DNA of 64,000 bases, from the NCBI RefSeq assembly GCF_000974425.1, contig NZ_CP010429.1:806001-870000 (forward strand), written 5' to 3'. The notes beneath the pieces were generated by a model that saw only the letters and a program-made list of their open reading frames with translations, did not search any database and was not told the origin of the DNA. Within the stretch, counting starts at the first letter, position 1, and each line of letters begins with the position of its first letter. Shown piece after piece: positions 1 to 64,000 of the stretch. Source of the stretch: Spirosoma radiotolerans. Its GTDB lineage: Bacteria; Bacteroidota; Bacteroidia; Cytophagales; Spirosomataceae. Position numbers and translations under genes: made by a program.

Positions 1-345
1 GCCCTTAAAACGACACTGGCCGATCAGGTTATTCAATACAGTCAAGCCACCATTACCCGAAAAGATCATACCATCGACTCGCTGCGTCGGTACATTGACC
101 TCACTCAGACCTCCCGCTTAGCGGTGGCCGACCTGCGAAATGAACTTAAAACCCTTGTACCGGATGTGCAAACGTTTGCAGCGGCTCCGTCGCTGGTGAT
201 GAATGCAAGCAGTAACAAACCCGACACGGTGATGCTCGTTTATGCACGGTTCTCCCGTCGGCATACAACGAGCGAAAAACGCCGGATTGAACGCTGGCTG
301 CAAAGCCGTACGAAGAGCAAAAAAATAAAACTGCTGGTCGAATAA
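1..345 (+). CDS. C-terminal end of an unidentified protein (truncated by window edge)
   Basis: The reading frame is open from the first base to a TAA at 343-345, giving 114 residues of a protein whose start lies outside the window. The visible part has an alpha-helical, charged stretch followed by a segment with the pattern LVYARFSRR and a basic end (RWLQSRTKSKK). There is no transmembrane segment in this piece. It could be the cytoplasmic tail of a larger membrane protein such as a DUF389-type protein, but that is a guess from general character only. It points away from the next gene, which lies on the opposite strand. Confidence 0.6.
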   Translation, partial: ALKTTLADQVIQYSQATITRKDHTIDSLRRYIDLTQTSRLAVADLRNELKTLVPDVQTFAAAPSLVMNASSNKPDTVMLVYARFSRRHTTSEKRRIERWLQSRTKSKKIKLLVE

Positions 346-531
346 CCGAGCTAAATTAACCTCAGGTTTACCCAGGGCGTTCCGGTTTGTCCTGGTTGAT
401 AATAGCCACTTACTTTTGTAAGAAACAGGTTCTGATCTGAAAACGGCTACTAGTGATCTGGCCAACCGGGCTGTCGTTAAAACGCAGGTTGTGAACCGGT
501 GGTCAGGTCTGCTGAATGGGCTACCAATTTT

Positions 532-1038
532 TTATTTTTTGTCCAGTCTCGACAGAATTTGCTTCATCTGAGCAATCTCCCGTTCCTGGGCGTCGATAAT
601 AGAACGAGCTAGCTCTTTAACTTCAGGATCTTTCAAATTGGCTTGTTTGCTAACCAGAATGGCAATCGAATGATGAGGAATCATCGACTGCATGAACCGT
701 TCATCATCGATGAAAACCTGGTTTCGGACGCCAAACAAAGCAGCCGCAAATAGGATTACACTCCCTACGATGATCATCGTGTTCGTTCGGGTGTTCTGAT
801 ACATAGAGCGCATAAATAACAGCATCACAACTGCCATCGTCGTAATCATGAGCGTGGTCATATACAGTCGGTTTGTGCTTAGATACAAGTGATCCGCCTT
901 TTCTGTGTTCAGATACATGGTCAGGTGCATGATCACAAAGGATACGCCCAGCATCAGAAAGAACCGAAGGTAATTCCCTCCTTTCATTGGCTGTTGGTTC
1001 ATCTGGTTCGCTTCCATAAGGTATTCAATTAGATCCAA
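532..1038 (-). CDS. DUF305 family membrane protein
   Basis: 168 residues. Four hydrophobic segments (roughly residues 25-45, 58-78, 85-105 and a weaker one before residue 115) are followed by a C-terminal half with the DUF305 signature: MIPHHSIAILVSKQA, then an amphipathic stretch with SIIDAQEREIAQMK. DUF305 proteins carry a ferritin-like or copper-linked four-helix fold with His/Met-rich motifs; the biochemical role is unsettled. The annotated ATG could be replaced by the Met at residue 13 (MNQQPMKGG). It heads a minus-strand series of small membrane proteins. Family assignment is from motif memory. Confidence 0.8.
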   Translation of the reverse strand: MDLIEYLMEANQMNQQPMKGGNYLRFFLMLGVSFVIMHLTMYLNTEKADHLYLSTNRLYMTTLMITTMAVVMLLFMRSMYQNTRTNTMIIVGSVILFAAALFGVRNQVFIDDERFMQSMIPHHSIAILVSKQANLKDPEVKELARSIIDAQEREIAQMKQILSRLDKK

Positions 1039-1067
1039 TAAGTAAAACGTGTGAAAAACAGATGTGG

Positions 1068-1469
1068 TTATTCTTCGGTCGTCAGAATCGTTTGTCCCGC
1101 TGGATACAGCATATCGGCGTTGTCTTCGGCCGTGATAAAAACCGCCTGGGGTTTGGCGACGGCCGTCGCAGTTAAAGTGGCTGTCAGCGCTTTACCGGAT
1201 GGGCTCAGTTGGCCCAACTTTTTGACCGAGTTGTCATTCTGCTTCATCCAGACCAGATAGGTATCTTTGGCCGGCGTCAGTTTTTTGGATTCCGCCAGAT
1301 TATGGACACGTACGTTCAGTGTATAATTTTCGTTCTTGTCTTTCTTAACATTTATGGTACCAGCAGCAGCGGGAACAACAGACGAGTTCGTAAATGTCAT
1401 TTTGGGTGTACAGGCATTGAGGGCTACAAATGCACCCATCAGCAGCGTGATTGTTCGGATCGTTTTCAT
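1068..1469 (-). CDS. small lipoprotein, hypothetical
   Basis: 133 residues with a typical lipoprotein signal peptide: a Lys-Arg start, a hydrophobic core and the lipobox LNAC with Cys at about residue 20. The mature part is beta-rich and reads like a small immunoglobulin-type or anchor domain (residues 30-130), with no catalytic motif. I do not recognise the family. It probably sits in the periplasm or outer membrane. It lies between the DUF305 gene and a one-pass small membrane protein on the same strand, with 20-30 bp gaps, so co-transcription is plausible. Confidence 0.75.
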   Translation of the reverse strand: MKTIRTITLLMGAFVALNACTPKMTFTNSSVVPAAAGTINVKKDKNENYTLNVRVHNLAESKKLTPAKDTYLVWMKQNDNSVKKLGQLSPSGKALTATLTATAVAKPQAVFITAEDNADMLYPAGQTILTTEE

Positions 1470-1492
1470 GTCGTTGACGTTTTAGTTTTGAT

Positions 1493-1708
1493 TTAAGTTG
1501 ATTCTTTTTCCAGTCGGTCATACGATAACCGTGTTTTGCTACTGGCAAACTGACTCAGGCCACTGAGTACCACCGCCACAATGATTCCGCCAAACACCAG
1601 AAAGAAGAAATTAGCGGCAAACCCTACCAGCAGAAACAAAGCCGCCATCAGCAAACAAATAAATGCTGCCGTGGACGTCCGTACGGAAAAGGAGAGGTGG
1701 TGTTTCAT
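1493..1708 (-). CDS. small membrane protein (71 aa), hypothetical
   Basis: 71 residues. A basic N-terminus (MKHHLSFSVR) leads into two close hydrophobic helices (about residues 14-32 and 34-53), then a short charged tail ending in KEST. This is the layout of a small inner-membrane hairpin protein. No family is recognised. It sits between the MscS-type channel and the small lipoprotein on the same strand, with gaps of about 25 bp on both sides, suggesting one transcript. Confidence 0.65.
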   Translation of the reverse strand: MKHHLSFSVRTSTAAFICLLMAALFLLVGFAANFFFLVFGGIIVAVVLSGLSQFASSKTRLSYDRLEKEST

Positions 1709-1734
1709 GAGGTATACAGGATTAATTTATCCAG

Positions 1735-2742
1735 TTAATTTCTGGCCGAGGAGCATGAGTGACGTTTTGCAGACTGCGGATGTCGGTCAGGCGTCTTGTC
1801 GGGCGTGGCCACGGGTGGGCGGGACAGAATGGCCGGTCCGTCGGGTTGTTTTTCCAGCAGGATCACCGAATGCGGATACGGCATATCGATGCTGGCTTCA
1901 TCGAGGGCCAGTTTTATACCCGTCACCACCTGGTCACTCACCTTCAGAACATTGGCCTGATGCGACTCCACCCAGAAATAAACCGTCAAGTTTACTGATG
2001 AGCCTGCCAGTTCGGAAACGTATACCCAGGGGGAAGGCTCCTTGAGGACGCCGTCAATACGACTCAAAACACCGTGAATGACGCGACGGGCTTGGTCAAT
2101 CGAATCGGGATAACCAATGCCCACCACAAACTTCACCCGACGTTTATCGTAGGCCGTCCGGACAAGAATCGAGCTGGTATAGACATCCCCGTTTGGCAGA
2201 ATAACGCGCTCGCCGTCGTAGGTTTTCAACCGGGTCGAGCGCATGTTGATGTCTTCAACGGTGCCTTCGAAACTATTGATCTTAATCTGGTCCCCAACTT
2301 TGAACGGGCGACGCCACAGGATAAGCAGGCCCGCAAAGAAGTTCTGGAGAATGTCTTTGAAGGCAAAGCCTATGGCTACGGATGTGATCCCCAATCCGGC
2401 GATAATATCGCCCGGCTTAAACGACGGAAAGAAAATGACGCAGGCGACCAGAAAACCCAGAATGGTGACCAGCGTACTCACAATACGGCTGACCAGATTA
2501 GCCAGCATATCATCAATAGCGTGGGTTTTAACCGCCACTTTGTTGATAACTTTCCGCAGGAGTTTACCCAGCAGCCAGAACAGTACGAAGACAAAAATGC
2601 CAACTAGCAGGTAAGGCAGCCGCTCAGCAGTGCCTTTCAGGAAATCACGAACGGTGCGCCAGAACAGGATCAGGCCACCATTGAGCGTAAATGGGGGTTC
2701 ATTAACGCGAGGGGGTTGCAGAAAAATCAGTAGGTAAGTCAT
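1735..2742 (-). CDS. mscS: MscS-type mechanosensitive ion channel
   Basis: About 335 residues from the ATG at 2742; an in-frame upstream start at 2778 is possible but adds a tail unlike the family. Transmembrane helices lie near residues 43-62 and 85-108. The pore helix TM3 (about 112-145) contains the Gly/Ala-packed stretch GITSVAIGFAFKDILQNFF, followed by the beta domain starter WRRPFKVGDQI and the motif LPNGDVYTS. Such channels open under membrane tension and release solutes on osmotic downshift. The last 40 residues are Pro/Arg/Ser-rich and beyond the usual fold. It belongs to the minus-strand stress-type membrane cluster. Confidence 0.9.
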   Translation of the reverse strand: MTYLLIFLQPPRVNEPPFTLNGGLILFWRTVRDFLKGTAERLPYLLVGIFVFVLFWLLGKLLRKVINKVAVKTHAIDDMLANLVSRIVSTLVTILGFLVACVIFFPSFKPGDIIAGLGITSVAIGFAFKDILQNFFAGLLILWRRPFKVGDQIKINSFEGTVEDINMRSTRLKTYDGERVILPNGDVYTSSILVRTAYDKRRVKFVVGIGYPDSIDQARRVIHGVLSRIDGVLKEPSPWVYVSELAGSSVNLTVYFWVESHQANVLKVSDQVVTGIKLALDEASIDMPYPHSVILLEKQPDGPAILSRPPVATPDKTPDRHPQSAKRHSCSSARN

Positions 2743-2795
2743 ATCGTTGACACCAGGCGCCCAATGGTTCCTTATCATTACTGGTGGTTCGTCTG

Positions 2796-3362
2796 TTACT
2801 CGTTTGCAGCGGGGGCAGGTAAAACAGGCGTCGGCTTGTAAAACAGAACCAGCGTACCCAATCGCTTATTGGGAGCCGTTACAGGAGCCGAAAGCTCATA
2901 CACCGCTTTGTTGTTGAAGTAAACGTCTTCCTGCTGAAGCAGATAGCCCGGAAAACGGCTGGCGAACACGATACCTTGGTTTTTCTTATTCGTTGAGAGG
3001 GTTACCCTTCCGGCGGGGTCAACCAGCAGCATTTCCTGCACCCCTTTGTTTTGCACCAGCGTATTGAAATACTCGTTGATTTCACCAGGCTTGTTCTGTA
3101 GCATAGCGTTTCGAACGGCCCAGACAAAGGTTTTCATCCCAAACATTAACTGCTGTTGATTGGCCAATAGCTGGTTATTCTGAGCGGTTATCCGTATGGT
3201 ATTGCGTTCGTGGGTAAACTCGTTTTTCAGCGCCCAGTTCCGATAAAGCAAATAAGCGCAACCCATTCCTAAAAGAGTGATTGCGATATAAAGCACATTC
3301 TTAGGTTCCAAACTTAGTTTGGATGTCATTGTGGTTTCCGTTGTTGGCTGTTGGGTAGTCAT
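2796..3362 (-). CDS. single-pass periplasmic sensor-like protein, no output domain
   Basis: About 188 residues from the Met at 3362 (an upstream start at 3428 is open but less likely). A Thr/Gln-rich cytoplasmic start is followed by one transmembrane helix (NVLYIAITLLGMGCAYLLY), a coiled-coil-like stretch, and a PAS/Cache-like fold with the pattern LVDPAGRVTLSTNKKNQG. It ends right after this domain, so there is no kinase, HAMP or GGDEF output. It may report to a separate partner or act as an envelope stress protein. A decayed copy of its C-terminus lies at 4265-4333. Confidence 0.7.
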   Translation of the reverse strand: MTTQQPTTETTMTSKLSLEPKNVLYIAITLLGMGCAYLLYRNWALKNEFTHERNTIRITAQNNQLLANQQQLMFGMKTFVWAVRNAMLQNKPGEINEYFNTLVQNKGVQEMLLVDPAGRVTLSTNKKNQGIVFASRFPGYLLQQEDVYFNNKAVYELSAPVTAPNKRLGTLVLFYKPTPVLPAPAANE

Positions 3363-3515
3363 GTCGTCCGTTGAGTCATGAAGCTGAAGTAAAGGCCCCA
3401 GGTGGATGGCCTTTACTTCAAGAAACAACGAATGCCTTAGGAAACCCTTAGGGGAAGCTTAGAATTTAGTTAGAAAGGGACGTGCCTGCGTCCGGGTAGA
3501 GTGGGAAGTTGGCAA

Positions 3516-3872
3516 TCAGCTGGCAATCCATTGTTTGGCCTCGTCCTTCTGGTCCATTGAAAATTGTTTGGCTTGCAAGTTCGGAATAAGATTGGCGAGG
3601 CTGGCCGGTACTGTTGTCCAGCTTTGATCGGCCACTAATGCTGCTTTTTCAAAATCGCCAAGGTGAGTCAGGTCAAACTTCAGATCAGCCAGTACCGCCT
3701 TGAGGGATACGGCATCTACATCGTTGTACTCGATGTACACTCTTAGTTTATCATGTCTGTTGCTTTGCTGGTCCAGCACTGAAGACCACTGCTTTATGTC
3801 GGCTTCGGTAATCTTACCTGTCATCTGGAAGCCAATAATGTTATCGGCCTGGAATTCAATTGGCTTAATCAT
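3516..3872 (-). CDS. SpoIIAA-like (STAS-fold) protein
   Basis: 118 residues without signal or membrane segments. The pattern IGFQMTGKITEADIKQW near residue 13, the YIEYNDVDAVSLKAVLADLKFDL region and the C-terminal QWIAS match the SpoIIAA-like family (STAS-type fold, often written DUF3478). Members are small cytoplasmic or membrane-surface alpha/beta proteins thought to bind hydrophobic ligands or partners; no enzyme activity is established. It lies between the sensor-like gene and a gene-poor stretch, on the same strand as its neighbours. Confidence 0.8.
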   Translation of the reverse strand: MIKPIEFQADNIIGFQMTGKITEADIKQWSSVLDQQSNRHDKLRVYIEYNDVDAVSLKAVLADLKFDLTHLGDFEKAALVADQSWTTVPASLANLIPNLQAKQFSMDQKDEAKQWIAS

Positions 3873-3968
3873 ATCTGTTGAGTTTTAGGTTCGTGTTGCT
3901 TAATGAGTAATCAACCGGGCATCTGCTAAATTGTTGACAGTACAGACCGGTTGATTAGGCTGATTGTC

Positions 3969-4268
3969 TTAGCCACGGCCTGTATCGTCTAAGTTGTCGA
4001 TGGTGAGCAAAGCCAGACTAATCGCCTGTTTGCGTTGCCTGTCGGATGAGTCGTCGGTGTTGAGCTGAACGCTGAAGATGTGCTGCAGGTAAAGCACGTG
4101 CAGGAATTCTTCCACCGGATTCCAGAGTGCCTTGTCGCCGACACCAGGTAGGGCAGTAGTTTGTTTGGTGCTGTATGGCAGCTCCGTTAACCGAGTTCTG
4201 GCAGCTGGATTGTGAAGCGCCTTTGGCTGGTACCGCTCATTGAAGACCCGCTCAACCTCATTTACTAC
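3969..4268 (-). pseudogene. open frame without a usable start (possible gene remnant)
   Basis: On the minus strand a frame of 99 codons is open from just inside a TAA at 4269-4271 down to a TAA at 3969-3971. The translation looks protein-like (for example EFLHVLYLQHIFSVQLN and AISLALLTIDNLDD) but it has no ATG, and the first GTG lies in its middle. It may be the tail of a gene whose front was lost, or a small gene with an unusual start. The family is not recognised. The neighbouring decayed copy at 4265-4333 supports the view that this is a degraded region. Confidence 0.35.
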
Positions 4269-4333
4269 TTACTCGCTGGGGCGGCAAACAGGGGTTGACT
4301 TGTGTAATAGGACCAGCGTATCCAATCGCTTAT
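4265..4333 (-). pseudogene. decayed copy of the 3' end of the sensor-like gene at 2796-3362
   Basis: Read on the minus strand, this stretch encodes HKRLDTLVLLHKSTPV followed by LFAAPASK and a TAG at 4265-4267. The intact gene ends NKRLGTLVLFYKPTPV, then LPAPAANE and a stop. The two 16-residue pieces share 11 identities, and the DNA also aligns (4286-4333 against 2822-2869). Upstream of this piece the similarity stops. It is therefore the leftover C-terminus of a paralogue lost by deletion. Confidence 0.7.
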
Positions 4334-4372
4334 GAAGAGACGATCTGCCAGAGCGTTGCTGACCAATAAGGT

Positions 4373-4768
4373 CTAGGCGGGCTTGTTGGCCGGATCAACG
4401 CCGGATGCCCCAGGTTTGATGCGCCAGGAATCGTCTCGTTGCTCGGCGTTACGTAATTCGCGTTCGAGAAAGTAATTGAGAGCCGTTCTCAATACGGCAA
4501 TGGCGGCTAACAGACCAATGTCATTCCAGGTTGGTGCAACAGCCGTCTTTAAAATATCGGCGCCTAATTCTAATTCCAAGGCCAGGGCCAGCGAACGACC
4601 CAGCGATAGTCGAATTTCTTCTTTGGGAACCGCCAGACTGTGGTCGGTAGCAATCGCCAGTAAAAAACCACCCAGCGCCCGCAGTGATGCGACCGCGATT
4701 ACGGTGGCGGCCCCGGCTTCTATCCAGCGAGCCGATAGTAAAGTAGCGGCCTTAATAAATTCTTCCAT
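4373..4768 (-). CDS. DUF1622 family membrane protein
   Basis: 131 residues. The core has hydrophobic helices near residues 18-40 and 82-97 around the conserved piece LSLGRSLALALELELGADILKTAVAPTW, a hallmark of DUF1622 inner-membrane proteins, whose function is unknown. A hydrophilic C-terminal tail rich in Arg, Asp and Pro follows the RTALNYFLERE motif. It lies 15 bp downstream of the DUF2254 gene on the same strand, so the two are probably co-transcribed. Confidence 0.88.
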   Translation of the reverse strand: MEEFIKAATLLSARWIEAGAATVIAVASLRALGGFLLAIATDHSLAVPKEEIRLSLGRSLALALELELGADILKTAVAPTWNDIGLLAAIAVLRTALNYFLERELRNAEQRDDSWRIKPGASGVDPANKPA

Positions 4769-4783
4769 GAGTCTGCTAACGGA

Positions 4784-6115
4784 TTACGACCACGTCTTCC
4801 TAAGTTTTGTATACAAATCATGCACTTGTTGTCTTTCATAATCGCTGTCAAGTGTCTGCTCCGAGTAAGTCATCAGTAGAGAAGCCTGTTTACTCAAAAT
4901 CGATTTGCGATCGTTAGAACAGGCAGCTTCATTGACCAGCGCCAGTGCCCGTAGCAACCGGCGAAAGACGGCGAAGTTGCCTTTCGCATTGATGCGTGGG
5001 AGGTCGAATGCCAGCCGGATGTAATCCTCGAAGCTCGAACTTCGCAATAGCACCCGCAGGTGCTGGCCATCGGAACGCAGCCGGGAAGGGAATTCGCGCC
5101 GGGCGAGTTGTTCGCCGACAGCCCCCAGGTAATCCACCGCCATTATGGCGGTCGTGGTGTCATTGATGCCTGGCGAGAGCGCTTTCAAGGCAATGTCCAC
5201 CAACTGCTGAATGCCAAAAGCAACGTCTTGCTCAACATTGCGGTGTCGGCCAATACTCACGTATATCATTAGGTCATTGGGCCAGTCAGCTTCGGCGGGG
5301 TCGGGCCGCTCCATGCCGCTACGAACGCTGAAGAGCACCGTGCCTTCACCCACAAAAGCACCCATTTCTTTTTCAATCCGTAGTACAACGTGGTTGTGGC
5401 TGGCCCATTTTAACAGACCGTTGGTATTGATCCGTTGCAGGTAGCCCGATTGGCTGGTCTGAACGGGATGCCAGCCCGCCTGTTCATCGGCGTAGTGCAG
5501 GGCAGCTTCTGCCTTTTTAGGGTCGTCGATGGGTTCGCCAAACCGGTCAGGAAACAGGTTCTCGATGGCTTTGCTAGTTTCGTGAAAAATATGCTGAACG
5601 ATGGTGCCTGTCTGCAGGGATTCAGCGATATGGTGGATAAAAAAGATCAGGGCTACTACCCCACCCAGGGCCAGGATCAGACCGATCAGCACGGCCGTAG
5701 CAGGAACGAATTTCACTTCATCCGTTCCCCGAATGGTACCCAGCACGATGAGACAGTAGGCAAAAACGCTCACGAAGTAGCCCATGACTACCTGATTGAC
5801 CCGGTCACGCATAAAGTTACGCAACACGCGGGGCGAGTACTGGCTGCTTACCTGCGTAATGGTGGCCAGCGTCAGGGAAAAAGCCAGCGCAGCTACCGTG
5901 AGCATGGAGCTGGAAATAGCCGATAGCATGCCTCTGGCTCCGTCCGCACCTGTTCCAAATAAAAGAGGCAGGCGTTTTTGGCCCTGCCAACTGGTATGCA
6001 CATCGAACTCAACCAACCCATAGGCCAATCCAAACGATGATAGCACCATCAGGCCGGGTACAAACCAGAGTGATTCCTTAAGTTGTTGCCAATACTGTTG
6101 GAGCTGGGTCGTCAT
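4784..6115 (-). CDS. DUF2254 family membrane protein
   Basis: 443 residues. The N-terminal half contains four membrane helices (about residues 18-35, 65-90, 108-130 and 140-165), including the family-typical MLSAISSSMLTVAALAFSLTLATITQVSSQYSPR. The C-terminal half is soluble and contains ALSPGINDTTTAIMAVDYLGA, also typical. DUF2254 proteins are predicted inner-membrane proteins of unknown function, widespread in soil and plant-associated bacteria. The start ATG is followed by TTQLQQYW with no signal peptide. It is the first gene of a likely two-gene unit with DUF1622. Confidence 0.9.
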   Translation of the reverse strand: MTTQLQQYWQQLKESLWFVPGLMVLSSFGLAYGLVEFDVHTSWQGQKRLPLLFGTGADGARGMLSAISSSMLTVAALAFSLTLATITQVSSQYSPRVLRNFMRDRVNQVVMGYFVSVFAYCLIVLGTIRGTDEVKFVPATAVLIGLILALGGVVALIFFIHHIAESLQTGTIVQHIFHETSKAIENLFPDRFGEPIDDPKKAEAALHYADEQAGWHPVQTSQSGYLQRINTNGLLKWASHNHVVLRIEKEMGAFVGEGTVLFSVRSGMERPDPAEADWPNDLMIYVSIGRHRNVEQDVAFGIQQLVDIALKALSPGINDTTTAIMAVDYLGAVGEQLARREFPSRLRSDGQHLRVLLRSSSFEDYIRLAFDLPRINAKGNFAVFRRLLRALALVNEAACSNDRKSILSKQASLLMTYSEQTLDSDYERQQVHDLYTKLRKTWS

Positions 6116-6429
6116 TAAGCGTGTCGATTGGGGGTGTTTTACAAACCCGGCATTCGGGAAATGGTTTGCCGATCAGTCGTCTAACAAAGGCATTACTACA
6201 TGTGGCTTAAAGACAGGGTAGTCGTGGCGAAAAGTGGACCGATGGCCGGCAACGGACAGTTGGCTCTTTTCCAAAGATCCTTTGCGGCACTATTCCTGTG
6301 CTGGCGATACGGCCAGCAGCCAGTATAGAGGCAATGGTTGGGCACTAGTCTTCAAAAACAAGATCGCTACCAGAGAACAGTGCCCCGGTAGCGATTCAAT
6401 CATTACACATATTCAACGATGAAAAAGCA
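6116..6429. other. intergenic stretch
   Basis: 314 bases between the 5' end of the DUF2254 gene and the 3' end of the TPR gene (both minus). Apart from the terminator-like hairpin at 6363-6395, I see no gene or clear promoter box. Confidence 0.5.
6363..6395 (-). terminator. hairpin terminator of the TPR gene
   Basis: Perfect 9-bp arms ATCGCTACC (6363-6371) and GGTAGCGAT (6387-6395). Read on the minus strand the hairpin is followed by a T-rich run (CTTGTTTTTG). It lies 35 bp after the TPR gene stop, as a rho-independent terminator would. Confidence 0.7.
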
Positions 6430-8145
6430 TTATTGATTGGCCGTATCTGTTTCGGGAGCGGCAATTTTAGCTAGGTCCTTATTCTCCGGAAAAAACGATA
6501 GACCTTTCTGGAGCCACTCGTTTCGGGCGTTTGCATCCTGGGTGACCAGCTCATTGTAGGAAATCAGGTACTTAAAGGCCAGGATCAGATCTTTCTTATA
6601 ACGATTCCGGTCGTCTGGTTTATCGGCTACCATGTTGATGAACTGCTCAAAGTAGGGCTTCGCTTTGCCCTTTCGTACGGCTTCTTCAGGTGGATACGCA
6701 TAGTAATTCGCCTTGGCCCGATAGAGCACAGTGGGGGCATAATCGGGTGTGACTTGCTGTGATAAGGCCAGCGCCGAGTCGGCCAGCGCAAAGCGCGTAG
6801 TGTCCCGGATCAGCTTGCCCAGGCTATCGTGCTGAAAACCAAGCGTATAATTGCTCATGCCGTAGCGGAATAAATCCTGCCCATCGGCTTTGAAACCGTG
6901 TCTAGCGGCCGAGTCGAGCGCGGCAACAGCCTGCGGATGTTTTTTCGACCGGTAATAATATTTAGCCATGGTGCTGTACAGATTCTCCGTTGTATCGAAC
7001 GGAGCGGCTTTAGCGAGGTTCATTATCCCCAGAGAATCATTGATTGCTTTGAGCGAATCGCTGCCCGGATTGTCGATACCTAAGTAGGCATTACCCAAGT
7101 ATTTATAATCGTCCGGCATGACTTTGTCCGGCGCTTTTTCCAGAAACGTAGTGATGTTCTGAATGGCCTTTTGCGGTTGTTTCAGAGAGGAATAGGCCCA
7201 GCCTTCAATTCGGTAAACAATCGGATTCTGCGCCAGCGCAGTCCGATTGCTGTCGATCATATTGACCGTACGCTGGTAGTCTTTGGCCAGAAAATGAAAT
7301 TGAGCCTGCCGCAATAGTGTTTCCTGGCGCTTATCCTTTGATACGTCCACATATTGATCAATATAATTGGCGGCTTCTTTGTAGCGGTTGACCAGGAAAT
7401 ATAACTCTGCCAGTTGATTATAGGCCGGTGCATAGGTCGGATTGGCGTCGATGGCTTTTTTGTAATTTTCGACTGCCAGGTTCAGATTCCGTCCCTGCCA
7501 GTAAATATCGCCGATTCGCTGGTACACGCGCGAAGCGTTCATGCCCAGTTCAAGGGCGCTTTCATAACGCGATACGGCCGTTCCGGCATCTTTGTTCAGG
7601 TAGTGCGCATCGCCCAGGGCAAGCTGAATGGCTGCGTTTTTCTTATCCCGGTCGGCCGCCCGGTTCAGGTAGTCGATGGCTTTGGCAGCATCCACGGCCT
7701 TGGGATAAACTGGTTTGATTGAGCCGTTACCGGGGGTTAAGTAACCCGTATACGCTTCACCGATTCGGTACAGAATCTCCGCGTTTTTGCCTTTACTCTT
7801 ATCGACCAATTCATTAAGCTTTGGTTCTGCATTGGTCTTATCGTTTTTGACCAGATACGTAATGGCCAACCCCGTCTGATTGAGCGGAATACGCTTTTCA
7901 TCCAACGAGATTCCTTTGTCAAACCACGTGCGGGCCGAGTCTGGCTGGCCGGCCCTCAGATAACCGTAACCAGCGTCGAAATAGGTTTGTGCCGACGGAT
8001 TCTGTTGCGCATTTTGGGTCAGGATTATTTTGGCTTCGTCAAACCGCCCAAGGTTCATCAGGGTATTCGCATCGGGCGTCGGGGTTTGCGCATAGATGGC
8101 TCCCGCGACACCTGAAAAAAGTAAGCATGTGAGTTGCGTTTTCAT
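6430..8145 (-). CDS. exported tetratricopeptide repeat protein
   Basis: 571 residues with a cleavable signal peptide ending AGAIYAQ (about residue 20). The rest is a chain of TPR-type helical hairpins: repeated patterns such as AYLRAGQPDSARTWFDKGI, NLAVENYKKAIDANPTYAPAYNQLAELYFL and YSSLKQPQKAIQNITTFL. TPR arrays bind protein partners; in this phylum exported ones often work with outer-membrane assembly or gliding complexes, but no partner can be named here. It is a single-gene unit with its own terminator and a 236-bp upstream gap. Confidence 0.88.
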   Translation of the reverse strand: MKTQLTCLLFSGVAGAIYAQTPTPDANTLMNLGRFDEAKIILTQNAQQNPSAQTYFDAGYGYLRAGQPDSARTWFDKGISLDEKRIPLNQTGLAITYLVKNDKTNAEPKLNELVDKSKGKNAEILYRIGEAYTGYLTPGNGSIKPVYPKAVDAAKAIDYLNRAADRDKKNAAIQLALGDAHYLNKDAGTAVSRYESALELGMNASRVYQRIGDIYWQGRNLNLAVENYKKAIDANPTYAPAYNQLAELYFLVNRYKEAANYIDQYVDVSKDKRQETLLRQAQFHFLAKDYQRTVNMIDSNRTALAQNPIVYRIEGWAYSSLKQPQKAIQNITTFLEKAPDKVMPDDYKYLGNAYLGIDNPGSDSLKAINDSLGIMNLAKAAPFDTTENLYSTMAKYYYRSKKHPQAVAALDSAARHGFKADGQDLFRYGMSNYTLGFQHDSLGKLIRDTTRFALADSALALSQQVTPDYAPTVLYRAKANYYAYPPEEAVRKGKAKPYFEQFINMVADKPDDRNRYKKDLILAFKYLISYNELVTQDANARNEWLQKGLSFFPENKDLAKIAAPETDTANQ

Positions 8146-8381
8146 GTTGTGCTAGGGTTTGTTTCCCCCAGTCCGTTGAGTCTTCTGGAGGAATGCAGGC
8201 AATTTATAGCACAGATCTAAGAGAAAACTTAACGATTACTTAGAATTGACTTAGAAAACGACTTGTTACCTCGTATAGCACGAATAACAGGATAAACGAA
8301 TGGCGATATAATAGGGTAAGCCGTACATGTGCAGGGCCAGCGCGGCCAGTGCAAACCATGAGGGCTACTGAAAAGCCGGTT

Positions 8382-9251
8382 TCAAAATAAGCCCGCGTAC
8401 GCTTTGGGCATGACCGTCAGTGGTTTAATGCGAATGTTTCGATAAAACACTTCGGCTGCTTCACTTTGTAACTGAATTTTACCCTTTCTCATGGGCACGT
8501 CCTGCCCATCGGAGTTTGTATAGCGAGAGTCTTTCAGGACCATCACTACGTGGCCATTGACGATATGGAGGCTTTTTCCCTCAAAACAGATCAGTTCCAG
8601 AGTTGTCCATTCGCCAGCCGGACTTTCGTAGTTTGCTGATCGAAGGCAGTAGGAGTCACTGCCTTTCTTAAAGGTACCAAACGGTTGTTTTTCGTCTGCT
8701 ACCCGGTTCATAACGCCCTCGGATTGGAAAGAACGGATGTCAATGGCGGAGTTGGCCTGACACCAGAAGTCACCCATATGTCCTTCCATGATCTGAAATT
8801 CCTGCGACAGCATCCACGAACGCCAATACTCGACGCCCGCTTCGCCAATCGAATGATAGAGTATGCCCGAATCACGTAATTTATTTTTTCTGGGTTCATA
8901 TTTTTGGTTACCCCATTTGACCTGAAGGGTTAGGTGGTAATTTTCATAGGACTGGCGGGTAAACAGGCAGCCATACTTCTCCCCGCTTATCCGTAGCACG
9001 GGGCCACCCGGTTCATTCAGGACAGAAAAAACATGGGTTTCATCTTTATTATACCCAACAGGTTGCACTGGATTGCCCGACTTATCTTTGGGTATATTTC
9101 CATTATAGTCAAGCTTATGGGCATAGCTTATATAGGTTTCCCATTGGGTCAAATCTTTGTCCAGAAGAGGAACCCATTCGTCGGGCTTATGCATGGATGG
9201 TAGCAGACAGGTTGCTGCTAAACTGATGATTAACAAAACGAAATTTTTCAT
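8382..9251 (-). CDS. DUF1080 (3-keto-disaccharide hydrolase-like) secreted protein
   Basis: 289 residues from the ATG at 9251; an upstream start at 9281 would spoil the signal peptide MKNFVLLIISLAATCLLP. The body shows the DUF1080 beta-jelly-roll pattern: WVPLLDKDLTQWE at the front, then DSGILYHSIGE, QEFQIMEGHMGDFWCQ, and the C-terminal VFYRNIRIKPL. These are exported lectin-like or 3-keto-disaccharide hydrolase domains that act on plant or polysaccharide sugars. It is divergently arranged with the AraC regulator at 9371, which probably controls it. Confidence 0.9.
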   Translation of the reverse strand: MKNFVLLIISLAATCLLPSMHKPDEWVPLLDKDLTQWETYISYAHKLDYNGNIPKDKSGNPVQPVGYNKDETHVFSVLNEPGGPVLRISGEKYGCLFTRQSYENYHLTLQVKWGNQKYEPRKNKLRDSGILYHSIGEAGVEYWRSWMLSQEFQIMEGHMGDFWCQANSAIDIRSFQSEGVMNRVADEKQPFGTFKKGSDSYCLRSANYESPAGEWTTLELICFEGKSLHIVNGHVVMVLKDSRYTNSDGQDVPMRKGKIQLQSEAAEVFYRNIRIKPLTVMPKAYAGLF

Positions 9252-9291
9252 AGGCCTGCTTGAGTCAGTAGAGAAACTCATTAAACAGCAG

Positions 9292-9299
9292 CAAAGCTA
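9292..9299 (-). promoter_or_regulatory. -7 box for the DUF1080 gene
   Basis: TAGCTTTG on the minus strand matches the Bacteroidota -7 consensus TAnnTTTG, 40 bp before the start codon. No good -33 TTG is seen at the right distance, which would fit a promoter needing an activator. Confidence 0.4.
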
Positions 9300-9370
9300 G
9301 GGTAGGACGATTTTGGATAAATTGTATAAATCCATTCTTTATCGGTATGTTTATACGTGGCCGAAGGCTT

Positions 9371-10207
9371 ATGAAACGATATATACTACATACTCCCTTT
9401 AACATTTATCACTTTGAGGCTACGACCTGGTTGCATGCGGTCCATAAGCATACCTACTTTGAGATTATTTTTATACTCAAAGGCGCTGGCATTCATCATA
9501 TAAACGGCAATCGGTTTGGCTATAGCCAGGGTGATGTGTTTCTGTTAGGGCCGGAAGACTATCACGATTTTGCGATTCATGAGCTAACCGAGTTCTGCTT
9601 TATCCGCTTCAATGAGTCGATCCATGATCACCCTGTTGTGGACAAAGACAGCCCCTGGCAACCGATCATAAAAACTTTGCTCACGACTTCTTCCCAAAGT
9701 CGTGGTTCCATCGTTGTAGATAAACAGGAGAAGGAAAAACTGCGCCACCTGCTGATGGTTCTGGAAGAAGAGTACGAACGTCACCAGCCACCCTATTTTG
9801 CCATTATTCGAGACAGCCTAATGCGAAGTATGTTGATGATCCTGGCTCGAAATCTGTTTGGACAAGCGCCGTCCAGGCCCGTTGTCAACGCTTCGGTGGA
9901 AGCAATTCTGATGTATGTTCAGCAACATATCTACCGGCCTAAAGAACTCAGTATCGAGCACTTAGCTGATGTATTTCATTATGCCCCGGCTTACATTAGT
10001 CTCTTCTTTAAAAAGCAAACGGGCGAATCCCTAAAGAAGTACATTATCAAACACAGGATTAAACTTATTGAAGCCCGATTGCTGTATAGCCCGTTAACGC
10101 TAGCGCAGATTGCCGATGAATTTGGCTACACGGATGAAAGTCACTTTTGTAAGCAGTTCAGGAAGTATACGGGTAATACACCCACCGCTTTCCGCAAACA
10201 AACTTGA
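9371..10207 (+). CDS. AraC family transcriptional regulator (cupin sensor type)
   Basis: 278 residues from the ATG at 9371 (an upstream ATG at 9347 is possible). The N-terminal part is a cupin with HKHTYFEIIFILKGAG and GNRFGYSQGDVFLLGPEDYHDF, the usual sugar-sensing pocket. The C-terminal 100 residues hold two helix-turn-helix motifs: LSIEHLADVFHYAPAYISLFFKK and LAQIADEFGYTDESHFCKQF, ending in GNTPTAFRK. It should bind DNA and respond to a carbohydrate. Its divergent position to the DUF1080 gene points to that gene as its target. Confidence 0.93.
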   Translation: MKRYILHTPFNIYHFEATTWLHAVHKHTYFEIIFILKGAGIHHINGNRFGYSQGDVFLLGPEDYHDFAIHELTEFCFIRFNESIHDHPVVDKDSPWQPIIKTLLTTSSQSRGSIVVDKQEKEKLRHLLMVLEEEYERHQPPYFAIIRDSLMRSMLMILARNLFGQAPSRPVVNASVEAILMYVQQHIYRPKELSIEHLADVFHYAPAYISLFFKKQTGESLKKYIIKHRIKLIEARLLYSPLTLAQIADEFGYTDESHFCKQFRKYTGNTPTAFRKQT

Positions 10208-10407
10208 CAAATGCAGGGGCGAGTTGTTCGGAAGCTTCCGCTTTAGCCGGTCCAATCTTATTCTGAAAACCTTACCGGATGAATTATAGGCGTCTGGTTT
10301 TTTAGCTGTCAGTCTGTAAAGGGGCCGTGTAGTGCTGCGGCTCGTTGCAGTTTCTCTTACTATTTTTACGTGTCGCATTTCTTCAATACTGGGCGTATGG
10401 GCAGTTC

Positions 10408-10415
10408 TACTTTTG
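10408..10415 (+). promoter_or_regulatory. -7 box for the RidA gene
   Basis: TACTTTTG matches TAnnTTTG, 41 bp before the RidA start. A matching -33 TTG is not evident. Confidence 0.4.
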
Positions 10416-10456
10416 CATAGACGTTTAACACAGAGCGTCATTAAATACTAAGAACA

Positions 10457-10849
10457 ATGCAAAAGTCAATCATTAATCCCTGGCACTGGCAGGACCAGTT
10501 AGGCTATGCCCAGGCCGTCGAAATCCCTCAGGCAACCCATACGCTCTACTGTGCTGGACAAGCCGCCATGGATGCGGACGGACGGCCCGTTGAAACTGAT
10601 ATGAGTGGGCAGATTAATTTAAGTTTCGACAACCTGGAAACCGTTTTGCAACAGGCGAATTACTCCCTGGCCAACGTGGTGCGGCTTAATTTTTACACAA
10701 CATCGCTAGGTCAGTTTTTTGCTGCTTACGGACAGGTTATGGATCGGTTGGCAGCCGTTGGGTGCGCACCGGCCAGTACGCTAACCGAAGTCAATGCCCT
10801 GGCTTTTCCGCAGCTCATGGTCGAAATCGAAGCCACAGCGGTAAAATAA
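10457..10849 (+). CDS. RidA family (YjgF/YER057c/UK114) protein
   Basis: 130 residues with the RidA fold and its signature stretches: YCAGQAAMDADG, QINLSFDNLETVLQQAN, VVRLNFYTTSLGQF and the C-terminal FPQLMVEIEATA. The Arg in VVRLNFYTT and the Glu in MVEIEATA are the residues used by imine deaminases of this family, which hydrolyse reactive enamine or imine intermediates of PLP enzymes. It is cytoplasmic and usually trimeric. It stands alone on the plus strand, with a hemerythrin-like gene 151 bp downstream. Confidence 0.92.
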   Translation: MQKSIINPWHWQDQLGYAQAVEIPQATHTLYCAGQAAMDADGRPVETDMSGQINLSFDNLETVLQQANYSLANVVRLNFYTTSLGQFFAAYGQVMDRLAAVGCAPASTLTEVNALAFPQLMVEIEATAVK

Positions 10850-11000
10850 TCGCAGCTCATGGCTTGCCCACAGACCAGACCTCAAGCGGTAGGATGCATT
10901 CGGTGCCCGCTTCGGTGCGCCCATAAACGGGCCACCATCGATGCCGCCCGCAGCCGTCCCCAAACCTTCAATACACCTATCTTCCAAAACAAAAAAAGTC

Positions 11001-11672
11001 ATGTCACAACAACGCTATAACGTGTTTAACCAAATTCACAAAGGCTTACGGGGTATGTTATACGATACGGCCCGCTGTATTCAACAAACCGACTTTGCTC
11101 AACCCGAAGCCGAAGCGACGGTCAATCAACTGGAGCAGGTGCTTCGCTTCTTTGACGAGCACGCTGAAAACGAAGACCAGTTTATTCTGCCCAAAATTCG
11201 CCAGCACAACGCCCAACTGATCGACGAACTGGAAAAAGACCATGACATCGATCATCGGCTAACGGAGACGTTATTTGAGCACATCAAGGATTGGCGGACC
11301 AATCCTTCGGCAATTACCCGAGAAACCATTGGGCAGCGCATCGGCTATGCGTTTAACGAGTTCATCGCCTTTAACCTTTACCACATGAACAAAGAGGAAA
11401 ACGTGCTGATGTACCTGCTCTGGAAGCATTATTCCGATGCCGAGATTCGCCAGATGGAAGCTCAAATCCTGCAATCGATTCCGTTGCCTACGCTGCTGGC
11501 CGAGAGCCGCTGGATGATGCGTTCGATCAACGATAACGAAGTGATCACCTGGTTATTGGGTGTAAAAAAAGAAGCGCCAGCACCCGTCTTCGAGACGTTT
11601 CTGGGCATTGCCAGGGATGAACTTCCATCGGAACGGCTGGTAAAGGTCCATGCCGCGCTGGAAACTGTGTAA
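11001..11672 (+). CDS. hemerythrin-like domain protein
   Basis: 223 residues from the ATG at 11001, which follows an A-rich stretch; an upstream in-frame ATG at 10941 would add 20 low-complexity residues. The first 150 residues form a helical bundle with the iron-ligand pattern of hemerythrin-like proteins: QIHKGLR near residue 13, DEHAENEDQF, EKDHDIDHRL and LYHMNKEENVLMYLLW. Such proteins bind a di-iron centre and are linked to oxygen, NO or redox stress. The C-terminal part (about 160-223) is helical and unassigned. Confidence 0.85.
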   Translation: MSQQRYNVFNQIHKGLRGMLYDTARCIQQTDFAQPEAEATVNQLEQVLRFFDEHAENEDQFILPKIRQHNAQLIDELEKDHDIDHRLTETLFEHIKDWRTNPSAITRETIGQRIGYAFNEFIAFNLYHMNKEENVLMYLLWKHYSDAEIRQMEAQILQSIPLPTLLAESRWMMRSINDNEVITWLLGVKKEAPAPVFETFLGIARDELPSERLVKVHAALETV

Positions 11673-11722
11673 ACGGTTGAAAATATGTCGCTTTTCTTCA
11701 ATGGTAACTAAGACAGCACCTG

Positions 11723-11730
11723 TATTTTTG
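11723..11730 (+). promoter_or_regulatory. -7 box for the second AraC regulator
   Basis: TATTTTTG fits TAnnTTTG, 47 bp before the start at 11778. No clear -33 element. Confidence 0.35.
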
Positions 11731-11777
11731 TTTTATCAACGTACCCTACTCAGTATTAGCGAATAACATCGACCAGT

Positions 11778-12623
11778 ATGAGCACAAGCTACCAGGAGTT
11801 TAGTCCATCTCCGGCCCTTCAATCCTTCGTGGAATGTTACTGGCTGCACGACTTTAAAACGGAAGGCAGGCTGGAGTCGCCTATCCAGCGCTGTATGCCC
11901 TTTGGGGCACTGGAGTTGATTCTGCACCTGGACGATAACCACGCCCACGTGCTGTTCAACGATAGCTGGCAGGAGCTTCCCCAGGCGTTTTTCGTAGGCC
12001 TCTACCGCGATACTGTCCAGTGGAAAGCCGTAGGTACCAGCCGTAAGTTTGGGATTCGGCTTAAACCTGAAAGCCTGCTCCAACTGTTCAACGTACCGGT
12101 AGCTTCGCTGTTCAATCAGTTCACCGATCTGGAAACGTTTTTAGGCAAAGAAACAAACCGGCTGACGGAGCGTGTGTATGGCCTGCCGGATATCCAGTCG
12201 GTTATTGAGGTCGCTGAATCGTTTTTACTGGCCCAGTTCAAAAATTTGAAAGGGGAACGTAATTATCTATACGAGGCTACTCGACTGATTCGGCAGGCAA
12301 AGGGCAATGTGTCCATTGAAGCCTTAAGTGAGCATCTGTTTGTTAGTAAGCGGCAATTAGAACGTAGCTTTAAGGATAATTTTGGCACCACGCCCAAGCT
12401 CTATCAGCGGATTATTCGCTTCCGAAATGCCTACGAGTCGTTTCAGCAAACGGCTACCACGCCCAACTGGCTGGATGTGTCGTATAACTTAGGCTATTCA
12501 GATCAGGCTCACTTCATTCGGGATTTCAAGGAGTTCTCCAATGACGTGCCCACGCTTGTTTACCACGATTCCGATCAGTTTTTCCGCCGGCCTCCTCAAC
12601 AACGAATGCGCCTAAGGGCCTAA
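11778..12623 (+). CDS. AraC family regulator with N-terminal DUF6597-like domain
   Basis: 281 residues. The N-terminal 150 residues (SPSPALQSFVECYWLHDF, FVGLYRDTVQWKAVGTSRKFGIRLKPESL) match the sensor domain often placed in front of AraC helix-turn-helix units in this phylum. The C-terminal part has both AraC helices: VSIEALSEHLFVSKRQLERSF and WLDVSYNLGYSDQAHFIRDF. It is likely a local activator. The ligand cannot be predicted. It stands before a set of four exported proteins on the same strand. Confidence 0.9.
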   Translation: MSTSYQEFSPSPALQSFVECYWLHDFKTEGRLESPIQRCMPFGALELILHLDDNHAHVLFNDSWQELPQAFFVGLYRDTVQWKAVGTSRKFGIRLKPESLLQLFNVPVASLFNQFTDLETFLGKETNRLTERVYGLPDIQSVIEVAESFLLAQFKNLKGERNYLYEATRLIRQAKGNVSIEALSEHLFVSKRQLERSFKDNFGTTPKLYQRIIRFRNAYESFQQTATTPNWLDVSYNLGYSDQAHFIRDFKEFSNDVPTLVYHDSDQFFRRPPQQRMRLRA

Positions 12624-12737
12624 CATCCTGCGTAGTTCAGGCTGGTCATCCTCTTGTCTTTATTTTTCTATTTCGGGTCTGCCCGCCCTGGGCTAACTAG
12701 ACCCTAGGCACCTCTTTACCCAAAATTCACCATATCC

Positions 12738-13334
12738 ATGAAGCAATTGATGTACGGAGCGGCTTTGGCCGCTGCAGGACTGGTTTGTGCCTTTACCAAC
12801 CGGCATGACACCCCCAGTCAAAAACAGAAGGTGACCACCGTTCACCAACGGCCGACCCAGAACCCCTTACTTAAACGGGGCGAGTACCTGGTGATGACCA
12901 TGGGCTGTGGCGACTGCCATTCGCCTAAAAAAATGACTCCGCAAGGGCCAGCCCCAGACATGGACCGCTTGCTGTCGGGCTACAACAGCAACGAACCTTT
13001 AGGCAGCTTTGATAAGAATATGGTCAAAACAGGGCAGTGGGTACTGTTCAATGGTCAGAATACCGCCTTCATTGGCCCCTGGGGTGTGTCGTTTGCGGCC
13101 AACTTAACGCCCGACGCAACGGGTATTGGAAGCTGGTCACTGGCTCAGTTCACCAAAGCCATGCGGCAGGGAAAAGCCAAAGGGCTGGATAATAACCGGC
13201 CATTGCTACCCCCGATGCCCTGGCCCAATTACACCCATATGACTGATGACGATATGAAAGCGGTGTTCGCTTATTTGAAATCGCTCAAACCGGTGGCTAA
13301 TACGGTTCCGGCCCCGATGCCGCCAGCCCCTTGA
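12738..13334 (+). CDS. exported c-type cytochrome, mono-haem
   Basis: 198 residues with a signal peptide (MKQLMYGAALAAAGLVCAF). One haem-binding motif CGDCH lies at about residue 60 in GCGDCHSPKKM. The distal region PPMPWPNYTHMTDDDMKAVFAYLKSL carries candidate axial methionines and the final cytochrome helix. It is a periplasmic or membrane-associated electron carrier, similar to those found beside alcohol or sugar dehydrogenases, none of which is present here. The tail is Pro/Ala-rich. A hairpin 45 bp after its stop may end the transcript. Confidence 0.88.
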   Translation: MKQLMYGAALAAAGLVCAFTNRHDTPSQKQKVTTVHQRPTQNPLLKRGEYLVMTMGCGDCHSPKKMTPQGPAPDMDRLLSGYNSNEPLGSFDKNMVKTGQWVLFNGQNTAFIGPWGVSFAANLTPDATGIGSWSLAQFTKAMRQGKAKGLDNNRPLLPPMPWPNYTHMTDDDMKAVFAYLKSLKPVANTVPAPMPPAP

Positions 13335-13378
13335 GGTACACTTACCGATTAGTCTGATGATCACCCTAAAAACCTATT

Positions 13379-13402
13379 GATGCCCTGCGAAAGCAGGGCA
13401 TC
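13379..13402 (+). terminator. GAAA-loop hairpin after the cytochrome gene
   Basis: Perfect 10-bp arms GATGCCCTGC (13379-13388) and GCAGGGCATC (13393-13402) around a GAAA tetraloop. It lies between the cytochrome gene and the ScyD/ScyE-like gene. No strong T-run follows, so it may be a processing or attenuating structure. Confidence 0.6.
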
Positions 13403-13443
13403 TGGTTAACAAGTAGCCTTTTACTCAATTCAACAACACGCCT

Positions 13444-14457
13444 ATGTTTACCCGAAAAGTTACCCTAAGCCTATTTTTCGCAGCAGGATTGGTCATTAGC
13501 TGCCAGGATCACCGAGACATCGCAGCTATTACACCGACCGCCACTACGTTCGTTACCGGTTTGGTGGCCCCCATTGGCGTCGAAACTGATGCTACTGGAC
13601 GCGTTTTTGTTACCGAGCAAGGAACCGGCCAACAGGATGGCCGGGTATCCGAAATTACCCCCGATGGCCAGGTTCATCCGGTGATTACCGGCCTGTACTC
13701 GTTCAAACGGCCGGACAACGAACTGGATGCTACCGACCACCTCCTGATTGCCAATGGTGTGCTTTATGTACTGAATGCAAAAGGGCTCTATACCCTGAAC
13801 CTGGCATCGGTCAAAACGGGTGATCCAGCCATTTCGGCCACCACCTTAACGCCAGAACCAATCCAGCAGTTTGTGATCAATCAGAATCTTAAGAATGATA
13901 CGGGTGAATCACACTTGTACAGCATGACCCTTGGGCCGGATGGGGCCCTTTACTTTGCAGATGCGGCTGCCAATGCGATCGTTCGCCGGTCTCCGGCTGG
14001 GCAGTTGAGCATCGTTACGGAGGTGCTAGGCATTCAGAATCCGAACCCCGCTGGTCCGCCACCGGGTCCACCGGTCATCGAATCCGTACCAACGGGCATC
14101 ACCTACGATGGGAAGCAGTTTGCCATCAGTACGTTGTTAGGTTTTCCGTTCCCGGCTGGCAAAGCCTTGCTATACCGGATGGATCTGGCCGGAAATCTGA
14201 GTGTGTTTCAGCAGGCATTCAATAGCCTGGTGGATGTAGAGAACGATGGCAGCGGGAACTACCTCGTACTGGAACATGCGGTATTCGGACCAACCGGCTT
14301 TACTGCCAACACGGGGCGCTTAGTACGGGCCCGAGGAACCACCAGCGATGTATTGCTTGACAAGCTGAATCTGCCAACGGATCTCAAAGTGGTCAACAAC
14401 CATACGGCTTACCTGACCAGCTTAGGGGATGGTAGCCTGATGAAAATCACGTTTTAA
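13444..14457 (+). CDS. ScyD/ScyE family lipoprotein (beta-propeller)
   Basis: 337 residues with a lipoprotein signal (lipobox VISC at about residue 20). The body repeats NHL/SMP-30-like blades: FVTGLVAPIGVETDATGRVFVTEQG, SMTLGPDGALYFADAAANAIVR and VPTGITYDGKQFAISTLLG. This matches the ScyD/ScyE family, named after scytonemin-cluster genes of cyanobacteria but common in Bacteroidota as secreted propellers of unknown substrate. It is anchored outside the cytoplasm. It follows the cytochrome gene and precedes two further lipoprotein genes. Confidence 0.85.
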   Translation: MFTRKVTLSLFFAAGLVISCQDHRDIAAITPTATTFVTGLVAPIGVETDATGRVFVTEQGTGQQDGRVSEITPDGQVHPVITGLYSFKRPDNELDATDHLLIANGVLYVLNAKGLYTLNLASVKTGDPAISATTLTPEPIQQFVINQNLKNDTGESHLYSMTLGPDGALYFADAAANAIVRRSPAGQLSIVTEVLGIQNPNPAGPPPGPPVIESVPTGITYDGKQFAISTLLGFPFPAGKALLYRMDLAGNLSVFQQAFNSLVDVENDGSGNYLVLEHAVFGPTGFTANTGRLVRARGTTSDVLLDKLNLPTDLKVVNNHTAYLTSLGDGSLMKITF

Positions 14458-14505
14458 GCGTTTGTTCCATCTATTTCGCCCCAATTTTTACAACAACAAG
14501 AGCTA

Positions 14506-15822
14506 ATGAACTTACGTAATTCTTTTTTTATTGTCTGGACACTACTCGCCAGTGCGACGGGCTGTAAACAACAACTCGATGTTGTGTCACCTACATCCCC
14601 TGTTACATCCACTGACCCTTCAGGTACAGAATCAGGTGCTGTTACCGAGATAGGTCAACCACAGGGAACATCAAGCAGTCAACTCATCGGACCTCAGGGT
14701 GGAACGGTTCGCTCAACGGATGGCGCTGTTGACTTAGTCATCCCAGCTGGTGCGCTCACGACAGCCACCACCATTACTATTCAACCAATTACAAATCAAG
14801 CTCCGAATGGAGTAGGGCTAGCGTATCGATTTTCACCGGATGGCACCCAATTTGCCAAAGCGGCTCACTTAACATTCCACTATGATGCGGGCCAGGTGGC
14901 TGTTAATGATCCGGATATGCTGGCCGCCGGTTTTCAGCAAACCGATCGGCGGTGGCAACGGGCATCGGATATAATTGTTGACACGACGAACCGATTGATT
15001 TCAGTGGCGATGCCTCACTTCAGCGATTGGACGGCTTATGAACTGGAACGCCTTGAAGACCTTGACCTGGAAGGAGGGCCCGATAAAGGTAAGACCCTGG
15101 ATTTTGGCCAGTCAGCTACTATAAACGTGACTGAAGCGTTCTTGATTGCGCCATTGACCGAAACCAAACACGAAACGTTTAAGGTAAAAGACATCGTCTG
15201 GTCGGTTGTGGGTGGGGAGGCTAACGGCAAACTAGTGACCAAAACAGCAGGCCTTCAGGTAACCTATACCGCCCCCGCTAAGTATCCGCCCCAAAATCCA
15301 GTTACCGTTCAAGCGGAGATTACATTTAAGAACAGCGCCAAGAAAGTGTTTTTACGAAAACGCATCTTAATTGGGTCTGACTACTTTACGGGCACATTTG
15401 GCGGAGAGCCATTTGAGTGGAGCCAAATCGTTTGCACTAAACGGGGGCAAACGCTGACGCTGACCGGAACGAATGAAGCCTTTACTCAATCATTAAATGT
15501 CATTCTGACGCTGCCAAATCCGGATAATCCGCTGGGCGCTTATCCGTATACACAAGGCATGAAGACTGGAGCCGCTGTCGCAGAATTTTCTCCCTCCGTT
15601 TCGACGTATGATGGCTATGTTTCCTATACTATAACCTGTGTTCCGGCAAAGTATGTTATTTCTCCTGGTAATGTAATCATTACCGGTTTCGACGAAGTAG
15701 ACGGGGTGAACTATGTCAGAGGGACGTTGAGCGGTACCTATTACAAATTGAGTGGACCATGTCCGGCCGAAATCATTGGGAAACAGATTCAAGGCGAGTT
15801 TCGAACAGCCGTGGCTGAATAA
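14506..15822 (+). CDS. large lipoprotein with ZU5-like domain
   Basis: 438 residues with a lipoprotein signal (lipobox ATGC at about residue 20) and a Ser/Thr/Pro-rich linker to about residue 60. Then comes a ZU5-like beta domain: IGPQGGTVRSTDGAVDLVIPAGAL and a YRFSPDGTQF stretch, ending near the HFSDWTAYELE segment. The rest is beta-rich and unassigned. No enzyme motif is seen. It is likely a surface or periplasmic binding or structural protein. It starts 48 bp after the ScyD/ScyE-like gene, so co-transcription is likely. Confidence 0.8.
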   Translation: MNLRNSFFIVWTLLASATGCKQQLDVVSPTSPVTSTDPSGTESGAVTEIGQPQGTSSSQLIGPQGGTVRSTDGAVDLVIPAGALTTATTITIQPITNQAPNGVGLAYRFSPDGTQFAKAAHLTFHYDAGQVAVNDPDMLAAGFQQTDRRWQRASDIIVDTTNRLISVAMPHFSDWTAYELERLEDLDLEGGPDKGKTLDFGQSATINVTEAFLIAPLTETKHETFKVKDIVWSVVGGEANGKLVTKTAGLQVTYTAPAKYPPQNPVTVQAEITFKNSAKKVFLRKRILIGSDYFTGTFGGEPFEWSQIVCTKRGQTLTLTGTNEAFTQSLNVILTLPNPDNPLGAYPYTQGMKTGAAVAEFSPSVSTYDGYVSYTITCVPAKYVISPGNVIITGFDEVDGVNYVRGTLSGTYYKLSGPCPAEIIGKQIQGEFRTAVAE

Positions 15823-15965
15823 CGGTGCTAAAATCAATTTTTTCGTCAACGCAACCAGGGTTAAGCCACCCTGTCTTTTTCAACCAGCAGTCAGGTTCCA
15901 CCAACCGGGCGGGTTCTCCAAACGCTATTTCCTTCTTCTTTTTATCAAAACAAACAAATACAATC

Positions 15966-16772
15966 ATGAACTCCTTTCTCTCTTTTCACTTTCTAAAGGG
16001 TATTACCCTGCTGCTGGCGAGCAGTTTAGTCGCCCTGACGGCCTGCCAAACAAAGTCTCCTGAGCCCGGCAACACTGCGAACACCAACACGGCTTCGATG
16101 GGTCAGGACGGTTACGTAGTTGGTAAAGTCACCGATTCCCAAGGCAAACCGCTACCCCGGGCGACGGTTTTCATTGACCATGCGGTGTTCAGTGGCGACG
16201 GCCCCGAGGTCAAGACCGCTGCCGATGGTACATATAGGGTGCAAATGACGGATATTGCCGGAGAGTGGATAGCCAAAAGCTATCTGCTCAAGCAATACAA
16301 TGACCGGATCTATAAGCTCTGGCTCGACCCCGAAAATGATGCCCCCTTCACGGCCCACGAAAAACCCGTTCGCAATTTTCGATGGAAACTAACCGGCCAC
16401 ATGCCTGACCTGAGCTTAGATCTTTATTACGGTGGTACTCTTGAACTGTTCCGCGATCTGAACGCCAATGGCTTATACGATGAAGAAAACGTTGAACTGA
16501 CGTTGACGCCGAGTGGGCCACTCATCGACGGTTCGACCGGCAAGGTGTTGACGCTTCAGGCGAAAAGAGGCACGTATGGCATTATCAAAGACATCCCTAT
16601 TGGGCGGTATACGATTACCGCCGTATACAAGCCCACTGGCGAACCACTTCGGGTCTGTAACGCCTGGGACGGCGAGAATTTTGACTACCGTTCTTCAGTA
16701 ACGTTAGACTTCGTGGGGAATGAATCGGCTACCCGGTTCAACCAGATGGGTCTAGGCTTCACCAACCGCTGA
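15966..16772 (+). CDS. lipoprotein with carboxypeptidase-regulatory-like domain
   Basis: 268 residues from the ATG at 15966; the frame is open upstream but lacks a signal peptide there. MNSFLSFHFLKG is followed by a hydrophobic core and the lipobox LTAC. At residues 45-75 the sequence GYVVGKVTDSQGKPLPRATVFI shows the carboxypeptidase-regulatory-like beta sandwich common in surface proteins of this phylum. A later stretch LELFRDLNANGLYDEENVEL resembles a SdrD/Cna-type repeat with a Ca-binding-like Asp/Asn run. It is the last of the secreted set 12738-16772. Confidence 0.8.
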   Translation: MNSFLSFHFLKGITLLLASSLVALTACQTKSPEPGNTANTNTASMGQDGYVVGKVTDSQGKPLPRATVFIDHAVFSGDGPEVKTAADGTYRVQMTDIAGEWIAKSYLLKQYNDRIYKLWLDPENDAPFTAHEKPVRNFRWKLTGHMPDLSLDLYYGGTLELFRDLNANGLYDEENVELTLTPSGPLIDGSTGKVLTLQAKRGTYGIIKDIPIGRYTITAVYKPTGEPLRVCNAWDGENFDYRSSVTLDFVGNESATRFNQMGLGFTNR

Positions 16773-16787
16773 TGGCTTGACAGCCCA

Positions 16788-16864
16788 TCAGTTAGCCAAC
16801 AAGCCTAATCGGCACAAACGTACCCAATCCCTTCAATTAGCTACCAGGCTAATTGGTGCACTGG
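16788..16864. repeat. imperfect direct repeat, two copies
   Basis: Two copies of about 28 bp beginning TCAGTTAGCCAACAAGCCTA and TCAATTAGCTACCAGGCTAA, each ending in a CGG/TGG-CAC core. They are about 48 bp apart and roughly 75 percent alike. Origin unknown. Confidence 0.4.
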
Positions 16865-17069
16865 CTGTTGGTAAACCCGTAAGAAGGGCAAACGGGCCTT
16901 TTATATGAGCGGTGATAAATCAAAATGGAGCTGGACACTAAGTTGCCTATAAGCACTTAACATAACCGCGCTCGGTTTACTAATTCATAACCAGCTTCTC
17001 AACATCCCTTTTGAATTTCTATCGTCGTTGTTCCTAACTTAGGAAATATATAGTGCAACCCAATAAAAA

Positions 17070-17097
17070 AGCCGCTTAACATTTCTGTTAAGCGGCT
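17070..17097 (-). terminator. rho-independent terminator of the tRNA
   Basis: Perfect 11-bp stem AGCCGCTTAAC / GTTAAGCGGCT with a 6-nt loop (ATTTCT). On the minus strand it is followed by TTTTTTATTG, directly downstream of the tRNA gene. Confidence 0.85.
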
Positions 17098-17107
17098 GAT
17101 AGTCAAG

Positions 17108-17181
17108 TGGGCCAGGCAGGGCTCGAACCTGCGACTTACTGATTATGAGTCAGGCACTCTAACCAACTGAGTTACAAGCCC
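17108..17181 (-). tRNA. tRNA with CAT anticodon (Met elongator or Ile2)
   Basis: The minus strand folds as a 74-nt cloverleaf: acceptor GGGCTTG pairing with CTGGCCC (one mismatch), D-arm ACTC/GAGT around AGTTGGTTA, anticodon loop CTCATAA with CAT in the middle, variable loop, T-arm GCAGG-TTCGAGC-CCTGC, and an A discriminator. CCA is not encoded. A CAT anticodon means elongator Met or the lysidine-modified Ile2 (reads ATA); sequence alone, without a comparison set, does not settle this. Confidence 0.92.
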
Positions 17182-17230
17182 GCTGTTGATTGATTGCTCA
17201 AAGTCAACAGGCAAATTTACGAATTTTTTA

Positions 17231-17290
17231 ACAGGATTGCAGGATTAGTCCGATTTTCAGTCGACAATCCTGCTAATCCTGCAATCCTGT
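17231..17290. repeat. perfect 18-bp inverted repeat upstream of the HD gene
   Basis: Arms ACAGGATTGCAGGATTAG (17231-17248) and CTAATCCTGCAATCCTGT (17273-17290) are exact reverse complements around a 24-nt spacer. It lies between the tRNA and the HD-domain gene and ends 4 bp before the -7 box at 17295. Confidence 0.9.
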
Positions 17291-17294
17291 CCGG

Positions 17295-17302
17295 TATCTT
17301 TG
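17295..17302 (+). promoter_or_regulatory. -7 box 4 nt before the HD gene ATG
   Basis: TATCTTTG (17295-17302) matches TAnnTTTG, and the ATG follows after exactly 4 nt. Transcription should start at or next to the start codon, so the mRNA may be leaderless. The -33 region falls inside the right arm of the inverted repeat. Confidence 0.6.
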
Positions 17303-17306
17303 CTGA

Positions 17307-18566
17307 ATGTCAGCGCCTAACAAGAAGAAAATTCTTAATGATCCCGTATACGGGTTTATTACCATTCCGACCGAATTACTTTTCGATTTAGTCGAGCACC
17401 CTTACTTCCAGCGACTTCGGCGTATCAAACAATTAGGCTTATCGGAATATGTTTATCCCGGCGCTTTACACACCCGTTTTCACCACGCCCTGGGGGCTAT
17501 GCACCTGATGGGGCAGGCCATGAGTACGCTGCAAAGCAAAGGACATTCCATCAGCAGTGACGAGTGCGAAGCGGCTCAGATTGCCATTCTGCTCCATGAT
17601 ATTGGCCACGGGCCGTTTTCGCACGTGCTGGAGTGTTGCCTGCTGGAAGGAGTCTCGCATGAGCAGATTTCGCTGCTGCTCATGCATGAGCTGAATCGTC
17701 AGTTCAATGGTGCTTTATCGCTGGCTATCCGCATGTTCGACGGTACCTACGAGCGAACGTTTTTCCATCAGCTTATATCCAGTCAGCTGGATATGGACCG
17801 GATGGATTACCTCAACCGTGATGGGTATTATACGGGTGTAGCCGAGGGCGCTATTGGAGCCGAACGAATTATTAAAATGCTCGATTTGGTAGGTGATCAG
17901 TTAGTGGTTGAAGCGAAAGGGATTCTGAGTGTCGAAAATTTCCTGAATGCACGCCGGTTGATGTACTGGCAGGTGTATCTGCATAAAACGTCGATCTGTG
18001 CTGAGTCGATGCTTATTCAAGTGTTGCGCCGGGCACGGTTTCTCTTGCAGCAAGCTGGGACTGAGGCCGTTTTTGCTTCGGCTTCCTTCCGGTTGTTTCT
18101 ACAAAGAAGTGTGACATTGACTGATTTTCAAACAAACCGGTCTTACCTCGACGCCTTCACCCGTCTGGATGATTTTGATGTGTGGGCCTGCATTAAAGAG
18201 TGGGCGCTGCACCCCGATTTTGTGCTCTCGACGCTTTGCCAGATGCTGCTCGACCGCAAGCTGTTCAAAATTATGTTGTCGACCGAACCGTTTGCGGGTG
18301 AGTTGCTGAATGAACTTGAAAATCAACTGCATCGGCTCGGTCTCCCTGCTGATATGCTCTCTTATTTCCTGGTGGAAGGACAGGCAACCAACGCAGCGTA
18401 TCTCCCCTCGGAGGATCGGATTAGTATAAAGCTGAAGAATGGCAACGTCATCGATATTGCTGATGCATCGGATCTATCAAATATTCAGGTACTGACAAAC
18501 ATAGTTCGCCGATATTACGTCTGTTGGGCCAAAGACCTGAAGGCTGTTCCGCAATCGGTCAATTAA
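17307..18566 (+). CDS. HD superfamily phosphohydrolase (dGTPase-like)
   Basis: 419 residues, cytoplasmic. The metal-binding HD pattern is clear: HPYFQRLRRIKQLG, HTRFHHALGAMHL, ILLHDIGHGPFSH (HD pair at about residues 96-97) and SQLDMDRMDYLNRD. This is the SAMHD1/dGTPase-like branch, which hydrolyses (d)NTPs or related nucleotides. The substrate is unknown. It sits in front of the lipid A genes on the same strand, with a 163-bp gap to lpxD, so a shared transcript is possible but unproven. Confidence 0.9.
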   Translation: MSAPNKKKILNDPVYGFITIPTELLFDLVEHPYFQRLRRIKQLGLSEYVYPGALHTRFHHALGAMHLMGQAMSTLQSKGHSISSDECEAAQIAILLHDIGHGPFSHVLECCLLEGVSHEQISLLLMHELNRQFNGALSLAIRMFDGTYERTFFHQLISSQLDMDRMDYLNRDGYYTGVAEGAIGAERIIKMLDLVGDQLVVEAKGILSVENFLNARRLMYWQVYLHKTSICAESMLIQVLRRARFLLQQAGTEAVFASASFRLFLQRSVTLTDFQTNRSYLDAFTRLDDFDVWACIKEWALHPDFVLSTLCQMLLDRKLFKIMLSTEPFAGELLNELENQLHRLGLPADMLSYFLVEGQATNAAYLPSEDRISIKLKNGNVIDIADASDLSNIQVLTNIVRRYYVCWAKDLKAVPQSVN

Positions 18567-18729
18567 TAAGTGATTAATGTTAGGGTCCATATCCGCTTAG
18601 GGCTCCAAATAAGCCACTGCTTTCTGAACATTTCCGGGTGGTTCTATCCAAAAAATGCAATTTGTTAGCTACCTTAGCGGCCCAATCGAACGCGAAAATC
18701 GAGTGTTTTGCGACGGTCGTTACACACAT

Positions 18730-19758
18730 ATGAAGTTTACAGTCAAGCAGATTGCTACACTGCTGGGGGGCGAAATTGCCGGAAATGATTCATTACCAAT
18801 CACCGGATTAGCCAAAATAGAAGAAGGTAAGCCAGGCGATATTTCGTTTCTGTCGAACCTCAAGTATGAACCGTTTCTGTACACAACCCAGGCATCGGCA
18901 GTCATTGTTGACCAGTCTTTTCAGCCCAAAAAGCCGGTTTCATCTGCCCTGATTTTTGTAGAAAACGCCTACTCCGCTTTTACCCAACTGCTGGAAGAGT
19001 ACTACAAGCAGTTGAGTTTCTCCCGCGTTGGTGTAGAACAGCCATCTTATGTCGGTGATGGAACGACGGTTGGCGAACGCATCTATCGGGGTGCCTTTTC
19101 GTACATCGGAACGAATTGTACTATCGGCGAGAATGTCAAAATCTATCCGCATGCCTATGTTGGCAACAACGTCCGCATCGGCGATAATTCGATCATTCAT
19201 CCGGGTGCCCGTGTTCTGGACAATTGTATTATTGGGCAGCATTGTGTTGTTCATCCAAATGCCGTCATTGGCAGTGAGGGATTTGGCTTTGCGCCACAAC
19301 CGGATGGAACCTACAAAACGATTCCACAACTGGGTAATGTTATTCTGGAGGACTTTGTGAACGTGGGCTCCGGCACAACCATCGACTGCGCCACCATGGG
19401 CTCCACGATCATTAGGAAGGGCGTTAAACTCGATAATCTGATTCAGATCGGGCATAACGTCGATATTGGTGAAAACACGGTCATTGCTGCACAAACAGGC
19501 ATTTCTGGTTCGACCAAATTAGGTAAGAACTGTGTCATTGCCGGTCAGGTTGGTTTTTCGGGCCACCTGACAATTGCCAATGGGACCAAAGTCGGTGCCC
19601 AGTCGGGCGTCGGTAAAAATGTAGTTGAAGAAGGAACATCGCTTAATAGTTCGCCTGCTTTTGGCCTTAAAGAGAGCATGCGGTCACTGGCCATTTTCCG
19701 GAAGTTGCCAGCCCTGGAACAACGGCTGTCAAATCTGGAAAAGAAAAACGAAAACTAG
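18730..19758 (+). CDS. lpxD: UDP-3-O-acylglucosamine N-acyltransferase
   Basis: 342 residues from the ATG at 18730; an open upstream extension to 18655 lacks family similarity. The N-terminal domain (about 1-100: MKFTVKQIATLLGGEIAG, GDISFLSNLKYEPFLYTTQA) binds the uridine part. Then comes the left-handed beta-helix of hexapeptide repeats, with catalytic His in IGHNVDIGENTVIAAQ. It adds the second 3-hydroxyacyl chain in lipid A synthesis, in the cytoplasm. Genes lpxC-fabZ and lpxA follow on the same strand. Confidence 0.95.
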   Translation: MKFTVKQIATLLGGEIAGNDSLPITGLAKIEEGKPGDISFLSNLKYEPFLYTTQASAVIVDQSFQPKKPVSSALIFVENAYSAFTQLLEEYYKQLSFSRVGVEQPSYVGDGTTVGERIYRGAFSYIGTNCTIGENVKIYPHAYVGNNVRIGDNSIIHPGARVLDNCIIGQHCVVHPNAVIGSEGFGFAPQPDGTYKTIPQLGNVILEDFVNVGSGTTIDCATMGSTIIRKGVKLDNLIQIGHNVDIGENTVIAAQTGISGSTKLGKNCVIAGQVGFSGHLTIANGTKVGAQSGVGKNVVEEGTSLNSSPAFGLKESMRSLAIFRKLPALEQRLSNLEKKNEN

Positions 19759-19760
19759 TG

Positions 19761-19869
19761 TACGGTTTATGGTTCGTGCGGTTCCCCGCCGGGATTTACA
19801 GTTGGCTGACCGCACCGGCGAAGCTATGCACGCGGTCAGCCAACCGTAGACCACGAACCGTAAACGGTA
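19761..19869. repeat. composite intergenic hairpin between lpxD and lpxC
   Basis: An outer arm TACGGTTTATGGTTCGTG (19761-19778) matches 16 of 18 bases of the reverse complement of 19852-19869. An inner perfect 13-bp stem GTTGGCTGACCGC (19801-19813) pairs with GCGGTCAGCCAAC (19832-19844). It fills the whole gap between the genes. A similar element lies at 59634-59691. Confidence 0.85.
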
Positions 19870-19881
19870 AACCGACAACGA

Positions 19882-21276
19882 ATGAATACCAAACAACAGA
19901 CGATTCAGAAAGCCGTATCGGTATCGGGAGTGGGCCTGCATACAGGCGTCTCGGCAACGATGACATTTTTACCCGCGCCGACGAATCACGGCTATAAATT
20001 CCAGCGCATCGACCTGCCGGGGCAACCCATTGTGGATGCCGATGTTGATAATGTTGTGGATCTCTCGCGGGGCACGACAATTGAGCAGAGTGGCGCCCGC
20101 ATTCATACCGTTGAGCACACACTAGCTGCCCTGGTTGGCCTCCAACTGGATAACGTTCTAATTCAACTGGACGGCCCCGAGCCACCCATTATGGATGGTT
20201 CGTCTATTCAGTTTATCGACGCCCTGCGGGATGCAGGCATCGAAGAACAGAACGCTACCCGCAATTATTTTGAGGTGAGTGAGTATGTTCACTACCGCAA
20301 TGCCGAAAAGGATATCGAACTGGCAGCCTTGCCACTGGATGATTACCGGCTGACGGTTATGGTCGACTATAACTCGCGGGTAATCAGCAGCCAGCACGCT
20401 TACCTGAACGACATTAGCCAGTTTCCTGAGCAAATTGCCAATTGCCGTACCTTTGTCTTTTTGCACGAACTGGAGGCTTTGTATAAACAGAATCTCATAA
20501 AAGGGGGCGATCTTACCAATGCTATCGTGATTGTGGATCGGGAAGTAAAGGACGGTGAACTGGATTACCTGGCCGACCTGTTGCATAAGCCGAAGGTAAG
20601 CGTCAATAAGCAGGAAGGCATTCTGAATAATCTGGAGTTGCATTATCCCAACGAAATGGCGCGCCACAAACTGCTCGACATGGTGGGCGATCTGGCCCTG
20701 ATTGGGCGGCCCATTAAGGCGCAGATTCTGGCTGCCCGTCCGGGGCATGCGGCTAACGTGGCGTTTGCCAAAAAGATCAAGAAACTGATTCAGAAAAACG
20801 CGGCTAACCAGGTTCCTAAATACGATTCGACGCAACCGCCCGTGCTGGACATTAACCGCATTTCGCAGTTGCTGCCCCATCGCTATCCATTTCAGATGAT
20901 CGACAAAATCATCGCGCTGGACGAAAATAGCGTCGTCGGTATCAAAAACGTGACGATGAATGAGCCGTATTTTCCGGGTCACTTTCCGGGAAATCCGGTG
21001 ATGCCGGGCGTTATGCAACTGGAAGCGATGGCGCAAACGGGTGGGATTCTGGTCTTAAGCACCGTACCCGACCCCGAAAATTACTGGCCCTTTTTAGTCG
21101 GTATTGAGAATTGCCGTTTCCGTCGCAACGTTTTACCGGGCGATACCGTCATTTTTCGATGTGAGTTCACATCACCCATGAAGCGCGGTATTGTGAAAAT
21201 GCAGGGTCGTGGCTATGTAAGCAATCAACTGGTGTGCGAAGCCGACATGATCGCCAGTCTGGTTAAGAAAAAGTAG
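19882..21276 (+). CDS. lpxC-fabZ: bifunctional UDP-3-O-acyl-GlcNAc deacetylase / 3-hydroxyacyl-ACP dehydratase
   Basis: 464 residues. Residues 1-310 are LpxC: SGVGLHTGVSATMTF at the start, the zinc-binding piece HTVEHTLAALVG, and EMARHKLLDMVGDLALIG with the second zinc ligands. Residues 320-464 are FabZ: LLPHRYPFQMIDKI, and FPGHFPGNPVMPGVMQLEAMAQ with catalytic His and Glu. LpxC performs the first committed lipid A step; FabZ dehydrates 3-hydroxyacyl-ACP for fatty acid synthesis. The fusion is typical of Bacteroidota and couples the two uses of the same acyl-ACP pool. Confidence 0.96.
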   Translation: MNTKQQTIQKAVSVSGVGLHTGVSATMTFLPAPTNHGYKFQRIDLPGQPIVDADVDNVVDLSRGTTIEQSGARIHTVEHTLAALVGLQLDNVLIQLDGPEPPIMDGSSIQFIDALRDAGIEEQNATRNYFEVSEYVHYRNAEKDIELAALPLDDYRLTVMVDYNSRVISSQHAYLNDISQFPEQIANCRTFVFLHELEALYKQNLIKGGDLTNAIVIVDREVKDGELDYLADLLHKPKVSVNKQEGILNNLELHYPNEMARHKLLDMVGDLALIGRPIKAQILAARPGHAANVAFAKKIKKLIQKNAANQVPKYDSTQPPVLDINRISQLLPHRYPFQMIDKIIALDENSVVGIKNVTMNEPYFPGHFPGNPVMPGVMQLEAMAQTGGILVLSTVPDPENYWPFLVGIENCRFRRNVLPGDTVIFRCEFTSPMKRGIVKMQGRGYVSNQLVCEADMIASLVKKK

Positions 21277-21297
21277 TGAGCCGGGCGGCCGGAGTAA

Positions 21298-21390
21298 AAT
21301 GATGAAGGATGGATGATACGTGATGGTCGTTTTAATTGTCAGGCTATCAGTTGTTTATCTTTTATAATTCATCATTCATCATTCATCATT
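21298..21390. repeat. TCATCATT-type inverted repeat between lpxC-fabZ and lpxA
   Basis: The left arm AATGATGAAGGATGGATGAT (21298-21317) pairs with the right arm built of three ATTCATC units (21367-21390), with two or three mismatches. The right arm ends 6 bp before the lpxA start. Confidence 0.7.
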
Positions 21391-21396
21391 AAAGAA

Positions 21397-22194
21397 ATGA
21401 TTCAACCATTAGCTTACATTCACCCTGAAGCGAAAATAGCGCAGAACGTGGTGATCGAGCCATTTGCGATTATCCATAAAGACGTTGAGATTGCCGAAGG
21501 AACATGGATCGGTTCGCATGCGGTAATCAACGAAGGGGCTCGCATCGGCCGTAACTGTAAAATTTATCCGGGAGCGGTAATTTCATCCACTCCGCAGGAT
21601 TTGAAGTTCAACAACGAATACACCCGGACCTACATTGGCGATAATACAACCATTCGTGAATACGCTACCATTAGCCGGGGAACGGAAGAGCACTGGAAAA
21701 CGGAAATCGGTTCTGATTGTCTCGTGATGGCTTACGCCCATGTGGCGCACGATTGCCGGATTGGTAATCATTGCCTGATTATCAATAATGTGCAAATGGG
21801 CGGACACGTTCATATGGGCAATTGGGCCATCATTGGTGGTTCAAGTTCAGTGCACCAATGGGTGAAAATTGGCGCCCATGCCATGATTTCGGGCGGCTCG
21901 CTGGTGCGTAAAGATGTACCACCGTTTACAAAAGCGGCCCGCGAACCACTATCCTATACCGGTATCAATTCCATCGGCCTTCGCCGGCGGGGGTTCGAAA
22001 ACGACAAGATCAACCAGATTCAGGAAATCTACCGGTACATCTACATGCGTGGGTTGAACAATGCCGATGCGCTGACGCAGATCGAGCTGGAGCTGCCCCC
22101 ATCTGATGAGCGCGACGAAATTGTGAACTTCATCCGGTCATCGGAGCGGGGCATCATGAAGGGGCCGTCGAACAGCAGCGCAGAGCGCGAATAA
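21397..22194 (+). CDS. lpxA: UDP-N-acetylglucosamine acyltransferase
   Basis: 265 residues from the ATG at 21397 (MIQPLAYIHPEAKIAQNV). The upstream frame to 21313 is noise made of the hairpin. Hexapeptide repeats run to about residue 190: VVIEPFAIIHKDVEIAEGTWIG and IGGSSSVHQWVKIGAHAMISGGSLV. The HVAHDCRIGNHCLI segment carries the catalytic His. The C-terminal helical domain starts at about 195. It adds the first 3-hydroxyacyl chain to UDP-GlcNAc, before LpxC acts. Cytoplasmic trimer. Confidence 0.95.
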   Translation: MIQPLAYIHPEAKIAQNVVIEPFAIIHKDVEIAEGTWIGSHAVINEGARIGRNCKIYPGAVISSTPQDLKFNNEYTRTYIGDNTTIREYATISRGTEEHWKTEIGSDCLVMAYAHVAHDCRIGNHCLIINNVQMGGHVHMGNWAIIGGSSSVHQWVKIGAHAMISGGSLVRKDVPPFTKAAREPLSYTGINSIGLRRRGFENDKINQIQEIYRYIYMRGLNNADALTQIELELPPSDERDEIVNFIRSSERGIMKGPSNSSAERE

Positions 22195-22200
22195 ACGCAT

Positions 22201-22324
22201 GATGGCGCAAGGCTCTGGCCTTATTGCCGATTAGTACCTGGCCTCTGGCCGATAAAGTTATCCGTTCTACATGCCGGCCAGAGGCCGGAAAATACTCGGC
22301 ACAAGGCCAGAGCCTTGCGCCATC
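22201..22324. repeat. 124-bp double hairpin with perfect 22-bp ends
   Basis: Positions 22201-22222 and 22303-22324 are exact reverse complements (left arm begins GATGGCGCAAGGCTCTGGCC). An inner perfect 11-bp stem GGCCTCTGGCC (22240-22250) pairs with GGCCAGAGGCC (22276-22286), sharing nearly the same centre. CAT flanks both outer ends, which could be a 3-bp target duplication or chance. Confidence 0.85.
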
Positions 22325-22349
22325 CATTCCGGTACTCATACCAGAAACA

Positions 22350-22970
22350 ATGCTGACAATCGCTACCGAGAAAATCGGTAAAAAGTACCGGAGGGAGTGG
22401 ATCTTTCGCCACGTAGACCTGACGCTCAACGCCGGTACGAGCTACACGTTTGTTGGACCCAATGGGAGTGGAAAATCAACGCTGCTGCAATTACTGGCCG
22501 GAAATTTACCCCATACAGAAGGTAACCTGACGTATTCGCAGGATGCTACGCTCATTGATCCCGACAGTTGGTTTCGGCAGGTGAGCATTGCCGCTCCGTA
22601 CCTCGAATTAGTGGAAGAGTTGACGCTGGATGAACTACTGACGTTTCACCAAACCTTCAAACCATTCCGGAACAACCTGACGACAGAAGCCGTTGCCGAC
22701 CGACTGTTATTGACCCACGCGCGCCATAAGGAAATAAAGTATTTCTCGTCGGGTATGAAACAGCGGGTCAAACTCGGGCTGGCCTTCTTTTCCAACGCAC
22801 CGGTCGTTATTCTGGACGAACCTACGGCCAACCTCGACCGGCAGGGAGCCGCCTGGTATCACGAGCAGGTGCGTCAACTTGGCCCGGATCAGCTTTTGCT
22901 GATTGGTTCTAACCAGCCCGAAGAATACGATTTCTGCCCCAATGTGCTGGATGTAATGCAGTGGAAGTGA
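22350..22970 (+). CDS. ABC transporter ATP-binding protein
   Basis: 206 residues from the ATG at 22350 (MLTIATEKIGKKYRREW). Walker A is GPNGSGKSTLLQ at about residue 35, the signature is YFSSGMKQRVKLG, and Walker B is VVILDEPTANLD. There is no membrane part and no permease gene adjacent, so it needs a partner encoded elsewhere. The short length and CcmA-like layout suggest an export or assembly ATPase. It follows lpxA on the same strand but is separated from it by the double hairpin. Confidence 0.9.
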   Translation: MLTIATEKIGKKYRREWIFRHVDLTLNAGTSYTFVGPNGSGKSTLLQLLAGNLPHTEGNLTYSQDATLIDPDSWFRQVSIAAPYLELVEELTLDELLTFHQTFKPFRNNLTTEAVADRLLLTHARHKEIKYFSSGMKQRVKLGLAFFSNAPVVILDEPTANLDRQGAAWYHEQVRQLGPDQLLLIGSNQPEEYDFCPNVLDVMQWK

Positions 22971-23005
22971 TGGTAGAATTGGATTACTTATCAGGGCCTT
23001 TGCTA

Positions 23006-23698
23006 TTACCTGGCTGCATTCTCCGACAGTTCCTCCGCGTCCATGTAAACGGGTGAGTCGTATAGTTTGCGCATCAGAAAGCCATGTTCGATCAGAAATG
23101 TCAGATTGAATTTCCGTACCATACCGTGATTCGGTAAGATTGGACTCTCGACATGATCAATGACATAATTCGGGAAATAGCTGGAAACATCACTGGGTGA
23201 AATGCTGAACGGGGGAGTCGACAAGGACGGTTCATACTCGACCGTATTCAAAAACGTTAAGGCACCCACGGGCGTTAGTTTTTCGAGCGTTTGCAGGTAG
23301 CGCATCCGCATGGGTGTGGGTAAGGCCACCAGCGATGCCCGGTCATACACGACGTCCACAGGTCCAATGTCTTCAGTGGTCAGGCTAAAGAGGTCGCAGC
23401 AGAAAATGGTAATGTTGCCCGACATGAATTTATTGCCAATCCGCTGGTAGGGGAGTAGGTTATCGGAAAAGAACTGGAGCACAGCTTTCTCAACGATCTC
23501 GACCCCCACAACCCGCTGGGCGAAGTGGCTAAAGTAGATCATATCAACGCTTTTGCCACAGAGAGGAACGAAAACCGACTTGCCCTCCAGCGAAAAGGGT
23601 GGAAGGTGCTTGATCAGGTAAGGGTGGATGTCTTTGCGGTGAAAACTGGTGTAAGGGCCTTCTAATTCCCAAGAGTTAAGCCAGAATGCTTTTTCCAT
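23006..23698 (-). CDS. thiopurine S-methyltransferase-like methyltransferase
   Basis: 230 residues. It begins FWLNSWELEG and has VPLCGKSVDMIYF as the SAM-binding loop, VVGVEIVEKAV, and VDVVYDRASLVALPTPMRMRY. These match the thiopurine methyltransferase family, which transfers methyl from SAM to sulfur, selenium or tellurium compounds or thiols. It is cytoplasmic. It stands alone, facing the ABC ATPase and head-to-tail with the FtsX-like permease gene upstream on the same strand, with a 170-bp gap. Confidence 0.85.
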   Translation of the reverse strand: MEKAFWLNSWELEGPYTSFHRKDIHPYLIKHLPPFSLEGKSVFVPLCGKSVDMIYFSHFAQRVVGVEIVEKAVLQFFSDNLLPYQRIGNKFMSGNITIFCCDLFSLTTEDIGPVDVVYDRASLVALPTPMRMRYLQTLEKLTPVGALTFLNTVEYEPSLSTPPFSISPSDVSSYFPNYVIDHVESPILPNHGMVRKFNLTFLIEHGFLMRKLYDSPVYMDAEELSENAAR

Positions 23699-23868
23699 AA
23701 CAAAATTTAAGAGTTTAGTGCGTTTTTGGTGCTACAAATCTCCGATGTTATGGAACCAGGTTTTAGAGCGGATGTACGGTTTAGCAAAAGCCGTACATTC
23801 CCGTACTGATTGCGCAGGGATAGCGGGAAACTACGCAGTTAGGGGCAATCTTCGTTATTATTTGTTCA

Positions 23869-26391
23869 TCAGCTCTCCGCACGCAGTACATCCAGGGGTG
23901 GTCTGACCAGTACCTCCCGGCTATTGAAAACCCCAATAAGTACAGTCAAGGCTGTTACGGAGAGGGAGATAACGACCAAGGGCAAAACACCAGGCCGATA
24001 GGGGACCTCAAACACATAACGGGCTAACGCCCAGGTACCAACCACCGAGAGGAGAATACCCGAGAGAGCTGCCAATAAGCCCAATAATCCATACTCGAGC
24101 GCAGTGATGCGCAGAATCTGGGTGCGGCTGGCCCCCAGTGTTCGCAGGAGTACACTTTCGCGGAGCCTCTGGTACTTACTAATCACCACCGAACTGGCCA
24201 GCACCAGCAAACCCGTCAGTATGCTGAACAGGGCCATAAACTGGATAACAAACGAGATCTGACCCAGAATGTCGTCCACCGTTTTCAGGATCAACCCCAG
24301 GTCAATTGCCGATACGTTGGGGAATTGGCTGACGAGTGCCCGCTGAAGGAGCGCCGATGCCTGGTTATCGGGCACGCGGGTCATGAGCACGTGAAACTGG
24401 GGCGCCTGCTCCAAAACACCCGACGGAAATACGACTAGAAAGTTGGTTTGGACGCGGTTCCATTCGACCTCGCGGGTGCCGCCAACAATGGTTTGTATGG
24501 GTGCTCCCTGCACATTGAAATCAAGGGTGTCGCCCAGTTTGAGGTGCATTCGATCCAGAAAATCTTTCTCGATAGACACATAAATAGCGCCATCGGCCTG
24601 ATAAGGAGCCTTCCCGGCGGTGAGCTTTTCTGACGAGATCAGCGTATCCCGATACGTAACCCGGTATTCGCGGGTAAATGCCCATTTGGGCGTTTTAGCG
24701 GCCGTGTCTTTCCGAACAGCACTGGTCGTTCCATTGATATCAGACAGGCGCATCGTTACCACGGGCACCTCCTGTAAAACGGGCAGGCGCTGCGTTTTCA
24801 CCAGGGATCGAATACCCGCAATCTGCTCATTCTGAATATCGAACAACACCATGTTAGGCTGATTCCCACTGGCCGACAACTCCACCCGACCGAGCAAAAG
24901 GCCCTGGGTCAGGTAAAGCGTAGCAATCAAAAAAGCCCCCAGGCCAATGGACGTAACCAGGATAAGCGTCTGGTTATTGGGTCGGTATAAATTCGCCAGG
25001 CTCTGCCTCCATATGTAACTCCAGGAAGTCGGGAAGAACCGGCGAACGAGCCAGATCAGGCTCAGTCCCAGCGCTGTCAGGATGCCGAACGCCAGCGCCA
25101 GCCCACCCGTAAAGCCGAGGGCAAGCATGAAGTTATGGGTTTGCAAATAGGCGAAGCCAATGATAAAGCCAATCACCAGTAAATACACCAGCCATCGGAA
25201 CGGGTCTCTATTGCTCAGGTCGGCTTCGTACGAACTACGCAGGGTGCGCAACGGAGAGACATTGCGAATTGCCAGCAACGGTAGCAAGGCAAACAAGATC
25301 GAGATGAGCACGCCCGTACCAATGCCACCGAGGATAGCCGGGCCCGACAGTGTCGTTTCGACCGTAATAGGCAGAAAATTGCCGAATACGCGGGGGAGAA
25401 TCAGCTGAACTACTGACCCACCCAAGGCACCAATCACGGCACCGAGTAAGCCCATTAAGGCCGTTTGGATAAGGTAAATCAAAAAAGCCTGCCGCCCGCT
25501 GGCACCGAGCGTTCGCAGAATAGCCACAGACGTTACTTTTTCTTTTACGTAGAGTTGAACCGCACTGGCAACGCCCACGCAGCCCAACAGCAGGGCAACA
25601 AAGGCCACTAAACTCAGGTACTTGGTCAGGTCGGCGAAGGAGCGGCCGGTCTGTTTTTTACGTCCGTCCACCGTGTCGTAGCTAATGCCGTCCTTATCCA
25701 GGCGTGTGGAAATCGTTTTAACGTATTTCTCGACATCCGTGCCCGGCGCAAACTGGTAGTAATATTTATACGCCACCCGACTGCCGCGTTGGAGCAAGCC
25801 GGTTTGAGACAGAAACTGATTTGGAATAAAGACCGTTGGCGCAACGGTAGCCGCAATAGCCGCCTGACCCGGTGTTTTGGTGACCCGACCGGCAATCAGA
25901 AATGACAGGTTTCCAACCCGCACGGAATCGCCGGGGACCGCGCCTAACTGCACCAGTAGCGCGTCATCGACTAAGGCCACCCGAGTGGTTGCTTGCCGAA
26001 ACGTTTGAATGGCCGATACCGGCTGAACCTCCCAGGTGCCATAAAACGGAAAGTTACCTTCCAATCCTTTGACTTGTGCCAGCCGAACGCCCCCGGTTTT
26101 AGGAATAGAGACAAGCGAGGCAAAGGAAACTTCGTAAGCCCGATCACGACCGATGGTCTTTACCAATTGAGCCGTTTTGGGCGATGGTGGCCGGTTCCAA
26201 GACAGCGTAAGGTCAGCACCCAGGAGCTCTTTGGCCTGTTCATCAATGCTGCGGGCCAGGTTGTCGCCAAACGAGTTTATGGCCACCAGCGCGGCAATAC
26301 CCAGCACAATGGCCGACATAAAGAGAAGCAACCGTTGTCGGCTCCGGCGACTGTCGCGCCAGGCCATACGAAAGAGCCAGGAGGTGTGCAT
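23869..26391 (-). CDS. FtsX/MacB-type ABC transporter permease (YbbP-like)
   Basis: 840 residues. One N-terminal helix (RQRLLLFMSAIVLGIAALVAINSFGDN) is followed by a periplasmic domain to about 255, a first FtsX block of helices (about 260-470), a second periplasmic domain, and a second FtsX block from about 690 to 830. The pattern VAILRTLGASGRQAFLIYLIQ appears in the first block and VLLRTLGASRTQILRITALE in the second. This duplicated layout matches YbbP-type permeases rather than plain MacB. It is translated after the ATPase gene at 26445-27140. Confidence 0.9.
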   Translation of the reverse strand: MHTSWLFRMAWRDSRRSRQRLLLFMSAIVLGIAALVAINSFGDNLARSIDEQAKELLGADLTLSWNRPPSPKTAQLVKTIGRDRAYEVSFASLVSIPKTGGVRLAQVKGLEGNFPFYGTWEVQPVSAIQTFRQATTRVALVDDALLVQLGAVPGDSVRVGNLSFLIAGRVTKTPGQAAIAATVAPTVFIPNQFLSQTGLLQRGSRVAYKYYYQFAPGTDVEKYVKTISTRLDKDGISYDTVDGRKKQTGRSFADLTKYLSLVAFVALLLGCVGVASAVQLYVKEKVTSVAILRTLGASGRQAFLIYLIQTALMGLLGAVIGALGGSVVQLILPRVFGNFLPITVETTLSGPAILGGIGTGVLISILFALLPLLAIRNVSPLRTLRSSYEADLSNRDPFRWLVYLLVIGFIIGFAYLQTHNFMLALGFTGGLALAFGILTALGLSLIWLVRRFFPTSWSYIWRQSLANLYRPNNQTLILVTSIGLGAFLIATLYLTQGLLLGRVELSASGNQPNMVLFDIQNEQIAGIRSLVKTQRLPVLQEVPVVTMRLSDINGTTSAVRKDTAAKTPKWAFTREYRVTYRDTLISSEKLTAGKAPYQADGAIYVSIEKDFLDRMHLKLGDTLDFNVQGAPIQTIVGGTREVEWNRVQTNFLVVFPSGVLEQAPQFHVLMTRVPDNQASALLQRALVSQFPNVSAIDLGLILKTVDDILGQISFVIQFMALFSILTGLLVLASSVVISKYQRLRESVLLRTLGASRTQILRITALEYGLLGLLAALSGILLSVVGTWALARYVFEVPYRPGVLPLVVISLSVTALTVLIGVFNSREVLVRPPLDVLRAES

Positions 26392-26397
26392 AAGTGT

Positions 26398-26478
26398 TGA
26401 ATTAGTGAATAATTGAGTAGTTAGCGCATAACCTATTCAATCATTCATCCCTCAATTATTCTATCATTCACTAATTCA
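26398..26478. repeat. A/T-rich inverted repeat between ATPase and permease genes
   Basis: The left arm TTGAATTAGTGAATAATTGAG (26398-26418, in two halves TTGAATTAGTGA and ATAATTGAG) pairs with the right arm in 26450-26478 (CTCAATTATT, a short bulge, then CACTAATTCA). It lies between two genes that should be co-transcribed. Confidence 0.7.
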
Positions 26479-27140
26479 TTCACAACCGCTCCGCCTTTGA
26501 TCCGAATAACGCGTTGGGTTCGGGAGGCCAGTTCCATATCGTGCGTGACCAGAACAAGTGTGGTGCCGGCTTCGCGATTAAGCTCAAAGAGTAGATCGAC
26601 TACCGTGGCACTGGTATCAGCGTCGAGATTACCGGTTGGTTCATCGGCAAAGAGGAGCTTTGGCCGGTTGGCAAACGCCCGTGCCAGCGAAACCCGCTGT
26701 TGTTCACCGCCGGAGAGCTGGGTAGGGTAGTGGTGCCCGCGCTGACCCAGGCCAACACGTTCCAGCAACGCCTGAGCTGCTTTACCGGCTCCTCTTTCGC
26801 CCCGCAGTTCGAGTGGTACCATCACATTTTCGAGGGCGGTGAGCGTAGGCAAAAGCTGGAAGTTCTGAAAAATAAAGCCAACGTATTGATTCCGGATGGC
26901 TGCGCGCTGATCTTCATTGAGTGTATCCAGGCGAACATCGTTCAGATAAACACTACCTGACGAAGCCCGGTCGAGTCCGGCACACAAACCCAGCAAGGTT
27001 GTTTTGCCACTACCCGATGGCCCTACGATGGAGAAGGTGTCTCCCGGTTCGAGCGTGAAGTTGACACTATGCAGAACCGTTAGCTCGCGGCCCCCACTGG
27101 AATAGGTTTTGGTTAGATTTTCGACGCGAAGAATGCTCAT
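26445..27140 (-). CDS. ABC transporter ATP-binding protein (YbbA/LolD-like)
   Basis: 231 residues from the ATG at 27140 (an upstream start at 27164 is less likely). Walker A GPSGSGKTTLLG at about residue 37, Q-loop FIFQNFQLLPTLTALENV, signature LSGGEQQRVSLARAF, Walker B LLFADEPTGNLD, and switch His in VLVTHDMEL. It energises the adjacent permease. It is divergent from a TesA-like esterase gene, exactly the tesA-ybbA-ybbP order known from Escherichia coli, supporting a shared role in envelope lipid handling. Confidence 0.92.
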   Translation of the reverse strand: MSILRVENLTKTYSSGGRELTVLHSVNFTLEPGDTFSIVGPSGSGKTTLLGLCAGLDRASSGSVYLNDVRLDTLNEDQRAAIRNQYVGFIFQNFQLLPTLTALENVMVPLELRGERGAGKAAQALLERVGLGQRGHHYPTQLSGGEQQRVSLARAFANRPKLLFADEPTGNLDADTSATVVDLLFELNREAGTTLVLVTHDMELASRTQRVIRIKGGAVVNELVNDRIIEG

Positions 27141-27164
27141 GGAAACAGGTTTTAACCGCAACAA

Positions 27165-27233
27165 CGCAAAAGTAAAGGCGGGGTTCGCAATGGATTCTTA
27201 GCGTACTTTGCGAACCTCACCTTTATTTTTGCG
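27165..27233. repeat. imperfect 26-bp inverted repeat between divergent genes
   Basis: Positions 27165-27190 and 27208-27233 are reverse complements at 23 of 26 bases around a 17-nt spacer. It occupies most of the divergent promoter region, and the right arm contains the -7 box of the esterase gene. Confidence 0.8.
27224..27231 (+). promoter_or_regulatory. -7 box for the TesA-like esterase gene
   Basis: TATTTTTG matches TAnnTTTG and lies 30 bp before the ATG, inside the right arm of the inverted repeat. No well-spaced -33 TTG is seen. Confidence 0.4.
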
Positions 27234-27261
27234 TTTACCTGATTTAACCCTTGCAAAACCG

Positions 27262-27966
27262 ATGAAGTTCTTTCCAATGAGTAAAACACCCTTTTCTGTG
27301 ATAAGCGGGTTGTTGCTGGTCTTAACGGTCTGGGGATGTGGATCATCCGATACCAAAACGTCCCAAACAAGCAACGCTGCCAAACCCGCGGATACCAAAC
27401 CAGCCAGTACGGCCAAAAACCAAACTATTTTGTTCTACGGCAATAGCCTGACGGCTGGTTATGGTGTTGAACCAACGCAGGCATTCCCTGCGCTGATTGG
27501 GCAAAAGATTGACTCCGCCGGACTAAATTATACCGTTGTCAACGCTGGCCTGAGTGGTGAAACGACCGCCGGTGGCAAAAGCCGGATTGGCTGGGTGCTG
27601 CGCCAACCCGTAGCGGTCTTTGTGCTGGAACTTGGCGGCAACGACGGGCTGCGGGGGCTTCCCTTAACGGCCACCCGTCAAAATCTGCAGGCCATTATGG
27701 ATACTGTTCGGCAGAAAAGTCCGCAGGCTAAAATCGTATTGGCCGGGATGCAGATTCCCCCCAATATGGGGACTTCTTATGCGAAGGAATTTAGAGGGAT
27801 GTTCAAAGAGTTAGCCGACAAGAATAAGGTTGTCTTGATACCCTTCCTGCTCGAAAACGTGGGCGGTATTCCTAAATTAAACCAACCCGATGGCATTCAT
27901 CCAACACCCGCCGGGCATAAAATTGTGGCAAACACGGTTTGGAAAGTGCTGAAGCCGGTGTTATAA
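27262..27966 (+). CDS. tesA: GDSL/SGNH arylesterase, lysophospholipase L1-like lipoprotein
   Basis: 234 residues from the ATG at 27262. A signal peptide with lipobox VWGC puts it in the envelope. The SGNH blocks are complete: block I FYGNSLTAGYG (catalytic Ser in GNSL, replacing the usual GDSL), Gly in NAGLSGETTAGG, Asn in ELGGNDGLRG, and Asp-His in QPDGIHPTPAGH. Such enzymes cleave acyl esters of lysophospholipids and aryl esters. Divergent from the ABC ATPase/permease pair, as in Escherichia coli. Confidence 0.93.
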   Translation: MKFFPMSKTPFSVISGLLLVLTVWGCGSSDTKTSQTSNAAKPADTKPASTAKNQTILFYGNSLTAGYGVEPTQAFPALIGQKIDSAGLNYTVVNAGLSGETTAGGKSRIGWVLRQPVAVFVLELGGNDGLRGLPLTATRQNLQAIMDTVRQKSPQAKIVLAGMQIPPNMGTSYAKEFRGMFKELADKNKVVLIPFLLENVGGIPKLNQPDGIHPTPAGHKIVANTVWKVLKPVL

Positions 27967-27985
27967 CGCAGACGTTCTACAAAAT

Positions 27986-30421
27986 TTAAAATGGATAGCC
28001 TACAGCAATATTGAATACCAGGTTTTGCTTTCGCCAATTGCTGTCACCGAAGTCAATCTGGTTAATGACCCACTCGCTACCGTTGGTTTTATACGGCTTT
28101 CGTAGGGGCGTTGCCAGGTCAAAACGAACCAGAAAGTAAGATAGGTCAATGCGAATACCAACGCCGGTGCCAATCGCTATTTGCCTATAAAATTCCGGAC
28201 TAAACTTTGCTTGAGCGGCTGCGCCGAAAATGTCATTATCCGAATAAGTCCAGATATTGCCTGCATCCACGAAAACGGCTCCTTCAATATACTGAGTAAA
28301 TTTTGCCCGAATCTCCGTGTTTGCTTCAAGTTTGATGTCGCCCCCGCCATCCTGAAATAACAGGCCATTACGAATCGTATCGCGTGCAAATAGACCCGGT
28401 CCAATAGCCCGTGGCCGGAAAGCGCGAATGCTGTTACTACCCCCTACAAAATACTGTTTTGTTAACGGCAATTGCAGCCCTCTGGAGTTACCGTATGTAA
28501 CGCCCAAACCAGCAAACAGTCGGTTCGCCCAGGTTATTTTGGGTGTCAGCTTGGTATATAAACGAGCATCGGCATCAATCCGTAAAAACTGCGCAAACGG
28601 AACGTTGAAGATAACCTTGTCCCCATCATCGTTTCGCTCCTTTGACAAAAAGTTGGCCAGGTTACCTGCAATTTCTAAATTGGTAGCCAGGCGGAACGTG
28701 GTTGGCGATGCTGAACGAAGGGATGAATTATAATTGAATGAATACAGGCTACTAAAAATCAGTTGTTGCGAGCGGCTTACCGTAAGGTACTGCTGCATGA
28801 TGTACGGGTTGGTTATGATATTATTTACCGCAGAGTCGAGGAAGGCAGTGCTGATATTCGACGGCCTTACATAGGTGACGTTGAACGGTTGGAAAACATG
28901 TTCAACTTGCTGGTTCTGTCGCCAGGCATACCCAAAGGTTGTTTGGAATGAATTGAGGTCGTACAAACCGCCCCGAATAATTTTCTGGTACCCCAGGGTT
29001 ACATTTGTCTTGGGCAGTGCCTGTCGGCGCTCGTCGTAATTGAAACGGATCGGGCTGACAAGCCGGGGAAAACTAAGCAATGCATCCGCCCCAAATCGAT
29101 AGTTGGTAACGCTTTGCTCCCCACCACCTATTTGAAATTCAATCCCGGCATTCGTGTTAATGGTTAATAATTCGGCCCGCTTCATGGCATTGCGATTTCG
29201 CCAGCTCAGGGTTACCTGCGACCCGTTAAAATTATTTGAACGAGATGTACCGTCCACTTCGAGCCGTACCGATTTTGTGGGGTAAGGGGTCAGATAGTAG
29301 TGTACGTCGAGCACGGCTGAGTCCCCCTGTTGATCGGGTTCAAATCGGTTGCGAACAAATTTGAAGGCGCCCAAATTGATAAATCTGGACAGCGTTAAAT
29401 CCTGTGCCCGGCTACTGTAACGAGCCCCTGGTTTTACCGTAACGATATCCCGGAATAGTTTGGGGTCAAAGCGGTGTGTCGAGTCAACAATAGTAAATTG
29501 TTCATCGCTGCGGTAAGCCCGGCGCCGATTTGTGTCATTCTGCGCCGTTGAGAGACTATAGTTCGGATAAAGAAATACATTCCGAATACCATAGGGAACC
29601 CCGGCCGCTTCGGGCATATCTGGTTTAATCGCGAAAAATAAACGGGTTCTATGCTTTATCGTGTCATTATCGGCCAGAATGGCCAGGTAATCGGGCAGGA
29701 AATAATAAAATCCGCGTTGTTTAATTGCCTGACTAACCCGCTCTCGCTCCAACTTCAAATTATCGAACCGATAAGGGTCTCCCTTTTTTAAGATTGTACG
29801 CCGGGCTGCCAATCGCATGGCCGTCTTCATTGACTCGCGAATATTCGTCGTGTCGATAAAGATTACGGTATCAAGGTAGAAGCGAGGCTTTACGTCAACG
29901 GTATACACACCCCGGGCCTTATAGCCAGCCTCTTTCAGTAAACCGGTAACGTTTGAGCCAAAATACCCTTCATTTTGCAATGTCGCTTTCCAGACAGGAA
30001 TGTTGGACGAAATGGCTTTGGCGCTGGCGAATACAGGCTCTTCCCCAAATTTTCGCCGGAACCAGGCCCGTAAACCATTCCGTTTTGGCTCACCAAAAAG
30101 ATAGTACAAGCCGACTTTGTAAGGATAGCCAAAGAGTTGCTTGTTTGGCCTTGGCCTTGCCAAAGCACCTAATTGTTCTTTTATCGTTCCTTGCTCAGCT
30201 TTATTGACGGTCGAATCCGCATTCAGAATAATGTCGGTACCGGCATAGAGTCGTTCATTGGCGGGCAGGTGTTTGGCAATATTACAGCCGTTGAGCGTAA
30301 GAATGGACAGGAAAGAAGCCATGTAAATCGTCAGGCGGTTACTGACCTGCACCTTCCTGGATAGAAGCCGGGACCAATACCGGCCAATAGCCGTAACGAG
30401 GAAATTTAAGTAAACAAGCAT
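27986..30421 (-). CDS. tamL: TamL-type outer-membrane assembly protein (BamA/TamA superfamily lipoprotein)
   Basis: 811 residues from the ATG at 30421, or 778 from the better candidate at 30322 (MASFLSILTLNGC), which gives a lipobox with Cys at residue 13. A soluble POTRA-like region follows (to about 430), then a C-terminal 16-strand-type barrel with VGGSNSIRAFRPRAIGPGLF, the conserved barrel motif, and a final aromatic residue (VGYPF). TamL is the Bacteroidota form of TamA; with TamB it moves lipids or proteins to the outer membrane. The gene lies 2 bp after tamB. Confidence 0.9.
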   Translation of the reverse strand: MLVYLNFLVTAIGRYWSRLLSRKVQVSNRLTIYMASFLSILTLNGCNIAKHLPANERLYAGTDIILNADSTVNKAEQGTIKEQLGALARPRPNKQLFGYPYKVGLYYLFGEPKRNGLRAWFRRKFGEEPVFASAKAISSNIPVWKATLQNEGYFGSNVTGLLKEAGYKARGVYTVDVKPRFYLDTVIFIDTTNIRESMKTAMRLAARRTILKKGDPYRFDNLKLERERVSQAIKQRGFYYFLPDYLAILADNDTIKHRTRLFFAIKPDMPEAAGVPYGIRNVFLYPNYSLSTAQNDTNRRRAYRSDEQFTIVDSTHRFDPKLFRDIVTVKPGARYSSRAQDLTLSRFINLGAFKFVRNRFEPDQQGDSAVLDVHYYLTPYPTKSVRLEVDGTSRSNNFNGSQVTLSWRNRNAMKRAELLTINTNAGIEFQIGGGEQSVTNYRFGADALLSFPRLVSPIRFNYDERRQALPKTNVTLGYQKIIRGGLYDLNSFQTTFGYAWRQNQQVEHVFQPFNVTYVRPSNISTAFLDSAVNNIITNPYIMQQYLTVSRSQQLIFSSLYSFNYNSSLRSASPTTFRLATNLEIAGNLANFLSKERNDDGDKVIFNVPFAQFLRIDADARLYTKLTPKITWANRLFAGLGVTYGNSRGLQLPLTKQYFVGGSNSIRAFRPRAIGPGLFARDTIRNGLLFQDGGGDIKLEANTEIRAKFTQYIEGAVFVDAGNIWTYSDNDIFGAAAQAKFSPEFYRQIAIGTGVGIRIDLSYFLVRFDLATPLRKPYKTNGSEWVINQIDFGDSNWRKQNLVFNIAVGYPF

Positions 30422-30423
30422 AA

Positions 30424-33400
30424 TTAGTTCAGCGAAGGGCCTGTCGACCGACGAAAAATGTCAGACAGCGTATTAAAGTCTACCGTGATCACAAAACCAA
30501 CGCCCGTTTCAATAATATAACCATCCAGCACTGCCTGATAATCATTACGCCGATAGCCCCGGAGTACATAGCGCCCATCGCGGCTAAGGTTGTAGTTCAG
30601 TGATACATTGTCAAAAACCTCATTTGGGTTTCGCGTCGCACTTTGTGCTGCATTTTCAAGCACAAAGTTTCGACCAACAGAAACTGTAAGCCGTCCCGAC
30701 AGAAAGCTCTTCGACAAGCCCACATTCAGATCTGTTCGGGCTCCATTTGTGGTACCTCCTGTGTTGGCACTACCTGTTTGCGAAAGCAGATTAAAGTCGA
30801 CATCGAAGCCTTTTAGAATACCCGACGCCAATTTGCCCAACTGTTCCGAAATTAATTTACTGACGCTATTTCGAGCCACACCTTCAGCCTGTGTATCCAA
30901 ACCACCGTTGTTCGACGACGAAAAAAAGTCTGAAGTATTCTCGGGAAGGAAACGGTTTAAAATCAACAACGCAAATACCTGTTTGTTGATCTGTGACTGA
31001 TCTTGCCGGAGCGTTTTCAGTTTGTTCTCGATCGTTGTTGCAAACGCACTGGATGCTGCGGCTCCGCTTTCCTCTGCCTCGGGTAACCGGATGTCGAAAT
31101 CCAGTTTTGGAGCAGCCAGGTTGTTGCTGATCGTCAGGGCCACATCAAATGGTAACTTACGATTGAGCGCTGCTGCATCGACAGACGTTGACTCATTGCC
31201 GATCAGGTCGGCGGGGGAGGTAGATACCTGATAAATAGCCGTCATGTTTATATCGGCTTTGAGCGGATCGCCGGTAAACTGAATGTAGCCGCCCTTTTGA
31301 ATTTTAAACTGTCGTTTCAATACCTGATAGGTCAGCGAGTATTCGCCTTCGGTTACATCGTAGCGACCTAAGACAGTTATCTCACCAGAGGCATTGACGC
31401 CTACATTGAGCCGTGCATTACCCCGCGCCCGTAAATAATCGCCGTTGAGTTCGTCGACAACAATCGTTAATTCCGATTTCTCATCGGCTTCTAGGTCGAC
31501 CGAAATGGTGGCATTACTAAGTTGATCAAAGGCTAGTCGCGGAGCCAGGCTATCCCGCTTGGGGCGGTATAGGTATTTAGTTAAAGCCAGTGAATCGTTG
31601 TGCTTAATAAACGTGACGATCTTGCTGGACTCATTTACGTCCAGTTGCTGGTCTGGCAGCACCATCGCTACTTTGCTGCCGTCTTCGAGCCGGACCGTAC
31701 CATTGATCGAGGCATTGGATCCGGCGCCTTTGATGCGCAGATCGGTACTGACCGACGCCTGTCCATAGGCATAATCATTGTCTTTTCGGCCCGCGTTAAG
31801 CACCTGGAAATGGTCGGCCCGAACGCGCAGGTTATAGGCCGCATCCGGTAGGTTTTTCAGAACAACGGTACCATCGGTTGTGAGGGTTCGCCCCTGTTCA
31901 TCGCGGAGGTTAAACCCATCCAGCGTAATCGTTTGACCCGAAAAGGCTAGCTTTTCCTGGTCAATTCGGTAGGTTGCATTGAGTTGCTTGATGTTAAACG
32001 CGACAGAATCGAACGCAACGCTTCCGTCCATCTTTGGGTTATCTATGGCCCCTTCCACCGTGAAACCACCGGTAAGATTCCCTTTTGCCTGCCGCAACTC
32101 GCCAAAGCTAAAGGCTTCGATGGTACGCGCATCCAGGCGATTCAGTTTAATGGCCAGGTCAAGAGCTTGCTTTGCATCGTCGGGATTGTAGAACCCCGTA
32201 ACGGTTGCGTCATTGTAGGGTCCGGCGAGCGCCGTATTCACACTAATGCGCCCGTCGGATGTGTTACTGAAACGGGCGGTGAGGTTGCCAATGGGTTTAG
32301 CCATTACCTTCAGGCTATCTACATAAACGGACCCGATAAAGGCCAGTTTACTGTCGGTACTCATGTAATCCCGAACCACCACTGTGCCGTTAAGCTGTCC
32401 GCTGGCCAGGGTTGTATCCTGATTGGCCAGGCGGGCCAGATTTCCCAGCTCAATGGCGCGGGCTGTCACCCGAATGGGGGCGTTGCCGTATTGCTCCGTA
32501 CTGCTTATCTCCAGCGACTGTTCTCCGGTTTCGATATGAAGTCGGTTGAGCAGTACGCCATCTTTACCGTACTGCGCGAAACCAGCCGTATCTGTTTGCC
32601 AGCGCTGGTAGTTTGTCAGTAACCCATTAGGAGCAAAGTTGAACCGGTAGCTGGAGTCGACAATACTCAGCGTACCCGAAACACCGTGTAAATCCTGGTC
32701 GATTGAGTCTTTGTTAACGACCGCAAATCGGAATCGGTTGTTGGCCGCTATACCGTTCAGGTTTGTCTGGCGGATGGTGATGCCATCGTACAGAACGCCA
32801 TCGATTCGTCCATCAACTTTTAGCTGGTTGTTAGCTCCCCGTAGGGTCATGGTACTGCCCTGTAAGGTGGTGGTGTCATAAACGACAACGCCCGTACGGA
32901 GTGTAGCCGACAGCGTGGTATCGCGGGTATTGTCCAGATAGGCATTGAACCGGACGGTGTCCATTCGGGTCAAGCCTGGTACAAATGCCTGGAAGAGCGG
33001 ATTCTGGTAGGCCTTCACCGCCAGCGTAAAGGCGTGCGGGGGCGGAATGCGTTTGTATGTTAATGAGGGTATGGCAATATATTGGCTGATTTCACCTGCA
33101 ATAATGTCGTATAGTTGGGTGTATTCAAACTGACCGTTTAGCGTCATCCGGGCACCCGGCAGTTGGGCAACCACGTTTTTAGTGTTCCCATCAGCGGCTA
33201 ACCGCGCATAGAGTGAGTCGATGGGGTAGCTTTTGCCATTGAGGCTTAATACAGCATCGCTGGCCGACACAGTACCAACGGGCTTGGCAGGGTCCGTTGA
33301 GGCCATATCGAGTATAATCCGTCCTTTGAGCGATAGCGGGTCGCTGTAGAGTTTCAGCTGTTGCAGGTTTAATTCATTGATGACGGCCTGACCTGTAACG

Positions 33401-35478
33401 CTTGGGAAATCGCCCTGAAGACCAACTTTCGTATCGAGCGTCAGGTTAGCATTCGGGTCTTTTAATGAACCGATCAGGTTCAGATTACCATTGGCCAGGT
33501 TGCCTTCTGCATTCAGGTTCTGATACCGGTAGCCGCTCAGTTCGGCCGACTGTACAGCCAGATCAAAGCGCGTCGACAATGTTTTTGGGTCAATACCGCG
33601 CCCGTCCACCGTAGCCCGCCCGGTTACTTTACCAATGGTTTCGGGTTGCTTTAACCACTTGCCCGCATCGAAATCGTTAAGATTCAACGTGCCCTTGTAG
33701 GTCTGGTTTTTACCCGCAACAAAGCCCGCCAGCTTTCCATCGAAGGCGGCCGTACCCCACGCGGTATTGAGTTTGGCATCGAGAACGAGGTTATTCAATT
33801 GCCCCTGAATTTTTCCGGTGAGTTGAAGCGAGGGCGGCAGCGCAATAGAGGATGGAATTGACCCTTTGGGGGCTAGTTTGTTGATGTCGGCCAGACTGGT
33901 CACGGCCTGCTGCACGGTCATGTCGACGCCAATATGATCGGGGTCCGTCACATTCGTCAGGCGGCCACTGGCGCGTATTTTCGTGCCAGAAAGCATATCA
34001 AATTCCAGGCGGGGTAAGTTCAGCGAGGCTAACGTACCTGTGGCCTGTGCATTCGCTTTGAAGACGCCCCTGCTATTTCCGGCAAATGGGGGCGTATCGG
34101 CTAAGAATGGAGCCAGTTGCAGCACATCCTCTACTGATAACCGACTCTGACGAAGGTTGACGCGAACGCCCACACGCTTCGCAAAACGGGGGTTCGTCAA
34201 CTGCCCCAATGAGTCATAACGCAACACCATCTGGTCACGTATTAAACTGGTGGGCGTCTGGATATAGAGTTTAGTAAGGGTTGTGGTGGTGTCGGTATAA
34301 AGCACGTTGCCTTCCAGTTGCTGAAGAACAAAGCCACTGGTTGACCGAAACTTGCCGTTACGGAGCTGTCCACTGATTTTCTGGCCTCGTTTGCCGAGGT
34401 CCTGATACACCAGAAACCGTCCGTCTATTCCCAGATTCTGTAGATCGAGGTGACCGTAATCAAGGCCCTTTTTCTGGCGCGGAGCCGTCTCATCGTCGTA
34501 ACGGATGCGGTTGTTAGCAAAACGAACGTTGGTCAGTCGGGCTTGCCAACCGGGCGTAACCGGCGTATTGGCTACGGGTTGAGCGGCTGCTTTTTTTGTC
34601 GGTTTGGTCAGTAAGGCGGCTATATCGGCATTGTTCAGATCGAGCGATTTAATGCCTATTTTCTCGCCTTCCAAGTAGAAATAGTCCGACTCCATGGCGA
34701 GTCGTTCGGCGCTGCCTTTTGTCTGGAAATCGGCTGTTTCAACCTGTACGTCCCATTTGGCATGGTTAATCTGCCATTTTCCCAGTGCCAGATTGAGCGT
34801 ATCTCCCGGTTTACTTGGGGCGCTTGGTGGTGTCGGTAGCCCTTCGTATAACCTTGTGTAGAGGTTGAGGCCATTGACAGCTACGTTCGACAGATGGTAC
34901 TTTGACGTCGCTACGTCGGTCTCGCTGAACGAAGCCCGCAGGCTATCCAAATACGCATTGACATTGGCCCCAACAACGTCATCTTTGTACTTGATTCGCA
35001 CGTCTCTCAGGGCAATACCATTCAGGTTGATCGCCATAGGCGTCGATACCGTATCCGAAGGCTCTGGCGCAGTCCCTGTATCGAAGGCATTGAGGATGTA
35101 CTGAAAGTTAAAGGTGGTGTCGGGTAATGTGCGGTTTATATTCAGACGGATGTGTTCCAGTTCAATTTGATTGAGAGCAACCCGATTATTAAGCAGGCCC
35201 CACATGTCGAGGTCCACGCGCATCCGGCCACCGTTGAGCAGAGTATCCCCTTTCGGGGTCTTAAAATAGACGTCCTCCAGCTCGATCCAGTCAGGAATCG
35301 AATAGCTGATCCGTCCGATGCGAAAGGGCGATTGAAGTTTTTGAGCAAGGTATGAGTTTACCTGATTGGTAACCAGTTGCTGTCCCCAGGGCGTTGTAGC
35401 GACAATAACCACAAATCCTACCAGCAAGAGGATAATGGCAATTATACCAAGCAGAATACGGACAAACAGTTTTGACAC
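30424..35478 (-). CDS. tamB: TamB-type translocation/assembly protein
   Basis: 1684 residues. One N-terminal membrane anchor (LLGIIAIILLLVGFVVIVATTPWG) is followed by AsmA-like beta repeats over most of the length and the conserved DUF490/TamB C-terminal domain (about 1280-1680; for example GDPLKADINMTAIYQV and FDVALTISNNLAAPKLDFDI). It forms a periplasm-spanning hydrophobic groove for lipid or outer-membrane protein transport and pairs with TamL, directly downstream. A very large gene without internal stops. Confidence 0.93.
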   Translation of the reverse strand: MSKLFVRILLGIIAIILLLVGFVVIVATTPWGQQLVTNQVNSYLAQKLQSPFRIGRISYSIPDWIELEDVYFKTPKGDTLLNGGRMRVDLDMWGLLNNRVALNQIELEHIRLNINRTLPDTTFNFQYILNAFDTGTAPEPSDTVSTPMAINLNGIALRDVRIKYKDDVVGANVNAYLDSLRASFSETDVATSKYHLSNVAVNGLNLYTRLYEGLPTPPSAPSKPGDTLNLALGKWQINHAKWDVQVETADFQTKGSAERLAMESDYFYLEGEKIGIKSLDLNNADIAALLTKPTKKAAAQPVANTPVTPGWQARLTNVRFANNRIRYDDETAPRQKKGLDYGHLDLQNLGIDGRFLVYQDLGKRGQKISGQLRNGKFRSTSGFVLQQLEGNVLYTDTTTTLTKLYIQTPTSLIRDQMVLRYDSLGQLTNPRFAKRVGVRVNLRQSRLSVEDVLQLAPFLADTPPFAGNSRGVFKANAQATGTLASLNLPRLEFDMLSGTKIRASGRLTNVTDPDHIGVDMTVQQAVTSLADINKLAPKGSIPSSIALPPSLQLTGKIQGQLNNLVLDAKLNTAWGTAAFDGKLAGFVAGKNQTYKGTLNLNDFDAGKWLKQPETIGKVTGRATVDGRGIDPKTLSTRFDLAVQSAELSGYRYQNLNAEGNLANGNLNLIGSLKDPNANLTLDTKVGLQGDFPSVTGQAVINELNLQQLKLYSDPLSLKGRIILDMASTDPAKPVGTVSASDAVLSLNGKSYPIDSLYARLAADGNTKNVVAQLPGARMTLNGQFEYTQLYDIIAGEISQYIAIPSLTYKRIPPPHAFTLAVKAYQNPLFQAFVPGLTRMDTVRFNAYLDNTRDTTLSATLRTGVVVYDTTTLQGSTMTLRGANNQLKVDGRIDGVLYDGITIRQTNLNGIAANNRFRFAVVNKDSIDQDLHGVSGTLSIVDSSYRFNFAPNGLLTNYQRWQTDTAGFAQYGKDGVLLNRLHIETGEQSLEISSTEQYGNAPIRVTARAIELGNLARLANQDTTLASGQLNGTVVVRDYMSTDSKLAFIGSVYVDSLKVMAKPIGNLTARFSNTSDGRISVNTALAGPYNDATVTGFYNPDDAKQALDLAIKLNRLDARTIEAFSFGELRQAKGNLTGGFTVEGAIDNPKMDGSVAFDSVAFNIKQLNATYRIDQEKLAFSGQTITLDGFNLRDEQGRTLTTDGTVVLKNLPDAAYNLRVRADHFQVLNAGRKDNDYAYGQASVSTDLRIKGAGSNASINGTVRLEDGSKVAMVLPDQQLDVNESSKIVTFIKHNDSLALTKYLYRPKRDSLAPRLAFDQLSNATISVDLEADEKSELTIVVDELNGDYLRARGNARLNVGVNASGEITVLGRYDVTEGEYSLTYQVLKRQFKIQKGGYIQFTGDPLKADINMTAIYQVSTSPADLIGNESTSVDAAALNRKLPFDVALTISNNLAAPKLDFDIRLPEAEESGAAASSAFATTIENKLKTLRQDQSQINKQVFALLILNRFLPENTSDFFSSSNNGGLDTQAEGVARNSVSKLISEQLGKLASGILKGFDVDFNLLSQTGSANTGGTTNGARTDLNVGLSKSFLSGRLTVSVGRNFVLENAAQSATRNPNEVFDNVSLNYNLSRDGRYVLRGYRRNDYQAVLDGYIIETGVGFVITVDFNTLSDIFRRSTGPSLN

Positions 35479-35843
35479 AAGACGCTGAGTTTTGGCGAAA
35501 AACTAATCGGTTCGGGATTACGTCAGGAAGTAACACGTCATTTTATAACGAGTTAGGCGCTTATTATGTTACTAGATTATGGCCAAAGCTACTAATGTCC
35601 TTAAATATATCCTATTTGACCGGCATCAGTTTGGCCTACCTATCGAGCCCATTTTAAGGGAGAACAGATAGCGCTAGACACTATACGCCGTTTGGCCCTA
35701 AGTTGTTGCTTCAATCTTATTTTAATGTTATCAACCAGTTGTCCAATCCGGCAACCTTTTGTCCGGCTGCGTGCTCTTTCTTCGACAAGTTGTTGCAGAC
35801 CCGGACCGTAGGGGGTAATTTTGGCTTTCACTTTAGTTCAACC
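35479..35843. other. intergenic stretch, tamB / terC
   Basis: 365 bases between the divergent genes tamB and terC. The clear content is the terC promoter at 35793-35823. Nothing else that I can support is present. Confidence 0.55.
35793..35823 (+). promoter_or_regulatory. promoter of terC (TTG-N20-TAATTTTG)
   Basis: TTG at 35793-35795 is followed after 20 nt by TAATTTTG (35816-35823), a good match to the Bacteroidota housekeeping promoter. It predicts a 5' leader of about 15 nt to the ATG at 35844. Confidence 0.7.
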
Positions 35844-36656
35844 ATGAGCGATCTTTTTACCGCCGAGTCTATCATTAGCCTACTGACCCTGACATTTCTT
35901 GAAATTGTTCTGGGTATCGATAACATCATTTTTATTTCCATTGCGGCTAATAAACTAGCCCGGAACGATCAGCCTAAAGCCCGAAATATCGGCTTATTGC
36001 TGGCTATGGGTTTCCGACTGGTGTTACTGATGGGCATTTCCTTTGTTATATCGCTGAGCAAGCCGTTTACGCACATTGATGCGGGCTGGTTCAAAGCGGC
36101 TCTGACGGGCCAGAGTCTTATTCTGTTTGCCGGGGGGCTATTTCTGCTCTATAAAGCTACTTCCGAAATCCACCATAAACTGGAAGGTGGCGACGAAGGA
36201 GAGGCTGAAGGGAATGTGAAAGGAAAAGCCACGATATCAAGCGTGGTCACGCAAATTGCCATTACCAATATTGTTTTTTCGATAGACTCTATTTTAACCG
36301 CCATCGGTCTGACGCAGAACGTCGCCATCATGATGATCGCCGTCATACTGTCGATTCTGATCATGATGTTCTTTGCCGGGCCCGTCGGTTCATTTGTCAA
36401 CGAACACCCGACTATCCAGATGTTGGGCCTCGCCTTTCTAATTATGATTGGGTTTATGCTGGTGGCCGAAGGCGCTCACTTGTCCGAAGTGGTCATCTTC
36501 AATCAGGAAGTCGGCACGGTGCCCAAAGGTTATTTGTACTTCGCCATTGCCTTCTCGCTCCTGGTCGAGTTTCTGAATATCCGGCTTCGGAAGAAGCAGT
36601 CGCCCGTAAAACTGCACAACTACGAAGGCCAACCCGACCGCGACGGCATGATTTAA
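35844..36656 (+). CDS. terC: TerC family integral membrane protein
   Basis: 270 residues from the ATG at 35844. Seven to eight transmembrane helices. The motif LEIVLGIDNIIFISI near residue 20 and the partner motif ITNIVFSIDSILTAIGL near residue 150 carry the family-typical Asp residues. TerC proteins are linked to tellurite resistance and to loading of exported metalloenzymes with manganese. The loop at about 115-130 is acidic (GGDEGEAEGN). Followed by nuoN on the same strand. Confidence 0.92.
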   Translation: MSDLFTAESIISLLTLTFLEIVLGIDNIIFISIAANKLARNDQPKARNIGLLLAMGFRLVLLMGISFVISLSKPFTHIDAGWFKAALTGQSLILFAGGLFLLYKATSEIHHKLEGGDEGEAEGNVKGKATISSVVTQIAITNIVFSIDSILTAIGLTQNVAIMMIAVILSILIMMFFAGPVGSFVNEHPTIQMLGLAFLIMIGFMLVAEGAHLSEVVIFNQEVGTVPKGYLYFAIAFSLLVEFLNIRLRKKQSPVKLHNYEGQPDRDGMI

Positions 36657-36658
36657 AT

Positions 36659-36740
36659 CAATGATAAATGATGAATCATGAATGACTTTCACACGCTGGT
36701 TACTGATCATTTATGCTTCATCATTCACTATTCATCATTT
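36659..36740. repeat. ATGATGAATG-type inverted repeat before nuoN
   Basis: AATGATGAATCATGAATGA (36668-36686) pairs at 17 of 19 bases with TCATTCACTATTCATCATT (36720-36738). The arms contain the first possible ATG of nuoN. Same word style as the repeat before lpxA. Confidence 0.7.
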
Positions 36741-38314
36741 GCAATTTGCCACTTACTGATCAACTAACCGACATTCTTAGTAGCCTCCGCGGCTTCGGTC
36801 CTGAAATTTGGCTATCCGTGTCATTTTGCTTGCTGCTGATTGCCGAATTAATTTTCGTTCGGGTCATGCCCCTACCGAAGACACGTCGTTATCTGGCTGG
36901 GCTGAGTGTTCTTGTTTTGCTGGTAGCGGGCCTTTGGGCGGTATACATGCCCACGCGGGGCTTCCTGTTTACGAACCTATTGTTTGTTGATAATCAGGCT
37001 ATTTTTATTCAGGCTATTGTTGCGTTAGGCGCTATACTGGTTGTCCTGTACGAGTTTTTGTCTTTCCCACAGGCCGAGACAGGACAATTGCTTCAGGTTC
37101 GCCGGGGCGTTGGTGTCATCCGGCAGCCAGGATTGCCGTTCGAGTGGTATTCCCTGCTGGTCGCCATGACGTTGGGCCTGTTTCTGATGGCGATGTCGGT
37201 CAATATGCTCAGTATTTATCTGAGCATCGAACTGGTTTCTATTTGCTCGTACCTACTTACAGCCCTCACGACTAGTCGGAAAGCGTCGGAAGGTGGCATA
37301 AAATACCTGTTGTTCGGGGCGGTAAGCTCCGCGATCATGCTCTATGGCATGTCATTACTGTATGGCATGACCGGTACACTCGACCTAACGGCGGATGCCT
37401 TTGGGGCCGAACTGGCTCGTCAGGAAGGTTCGGTTGTGGCCGTTGCCATGTTACTTACGGCGGCTGGTTTGTTGTTCAAGCTTGCCGGGGTACCCTTTCA
37501 CATATGGACGCCCGATGCTTATGAAGCCGCTCCCATACCCGTCGCTGCGTTCTTCTCGGTTGGCCCAAAAGCGGCTGCGGTACTGGTGCTGATGCGGGTG
37601 ATCACCGCCTTGCCCGCCGAGTCGGGGACGGGCGGAACAACGGCAGCTGTGTTGCAAACGCCCTTGGCCGTACTGGCCCTGGCGGGTATTTTGATTGGTA
37701 ACCTGTCGGCGCTTCGGCAAACGGAGGCCAAACGACTGCTGGCTTACTCAACCATTGCTCATGCCGGGTTTCTGCTGGTGGGCGTGGTGGCTTTGAACAA
37801 CGCGGGTTTCGAAGCGGGTTTATTTTATGTAGGTACCTATCTGTTTATGTCGCTGGCGGCTTTTTTTCTGGTCGATTTACTGGCGCGAAGCGCCGGGGTC
37901 CCGCAAAACGAACCGCTTACAATCCATAATTTTGCTGGCCTGGGCGCAAAGCAACCGCTACTGGCCATTGCCTTAACGGTGGTGATGCTGGGCTTGACGG
38001 GTCTGCCGCCTACCGTTGGTTTTACGGCAAAGCTACTGGCTTTTTCGGCGCTTTACGAAGCCTACCAGCAAACGGGTGATGCCTGGTTGCTCGCTTTGTT
38101 TGCGCTGGGTCTGCTCAATGCCCTGATTTCATTAGTCTATTACCTGAAAATTCCATTCCTTCTTTTTTTTCGGCCAATTCCTACGCAAACCGACGTGTTA
38201 GCACCTGTTGTTTTACCAAAGGCCCTGGTCTGGCTGGCGGTTAGTTTAACATTGCCCGTGGTCCTCTTATTTTTAAAGCCTGATCTGTTGCTGTACTTTA
38301 TTGATAGACAGTAA
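36713..38314 (+). CDS. nuoN: NADH-quinone oxidoreductase subunit N
   Basis: 533 residues as drawn from the ATG at 36713; because this ATG lies inside the hairpin, a TTG start at 36746 (reading PLTDQLTDILSS) is also possible. About 14 transmembrane helices are seen. Antiporter-type motifs include SIELVSICSYLLTAL, KYLLFGAVSSAIMLYGMSLLYG and LLFKLAGVPFHIWTPDAYEAAP, with the conserved Lys residues used for proton movement. It should be part of complex I in the inner membrane. No other nuo gene is present in the window. Confidence 0.92.
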   Translation: MLHHSLFIICNLPLTDQLTDILSSLRGFGPEIWLSVSFCLLLIAELIFVRVMPLPKTRRYLAGLSVLVLLVAGLWAVYMPTRGFLFTNLLFVDNQAIFIQAIVALGAILVVLYEFLSFPQAETGQLLQVRRGVGVIRQPGLPFEWYSLLVAMTLGLFLMAMSVNMLSIYLSIELVSICSYLLTALTTSRKASEGGIKYLLFGAVSSAIMLYGMSLLYGMTGTLDLTADAFGAELARQEGSVVAVAMLLTAAGLLFKLAGVPFHIWTPDAYEAAPIPVAAFFSVGPKAAAVLVLMRVITALPAESGTGGTTAAVLQTPLAVLALAGILIGNLSALRQTEAKRLLAYSTIAHAGFLLVGVVALNNAGFEAGLFYVGTYLFMSLAAFFLVDLLARSAGVPQNEPLTIHNFAGLGAKQPLLAIALTVVMLGLTGLPPTVGFTAKLLAFSALYEAYQQTGDAWLLALFALGLLNALISLVYYLKIPFLLFFRPIPTQTDVLAPVVLPKALVWLAVSLTLPVVLLFLKPDLLLYFIDRQ

Positions 38315-38401
38315 TTTTCCCGTTAACTCGAAGAGATCCTGTCCTTTCGGAAAAGGCGCTCACGTTTCGTTTATTTGTATTATAACAATCCCGCTGCACC
38401 T

Positions 38402-39412
38402 ATGAGTCCTGCTCGCGACCTGATGGTCTTAGATATGTCCCTTGATGAACTGTTCGATCAGTTCGACAAACTCCGCGTGTTGATTATTGGCGACGTTATG
38501 CTTGACTCCTACGTATGGGGGCGTGTGGAGCGGATTTCGCCTGAAGCACCCGTGCCGGTGGTAACGGTCGATCGGCGCGAACGGCGCCTGGGTGGGGCTG
38601 GAAACGTGTTGCTGAATGTACAGGCACTGGGTGCCGAAGCCATCATTTGTTCGATCATCGGCACAGATGGACCGGGCGATCTGCTGGAGCAGGAGCTTTG
38701 CGATCGGGGCCTGAATTGCGATGGACTTATCCGAAGTAAATCCCGCATTACCACGATCAAGGAACGGATTATCGCTGGCTCTCAACAGGTGGTTCGCGTC
38801 GATACCGAGACGGATAAATACATTACTATCGACGAACGTGAACAGTTGATTTCCAAAGCCAAAGAGCTCATTCCAAGTTGCCATGTCGTTATTTTTGAAG
38901 ATTACGACAAAGGGGTTCTGAGTAAAGAAGCCATTGCCGAGATCACCGATTTCGCCAATGAGCAGCGGGTTCCTACGGTGGTTGATCCCAAAAAACGCAA
39001 CTTCCTGTCGTACCAGAACACAACGCTTTTCAAACCGAATCTGAAAGAGTTGCGCGAGGGCTTAAAAGTAGATTTTGATGTCGATAATGCCGAAGAATTC
39101 CAGGCTGTGGTTGAGCAGTTGAAGGAAACGCTGAACCTGAAAGGCGCCCTGATTACTTTATCGGAGCGGGGTGCATTTATCGATTATAACGACGAGAAAC
39201 TGAAGCTGCCCGCTCATATTCGCAAAATTGCTGACGTATCGGGAGCCGGTGACACGGTGATCAGCATTGCCGCCTGTTGCGTAGCGCTGAAACAGCCGCC
39301 CAGCATCATTGCCGGATTGTCGAACTTGGGGGGAGGACTGGTTTGTGAGTCAGTAGGTGTTGTGCCTATCGACAAGGCCCAACTGAAACAGGAAGCGAAG
39401 GAGAGCTTGTAG
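38402..39412 (+). CDS. PfkB-family kinase, heptose-7-phosphate kinase (HldE kinase-like)
   Basis: 336 residues from the ATG at 38402; the Met at 38435 (MSLDELFDQ) is another candidate start. The N-terminal VLIIGDVMLDSYVWGRVERISPEAPVPVV and the anion-hole motif DVSGAGDTVISIA identify a PfkB carbohydrate kinase of the HldE/RfaE type, which phosphorylates D-glycero-beta-D-manno-heptose 7-phosphate for LPS inner core. The nucleotidyltransferase half of HldE is missing. Its stop codon lies in the palindrome shared with hemE. Confidence 0.88.
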   Translation: MSPARDLMVLDMSLDELFDQFDKLRVLIIGDVMLDSYVWGRVERISPEAPVPVVTVDRRERRLGGAGNVLLNVQALGAEAIICSIIGTDGPGDLLEQELCDRGLNCDGLIRSKSRITTIKERIIAGSQQVVRVDTETDKYITIDEREQLISKAKELIPSCHVVIFEDYDKGVLSKEAIAEITDFANEQRVPTVVDPKKRNFLSYQNTTLFKPNLKELREGLKVDFDVDNAEEFQAVVEQLKETLNLKGALITLSERGAFIDYNDEKLKLPAHIRKIADVSGAGDTVISIAACCVALKQPPSIIAGLSNLGGGLVCESVGVVPIDKAQLKQEAKESL

Positions 39413-39456
39413 TGTATTGTGGTGGTGCGGCATGCCGCACCACCACAATACACTAC
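39409..39456. terminator. perfect 48-bp palindrome containing both stop codons
   Basis: The two 24-base halves are exact reverse complements (left half from 39409, begins GTAGTGTATTGTGGTGGTGC; centre between 39432 and 39433). The TAG of the kinase gene (39410-39412) and the TAG of hemE (39453-39455, minus strand) sit at mirror positions. It could end transcription from both sides. Confidence 0.85.
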
Positions 39457-40487
39457 ATTTCTTTCACGGCGTCCACAAAACAGCGGGCTTTGTCTGGATC
39501 GGTATCAGGATAGATGCCGTGGCCAAGGTTGGCAATGTAATGCTGGTGCCCGAAGTTGCTGAGCATTTGCTTTACCTCTGCCCGTATCTGAGTAAAATCG
39601 GCGTAGAGCACACAAGGGTCCAGGTTGCCCTGTAAGACTCGGTCCGGAATCAGCTCCCGCGATTCTTTCGGGTCCATGTTCCAGTCCAAACCGACTACGT
39701 CGCAGCTCAACTGCCCAATTTCGTGGCGGGCGAAGAAGGCGCCTTTGGCAAAAACAGTGACCGGGATATCGCGGTCCGATGCACTACCAACAAGATCGCA
39801 GATCTGTTTGATGTAAGGTAGAGAGAACGTTCGGTATTGCTCGGGGGAGAGAATACCCGCCCAGGAATCGAAAATCTGAACCAGATCGACGCCCGCCCGT
39901 ATCTGAGCCTGCAAATAGGCTATCGTGCTATCGGTGATTTGCTGTAGCAGCGCGTGGGCAAAATTGGGATCAGTGTAGAGCAGCTTCTTGGCAACCGAAA
40001 AGGTTTTTGACCCTTTGCCTTCGGTCATGTAACAGAAAATAGTAAAGGGTGCTCCTGCAAAGCCAATGAGCGGCACACGGTTATTCAACTCCTTCTTTGT
40101 GAGTTTGATGGCATCGAGCACATAGCCCAAATCACTTTCAGCATCGGCAACGCGCAACCGACTCAGGTCGGCCTGGCTCCGTACCGTCGATGGGAACACG
40201 GGGCCCCGGCTTTCGATCATTTCATACGGCAGGCCCATCGCTTCGGGCACGACCAGAATATCGGAGAAAATAATAGCAGCATCCACGTCGAATGCGTCGA
40301 CCGGCTGAATCGTCACCTCGGCCGCTAGTTCAGGGGTTTTTGCCAGCGTAATGAAACTTCCGGCCCGCTCCCGAACGGCCCGGTATTGGGGCAGCACACG
40401 CCCAGCCTGACGCATCATCCAGACCGGTACTCGCTCGGTCAACTCGCCCCGTGCGGTGCGGAGTAATAAGTCATTTTGTAAAGTCAT
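39453..40487 (-). CDS. hemE: uroporphyrinogen decarboxylase
   Basis: 344 residues from the ATG at 40487; an upstream in-frame extension to 40640 is unlike the family and lies ahead of the promoter box. [18 protein letters not shown] is the substrate-binding N-terminal motif, with the catalytic Asp region in [36 protein letters not shown] is the second signature. It removes four carboxyl groups from uroporphyrinogen III to give coproporphyrinogen III in haem synthesis. Convergent with the kinase gene, divergent from the glycosyltransferase. Confidence 0.95.
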
Positions 40488-40491
40488 GCCA

Positions 40492-40499
40492 CAAAGATA
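40492..40499 (-). promoter_or_regulatory. -7 box 4 nt before the hemE ATG
   Basis: TATCTTTG on the minus strand, then four nucleotides (TGGC), then the ATG. The predicted transcription start coincides with the start codon, which suggests a leaderless mRNA and rules out the longer open frame. Confidence 0.6.
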
Positions 40500-40673
40500 A
40501 GCCCGGAACGAGGATTCATCTGCCAGGAGTTTCGCGGAGAGTCCTGCTTCGGTGACTTTTTCTTGCCGGTTATGGTGATAAAGCTCCTCATCCGAACTGG
40601 ACAGTATTTGCGTTGAATTTATTTTGTGGGGTCCTGGCAAAATTTCCCAATTTTGCCAAAACTAGACGATGCT

Positions 40674-41771
40674 ATGCCTTCTCTCTTTATCGACGCCGAA
40701 CGGCTGCGCGACCTCAATAGTGGTTTGGGGCAGGTTTGCCTACACCTTGGCCATGAACTCGTTCGCCAGCGCCCCGATGGGTGGAAGTTAACGTTCCTGG
40801 TGCCTAAAGGGCAAACGGGTATTTTCGGTAACTCGGTAAGCTATATTGACGCATCGTGGTTACAGAAACTCTGGATTCAGGGCCAGTATGATGTATGGCA
40901 CTGTCTGCATCAGGATTCCGCCTATTTGCCAGGTACATCTCAGGGGAAATTAATTGTAACGATTCATGACCTGAATTTTCTCGAACGGGCTGATTACTCT
41001 GACAGAAAAAAAGCGGATAAACTGGCAAAAAGTCAACGCATTATTGATCGGGCTACCGTGTTGACGGCTATTTCCCACTACACGGCATCGACGGTGAAAG
41101 AACATCTTCGTATTCCAGCCGCCAAGCCCATACACGTCATCTATAATGGTGTCGCCGTCGATCCGAAAAACGCGCCAACCGACATTCCTGCGGAGTCGGT
41201 ACCGGCCGATGCGCCCATTCGTTCGTTTACCCAAGCGCCTTTTTTGCTGTTCGTTGGGGTCATTCACCCGAAAAAGAACGTTCATACGCTGCTACCCCTG
41301 CTCGAAGCGTTTCCCGATTATCGATTGGTTTTAGCCGGGCCGGACGGTCATCCATACGCCCAGCACATTCGTGAGCAAGCCCTAAAGCTTGGCATTGCCG
41401 ACCGCTTACTGTTGCCCGGTTCGGTCGATGAAGCGACTAAATTGTGGCTTTATGCCCACTGCGAAGCGTTTTTGTTCCCTTCCCTCTCCGAAGGATTTGG
41501 GTTGCCCGTGGCCGAAGCCATGGCGTTCGGGAAGCCGGTGTTCATTTCGGACCGGACGAGCTTGCCCGAAGTTGGTGGCAAAGAGGTCTATTATTTCGAA
41601 AACTTCGAGCCGGAAAGTATGGCCAAAGTCCTTCATGATGGCCTGCACGACTTTGGCCAAAACCCGCTGCGCGAAGACCGGTTACGTCGCCGGGCCGCCG
41701 GGTTTAGCTGGCCCAGTGCAGCGGGGGAGTATTGGAAGCTTTATGAAGGACTGGTGAATTTAAACGCTTGA
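40674..41771 (+). CDS. glycosyltransferase family 4 (GT-B fold)
   Basis: 365 residues from the ATG at 40674 (MPSLFIDAERLRDLNSG). The GT4 pattern is complete in the C-terminal half: PFLLFVGVIHPKKNVHTLLPLLEAF, LVLAGPDGHPYAQHI, and the nucleotide-sugar EX7E motif in SLSEGFGLPVAEAMAFGKPVF. It transfers a sugar from an NDP-sugar in the cytoplasm; the acceptor is unknown, though LPS or exopolysaccharide is plausible beside the heptose kinase-like gene. No signal or membrane segment. Confidence 0.9.
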   Translation: MPSLFIDAERLRDLNSGLGQVCLHLGHELVRQRPDGWKLTFLVPKGQTGIFGNSVSYIDASWLQKLWIQGQYDVWHCLHQDSAYLPGTSQGKLIVTIHDLNFLERADYSDRKKADKLAKSQRIIDRATVLTAISHYTASTVKEHLRIPAAKPIHVIYNGVAVDPKNAPTDIPAESVPADAPIRSFTQAPFLLFVGVIHPKKNVHTLLPLLEAFPDYRLVLAGPDGHPYAQHIREQALKLGIADRLLLPGSVDEATKLWLYAHCEAFLFPSLSEGFGLPVAEAMAFGKPVFISDRTSLPEVGGKEVYYFENFEPESMAKVLHDGLHDFGQNPLREDRLRRRAAGFSWPSAAGEYWKLYEGLVNLNA

Positions 41772-41772
41772 G

Positions 41773-42471
41773 TTAAGGGGCTTTTTGAAGACGGTTGCTC
41801 CGATTGTTTATCAGCACATTTTTAATTGACAATATAATCGCTGCGTAATAGATCAGGCATAGTGTTTCCAGAAAGCTTTCCAATACGGTAATGATCTGGT
41901 GCGAGAGGCCTAAATCAAACTTTGGAAACAAATATTTATTCATTGCCAGCAATGTCATGCTCAACCCATAAGCAATAATATATACCGGCGAGCTGGGCAG
42001 CCTAACTGCATAATTCACTTCACGGCGGTTCCGATAAAAGAATACACCACTCAGAATTACATTTAGAAGTACAGAAAGCGATACATAAAAGAAACCTACA
42101 CCTAAACCTGATTTAATCGTTTCCTCCTGGCCTATAAACGCGTTTACTATATACAGACTAATGAACAGGCAGACAGACAGTGGCCAGTGCGAACCCTGCA
42201 TGAAGGAGTGTACTAGGTTCCACTCCATCGCATAGACGCGACGAGCTTTCTGCGTCTGATATTCTTCTTCCATTTTTAGCAATCCCTTACGCCCGCCAAA
42301 GCCAGTATGGATGTCATGAAGTGCTACAGAGAACTCCATACCTTGGTCTAGCCGTTCACTAATTCCCTGTATATAATGGTCGGTGAGTTCGGCAATCAGG
42401 TCTTCATTGAGCAACCAATTTTCCTTTCGCAGATGGTTGTCAAGTATTGAAAGTTGGGCGGGAGTGAGCAT
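41773..42471 (-). CDS. membrane protein of the PadR operon (232 aa)
   Basis: 232 residues. A soluble N-terminal part (about 1-85: LTPAQLSILDNHLRKENWLL, ELTDHYIQGISERLDQGMEF) resembles the HAAS-like domain that precedes membrane helices in PadR-linked proteins. Five helices follow (from about residue 92, beginning HWPLSVCLFISLYIVNAFIG). Function unknown. It is the last of three minus-strand genes with gaps of 3 and 6 bp, so it is surely co-transcribed with the regulator. Confidence 0.8.
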   Translation of the reverse strand: MLTPAQLSILDNHLRKENWLLNEDLIAELTDHYIQGISERLDQGMEFSVALHDIHTGFGGRKGLLKMEEEYQTQKARRVYAMEWNLVHSFMQGSHWPLSVCLFISLYIVNAFIGQEETIKSGLGVGFFYVSLSVLLNVILSGVFFYRNRREVNYAVRLPSSPVYIIAYGLSMTLLAMNKYLFPKFDLGLSHQIITVLESFLETLCLIYYAAIILSIKNVLINNRSNRLQKAP

Positions 42472-42477
42472 AGGGAA

Positions 42478-43128
42478 TTAGGTCAGTATAGTTCGAAATT
42501 GTTCGCGGCTCAATTGGAAAAGACTAACGGCGTACAATAAATAAGCAATGCAAAAGACCGACGCGAAAGCCGCCGTTAGGGGAAGAAAGCCTGACTTATA
42601 TTCGTCGCTGAAGCAATTGGACAGACTTATTAAGGTCATTGGAAGGTTAGCCTGTTGCTTTAAATAACGCCAGGCCAGTTTTTGCCTATTATCATATTCG
42701 CTACCTCCGTTGACGAAGATATAGGTCAATGCCAAGCAGGGGCTAAGAAGGAGTATAGCAAAGGCGACATTGCTCGCCGTAGGTGTCATTACCGCCAATA
42801 ATTGATAAATCAACACGCTCACAAGCAGCGTCACGACAATAGCCGGCCATCGGAAATAAGATTTCACAATGGCGAGGTGCCGGTTCTTTAGGTACTTACG
42901 GGTGCTATCTGCATAATTCCTCTGAACCGCCTGTAAACCTTTGCCTGCTCCCAGTTCAGCCCACGCCCATTTACTAGCATCGTCGAAGGAGAGGCCTGTG
43001 GCCATTTTTTGCTCGGTCAGTGTTGCATAATGATCGAGCAACTCATTCAACACATCGGTGTAGTCAATGTGAGCCAACTCGACCAAATCGTAGCGTAAAC
43101 ACTTAAGTTCAACATCCGTCAGCGCCAT
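42478..43128 (-). CDS. membrane protein of the PadR operon (216 aa)
   Basis: 216 residues with the same architecture as the next gene: a soluble start (LTDVELKCLRYDLVELAHIDY, LNELLDHYATLTEQKMATGL) and about four helices (for example WPAIVVTLLVSVLIYQLLAVM). The two proteins are probably paralogues. PadR regulators in Bacteroidota often control such pairs; the membrane activity is unknown. It starts 3 bp after the PadR stop. Confidence 0.8.
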   Translation of the reverse strand: MALTDVELKCLRYDLVELAHIDYTDVLNELLDHYATLTEQKMATGLSFDDASKWAWAELGAGKGLQAVQRNYADSTRKYLKNRHLAIVKSYFRWPAIVVTLLVSVLIYQLLAVMTPTASNVAFAILLLSPCLALTYIFVNGGSEYDNRQKLAWRYLKQQANLPMTLISLSNCFSDEYKSGFLPLTAAFASVFCIAYLLYAVSLFQLSREQFRTILT

Positions 43129-43131
43129 CTT

Positions 43132-43476
43132 TTACAAACTCGGTTTAAGGTTAAGGACCAAATTTAGATTCTCTAAGAATGCCGTCAATTCGGCGATGCG
43201 CCCGGTGGCTTCCGCGTGGCCGATTTTGGTGAGCGAATAATATTTGCGGGCTCGGCCATCTACTACCTGCGTTTCGGTTGTAAGCAAACCGTCCGCTTCA
43301 AGTTTGTGTAAAGCGGGATATAGGGCACCCTCCGTAATGGCCATCTCACCGGCCGTCAGTTCTTTTACTTTTTGCGTAATCTCATAGCCGTACATCTTTT
43401 CGCGGTCTTCGAGTAACCGCAAAATTATCACCGAGAGGCTACCTTTTAATAAAGAGGAAGTATTGGAAGCGTTCAT
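43132..43476 (-). CDS. PadR family transcriptional regulator
   Basis: 114 residues. Winged helix-turn-helix of the PadR family: GSLSVIILRLLEDREKMYGYEITQKV, then AITEGALYPALHKLEADGLL and the beta-wing RKYYSLTKIGHAE. The C-terminal helix dimerises. It should repress its own operon, which adds two membrane proteins. A 7-bp inverted repeat with 7-bp spacing lies in its promoter. Confidence 0.93.
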   Translation of the reverse strand: MNASNTSSLLKGSLSVIILRLLEDREKMYGYEITQKVKELTAGEMAITEGALYPALHKLEADGLLTTETQVVDGRARKYYSLTKIGHAEATGRIAELTAFLENLNLVLNLKPSL

Positions 43477-43480
43477 GGCT

Positions 43481-43488
43481 CAAACGTA
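43481..43488 (-). promoter_or_regulatory. -7 box 4 nt before the padR ATG
   Basis: TACGTTTG on the minus strand, four nucleotides (AGCC), then the ATG. A leaderless transcript is predicted. Confidence 0.6.
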
Positions 43489-43502
43489 CAAAAGAATTCT
43501 AT

Positions 43503-43523
43503 ATACCTACATATCTTAGGTAT
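43503..43523. promoter_or_regulatory. candidate PadR operator
   Basis: ATACCTA (43503-43509) and TAGGTAT (43517-43523) are exact inverted copies separated by 7 nt. They overlap the place where the -33 element of the padR promoter should be, so a bound repressor would block RNA polymerase. Confidence 0.6.
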
Positions 43524-43701
43524 GGGAATTTTGCGTTTTGAACTAGTTTCCATAGGCAACCAGAACAGTTTCAGGCGTCGTATAATACAGTTGAAACCCC
43601 TTGCTCCGCATAAATGAAAACCGGTTCACTCGCTTATAGGCTAGTAAACCGGCCTGAACTGATGACAATACACGCGAGTGCGGAAACGGTTCTGACTGCG
43701 T

Positions 43702-44757
43702 TTATACATCAGCCTGAATCTTAAGCCCGATATCGCCACTCAGTAGCTCCTGAGAAAAAACTGAGTCGTGAACCACCTGAGAGCGATCTTTGATCAGTTT
43801 TGATTTCTGAAAAAAGACCTGAGCAACCTCATCATGGTTTAGCTTCTCAAAATGCTGCCCCAGACGAGTTAGCAGCATCGTCGTCTCTTCAAGCCCTTGC
43901 ATCGCCTGCCAGAGGATGGCTTCTACATTTGTCGTAACTTCCGATAAAAGCGCGCTAATCGTATACGCATGCCCGGTATGGCAGCGGAACCGGATAATGT
44001 TGCCTTCTTTGAGTTGTGTAAGGGCTCCATGACATTCAGGACAGGTAAAAGGCGTTAACTCGCCCATGTCAATAATACCCATTTCAAAGGCGTTGTCCTT
44101 ACCAGCGATAACAATCTCCATTTCCAGAAGCTTGAGCTCTCTCTTGGTCAATTTGATTGTCGGCCTGGTGGGTTCAGCCGTTAGTTGTGCTAGCAAGGCC
44201 GCCATCTGGCTCGCCGGAAGGGAGTGGTCAACCTCTACCTGCTCCTGCACATTGAGCGGCATTTGTGGAAATAAGGCGTCTTCTGGCTGCTGAATCATCG
44301 TTAAACCACCAAGGCGTTTGACAGACCAAAGGCCAGACGTACCGTCATCCAGAACCCCAGACAAGACAATGCCAATCACGCGGGAACCATAGGTATAGGC
44401 CGCTGAGCGAAACAGCGCATCGACAGAGGGTCGGAATCTGTTCTCTTTCGGCCCTCGCTTTACACCTATTTTACCGTCCTCCACCAGCAGGTGATGATCC
44501 GGAGAAGCTACGTAAATTTTCCCCGGTTCGATAAGCTCACCATCCTTTGCGATAGTCGCCGGTAGGGGACCTAACCGATTGAGAATTTGGTGTAGATTAC
44601 TAACAGAGTAAGGGGGAATATGCTGGACAATCAAAATAGCTGCTGGAAAATTTGGTGGTAAAGCCGCTACAATCTCCATTAAGGCGGGTAGGCCTCCAGC
44701 TGAAGAGCCAATAATAACAATATCGCGCTTAACTGTTTTTTGGGTTGATTTTTCCAT
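43702..44757 (-). CDS. stand-alone CheB-type methylesterase with zinc ribbon
   Basis: 351 residues. The CheB catalytic domain is complete: [16 protein letters not shown] with the nucleophilic Ser at about residue 19, VQHIPP with the His, and GVLDDGTSG with the Asp. There is no receiver domain. After the catalytic part comes a zinc-ribbon-like segment (CPECH ... CHTGH, about residues 239-263) and a helical tail. It would remove methyl groups from chemoreceptors or a related protein, but no chemotaxis genes are near. Confidence 0.9.
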
Positions 44758-44862
44758 GCGAGTTGTCTTCTACTTACGTATATACTCCTCCTGTTCAACC
44801 GTATTGCTATCAAATAGTTTTCACGCCACTTCTTTCGGCGCAAAATCTGACCTATAGCTGTG

Positions 44863-45729
44863 TCAGCGCTGGGCCTTACGCAGAACGCTGCCGATGAGGC
44901 TGCCGGCAAATGTCAGTCCAATAGACCCATAGAGACTGAACGTTTCTACTTCCCGATGCGTACTGAGCGGGTCTGGTCCTACCACCACATAATACCCAAC
45001 CAGAATCGTGAAGGCTTGCAGAATCGCCAAAGCCCACCCTTTTCGGGGCTCAAGAAACCCGATACCAACGGCTGATGAGGCAGCCCATAAGTAAGGCCAG
45101 TGGATAACCGGGCTTATTTTGATGAGATACAGCAGAAGTAGACTCGCCAATACTGTTAGACCCGCATTGAGAAAAAAACGCCGGTCAAAAAAGCCGGTTT
45201 GTTCAGCTGGTGCGGCCAATGGCCTGTCTTTTACCAATTGTTCAATCTGAGTAGCTTTGGCCAGATCCTGCTCGGCCTGCTCGGTTTGGTGAAGTTGCTG
45301 ACGCACCAAACCACGCCAGTGGTACGGCTCGGCCATATCGCCATGGGTATGAAAAATCGCTTTATCGAAATCCTGAAACGCCGTCGGGTAGTCCTGCTGT
45401 TGGTAGTGAATCTGTCCGCTCTCCAGATGGAGTTCGGCAATGCTGTCATCGTAGCTCTTTCCCTGGTTTAGATCAGCCATTGCCGCCTGCTGGTCGCCCA
45501 GATCCCGATAAATCCGGGCGCGATACAAGTATGCCACCGCCGATGTAGGCCGTGTGGTAATGGCATTATTGAAGTAAGTCAACGATTTGGCAAGCTGCCC
45601 TGTTTCGTAGAGGGTGATGCCTTCCCGCAACTGTTCGGCCTCTTTCTGGGCATTTGTCCGTTGATCGGCATAATAGCGCAGGTAAATTAGATAACCGACA
45701 AAAGCAGACACTAAGGTGAATTCAAGCAT
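44863..45729 (-). CDS. TPR membrane protein
   Basis: 288 residues. One N-terminal helix (LEFTLVSAFVGYLIYLRYY) is followed by three to four TPR units (GITLYETGQLAKSLTYFNNAI, AVAYLYRARIYRDLGDQQAAM, PYHWRGLVRQQLHQTEQAEQD) and then three more hydrophobic helices (from about residue 188). The end is AQR. It is likely an inner-membrane scaffold of unknown partner. It is divergent from the MsbA-like exporter gene. Confidence 0.75.
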   Translation of the reverse strand: MLEFTLVSAFVGYLIYLRYYADQRTNAQKEAEQLREGITLYETGQLAKSLTYFNNAITTRPTSAVAYLYRARIYRDLGDQQAAMADLNQGKSYDDSIAELHLESGQIHYQQQDYPTAFQDFDKAIFHTHGDMAEPYHWRGLVRQQLHQTEQAEQDLAKATQIEQLVKDRPLAAPAEQTGFFDRRFFLNAGLTVLASLLLLYLIKISPVIHWPYLWAASSAVGIGFLEPRKGWALAILQAFTILVGYYVVVGPDPLSTHREVETFSLYGSIGLTFAGSLIGSVLRKAQR

Positions 45730-45926
45730 AAGTCATCAGTATTGTACGATCTGTCAGGCAGATGGCAGTTGAATGTTTTATCTACAACATCCCTAAGGGT
45801 ATAAGAGTCCCTAAAAATGCCTATTTAATGTACCAAACCTATGCATGAACCCTCAATTTCACCAACGAGGTTTTCGGGAGCAAAATCATAGGCCTTCAGA
45901 TCAATCAGATAAACCCCGGTTCGGAT

Positions 45927-45934
45927 TACCTTTG
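45927..45934 (+). promoter_or_regulatory. -7 box of the MsbA-like exporter gene
   Basis: TACCTTTG matches TAnnTTTG and ends 8 nt before the ATG, so the leader would be only a few nucleotides. No -33 TTG at the usual distance. Confidence 0.5.
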
Positions 45935-45942
45935 CAGGAAGA

Positions 45943-47775
45943 ATGAAAACATACCTTCGATTACTCTCGTTTGCCAAACCACTGGGCCGCTTCCTGACGC
46001 CGTTCGTTTTAACGTCGTTGTTGTCCAGTGTCTTTGGCGTGTTAAATTTCACCCTGCTCATACCCCTACTCAGCATTTTATTCGACAAGGTCGATGCCAA
46101 AGAAATGCAGGCGTTCCTGAGCCAACCCGCTCCATCCATCACAACGGGACCCAGCGATTTTTTTCGCTATTATTTTGCTCAGGTGTTTCAGGAATATGGC
46201 AAAGTAGGAGCTCTGCAATTTGTTTGCTTTGTTATTATCCTGTCGGTGTTGCTCAATAATTTGTTTAAGTATCTTTCCGTCAGGCAATTAGAGTCGTTCA
46301 AGGCGCGTATGGTCGCAACGCTTCGCGAAGCGGTCTTTGCCCAAACGCTGCAACTTCATCTGGGCTTCTTCTCGAATGAGCGGAAGGGAAACCTCATTTC
46401 GCGGACAACGACCGATGTGCAGGAAGTAGAAAACTCCATTGCCAATACGCTGTCGGCCGCATCGAAAGAGGTGTTCCTGCTAATTGGCTACATCGTGGCC
46501 CTGCTCAGCATATCGGTCAAGCTGACCTTATTTGCCATTATTGTCATTCCCATTTCGGGCGGTTTCATTGCCACGCTTGTCCGGCGGATGAAGCGTGACG
46601 CGCAGGAAGGCCAGCAGCGATTGAGTGGTCTGGTCAGTCTGCTGGATGAGACATTCGGCGGCATGCGCGTGGTGAAAGGATTTGTGGCGGAGGGCTTTAT
46701 TCTGGACAAATTTCGGCGCGAAAACGAAGGCTACCGAAACGCCATTCGGTCGCTGGCGAACCGGCGCGAATTGGCCTCTCCATTTTCGGAGGTCATGGGC
46801 GTCGTGGTTGTCGCTGGTATCTTGTTTTACGGCGGTTCGCTTGTCCTGAGCGGACAGTCCGATTTAACGGCGGCCCAGTTCATTGCGTACATCGCCATTT
46901 TCTCGCAGGTAACCCGCCCTGCCAAAGACATCTCGAATGCTTTTAGTGGATCGCAGCGAGGATTGGCTTCGGGCGAGCGTGTGCTGGAGTTGATCGATAC
47001 CACTCCCATCGTTCAGGACAAACCCAATGCTGTTGCCTTGACCGGATTCCGGGATAAAATTTCGGTGCAGCACGTGTCATTCGCCTACAACGCCGATACA
47101 CCCGTTCTGCGCGACATTGATTTCGATCTTCAGAAAGGAAAAACCATTGCCCTCGTTGGCTCATCGGGTGGGGGGAAATCCACGATTGCCGACCTCATTC
47201 CCCGATTTTATGACCCTACTGCCGGTAGTATTCTCATCGACGGCGTCGACCTGCGCGATTGTACAATGGCTTCCCTGCGGGGGCTCATGGGCATTGTGAC
47301 GCAGGAAAGTATCCTGTTCAATGACACAATCTTCAATAACATTGCCTTTGGTAGCGCGGCCACTGAAGCCCAAGTAATGGAAGCTGCCCGCATTGCCAAC
47401 GCCCACGAGTTCATTGTGGCTCAGAGCGATGGCTACCAAACGATCATCGGCGACCGGGGGGGCAAGCTATCGGGCGGACAACGGCAGCGCATCAGCATTG
47501 CCCGGGCTATCCTGAAAAATCCACCGATTCTGATTCTCGACGAAGCCACTTCGGCTTTGGATACCGAGTCTGAAAAATTAGTACAGGAAGCTTTAACGCG
47601 CCTGATGGCCAACCGGACAACCTTGGTCATTGCGCACCGGCTCAGCACCATTCAGCACGCCGATGAGATTCTGGTGGTGAATCAGGGCCGTATTGTGGAG
47701 CGGGGGCGTCACGACGAACTCCTGACCCTGGACGAAGGATTCTATCGGCGGTTAAGTACAATGCAGAGCGTTTAA
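45943..47775 (+). CDS. MsbA-like ABC exporter (fused permease and ATPase)
   Basis: 610 residues. Six membrane helices in the first 330 residues, then the ATPase: Walker A GSSGGGKS at about 406-413, signature LSGGQ at about 509-513 and Walker B ILILDE with Asp near 533, followed by the His of VIAHRLSTI. The layout is that of homodimeric lipid A or drug exporters. In this window, with lipid A genes present, flipping of lipid A across the inner membrane is a likely job, but multidrug export cannot be excluded. Confidence 0.92.
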   Translation: MKTYLRLLSFAKPLGRFLTPFVLTSLLSSVFGVLNFTLLIPLLSILFDKVDAKEMQAFLSQPAPSITTGPSDFFRYYFAQVFQEYGKVGALQFVCFVIILSVLLNNLFKYLSVRQLESFKARMVATLREAVFAQTLQLHLGFFSNERKGNLISRTTTDVQEVENSIANTLSAASKEVFLLIGYIVALLSISVKLTLFAIIVIPISGGFIATLVRRMKRDAQEGQQRLSGLVSLLDETFGGMRVVKGFVAEGFILDKFRRENEGYRNAIRSLANRRELASPFSEVMGVVVVAGILFYGGSLVLSGQSDLTAAQFIAYIAIFSQVTRPAKDISNAFSGSQRGLASGERVLELIDTTPIVQDKPNAVALTGFRDKISVQHVSFAYNADTPVLRDIDFDLQKGKTIALVGSSGGGKSTIADLIPRFYDPTAGSILIDGVDLRDCTMASLRGLMGIVTQESILFNDTIFNNIAFGSAATEAQVMEAARIANAHEFIVAQSDGYQTIIGDRGGKLSGGQRQRISIARAILKNPPILILDEATSALDTESEKLVQEALTRLMANRTTLVIAHRLSTIQHADEILVVNQGRIVERGRHDELLTLDEGFYRRLSTMQSV

Positions 47776-47793
47776 GCGGTAATTATCTCATCA

Positions 47794-48687
47794 TTACTTA
47801 CTGACGACAATCGTCCAGTCTGGCCCGCTGAATACCTTATATTTGTCCGAAAAATTACCCTGGTTTACTGCAATGGAGAAATTCAGCAGGCTGTTGATAT
47901 AGCCAACATCGTCGCCAGTAGGGGCTTCCCCAAAGGTGTTGACCAGCAGAACACGCCTGTCGTAGCGAATATCGTTTTTATGGAAAACCTGAACGTGTAG
48001 GGTTTCGCCATGCTTAACGCCTAACTGGTCGATCATAGCTTTAGGGATATTGCTCCAGACATTGCCGTACTGAACGTCGAGAACAGGGATGTTTCCTTTC
48101 ACCACTCCTTTCTCATTGACCGCTTTCTGGTAAGGAAGGCGAACAACGTCGGCGGCTAACGTGGGGCCTACCTGTGCAAACGTAATGGTTTTGGAAGCCA
48201 GACGAGCGGCTGTATACGCATAGACATCGCGACCATGAAACGTATACGATGCGCCTGAATTTTTGAGCCGGTTAATGGCTTCATCAATCTGTCGGATTTC
48301 CTGAATGCCGAGGTGTTCGGCAATCAATGTGAGTGTGCCGTTATCGGGGGTGACGATGTAGTGCCCAGATTTCGTGAGCAGTACAACTGAACGCCGTTCG
48401 GTACCTACGCCGGGATCGCATACAGACACAAATATAGTACCTTTCGGATAATAGGGTACAGTTTGGTGGAGTCGATAGGCAGCTTCCCAGATGTTGTAGG
48501 GCGGAATCTCATGGGTAAGGTCCAGCAGCGTGAGACTTGGCGATACGCCCACCGCCACTCCTTTCATCGCCGATACTGCTCCGTCTTTCAGGCCAAAGTC
48601 AGACTGAAAAACCACGATGCCATTTTGCGCGCTGACCAGCGGCAGAACGAACAAGACAAAAAGAATCGAACTGTAAAGAGACCGCAT
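47794..48687 (-). CDS. SAM hydroxide adenosyltransferase (DUF62 family) with signal peptide
   Basis: 297 residues. A clear signal peptide (SSILFVLFVLPLVSA, cleavage about residue 20) leads into the family start IVVFQSDFGLKDGAVSAMKG. The catalytic triad is recognisable: Asp and Arg 7 residues apart in CDPGVGTERR, and His in TFHGRD. Such enzymes hydrolyse S-adenosylmethionine to adenosine and methionine. Most members are cytoplasmic, so an exported version is unusual, since SAM is not normally found in the periplasm. Same strand as the rhodopsin gene, 74 bp downstream. Confidence 0.9.
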   Translation of the reverse strand: MRSLYSSILFVLFVLPLVSAQNGIVVFQSDFGLKDGAVSAMKGVAVGVSPSLTLLDLTHEIPPYNIWEAAYRLHQTVPYYPKGTIFVSVCDPGVGTERRSVVLLTKSGHYIVTPDNGTLTLIAEHLGIQEIRQIDEAINRLKNSGASYTFHGRDVYAYTAARLASKTITFAQVGPTLAADVVRLPYQKAVNEKGVVKGNIPVLDVQYGNVWSNIPKAMIDQLGVKHGETLHVQVFHKNDIRYDRRVLLVNTFGEAPTGDDVGYINSLLNFSIAVNQGNFSDKYKVFSGPDWTIVVSK

Positions 48688-48761
48688 ACGAGAATCGGGT
48701 TATGGATTGAACATAAGGCCGCTTTAACTTTCCTGACGGATAAACTGGAAGGCTAAATACT

Positions 48762-49568
48762 TCATTCGTTTGTGGGGTTGACAGTCAGGGGCGCGAAGGA
48801 AATGATCAGGCCTATCCCGATTTTAGTACTAACATCGGCAATCGTGTAGGCTATATGAATCCAATTAAAGTCAATAGCAGTGCATGTCAGAAAGTAGCCA
48901 AGGGGATAAATAACCCCCAAAATACCAAGTGCGTAGGCAATCTGCCGATATTTAAAAGACAAATCAGGCTGTGCCTGGCTGATAAGCTGCTTCCAGAGCT
49001 TGACTAAGGTGTGCAGAACAACACCATACCCAAGCATGGCAATGGCTCCCCACACCAATTTGGGACCGACCTGGATTTCGTTATCAAAAGCGAGTTGTTG
49101 ATGGCCAATATAGCTCGTTAATACCATAAAGAAACTGCCTGCTACCAATCGGGTCAGTATCTGTGTACGAATAGCTGGCTGAAGTTTGGTCACTAAAGCC
49201 ACCTGAATCAATAGCAGTGGAATGGTGATTGCCCAATCCATATAGCGAAATTGGCCAATGGCGTTGTATGACTCGCGTATGAGTACCTGCCTGTCGCTAG
49301 GATTGGCTACCGTTACCAGGTCGGCCAGCAGATCGTGGTAATAGCCTTGAATTCGGTAATAAGAGAGACCGGAGATGGCCGCCACAATAGCAGTCAGAAG
49401 AGGGGCTAGATTCTGGGCCTGGTGTAACGGTATACCTGGGCGTGAGGCCAGCGCAAAAATGAATGTACCCAGAAAACTATACGTAGCCACGATCAGCAGA
49501 AAGTACGTGACTAACGGAAAAACACCAACGACGCCCGCCGTTGGAACAAAAGAATCAGCTATTTCCAT
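48762..49568 (-). CDS. microbial rhodopsin with Asp-Thr-Gln motif
   Basis: 268 residues from the ATG at 49568; an upstream TTG at 49622 keeps the frame open but adds nothing family-like. Seven helices. Helix C reads RYMDWAITIPLLLIQ: Arg108, Asp111, Thr115 and Gln122 stand at bacteriorhodopsin positions 82, 85, 89 and 96. Helix G reads ADVSTK, with Asp245 and the retinal lysine Lys249 (positions 212 and 216). Helix E reads LVWGAI, putting Gly174 at position 138. Helix F has Gly218 at position 182 and Tyr221-Pro222. It should bind retinal. Whether it pumps protons, another ion, or senses light is open. No retinal-synthesis gene is near. Confidence 0.88.
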   Translation of the reverse strand: MEIADSFVPTAGVVGVFPLVTYFLLIVATYSFLGTFIFALASRPGIPLHQAQNLAPLLTAIVAAISGLSYYRIQGYYHDLLADLVTVANPSDRQVLIRESYNAIGQFRYMDWAITIPLLLIQVALVTKLQPAIRTQILTRLVAGSFFMVLTSYIGHQQLAFDNEIQVGPKLVWGAIAMLGYGVVLHTLVKLWKQLISQAQPDLSFKYRQIAYALGILGVIYPLGYFLTCTAIDFNWIHIAYTIADVSTKIGIGLIISFAPLTVNPTNE

Positions 49569-49631
49569 GAATGCAATAACGTTAGTAACCTCAAAACTAA
49601 CGCTACTGCATTCATGGCGCAATGGTAAAGC

Positions 49632-50288
49632 CTATTTTGGTGTGCCAGACATTGCTTTCATCGTTGACATTTGTTGCTTGGACTTGTCAACCAGTTGCTG
49701 AGCAAACGCTTTTAATGAACTATTCTTGCCATACTGCAAATAGGTAGTTGCCATGTCGATCGCATCCTGACGATGGTCAAGAAGAAGGTTAGAAAAATTA
49801 GAATCCAGACTACTCGTTAGTTTATCGCTTGCCCCTGTCTGTTGTAATTTCAGATTCATAGCTTCTATATTCTGGCTTTGCTGTTGCACAAAAGCCTGAT
49901 TTGGGCGAGTAGGCTTAATTTCAGTGAGTGCACTATTGAGCACATTTATATCGGCGTCTGTAGCGGCTAGCATTGTCTTCGCCATTTGCTTTAAAGACGA
50001 ATCCTTCCCATTTTGAATTTCCTGTTTCAGCAAATCCTGCGCTCCTTGGGTATGTATTTTGGCTTGGAATGCGTAATCGAAATCAGGGTCTCCGGTTGCT
50101 TGTAATTTTTTCATTTTGGCTATCATCTGCTGTAGCGGCTGTAACAGCGTTGTTTTAGCTGGATCGCTGGCTTGCGCAGTACTAGCCGTTGCCGCGCCGG
50201 TGGTTGCTTGTGCACAGGCCATGAGCGAACTACTGGAGAGCAGCGCTGCCAGCGCCCAAATGGATAAATTAGCTTGTCGCGTTTTCAT
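49632..50288 (-). CDS. DUF4142 family lipoprotein
   Basis: 218 residues with a signal peptide ending SLMACAQ (possible lipobox). The rest is helical, with the DUF4142 ferritin-like pattern: DFDYAFQAKIHTQGAQDLLKQE, LKQMAKTMLAATDADINVLNSAL, LLDHRQDAIDMATTYLQYGKN and LKAFAQQLVDKSKQQ. Such periplasmic four-helix proteins have no established role. It lies directly upstream of the rhodopsin gene on the same strand with a 64-bp gap. Confidence 0.85.
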   Translation of the reverse strand: MKTRQANLSIWALAALLSSSSLMACAQATTGAATASTAQASDPAKTTLLQPLQQMIAKMKKLQATGDPDFDYAFQAKIHTQGAQDLLKQEIQNGKDSSLKQMAKTMLAATDADINVLNSALTEIKPTRPNQAFVQQQSQNIEAMNLKLQQTGASDKLTSSLDSNFSNLLLDHRQDAIDMATTYLQYGKNSSLKAFAQQLVDKSKQQMSTMKAMSGTPK

Positions 50289-50339
50289 TGGGAGAACTTA
50301 TTTTTTAGGTGTTAAACGAAGTTTACTATAGCCTAAAGA

Positions 50340-50347
50340 CAAAAATA
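50340..50347 (-). promoter_or_regulatory. -7 box upstream of the DUF4142 gene
   Basis: TATTTTTG on the minus strand, 51 bp before the start codon. If real, it could also drive the rhodopsin and the SAM enzyme genes downstream. No good -33 element. Confidence 0.4.
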
Positions 50348-50500
50348 GAGCCAGAAGGTTTAACGGCAGGTACTTCGCTGTCAGGCAATTTGTGAGTTGG
50401 GCAGTAAACTAACACCTCTTCGACGAGAAATAGCCATTAAGTTACAGCTTTCACACGCTGGTGGAACCCCAGTGGAACAGCGCTCAATCCAGTAAAATGA

Positions 50501-50526
50501 AAATAGGGCAGTCTCCTGCCCTATTT
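50501..50526 (-). terminator. terminator of murA
   Basis: Perfect 11-bp stem AAATAGGGCAG (50501-50511) and CTGCCCTATTT (50516-50526) with a TCTC loop, then TTTTCATTTT on the minus strand, 26 bp after the murA stop. Confidence 0.8.
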
Positions 50527-50552
50527 AAAAAGAAATACACTCGTTCAACCAA

Positions 50553-51860
50553 TTACAACCGAATAATCTCGGCGCCAATGGCATTGAGTCGCGTATCGAT
50601 GTTTTGGTAACCCCGGTCAATCTGTTCGATGTTGTCGATGATACTGGTTCCCTGCGCCGACATGGCCGCAATGAGCAGCGCCACACCCGCCCGGATGTCT
50701 GGCGAGGACATCCGAATGCCCTTGAGCGGAATCTGCCGGTTTAGCCCGACAACAGTTGCGCGGTGCGGATCGCAAAGAATGATTTGGGCACCCATGTCAA
50801 TCAGCTTGTCGACAAAGAAAAGCCGGCTTTCAAACATTTTCTGGTGAATCAGCAGGGTGCCTTGCGCCTGAACGGCCGTAACAAGGACAATACTTAACAG
50901 ATCGGGAGTGAAGCCTGGCCAGGGTGAATCGGCAACGGTCATCATGCCGCCGTCCAGAAAGCTTTCGATTTGGTAGCGCTCCTGAGCTGGAATGAAGATG
51001 TCGTCACCCCGAAACTCCATTTGAATACCTAACCGCTTAAACTGATCGGGAATAATGCCTAACTCAGGAATCTGGCAGTTCTTGATCGTTATCTCCGACT
51101 GGGTCATGGCGGCAAGACCAATGAACGAGCCAATCTCAATCATATCGGGGAGCATCGTATGCTCTGTCCCTGTCAGCTCCGACACACCTTCAATGGTGAG
51201 CAGATTAGAGCCTACACCTGTAATCTTAGCACCCATTGAATTGAGCATTTTACTCAACTGCTGAAGATAGGGCTCGCAGGCCGCGTTGTAAATCTGCGTT
51301 GTTCCTTCGGCCATAACGGCGGCCATGAGCACGTTGGCCGTACCGGTTACGGATGCTTCATCGAGCAGCATGTACGTGCCGCGTAAATTACTGGCATCTA
51401 CCTGGTAATAACCGCCATCGTTGGCATCGTAATTGAATTGAGCACCGAGTTTTTCGAAACCCAAAAAGTGGGTATCCAGGCGACGGCGGCCAATCTTATC
51501 GCCACCAGGCCGCGGAATACGCCCTTTTTTAAACCGGGCAAGCATCGGTCCAAGCAACATGACAGACCCCCGAAGGGCAGCTGCTTTGCGCTTGTAGGTA
51601 TCCGTTTCGAGGTAGTCGAGGTTAACGTCGCTGGCCTGAAAGCGGTATGAACTTTCGCCAATCTTGGTAACCCATACGCCTAAATCGCCAAGCAGATCGA
51701 TGAGTTGATTAACATCCCGAATGCCCGGAATATTGTGAATGGTAATGGGGTCTTTGGTCAGTAATACGGCACAGAGAATTTGTAGCGCTTCGTTCTTAGC
51801 GCCCTGCGGATTTAGTTCACCCTTTAGTTTGCGCCCGCCTGTGATTTGAAAAGATGCCAT
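50553..51860 (-). CDS. murA: UDP-N-acetylglucosamine 1-carboxyvinyltransferase
   Basis: 435 residues. ASFQITGGRKLKGELNPQGAKNEALQILCA is the N-terminal EPT fold. PRPGGDKIGRRRLDTHFLGFEKLGAQ carries the substrate loop, where many MurA proteins have a reactive Cys; here the loop has no Cys (PGGDKIG), an arrangement usually linked to fosfomycin tolerance. It transfers enolpyruvate from PEP to UDP-GlcNAc, the first committed step of peptidoglycan synthesis. Cytoplasmic. The intergenic hairpin and DUF4290 gene lie upstream. Confidence 0.93.
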   Translation of the reverse strand: MASFQITGGRKLKGELNPQGAKNEALQILCAVLLTKDPITIHNIPGIRDVNQLIDLLGDLGVWVTKIGESSYRFQASDVNLDYLETDTYKRKAAALRGSVMLLGPMLARFKKGRIPRPGGDKIGRRRLDTHFLGFEKLGAQFNYDANDGGYYQVDASNLRGTYMLLDEASVTGTANVLMAAVMAEGTTQIYNAACEPYLQQLSKMLNSMGAKITGVGSNLLTIEGVSELTGTEHTMLPDMIEIGSFIGLAAMTQSEITIKNCQIPELGIIPDQFKRLGIQMEFRGDDIFIPAQERYQIESFLDGGMMTVADSPWPGFTPDLLSIVLVTAVQAQGTLLIHQKMFESRLFFVDKLIDMGAQIILCDPHRATVVGLNRQIPLKGIRMSSPDIRAGVALLIAAMSAQGTSIIDNIEQIDRGYQNIDTRLNAIGAEIIRL

Positions 51861-51887
51861 TTAGGAAATAATGAATAATGAGAAAAC

Positions 51888-51935
51888 GAAGACTGGTTAA
51901 CGAAGCCTGTTATCAACCTTCATTAACCAGTCTTC
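51888..51935. repeat. 13-bp inverted repeat between DUF4290 and murA genes
   Basis: GAAGACTGGTTAA (51888-51900) and TTAACCAGTCTTC (51923-51935) are exact inverted copies. It lies in the short gap between two minus-strand genes, just upstream of murA. Confidence 0.8.
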
Positions 51936-51946
51936 ACGAAAAAAAA

Positions 51947-52795
51947 CTACCGCCGTCTGCGAGGTGGCCCGTCATTACGTGACCCGTTATCGCGTGGTCC
52001 GCCATCGCGTGGTCCGCCATCGCGTGGTCCGCCATCGCGGTCATTGCGATTCCGGTTGCCAAAATTACGCTGTGAGCCATCGTTCCGGTTGTTTGACCGT
52101 CCCTGCTGGCCATTCCCGCCATCCCGGTTCCGATCATTCCGGTTATTATTGTTGCGAGCTCCGTTGTCCCGGTCGTTCCGGCGCCCCTGTTGCCCAATGC
52201 CGCCTTCCCGGTTTCGGTCATTCCGGTAATTGTTATTGACGATACGCTGAGGCTGATCGCCAGTACGCTCACGGGGCGTTGCTTCAACAAGCCCTTCTTC
52301 CCGAATGAGTTTTATGTCGTCGTAGAGTTTACCGTTCGAGAGTTCGATCAGGCTTTGATAAATCGTTTCGTCTTCAACGGACTCTTTGTTCCACGCCTGA
52401 TAGAAGGTACGCATCAAGCGCGTCAGGTAGGAAACAAAGGCACGTCGCTCTTCGGGCTCTTCCAGCGAAACAGCCTTAGCGATCAGTAAATCTACATTTC
52501 GGCCGAAATGTTTAAACTTCAGGTGATGCGTATTATAAGGAACCCGTTGCGGTTTTTTGCCCAGCGCTTCTTCCGATGGGGGCGGATAAGGGCTGTCGAC
52601 ATCGAGGGTAAAGTTGGACATAATATACAGGTCGTCCCACAATTTATTGTAGTAGTCCTGACCATCCTTCATGTTCGGATGGATTTGCCGCATCAACTCG
52701 ATCAGGATATGTGCATACCGAGTTCGGGTTGAGCGATCGTCAATGTTGACCATGTTGTCAACTAACTTTTGGATACTACTGCCGTATTCTTTCAA
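51947..52795 (-). CDS. DUF4290 protein with Arg/Gly/Asn/Asp-rich tail
   Basis: About 282 residues from a TTG at 52795 (LKEYGSSIQKLVDNM), chosen because it gives the family's usual beginning and because the promoter lies just upstream; a 34-residue extension to an ATG at 52897 would precede that promoter. The helical DUF4290 domain (about 1-160: RTRYAHILIELMRQIHPNMKDGQDYYNKLWDDLYIM) is found throughout Bacteroidota, function unknown. The last 100 residues are a disordered RND/RGG-like repeat ending PPRRRR, suggesting RNA or protein contact. Confidence 0.82.
   Translation of the reverse strand: MKEYGSSIQKLVDNMVNIDDRSTRTRYAHILIELMRQIHPNMKDGQDYYNKLWDDLYIMSNFTLDVDSPYPPPSEEALGKKPQRVPYNTHHLKFKHFGRNVDLLIAKAVSLEEPEERRAFVSYLTRLMRTFYQAWNKESVEDETIYQSLIELSNGKLYDDIKLIREEGLVEATPRERTGDQPQRIVNNNYRNDRNREGGIGQQGRRNDRDNGARNNNNRNDRNRDGGNGQQGRSNNRNDGSQRNFGNRNRNDRDGGPRDGGPRDGGPRDNGSRNDGPPRRRR
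51991..52035. repeat. three exact 15-bp tandem repeats inside the DUF4290 tail
   Basis: Three exact copies of CGCGTGGTCCGCCAT (51991-52005, 52006-52020, 52021-52035) with partial copies at both ends. They encode Gly-Pro-Arg-Asp-Gly units in the disordered tail. Confidence 0.95.
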
Positions 52796-52823
52796 GGGCT
52801 TGCCCGATAGATGATAAAGAAAG

Positions 52824-52854
52824 CAAAAGTACGAAGGAATGGACCAAGGGGCAA
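52824..52854 (-). promoter_or_regulatory. promoter of the DUF4290 gene (TTG-N20-TACTTTTG)
   Basis: On the minus strand TTG (52852-52854) is followed after 20 nt by TACTTTTG (52824-52831). Expected leader of about 24 nt to the TTG start at 52795. It lies inside the longer open frame, arguing against the upstream ATG. Confidence 0.65.
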
Positions 52855-52919
52855 GGGGTATCGAGCGAAGGGGCCAGCGACAAGCGGCAGAAAGCAAAGG
52901 TTGGTAGATGCATAAGCGC

Positions 52920-52927
52920 TACCTTTG
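52920..52927 (+). promoter_or_regulatory. -7 box 4 nt before the MATE gene ATG
   Basis: TACCTTTG, then four nucleotides (CGCT), then the ATG at 52932. A TTG at 52901-52903 lies 16 nt upstream of the box. The in-frame ATG at 52908 would lie ahead of transcription start. Confidence 0.6.
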
Positions 52928-52931
52928 CGCT

Positions 52932-54335
52932 ATGTTCCGTGTTCAACGCCCGCTGTCTTCCTTATTTCTCATTTATCGCGCCGAATTTGCAGATACGCTT
53001 CGCCTGAGTATTCCGATAATTATTGCTCAGCTAGGCGTTGTTCTGATGGGCGTCACAGATAATTTATTCGTGGGGCGGTTGCTGGGTGCCTTACCGCTGG
53101 GTGCCGCCGGACTGGCCAACTCGCTTTCATTTCTGATGTCGAGCATTGGGGTAGGGGGCTTGACGGTGGTGGCGGCTTTGGTATCTAAAGCGAACAACCA
53201 GTCCGGTGGGCCGGCGGCCGTAAATCGCCTGTTTCGGGCTGGATTACGCGTTGCGCTTCTGTTGAGCGTACTGGTAGGAGGCTTGTCGGTGTTGCTGGCT
53301 TATAACTTTAGTTTGTTTGGGCAAACGCCCGAAGTAACCCGCCTGGCTCGCAATTTTATGCTCATTTTGAGCGTATCGCTATTCCCTTTGCTGGTCTTTG
53401 TGGCGGCTCGTCAGTTGTGCGATGGCCTTCGATACCCACGGGTGGCGATGGCTATTACACTATCGGCGCTTGGGGTCAATGCCTTGTTTAATTACGTTTT
53501 TATTAAAGGGGTTGGTCCGTTTCCGGCCCTGGGGCTGATGGGGTCGGCAACGGCTACACTTCTGTCCCGCGTGTTCATGGCCGGGGCCATGCTGGTGTAT
53601 GTGTACCAGGCGCCCAACTTCCGGGCTTATCTAAAAAAAGAATTTAACTCGCTGCCCATCACTGCCGAAGCCTGGACAATTTTACGGCTGGGTATTCCCG
53701 GCGGACTGACGTTTTTCTTTGAAGTCGCTACTTTTTCGCTGGCGGTCGTTATTGTTGGCTGGCTAGGCGAAGCGCAGTTGGCGGCTCACCAGATTGCGAT
53801 CAATATGGCCTCCGTGACCTATATGATGGCAACGGGTATTTCGTCGGCGGCCGCCATTCGGGTCAGTGCTGCCGTGGGTCAGGCCAGCCGGGATGGTATC
53901 TGGCGAGCGGGCATAGCGGCTTTTCTGCTGTCGGTCAGTTTTATGAGCATTACGGCCCTTGTGTTTCTAACCGCCAGCGATTGGCTGGTAACACTTTACA
54001 TTCGCGACAACCCGCAGGTTATGGCCATTGCGGCCTCGCTGGTGATTATGGCTGGTTTCTTCCAGCTTTCCGACGGGGTGCAGGTGGTGGCTTTGGGTGG
54101 CTTACGGGGTCTGTCGGATGTCAACGTACCCACGTTGATTACCTTATTTTCGTACTGGATAGTTGCCTTGCCTTTGAGTTATGTGCTGGCTTTTCCGTTC
54201 GGTATGGACGCTGTTGGGGTCTGGATTGGCTTACTGGCTGGTTTGAGTATTGCGGCTGTCCTGCTGACCTGGCGTTTCTTTCGACGGGCAAGTTTATTTT
54301 TGGGGAACAGTAACCCGAAACCTCAGACCAGCTAG
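52932..54335 (+). CDS. MATE family efflux transporter
   Basis: 467 residues from the ATG at 52932. Twelve helices in two halves. The first half begins LSIPIIIAQLGVVLMGVTDNLFVGRLLG, a typical MATE start; the second begins LRLGIPGGLTFFFEVATFSLAVVIVGWLGEAQLAAHQIAINMASV. It exports cationic drugs or metabolites using Na+ or H+. It is divergent from the DUF4290 gene, with promoters facing apart in the 136-bp gap. Confidence 0.92.
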   Translation: MFRVQRPLSSLFLIYRAEFADTLRLSIPIIIAQLGVVLMGVTDNLFVGRLLGALPLGAAGLANSLSFLMSSIGVGGLTVVAALVSKANNQSGGPAAVNRLFRAGLRVALLLSVLVGGLSVLLAYNFSLFGQTPEVTRLARNFMLILSVSLFPLLVFVAARQLCDGLRYPRVAMAITLSALGVNALFNYVFIKGVGPFPALGLMGSATATLLSRVFMAGAMLVYVYQAPNFRAYLKKEFNSLPITAEAWTILRLGIPGGLTFFFEVATFSLAVVIVGWLGEAQLAAHQIAINMASVTYMMATGISSAAAIRVSAAVGQASRDGIWRAGIAAFLLSVSFMSITALVFLTASDWLVTLYIRDNPQVMAIAASLVIMAGFFQLSDGVQVVALGGLRGLSDVNVPTLITLFSYWIVALPLSYVLAFPFGMDAVGVWIGLLAGLSIAAVLLTWRFFRRASLFLGNSNPKPQTS

Positions 54336-54340
54336 TTCAC

Positions 54341-54580
54341 TTAACGCATGCCTTCCAGCATCTCTTCCCGCGTGGGGCGGTCGGCCATCAGATCATACGC
54401 AATGCCAGCGCGGTCGAGGTAATCCATAAAGGGAGTATAGGCGTCTTTTTCAACCGAAAAAACGTACCAGTTTTCGTAAGGCTCATTGAACAACTCCACT
54501 TCGGTCAATGACGCGCGTTTTTGTAAAGCCTCGTAGTGCGCCCTGTCGAGCATGGCTTGCTTAATGAGGAAGTACCACAT
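54341..54580 (-). CDS. hypothetical protein, 79 aa
   Basis: 79 residues from the ATG at 54580 (MWYFLIKQAMLDRAHYEAL). An open frame upstream to 54604 runs into the hairpin. The sequence is acidic, soluble and helical-mixed (VFSVEKDAYTPFMDYLDRAG, ADRPTREEMLEGMR) and has no known motif. It lies 75 bp downstream of the protease gene on the same strand, beyond a hairpin, and nearly touches the end of the convergent MATE gene. Confidence 0.6.
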   Translation of the reverse strand: MWYFLIKQAMLDRAHYEALQKRASLTEVELFNEPYENWYVFSVEKDAYTPFMDYLDRAGIAYDLMADRPTREEMLEGMR

Positions 54581-54600
54581 GCTACCGGAAAAGTCTTTAT

Positions 54601-54637
54601 ACAAGAAACGCGCAACGGTTCGCTGCGCGTTTCTTGT
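54601..54637 (-). terminator. hairpin after the protease gene
   Basis: ACAAGAAACGCGCA (54601-54614) and TGCGCGTTTCTTGT (54624-54637) form a perfect 14-bp stem with a 9-nt loop. It follows the protease stop by 18 bp and precedes the small hypothetical gene. Confidence 0.7.
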
Positions 54638-54654
54638 GTTTATACAAAACCTGG

Positions 54655-56793
54655 TTATTTATTAACGGCCAGGTGAGCGGCCATAATGTAATCGGCCAGT
54701 ACCAAGCCTGCTTCATTCAGATACAGGTCTTTTTTCTTCTTGGGCGTTGCGGCCGTTGTACTGGCAGCTGGTGTGCCCGTTTCGTCTACCGGTGCAGATG
54801 CCTGCGACACTTTATTGGCTGCAGCCCGTTTCCGCTCGGCTTCGTCCCGCTCTTTCCGGCGCTTCGATTCCTGCAAAGAGACAACCGTGTTCTCTTTCGC
54901 TTTCTTAAAGTCGGCCAGATCCTGCGCCAGTTGCTTTAACTCTGGATCAGACTTAAGCCGCTGGTCAAAGCGATCGCGCAGACGGCTCAGGATTTTGTCG
55001 TCCAGACCACGCGACTGCTCATATCGGGTCGTGTTGATCTGATCCCAGGGCAAGGCACTTGGCTGCGAACTTTCTCCGTATTCTTCTGCCGAGAAAGCCG
55101 ATGGCAACTGAATATCCGGCGTTACGCCTTTGTGCTGTGTGCTGCTACCATTGATGCGGTAGAACTTCTGGATGGTCATTTTTACCTGACCAACTTTTTC
55201 TGGCTCTTTGGGCAACCACTGGTTCAGGTCAATGAGCGTTTGTACGGTTCCTTTACCGAACGTTTGTCCACCCACAATGACACCCCGTTTGTAATCCTGA
55301 ATGGCAGCCGCAAATATCTCCGAAGCCGAAGCACTAAAGCGGTTTACCAGTACGGCCAACGGACCATCGTAAACAACCGTACCGCCGTCTTTATCCGAAT
55401 ATACTTCCGTCTCGCCAGTCGATTCTTTTACCTGTACAACAGGGCCTTTTGGAATAAATATGCCCGTCAGGTCGATGGCTTCGGTCAAGGAACCACCGCC
55501 ATTGTCACGAAGGTCAATCACAATGCCGTCTACTTTCTCGCCTTTTAGTTCTTCCACAAACTTCTTAACGTCGCTTGTGGTGCTGCTGAAACCTTCTTCC
55601 CGTTTGCGGGCACCTTCAAAATCGCGGTAGAACATCGGGATGTTGATGACACCAATCTTAAACGGCTTCCCATTGTCAGTCACCTCGATCACTTCTTTTT
55701 TCGCCCGTTGCTCTTCCAGCTTTATCTTCTCACGCACCAGTCGGATTTCTTTTGGTGGCGCACCGGCTAACGCATTCGGCGAGAGAACCTGCAAGCGGAC
55801 AACCGTGCCTTTAGGGCCTTTGATCAACTTGACAACCTCATCGACCTGCCAGTTCATGGTGTTAACCATTGGGCCATTATCGCCCTGCGCTACACCTGCA
55901 ATCTTGTCTTCTTTATTGAGCAGTTTGCTTTTAAAGGCTGGACCACCAGGCAGCACATCAGTAATACGAATGTAATCACCGTCCTCGCGAAGCATGGCCC
56001 CGATCCCTTCCAGCGACTGGCTCATTTCCTGATTGAAACGATCGGCGTTGGTTGGCGACAAATAGTTCGTATGTGGGTCGAGAGCCTCGGCAAACGAGTT
56101 CATGTACATCTGGAATACATCGGCACTCTTCACTCGATTGATCGCTTTGTCCAGGTTCGTGTACCGTTGGTTCATCAAGGCCACAACAGCGCTATCTTTC
56201 CGGTTGCCCAGCCGTAGTTCCAACTCCTGGTTTTTCAGGATCTTAGTCCACAAATCATTTTGTTCTTCTACCGTTTTAGGCCACGGTGCTTTTTCCCGAT
56301 CGGTATTAAACGTCTCGTCGGCGGTGAAAGTGAAAGGCTTCTTTATTTGCTCTTTAATAAAAGCACTGCGTTCCTGGTATCGTTTGCGGTACACATTGAA
56401 CAAGTCATAAGCCGCGGTCAGATCGCCATTAACGAGCGCATCATCAATCTGATAGCGGTATTTCTCGAACGAGGCTACATCCGACGCCAACAGATAGGCT
56501 TTATTACCGTCTACTTCTTTCAGGTAATTATCCCAAACAACGGACGACAGCGAATCGTTGAGCCGTACTTTGCGGTAATGGTAAGTGGTCAGCAACTTTG
56601 CCACGAGCGTTTCCACTTTCTCCTGCGAAATAGACGGCTGGAGATCGTCGGCGGCAGTGGCTGATGTGGGCGATGATAGCGCACTGCCATGCGCTGTACT
56701 CGGCGCGTCCACGCCGGGCGCGCCATTCGATGGTGAATCCGGCTGAAAGCTCAGCATCAGCACGGGTACTAGGGTTACCAGATACTTTTTCAT
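54655..56793 (-). CDS. prc: carboxy-terminal (tail-specific) processing protease, Prc-like
   Basis: 712 residues. A weak signal peptide and a Ser/Ala/Pro-rich linker (to about 50) precede a helical N-terminal domain, a PDZ domain (about 255-340: SLEGIGAMLREDGDYIRITDVLPGGPA) and the S41 peptidase core. By alignment with Prc, the catalytic dyad is Ser489 in NRFSASASE and Lys514 in FGKGT. It degrades or trims misfolded or tagged periplasmic proteins. The long C-terminal region with KRRKERDEAERKRAAA is coiled-coil-like, as in Prc. Confidence 0.93.
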   Translation of the reverse strand: MKKYLVTLVPVLMLSFQPDSPSNGAPGVDAPSTAHGSALSSPTSATAADDLQPSISQEKVETLVAKLLTTYHYRKVRLNDSLSSVVWDNYLKEVDGNKAYLLASDVASFEKYRYQIDDALVNGDLTAAYDLFNVYRKRYQERSAFIKEQIKKPFTFTADETFNTDREKAPWPKTVEEQNDLWTKILKNQELELRLGNRKDSAVVALMNQRYTNLDKAINRVKSADVFQMYMNSFAEALDPHTNYLSPTNADRFNQEMSQSLEGIGAMLREDGDYIRITDVLPGGPAFKSKLLNKEDKIAGVAQGDNGPMVNTMNWQVDEVVKLIKGPKGTVVRLQVLSPNALAGAPPKEIRLVREKIKLEEQRAKKEVIEVTDNGKPFKIGVINIPMFYRDFEGARKREEGFSSTTSDVKKFVEELKGEKVDGIVIDLRDNGGGSLTEAIDLTGIFIPKGPVVQVKESTGETEVYSDKDGGTVVYDGPLAVLVNRFSASASEIFAAAIQDYKRGVIVGGQTFGKGTVQTLIDLNQWLPKEPEKVGQVKMTIQKFYRINGSSTQHKGVTPDIQLPSAFSAEEYGESSQPSALPWDQINTTRYEQSRGLDDKILSRLRDRFDQRLKSDPELKQLAQDLADFKKAKENTVVSLQESKRRKERDEAERKRAAANKVSQASAPVDETGTPAASTTAATPKKKKDLYLNEAGLVLADYIMAAHLAVNK

Positions 56794-56815
56794 CTATACT
56801 ACCCAGGTTAATGGC

Positions 56816-56894
56816 GAGAGAGTGAAAGAGCGAAAGAGCAAATTGGTAACCGGTAGTTCTCGCTCTTTCTCTTTTTCACTCTTTCGCTCTTTGA
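56816..56894. repeat. purine/pyrimidine-rich inverted repeat between FKBP and protease genes
   Basis: The left side is built of AGAGTGAAAGAGCGAAAGAGC (as AGAGTGAAAGAG and CGAAAGAGC) and the right side of TTCACTCTTTCGCTCTTT. Pairing is strong but with shifted registers because the arms are repetitive. It lies in the gap upstream of the protease gene and downstream of the FKBP gene. Confidence 0.65.
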
Positions 56895-56895
56895 A

Positions 56896-57669
56896 CTATT
56901 GTTTAACAATGTCAAGCAACTCTACGTCGAAGACTAATGTTGAGCCGGGTTTTATATCGGCTCCGGCACCCCGGTCTCCATACGCTAATTCAGACGGGAT
57001 GTACAGTTTCCATTTTGAGCCAACAGGCATCAATTGCAAGGCTTCTGTCCATCCTTTAATCACTTCATTCACACCGAATTCGGCAGGCTGGCCACGTTCT
57101 ACCGAACTGTCAAAAACCTTACCATCCAGCGTTTTGCCAGTATAATGTACTTTTACCCGATCCGTAGCCGTTGGTTTAGCGCCGGTTCCTTCTTTGTCGA
57201 CCGAGTACTGCAAACCACTGGCGGTAGTAACTACCCCAGGCTTCGCTTTGTTCTCTGTTAGAAAAGCCGCACCAATTTTTTTATTTTCAGCCGACGCCTT
57301 CATGCCTTCAGCGTTCCGAACGGCCATCTGCTTCTGCATAAACCCATTCATTACCTGGCTGCACTGTTCTTGTGTCAATAAGGTCGACTGCCCCTTCAAG
57401 GCATCTTGCAGGCCACGCATCAGTAAATCACTGTTCAGGTCGTTTAATCCCTGTTGTTTAAGGTTCTGGGCCATAAATATCCCAATACTATAACTAACAG
57501 AGTCCTGTGTGGAAGCCAACGCCGATCCGACGGTGGCTGGTTTAGTGGCTGTGGCTGATTTTGCTGGAGTGGCCTTTTTTACAGTTGATTTCTTTACTTG
57601 GGCAGTCGCGCTACCGGCGACAAAAACGGCTGACGCCATACTGGCCAGCATCCATTTGTTGAACTTCAT
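56896..57669 (-). CDS. FKBP-type peptidyl-prolyl isomerase, exported
   Basis: 257 residues. Signal peptide ending GSATA (about residue 23), then a Lys/Ala/Thr linker to about 48. An FKBP N-terminal dimerisation helix region (SVSYSIGIFMAQNLKQQGLNDL) leads to the C-terminal FKBP domain (about 150-257): VKVHYTGKTLDGKVFDSS, GWTEALQLMPVGSKWKLYIP and AYGDRGAGADIKPGSTLVFDVEL. It speeds proline isomerisation in the periplasm and acts as a folding helper, in line with the outer-membrane assembly genes nearby. Confidence 0.93.
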   Translation of the reverse strand: MKFNKWMLASMASAVFVAGSATAQVKKSTVKKATPAKSATATKPATVGSALASTQDSVSYSIGIFMAQNLKQQGLNDLNSDLLMRGLQDALKGQSTLLTQEQCSQVMNGFMQKQMAVRNAEGMKASAENKKIGAAFLTENKAKPGVVTTASGLQYSVDKEGTGAKPTATDRVKVHYTGKTLDGKVFDSSVERGQPAEFGVNEVIKGWTEALQLMPVGSKWKLYIPSELAYGDRGAGADIKPGSTLVFDVELLDIVKQ

Positions 57670-58045
57670 GCGAAAACGAAACGGGGGTGTAATGTAAGGA
57701 AACGTAATACTCTATTTAAACGTGAATAAGTAGGATAAAAGTTTAGATAGAATTCAGTTTAATGAAAAAGAGTACCTGGGTAACGGACCCAAAAGACTTG
57801 GCTTGGAATAGGGTTCCGTAACTAAAAGTACTGGAATAATTGGCAGATGCCAATTTTAGCCACTTTAAATATTGTTAAATCGGATGAACGGTTAGCTGGC
57901 TTCGGCCAATGGTTGAATACAGGCTGGCCAGTTAACGGAAAAGTCTAACATTCAGTAGTTGTTTCTGTATTTTATCTCGTTTTTATCAGTTTTTAATCGT
58001 ACCTTTGCGGCCGAAAAAACAACATTAAATTCTCATTATACACAT
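57670..58045. other. intergenic stretch, FKBP / atpA
   Basis: 376 bases between divergent genes. Only a -7 box (58000-58007) can be supported. No RNA gene or repeat is evident. Confidence 0.5.
58000..58007 (+). promoter_or_regulatory. -7 box of atpA
   Basis: TACCTTTG matches TAnnTTTG, 38 bp before the atpA ATG at 58046. A T-rich stretch stands where -33 TTG would be. Confidence 0.5.
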
Positions 58046-59620
58046 ATGGAATCCGTAAGACCCGACGAGATATCAGCCATCCTTCGCCAGCAACTGGCCG
58101 GAACACAAACCGAGGCTGAACTCGAAGAAGTCGGTACGGTGCTGCAAATCGGTGACGGCGTAGCGCGTATCTACGGCCTCTCGAAAGTGCAGGCCGGCGA
58201 ATTGCTGTCTTTCGACAATGGACTTCAGGCAATGGCTCTGAACCTGGAAGAAGATAACGTCGGAGCAGTTTTGCTCGGCGATTACTCAGAAATCAAAGAA
58301 GGGGATACCGTTAAGCGCACTGATCAAATTGCCTACGTAAATGTTGGCGATGGAATTCTGGGTCGTGTGGTAAACACCCTCGGCTTGCCGATTGACGGTC
58401 TGGGTCCTATTCAGGGTGAATTGTATCAAATGCCATTGGAGCGTAAAGCACCAGGCGTAATTTTCCGTCAGCCGGTAACCGAACCGTTACAAACCGGTAT
58501 CAAAGCTATCGACGCGATGATTCCCATCGGCCGTGGCCAGCGGGAGTTAATTATCGGTGACCGCCAGACGGGTAAAACAGCGGTGGCTATCGATACCATC
58601 ATCAACCAGAAAGAATTTTACGACAAAGGTCAGCCGGTGTTCTGTATCTACGTAGCCTGCGGTCAGAAAGCATCGACCGTGAAGCAGGTAGAGCAAACAC
58701 TGCGTAAAGCCGGTGCTATGGATTACACGGTAATCGTAGCGGCTAACGCATCTGATCCATCGCCGATGCAGTTCTTCGCGCCGTTTACAGGTGCCGCCAT
58801 TGGCGAGTTCTTCCGTGATACAGGTCGCCCGGCTCTGGTTGTTTATGACGATCTGTCAAAACAGGCGGTTGCTTACCGGGAAGTGTCGCTGCTGCTGCGT
58901 CGCCCACCAGGACGGGAAGCGTACCCAGGAGACGTTTTTTACCTGCACAGCCGTTTGCTGGAGCGGGCCGCTAAAATCAACGCCAACGACGATATTGCCA
59001 AAACGATGAACGACTTACCGCCAAGTCTGAAAGACCGGGTGAAAGGTGGTGGTTCATTGACGGCGTTGCCAATTATCGAAACGCAGGCTGGTGACGTATC
59101 GGCGTATATCCCAACAAACGTAATCTCGATTACGGATGGGCAGATCTTCCTAGAGTCGAACTTGTTTAACTCCGGTATCCGTCCTGCCATTAACGTGGGT
59201 ATTTCGGTATCGCGAGTAGGTGGTAACGCTCAGATCAAGTCGATGAAGAAAGTAGCCGGTACGCTGAAACTCGATCAGGCTCAGTTCCGTGAGCTGGAAG
59301 CGTTTGCTAAGTTTGGCTCTGATCTGGATGCGTCGACTAAACTGACCATCGAGCGGGGCCGTCGGAACCAGGAGATGCTGAAACAGCCTCAGTATTCGCC
59401 GGTGCCAGTTGACCAGCAGGTTGCTATCATTTATGCATCGACCAATGGTCTGCTTGACCGGGTTCCTGTCAACAAAGTGAAAGAGTTTGAGAGCGAGTTC
59501 GGTATGATTTTGAGTGCACAATACCCAACTGTACTGAATGATCTTCGGGCCGGTAAATTGACCGACGAAGCTACGGCTGCATTGAAGAAAGTAGCCGCTG
59601 ACCTTTCGGCAAATTATTAA
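58046..59620 (+). CDS. atpA: F-type ATP synthase alpha subunit
   Basis: 524 residues from the ATG at 58046 ([17 protein letters not shown]); the open frame upstream contains the promoter and is not coding. Walker A GDRQTGKT at about 171-178. The DELSEED-like and catalytic-face motifs of alpha are present (for example [57 protein letters not shown]). It forms the hexamer with beta and carries non-catalytic nucleotide sites. Followed by atpG; the other ATP synthase genes are elsewhere. Confidence 0.97.
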
Positions 59621-59633
59621 AATGGTTTTCAGT

Positions 59634-59691
59634 TTACGGTTTAAAGTAGGCTGACGCACGCACAAGCGCGTCAACTCACTTTAAACCGTAA
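59634..59691. repeat. composite intergenic hairpin between atpA and atpG
   Basis: Perfect outer 14-bp arms TTACGGTTTAAAGT (59634-59647) and ACTTTAAACCGTAA (59678-59691), with an inner stem TGACGC (59652-59657) / GCGTCA (59668-59673). A tail CCGTAAGCCGTAAGCC follows. Its plan and words resemble the lpxD-lpxC hairpin. Confidence 0.85.
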
Positions 59692-59712
59692 GCCGTAAGC
59701 CGAACACCTCAC

Positions 59713-60612
59713 ATGGCATCACTAAAAGAAGTACGCGCACGGATTTCATCGATCAACTCGACTCAGCAGATCACTAAAGCCATGAAAATGGTGGCAGCTG
59801 CCAAGCTACGCCGGGCACAGGATAACATTACGCAATTACGACCTTACGCTCAGAAACTGAGCCAGATGCTGGGAACGGTTTCGGCCGGAGCAGAAACCGC
59901 ATCAGAAAACCCCTACAAGCAGGCCCGCCCCGTTGAGCGTGTCCTGTTGATCGTGGTAACCTCAGACCGTGGCCTGTGCGGTGCCTTCAACACAAACGTG
60001 GTGAAAGGTGCGTTGACGGTGATGGATGAGAAATATGCTGCTCAGGCTCGTTCGGGTAATGTAGAGATCATGGCCATTGGCAAAAAGGGCGCGGAAGCGT
60101 TCCAGCGCCGGGGTTTCAAAGTCAACACAGCCCACGTTGATGCCTTTGGTTCGCTGAGTTTTGCCACCGTTCGGACGGCAGCAGAAGAAGCAATGGAAGG
60201 TTTTGCCAACGGCCGTTATGATGTTGTCGAGGTCATCTATAACGAGTTCAAGAATGCCGCCATGCAAATTGTGCGAACGGAGCAAATGTTACCTATTGTT
60301 TCGGCTGAAAAGCCGGGTTCGTCAGGTACCGGTACGCCGGCGGCTGCAATTAACTACATTTTCGAGCCTTCCGAAGAAGAAATCATTACGGAGCTGATTC
60401 CAAAAACAATCAAAATACAATTGTATAAGGCCGTTCTGGATTCAAACGCATCAGAGCATGGTGCTCGCATGACAGCGATGGACAAAGCAACTGAAAACGC
60501 GGGTGAGCTATTGAAGGAGCTGCGCCTGGTGTACAACCGGACGCGTCAGGCAGCCATCACAACCGAGATTCTTGAGATTGTAGGTGGTGCTGAAGCGCTG
60601 GCCAGCGCTTAA
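59713..60612 (+). CDS. atpG: F-type ATP synthase gamma subunit
   Basis: 299 residues. The N-terminal helix ASLKEVRARISSINSTQQITKAMKMVAAAKLRRAQ and the C-terminal helix ARMTAMDKATENAGELLKELRLVYNRTRQAAITTEILEIVGGAEAL form the rotating shaft inside the alpha-beta hexamer. The middle Rossmann-like part (VLLIVVTSDRGLCGAFNTNV) is also typical. It couples proton flow to ATP synthesis. A terminator hairpin follows about 30 bp after the stop. Confidence 0.97.
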   Translation: MASLKEVRARISSINSTQQITKAMKMVAAAKLRRAQDNITQLRPYAQKLSQMLGTVSAGAETASENPYKQARPVERVLLIVVTSDRGLCGAFNTNVVKGALTVMDEKYAAQARSGNVEIMAIGKKGAEAFQRRGFKVNTAHVDAFGSLSFATVRTAAEEAMEGFANGRYDVVEVIYNEFKNAAMQIVRTEQMLPIVSAEKPGSSGTGTPAAAINYIFEPSEEEIITELIPKTIKIQLYKAVLDSNASEHGARMTAMDKATENAGELLKELRLVYNRTRQAAITTEILEIVGGAEALASA

Positions 60613-60639
60613 TTTCCTCTAGATTAGCGAGTAATAGAT

Positions 60640-60675
60640 AAAGCCATTGCCCCAACGGGTGGTGGCTTTATTTGT
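60640..60675 (+). terminator. terminator of atpG
   Basis: AAAGCCATTGCCC pairs with GGGTGGTGGCTTT through Watson-Crick and G-U pairs, followed by TATTTGTTTT. It lies 28 bp after the atpG stop. Confidence 0.75.
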
Positions 60676-60876
60676 TTTGGATTAAGTGTCTGTTAAAATT
60701 GTATAACTTGTTTTAATCGATTGATTTATAGGTGTTTATTTGCCATGCTGATCTAGTAAATGGCTCAACAAATTCGAACGAATGAGGCCTGATTTTAGTT
60801 ATTTCGATAGGATATACGAACAGCTTTTTTTCAACGTTTACTAATCGGTTCGATACCATCTAACGATTCAAAAAAA

Positions 60877-61446
60877 ATGAAAATTAACCGCATAATCACC
60901 AGTTTGTTAGTCGCCGGTACGCTGGCGTCCTGCGCTCCGGCCATTACGGTCAAATACGATTACGATCCTAAAGTAAATGTTCGACAGTTTGCCACTTATC
61001 GTATCGAAGCTGATCGCCAGCGCAATGCTGACCCCATTGTGGGTAGTAATCTGAACCAACGTCGGATTGCCGACGCTCTCGATCAATCGCTTAAAGCCCG
61101 TGGTTACAAACCTGTAACGCAGGGCGAAGCCGACCTGGTTGTTCGGTTCTTCATGGATTCGAAAGACAAGCAGCAAATTCAGTCCAACAACATGTACTCA
61201 CCGTATTCGTGGTGGTACGGTGGTATGGGTAACAATGTTTACTCGCGCCAATATGAAGAAAACCGGGTTGTTGTAAACGTGTCGGATGCTCGTACAAACG
61301 ACATCATCTGGCAGGGTTGGGCAACAGGTCAGTTAAACAACCGCAATAAGGAGCGTGATCGCGATCAGGCCTTCCGTGAGACGATCACCAGCATCATGAA
61401 GAACTTCCCGGAAAGTGCCGGACAGGATTACGGTGCTGCCCGCTAA
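60877..61446 (+). CDS. DUF4136 lipoprotein
   Basis: 189 residues with a lipoprotein signal (lipobox LASC at about residue 19). The DUF4136 pattern is clear: VKYDYDPKVNVRQFATYRIE, RIADALDQSLKARGYKPVTQGEADLVVRF, and NRVVVNVSDARTNDIIWQGWATG. Members are outer-membrane-linked lipoproteins with no known activity. It is a single-gene unit with its own terminator. Confidence 0.9.
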   Translation: MKINRIITSLLVAGTLASCAPAITVKYDYDPKVNVRQFATYRIEADRQRNADPIVGSNLNQRRIADALDQSLKARGYKPVTQGEADLVVRFFMDSKDKQQIQSNNMYSPYSWWYGGMGNNVYSRQYEENRVVVNVSDARTNDIIWQGWATGQLNNRNKERDRDQAFRETITSIMKNFPESAGQDYGAAR

Positions 61447-61466
61447 CAGGATAAATAACTTGGTTG

Positions 61467-61501
61467 AAAAACCTGCTACCCAACGGTTGGCAGGTTTTTT
61501 T
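61467..61501 (+). terminator. terminator of the DUF4136 gene
   Basis: AAAAACCTGC (61467-61476) pairs with GCAGGTTTTT (61490-61499), with an inner CCAACGGTTGG palindrome, and runs into T residues. It lies 20 bp after the stop. Confidence 0.85.
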
Positions 61502-61545
61502 ATGGTCACTGGTTTTCGTTAATTTGTATCTTTTCTCACCGTGTC

Positions 61546-61848
61546 ATGCCTGCCGTAAGCCGAGGAATTGTGTATTCTCTCCTGGCAGTAGTTGTTGTAC
61601 TACTGCTGGGCATAGCGGCATTGATAAGTGTAGCTTCACAGCGAAACCAGCGCTTAAAAGATGCTACCATTGATTTTCAGCGCAATCTGAATCAGAAAGA
61701 AGGGAAAATAAAAGATCTTCAACAGCGGCTTGAAAACTGCGATACCGTCCGGGCGACCATTTCCAATGATTCAGGTTGGGGTCCTGCTTCTATCAGTACA
61801 GATACTACGGCTGTGGTTAGCCAAACTGTTTCTTCTCCTTCATTCTAA
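61546..61848 (+). CDS. small membrane protein with coiled coil (100 aa)
   Basis: 100 residues. One N-terminal helix (GIVYSLLAVVVVLLLGIAALISV) is followed by a charged heptad-like stretch (RLKDATIDFQRNLNQKEGKIKDLQQRLENC) and a Ser/Thr-rich tail. No family is recognised. It could be a small envelope scaffold protein. It follows the DUF4136 gene beyond the terminator, so probably has its own promoter. Confidence 0.6.
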   Translation: MPAVSRGIVYSLLAVVVVLLLGIAALISVASQRNQRLKDATIDFQRNLNQKEGKIKDLQQRLENCDTVRATISNDSGWGPASISTDTTAVVSQTVSSPSF

Positions 61849-62034
61849 GGATAGACAAGAAAAAAACGTCTAAAGCAGCTTTACAAACCCGAGTGGATAA
61901 AAAATAGGCTGGTGGTGTACATGTCAGATGGCCTTGGGAAAATGTTATCTCCAAAGCTCTGTACCAATAGTCATGTTTTAAGAATCGGTAGCTCAGCGTT
62001 GATCTACATTTGCTTACTCAGGTCAGGTTTTAAT

Positions 62035-62074
62035 AAAGACGTGTACATGGCTCTAAACCACGGTACACGTCTTT
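62035..62074 (-). terminator. terminator of the DUF6607 gene
   Basis: AAAGACGTGTAC (62035-62046) and GTACACGTCTTT (62063-62074) are exact inverted copies. Read on the minus strand the stem is followed by ATTAAAAC, 11 bp after the stop codon. Confidence 0.75.
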
Positions 62075-62084
62075 TACCGGCATT

Positions 62085-63014
62085 TCACTTCAAATATTTT
62101 TCAATTGTCTGTTGAATTAGTGGCCGACTCGCGGCTGAATTGTAGCCTGTCTTTTGTGTTGTAACGGCTAACTCATCAAGTTCGCGCCCTAGAGTCTGGC
62201 CTTTTACCTGACCTTTTATGGCCACCGCGTCGCGTTTGGCGAGTACCTCGCCCCATACCACCCGAACGTCGGCCCAGTATGCCCGATGTTTAGCCCAGAA
62301 ATCTTTGGCGGCTTTGCATTTGGCGTCGTCCGTACGCCGGTATGTATTTAATCCTTTTTCCGAAGCCAGTAACTGATCGCCCGCTTCGGAGCGGATAATC
62401 TTATCATTGTCCTGCTCGTGCACATAGCCATCCGGACGAATTTCGTGGTGATTCGTCCGGCGCATCACATTGTAATCCGTTCGTTTGGTGTATTCGCGCC
62501 GAGGCAGGGGCGCATCAACGGTGCTTTCCCAATACGTGCGGCCGTCGACATGAATCCAGGTCGCCGATCCTTCATAGCGCGGGCTGTCATCTACTTCAAA
62601 CACTTTCTGAGTCCACTGGCCTTTTACCTGAGCTGGGGTCAGCTTTATGCGTTTCCACGAGGCACTCTGGTCGAACTTGAGGAGACTCGTATTCTGAAAC
62701 TCCCAGTCTTCACGCCAGTGCTTGATGACCATTGTGTCATTCACAACAAGCAAGTGCTGAATAACAAGTTTGGTCGGTTTGTTTGCTGGCCCTAATTCTT
62801 CGTCAACAAATACCAGTTCGGTGCCTTTGGCCATGTAGCGGTCCTTGAAGGTGTATGTCTTATCGGGTGCAAATGTCTCAGCATACAGGAAATTGACATC
62901 ATGGCAGCCGCACTGCCCTTTTATGGCCGCAATATCTTCCGGCTTCGGTGCCGTTTGTGCATAGAGGGGACTGATGGCTATCAAAAGAGCCAATATGAAT
63001 AACGGTTGACGCAT
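62085..63014 (-). CDS. DUF6607 family exported protein
   Basis: 309 residues with a signal peptide ending SPLYA (about residue 19). Characteristic pieces: IKGQCGCHDVNFLYAETFAPDKTY, WREDWEFQN, SWKRIKLTPAQVKGQWTQKVFEVDD and RRTNHHEIRPDGYVHEQDNDKI. These match the DUF6607 family, found almost only in Bacteroidota and of unknown function. It is divergent from a TonB-dependent receptor gene and both have strong promoters in the shared gap, so joint use in uptake is likely. Confidence 0.82.
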   Translation of the reverse strand: MRQPLFILALLIAISPLYAQTAPKPEDIAAIKGQCGCHDVNFLYAETFAPDKTYTFKDRYMAKGTELVFVDEELGPANKPTKLVIQHLLVVNDTMVIKHWREDWEFQNTSLLKFDQSASWKRIKLTPAQVKGQWTQKVFEVDDSPRYEGSATWIHVDGRTYWESTVDAPLPRREYTKRTDYNVMRRTNHHEIRPDGYVHEQDNDKIIRSEAGDQLLASEKGLNTYRRTDDAKCKAAKDFWAKHRAYWADVRVVWGEVLAKRDAVAIKGQVKGQTLGRELDELAVTTQKTGYNSAASRPLIQQTIEKYLK

Positions 63015-63049
63015 AGGGAGATTCGTTTATGTATGAGAAATTGGTTCGA

Positions 63050-63080
63050 CAAAATTATATTTATTTAGACTGTTTACAAA
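63050..63080 (-). promoter_or_regulatory. promoter of the DUF6607 gene (TTTG-N19-TAATTTTG)
   Basis: On the minus strand TTTG (63077-63080) is followed after 19 nt by TAATTTTG (63050-63057), the textbook Bacteroidota arrangement, 35 bp before the start codon. Confidence 0.8.
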
Positions 63081-63095
63081 TTATTTTCTTAATTG

Positions 63096-63127
63096 TTTGG
63101 ACAAATTCTAAATAGGGTCTACGTTTG
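63096..63127 (+). promoter_or_regulatory. promoter of the TonB-dependent receptor gene (TTTG-N20-TACGTTTG)
   Basis: TTTG (63096-63099), 20 nt, then TACGTTTG (63120-63127). It gives an expected leader of about 60 nt to the ATG at 63193. Back-to-back with the DUF6607 promoter; the two -33 elements are only 15 bp apart. Confidence 0.8.
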
Positions 63128-63192
63128 TGGCCTAGACCAGCTCGACAACACGTTAGGTCGATAATCAAATCTGGATTTAACTAAACGCCACC

Positions 63193-64000
63193 ATGTCCCT
63201 GTTTTTACTGCTAATGCTGTCTTTCGCACAGCCAAGTCAAAACGATACGCTGAAAGCACGGCCCATTGACGAGGTCGTAGTAACAGCTACGCGGAATGAG
63301 CGGCCAATGGGGGCGTTGCCGCTGCCAGTTACGGTGATTCCTAGTAAACAAATTCAGCAGATGGGTAGTCTGCGGCTCAACGATGTATTGCGCGAGCAAA
63401 CGGGCCTGGCCGTTGTAACGGATCACGGGCAGGGGATTCAGGTGCAGGGTTTCGGTCCCGACTATACATTAATTCTGGTGGATGGCGAACCCATTGTGGG
63501 GCGCACAGCCGGTACGCTCGACCTAACCCGGCTGGCGGTTGGTAACATCAAACAGATCGAAGTCGTGAAAGGGCCGTCGTCCAGTTTATACGGTTCTGAG
63601 GCTTTGGCGGGTGTAGTTAACATCATTACACAGACCCCCGGTAGTGAGTTGAACCAGGCTAAAGGTAGTCTGTCAGCGCGCTACGGAGCCAATCAAACCA
63701 GTGACTTATCCGGCGATGTAAGTAAACAATGGGCCGTTGGCCGGTCGGGGAGGGTAGGTGTTTATGCCTTTGTAGATCGGTACCAGTCGGCGGGGTATTC
63801 GCTGGGGAATGGCTCGACGCAAGCCCAAACCGTTGCTCCGTTTACAAACTACACAGCTAGCGGACGACTAACGTTTACCTTTTCATCGAAACTAAAATTA
63901 GCCGTATCGGGCCGTTTTTTCAGTGAAAGCCAATCAAATGACTTCATCGTTAGCCCTGATACTAAGGTATCCGGCCCCGGAACTGTACGCGATTATAACT
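63193..64000 (+). CDS. TonB-dependent receptor, N-terminal part (truncated by window edge)
   Basis: The frame from the ATG at 63193 is open to the end of the window (269 codons). A signal peptide (SLFLLLMLSFAQ) precedes the TonB box DEVVVTATRNERP and the plug domain: PVTVIPSKQIQQMGSLRLND, QVQGFGPDYTLILVDGEPIVG, and VKGPSSSLYGSEALAGVVNIIT. Barrel strands begin after that. The protein imports a siderophore, cobalamin-like compound or other large nutrient; the substrate cannot be told from this part. It has no N-terminal carboxypeptidase-like extension, so it is not of the SusC type. Confidence 0.93.
   Translation, partial: MSLFLLLMLSFAQPSQNDTLKARPIDEVVVTATRNERPMGALPLPVTVIPSKQIQQMGSLRLNDVLREQTGLAVVTDHGQGIQVQGFGPDYTLILVDGEPIVGRTAGTLDLTRLAVGNIKQIEVVKGPSSSLYGSEALAGVVNIITQTPGSELNQAKGSLSARYGANQTSDLSGDVSKQWAVGRSGRVGVYAFVDRYQSAGYSLGNGSTQAQTVAPFTNYTASGRLTFTFSSKLKLAVSGRFFSESQSNDFIVSPDTKVSGPGTVRDYN

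Follow-up and report, generated by a model that had tools for sequence, protein, structure and literature searches.

The window analysed here, a stretch of 64,000 nucleotides from the genome of Spirosoma radiotolerans, encodes a rhodopsin (the query) that lies directly downstream of a gene for a DUF305/DUF4142-like protein, with a hairpin between the two genes (Table 1). A Bac_rhodopsin profile match, seven helices and a retinal lysine on helix G identify the query as a microbial (type 1) rhodopsin; the accompanying list of PDB matches is a re-view of Foldseek's own matches. All residues named in a preliminary description of this DNA lie where it placed them in the 268-residue minus-strand protein, namely Asp111, Thr115 and Gln122 (Asp-Thr-Gln, or DTQ, at bacteriorhodopsin [BR] positions 85, 89 and 96), Gly174, Gly218, Asp245 and Lys249. 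Its view that a carboxylic proton donor is missing also stands, as Gln122 occupies the site where xanthorhodopsin and proteorhodopsin proton pumps (DTE/DTD) carry a carboxylate and Lys-donor DTK pumps carry a lysine. The histidine partner of the counterion (PR H75) is likewise missing and Ser69 is found instead; this position is serine in 94 and histidine in 0 of the 120 homologues listed. The retinal lysine, whose absence defines the Rh-noK and ORP proteins, is present as Lys249.

Table 1. Positions of the rhodopsin gene, its key codons and neighbouring features in the window
Feature	Position	Strand	Remarks
SAM hydroxide adenosyltransferase (SAM hydrolase)	47794..48687	-	Downstream neighbour; conserved slot
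Rhodopsin, 268 aa, DUF305-linked Spirosoma group	48762..49568	-	DTQ, Gly174, Gly218, Lys249
Lys249 codon (retinal lysine, BR K216)	48822..48824	-	
Asp245 codon (BR D212)	48834..48836	-	Asp in 119/120 listed homologues
Gly218 codon (BR W182)	48915..48917	-	
Gly174 codon (BR W138, carotenoid-fenestration glycine)	49047..49049	-	Position computed
Gln122 codon (BR D96, donor site)	49203..49205	-	Position computed
Asp111 codon (BR D85)	49236..49238	-	
22-bp hairpin, arms 49617-49596 and 49586-49565	49565..49617	-	3' arm holds the rhodopsin start codon
DUF305/DUF4142-like gene (putative lipoprotein), 218 aa	49632..50288	-	Directly upstream of rhodopsin; Pfam, synteny
EPSP synthase family gene	50553..51860	-	Edge of conserved slot
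CheB-type methylesterase gene	43702-44757	-	
DUF4290 protein, C-terminal tail	51947-52290	-	

The genes next to the rhodopsin are the DUF305-like gene, a SAM hydrolase, an ABC transporter and an EPSP synthase family gene, here called murA, a name of our own choosing; no flotillin gene is found next door. No HAMP/MCP transducer gene occurs among the eight neighbours scanned (43.7-54.3 kb). The CheB-type methylesterase gene lies about 4 kb from the rhodopsin, beyond an opposite-strand ABC gene, and no receptor gene was found among the neighbours scanned. The C-terminal tail of the DUF4290 protein is of low complexity, rich in Arg, Asn, Gly and Asp, with tandem GGPRD-like repeats.

Our protein search listed the best 120 of 148 homologues, the query counted among them. 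The commonest state at the positions compared is DTK with Gly138, Trp182, Asp212 and Lys216 (45/120 listed). DTQ with the retinal lysine occurs in 27 of the 120, and the exact set of the query (DTQ, Gly138, Gly182, Asp212, Lys216) in 12, including the query itself and one fragment, in agreement with the earlier judgement that the combination is uncommon. The retinal lysine is replaced in 41 of the 120 listed homologues, mostly by Q, I, V, L or Y, with a gap in one more. At least seven Spirosoma entries that carry the label 'bacteriorhodopsin' lack this lysine (P0031, P0050, P0059, P0069, P0074, P0082 and P0085).

A search covering 222 genomes from the family and 390 taken from the larger order group placed these states in a genomic setting. 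A rhodopsin gene linked to a DUF305-like neighbour is present in 29 of 36 Spirosoma genomes: 16 copies retain the lysine (7 DTQ, 3 DTK, 3 DTT, 2 ETN and 1 DTH), 12 intact copies do not, and one is interrupted. The interrupted copy (G032:C1:3900368-3909027) is a lysine-less orthologue broken by an in-frame stop, and the gene seems to be decaying in that lineage after the loss of the retinal lysine. Twelve further genomic relatives are of the Asp-Thr-Lys type, four from Spirosoma, two from other Spirosomataceae and six from genomes that we call Hymenobacter-like after the names of homologues in the protein search; some of the twelve are close relatives. Three genomes (G013, G018 and G025) hold DUF305-linked rhodopsins of the DTT type; each of these genomes also encodes a carotenoid oxygenase and another rhodopsin copy, of the DTK type. 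A divergent rhodopsin in another genome (G012:C1:930927-939571) reads D-T-S with a residue other than Asp at BR212, where its alignment may be off; it has a strong upstream hairpin (z -5.5) though it is not DUF305-linked.

Genomic context was compared across the 40 intact genomic relatives. In 28 of these, all from Spirosoma, the DUF305-like gene lies immediately upstream on the same strand across a gap of 56-81 nt. A murA-type gene stands beside the pair in 18 of the 28 loci, the window included, and an ABC transporter as well in 16; in the other 10 the pair is intact and the murA, SAM-hydrolase and ABC genes do not fall within flanks of roughly 4 kb. The 12 relatives without the link form one Asp-Thr-Lys clade (support 98/96), and their flanks, covered over about 4 kb for four loci and 1.5 kb for eight, gave no DUF305-like match. 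We use 'DUF305-linked' as a definition by neighbour gene and not as a clade, and one linked copy (G023) falls with the Asp-Thr-Lys clade in the tree.

From its sequence the DUF305-like neighbour looks like a lipoprotein, with residues A24, C25, A26 and Q27 each kept in at least 27 of 28 orthologues. We rejected its assignment as a CopM/DUF305 metallochaperone, as its score of 75.1 bits lies under the NCBIfam CopM cut-off of 90; neither His79 nor His172, which we regard as candidate metal ligands, is kept in as many as 27 of the 28 orthologues. A presence and absence pattern tracking that of the rhodopsin was also rejected, as the DUF305-like gene occurs in 36 of the 36 Spirosoma genomes searched, including the seven without a query-type rhodopsin. 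In those seven an ABC gene lies near the DUF305-like gene in every case and murA in five. The DUF305-like gene thus has a role of its own and the rhodopsin is an optional member of the slot, with adjacency as the only link between the two.

The hairpin between the two genes is a conserved feature of this slot. The query hairpin (z -5.76) has no Rfam match and is unique in its genome, and all 28 orthologues have a hairpin at the equivalent place (shuffle z -2.5 to -9.6). The median for 20 control intergenic gaps, taken from a crude ORF call, was z -0.4, and of these gaps seven match or exceed the weakest rhodopsin hairpin in folding stability and two the median one. Among the 16 of 28 orthologues that align, 10 of the 22 pairs have changed on both sides, and this covariation signal is lost when the partner is slid by one to three columns. 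Upstream of the 12 Asp-Thr-Lys genes the hairpin is weak or absent (z -2.5 to 1.1).

In the rhodopsin-free genomes a hairpin of z -3.4 or stronger follows the stop of the DUF305-like gene in six of seven cases, the seventh giving z -1.5. A riboswitch or thermometer specific to the rhodopsin was therefore rejected, since DUF305-like genes without a rhodopsin also end in a hairpin. For the same reason the element is probably the terminator of the upstream gene, grown over the next start codon in the query's relatives. A run of at least five T abuts the start codon in 12 of the 28 rhodopsin-bearing loci, in keeping with a terminator. Against that reading, the hairpin of the query lacks a T run, and a consensus scan does not include it among terminator-like elements. 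A terminator hairpin lying over the start codon should lower rhodopsin expression as a translational barrier, and with a terminator-like element between them the two genes are less likely to be simply co-transcribed. The loop of the query hairpin also contains a TAnnTTTG element, spotted by eye and not shared by all orthologues, which we take to be a Bacteroidetes-type -7 element.

The preliminary description had named a beta-carotene cleavage enzyme as a check, and the single-contig genome of the query yielded neither Blh (PF15461) nor a carotenoid oxygenase of the RPE65 type (PF03055). Any retinal would thus have to be taken up from outside or made by an unrecognised route, unless the protein has none. 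The genome does contain a lycopene-cyclase-like gene (PF05834, 7.6e-52), and 35 of 36 Spirosoma genomes give strong matches of nearly full length (the best in G025 is 3.3e-5); this family also matches 10 of 14 control genomes, including E. coli, and only strong full-length matches were counted. Such matches suggest that cyclic carotenoids are likely made. Blh was found in 10 of 36 Spirosoma genomes, always within about 400 bases of a different rhodopsin of the DTE or NDQ type, a carotenoid oxygenase in six, and either enzyme in 14. A retinal enzyme is present in 8 of 16 genomes with lysine-bearing linked copies versus 1 of 12 with lysine-less ones (Fisher p 0.039, relatedness ignored). Among genomes with the Asp-Thr-Lys type, Blh occurs in eight of eight outside Spirosoma, next to the rhodopsin in four of the six Hymenobacter-like ones, while three of the four Spirosoma genomes carry a carotenoid oxygenase and the fourth (G016) neither enzyme.

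The preliminary description had also proposed that Gly174 lets the protein hold a carotenoid antenna beside retinal, as a xanthorhodopsin-like protein with two chromophores. The glycine at BR138 and the likely presence of cyclic carotenoids fit this proposal. The other fenestration residues named for Kin4B8 are Thr157, Tyr204, Ser208 and Tyr209 (available text of PMC13093654). By our own mapping, anchored on a Tyr-Pro motif where the pairwise alignment is shifted, Tyr204 would be kept as Tyr225, in favour of the proposal, and the other three would correspond to Met178, Cys229 and Thr230, against it. The family comparison also speaks against the proposal: glycine at BR138 occurs in 118 of 120 listed homologues, and 11 of the 12 genomic orthologues without the lysine still have it, so that Gly174 is a family trait and cannot by itself signal an antenna. 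With a retinal source also absent from the genome, we consider a carotenoid antenna highly improbable.

The history of the retinal lysine was followed in trees built from the 40 genomic rows and 53 of the other 119 homologues listed, chosen by hand to cover diverse states; these cover the query family and Spirosoma DTE and NDQ outgroup rows only, leave aside the interrupted copy and, in the careful tree, also the NDQ-type outgroup row. In that careful tree, which has 96 rows and from which five trait columns were removed, the lysine state changes at least seven times, and eight losses are needed if loss is assumed to be irreversible. Grouping all lysine-less rows in one clade is rejected (log-likelihood 195 lower, p-AU 1.8e-40), with the caveat that this group was named after the first tree had been seen, by a trait whose columns were removed. 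Loss of the lysine goes together with loss of the counterion: Asp or Glu is present at BR85 in 52 of 52 lysine rows and lost in 40 of 41 lysine-less rows, although a test on D85/K216 by independent pairs has only four supported pairs, too few to reach 0.05. Of the lysine-less rows, 38 of 41 no longer have Pro186, and it is already missing from 6 of the 52 lysine rows. The 12 intact lysine-less genomic copies give an omega of 0.194, indicating purifying selection, beside 0.167 for the 16 lysine-bearing linked copies and 0.086 for the 12 Asp-Thr-Lys copies; all three values come from saturated divergences and are rough. By the topology we assigned, 32 of the 42 sites invariant in those 12 lysine-less copies lie in the outer third or the outer loops.

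What is conserved appears to have moved from the pocket to the outer face. In the Asp-Thr-Lys clade (12 rows) the mean pairwise difference is 0.000 in the pocket, which is invariant in 12 of 12, and 0.479 in the outer loops; the corresponding values are 0.191 and 0.351 for the lysine-bearing linked proteins (16 rows) and 0.281 and 0.283 for the lysine-less ones (12 rows). By site permutation each of the two linked groups differs from the Asp-Thr-Lys clade with p of at most 0.0002, and this contrast is unchanged when sites 111, 218, 222 and 249 are removed. Lysine-bearing versus lysine-less linked proteins give p 0.017, and p 0.11 without those trait sites, so that the shift is supported for the linked proteins as a whole against the Asp-Thr-Lys clade, and not between linked proteins that differ in lysine state. 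The inner loops are more variable in the linked proteins (0.745 in lysine-bearing and 0.788 in lysine-less copies, versus 0.418 in the Asp-Thr-Lys clade). At thirteen positions the linked proteins hardly vary while the Asp-Thr-Lys clade does; these include Q94, R98, E99, F161, D162 and E164, which our assigned topology puts on the outer side. Because groups and sites were chosen after the tree and alignments had been seen, we treat this shift of constraint, read from sequence comparison, as a strong lead and not as the outcome of a test planned in advance.

The query's own clade comprises 19 distinct DTQ rows with a mean identity of 64% (support 100/93), and the rows branching next to it (P0019, P0022 and P0029) have lost the retinal lysine. 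Within the clade Gln at BR96 and Lys at BR216 are kept in 19 of 19 rows, and all nine sites of the Schiff-base core (BR 57, 82, 85, 86, 89, 185, 186, 212 and 216) are invariant, for which the chance is 1.6e-5, or 3.2e-5 when helix-matched. Five of these sites say little about retinal, each being kept in 39 or more of the 41 lysine-less rows too; for the four informative sites (BR 85, 89, 186 and 216, or 111, 115, 222 and 249 of the query) the chance is 0.008, helix-matched 0.014. Position BR182 is Gly in 11 rows, Ala in five, Leu in two and Ser in one, and never Trp, so the loss of Trp182 described earlier extends from Gly218 of the query to all 19 rows. This pattern suggests that retinal binding is probably still under selection in the query clade, in a pocket that has given up Trp182.

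A protein free of chromophore, in which the retinal site is a relic or the lysine structural and which serves together with the lipoprotein in membrane scaffolding or chemosensing, would explain why both retinal-forming enzymes are absent from a single-contig genome, and it accords with about eight independent lysine losses, with purifying selection on intact lysine-less copies and with the outer side being the most conserved part of the 12 such copies. An invariant Schiff-base core would be unexpected for a relic, and the query clade keeps the very four sites that lysine-less rows lose. On balance we find a chromophore-free query somewhat unlikely.

The same core would serve an outward proton pump of the DTQ type, driven by light and using retinal from the surroundings. 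The equivalents of Asp85, Thr89, Asp212 and Lys216 are present and invariant in the query clade, and four genomes of the clade (G007, G010, G026 and G027) contain Blh, so retinal is available there. The tryptophan at BR182 makes isomerisation efficient, and its loss throughout the clade weighs against a pump. In Gloeobacter rhodopsin, substitution of the equivalent residue cuts both quantum yield and pumping, W222L having a relative quantum yield of 0.34 versus wild type and W222F pumping at about 9% of wild type, according to the available text of PMC10510653. A DTQ motif is no obstacle in itself: a SAR11 proteorhodopsin of the DTQ-Q type is reported to acidify E. coli suspensions in light (available text of PMC5864233), which shows that DTQ alone does not rule out proton pumping. 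The query genome has no retinal enzyme, and in the four genomes that do have Blh it stands beside a DTE rhodopsin, next to which a second and poor pump would be redundant. We therefore judge pumping as the main function improbable.

Our preferred reading, to which we give a probability of roughly 0.45, is that the query is a protein still capable of carrying retinal, devoid of a proton donor, sensor-like or at most a very weak pump, that acts through its periplasmic face on scavenged retinal and stands a single step from relatives that do without retinal. It would still bind retinal or a close retinoid, obtained from outside or by an unrecognised route. Photoisomerisation would be of poor efficiency and the cycle slow, with pumping weak or nil. 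Selection would act on what the protein does at the periplasmic face, either passing on a conformational signal or playing a structural part, plausibly together with the DUF305-like lipoprotein; in the sister lineages this role would survive without retinal. No carotenoid antenna is needed. The weakest link of this preferred reading is the lipoprotein partner, and the missing retinal-forming enzyme counts against it, as it may mean that the query never carries retinal. So do the terminator-like hairpin between the genes and the presence of the DUF305-like gene in genomes without a query-type rhodopsin. The preliminary description had left the choice between a sensor and a non-standard pump; this alternative agrees with our reading, and the DTQ motif, being compatible with pumping (available text of PMC5864233), does not by itself mark a departure from a pump.

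More broadly, and as tentatively, the DUF305-linked proteins may represent a transition from rhodopsin to non-rhodopsin in progress within a single genus, in which the selected function has shifted away from light-driven transport to the periplasmic face, retinal has been repeatedly discarded, and the query clade is an intermediate. In the boldest form of this proposal, the small residues at 182 and 138 would leave room for some chromophore that is not retinal, for instance an apocarotenoid that the strain makes without Blh. Lysine-less opsins are known as end products, and the route that leads to them from a light-driven pump is much less clear. Here living orthologues of one gene show losses of the donor, of Trp182, of Pro186 and of Asp85 jointly with Lys216. 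Since the losses are distributed among these orthologues, and 18 of the 28 stand next to the same murA-type gene, the order of the steps and the function retained are directly testable. Two warnings for annotation also follow: a glycine at the antenna position is no evidence of an antenna, and the label 'bacteriorhodopsin' can cover proteins without the retinal lysine.

Comparison with known systems sets these features in context. Rhodopsins have been reported from the genus before, an NDQ sodium-pump-type protein in S. oryzae (available text of PMC7979833) and, in S. linguale, a rhodopsin gene of unspecified type (available text of PMC5877348); in the literature outside subscription journals and preprints we found no paper on query-type proteins of Spirosoma or on a DUF305-rhodopsin pair. 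The closest relatives of another type, the Asp-Thr-Lys rhodopsins of Hymenobacter-like genomes and Spirosoma, align over their full length at 38-48% identity and share Gly138 and many outer-loop residues with the query. They differ in having Lys at 96, Trp182 and an invariant pocket, and in lacking both a DUF305 neighbour in the flanks examined and a comparable upstream hairpin, both of which the query has. Their functional analogues, by virtue of a putative lysine donor, are ESR (Exiguobacterium sibiricum rhodopsin) and E17R, with Lys at 96/97 (available text of PMC4871484). The xanthorhodopsin-type pumps (psXR, Gloeobacter rhodopsin and Kin4B8) are more distant, at 22-25% identity, and the query lacks the carboxylic donor, the His partner and the Trp182 that they possess.

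Loss of the retinal lysine, as seen in the query's close relatives, has precedents. Lysine-less opsins are described from haloarchaea and fungi in PMC4915679, whose main text mentions none of Bacteroidetes, Spirosoma and Hymenobacter, and, in the available text of PMC10308929, from betaproteobacteria and among freshwater flotillin-associated rhodopsins. In contrast to the Rh-noK proteins of betaproteobacteria and the ORPs of haloarchaea, the query keeps its lysine, and loss has occurred about eight times inside one gene family of one genus. What is new here is this repeated and graded loss inside a single gene family, with the query as an intermediate that retains the lysine. A further parallel is offered by the FArhodopsins, described from Pelagibacterales, HIMB59 and Gammaproteobacteria (available text of PMC10308929), which like the query family are rhodopsin paralogues tied to a conserved neighbour and partly suspected to be free of retinal; their neighbour is a flotillin, whereas that of the query is the DUF305-like lipoprotein.
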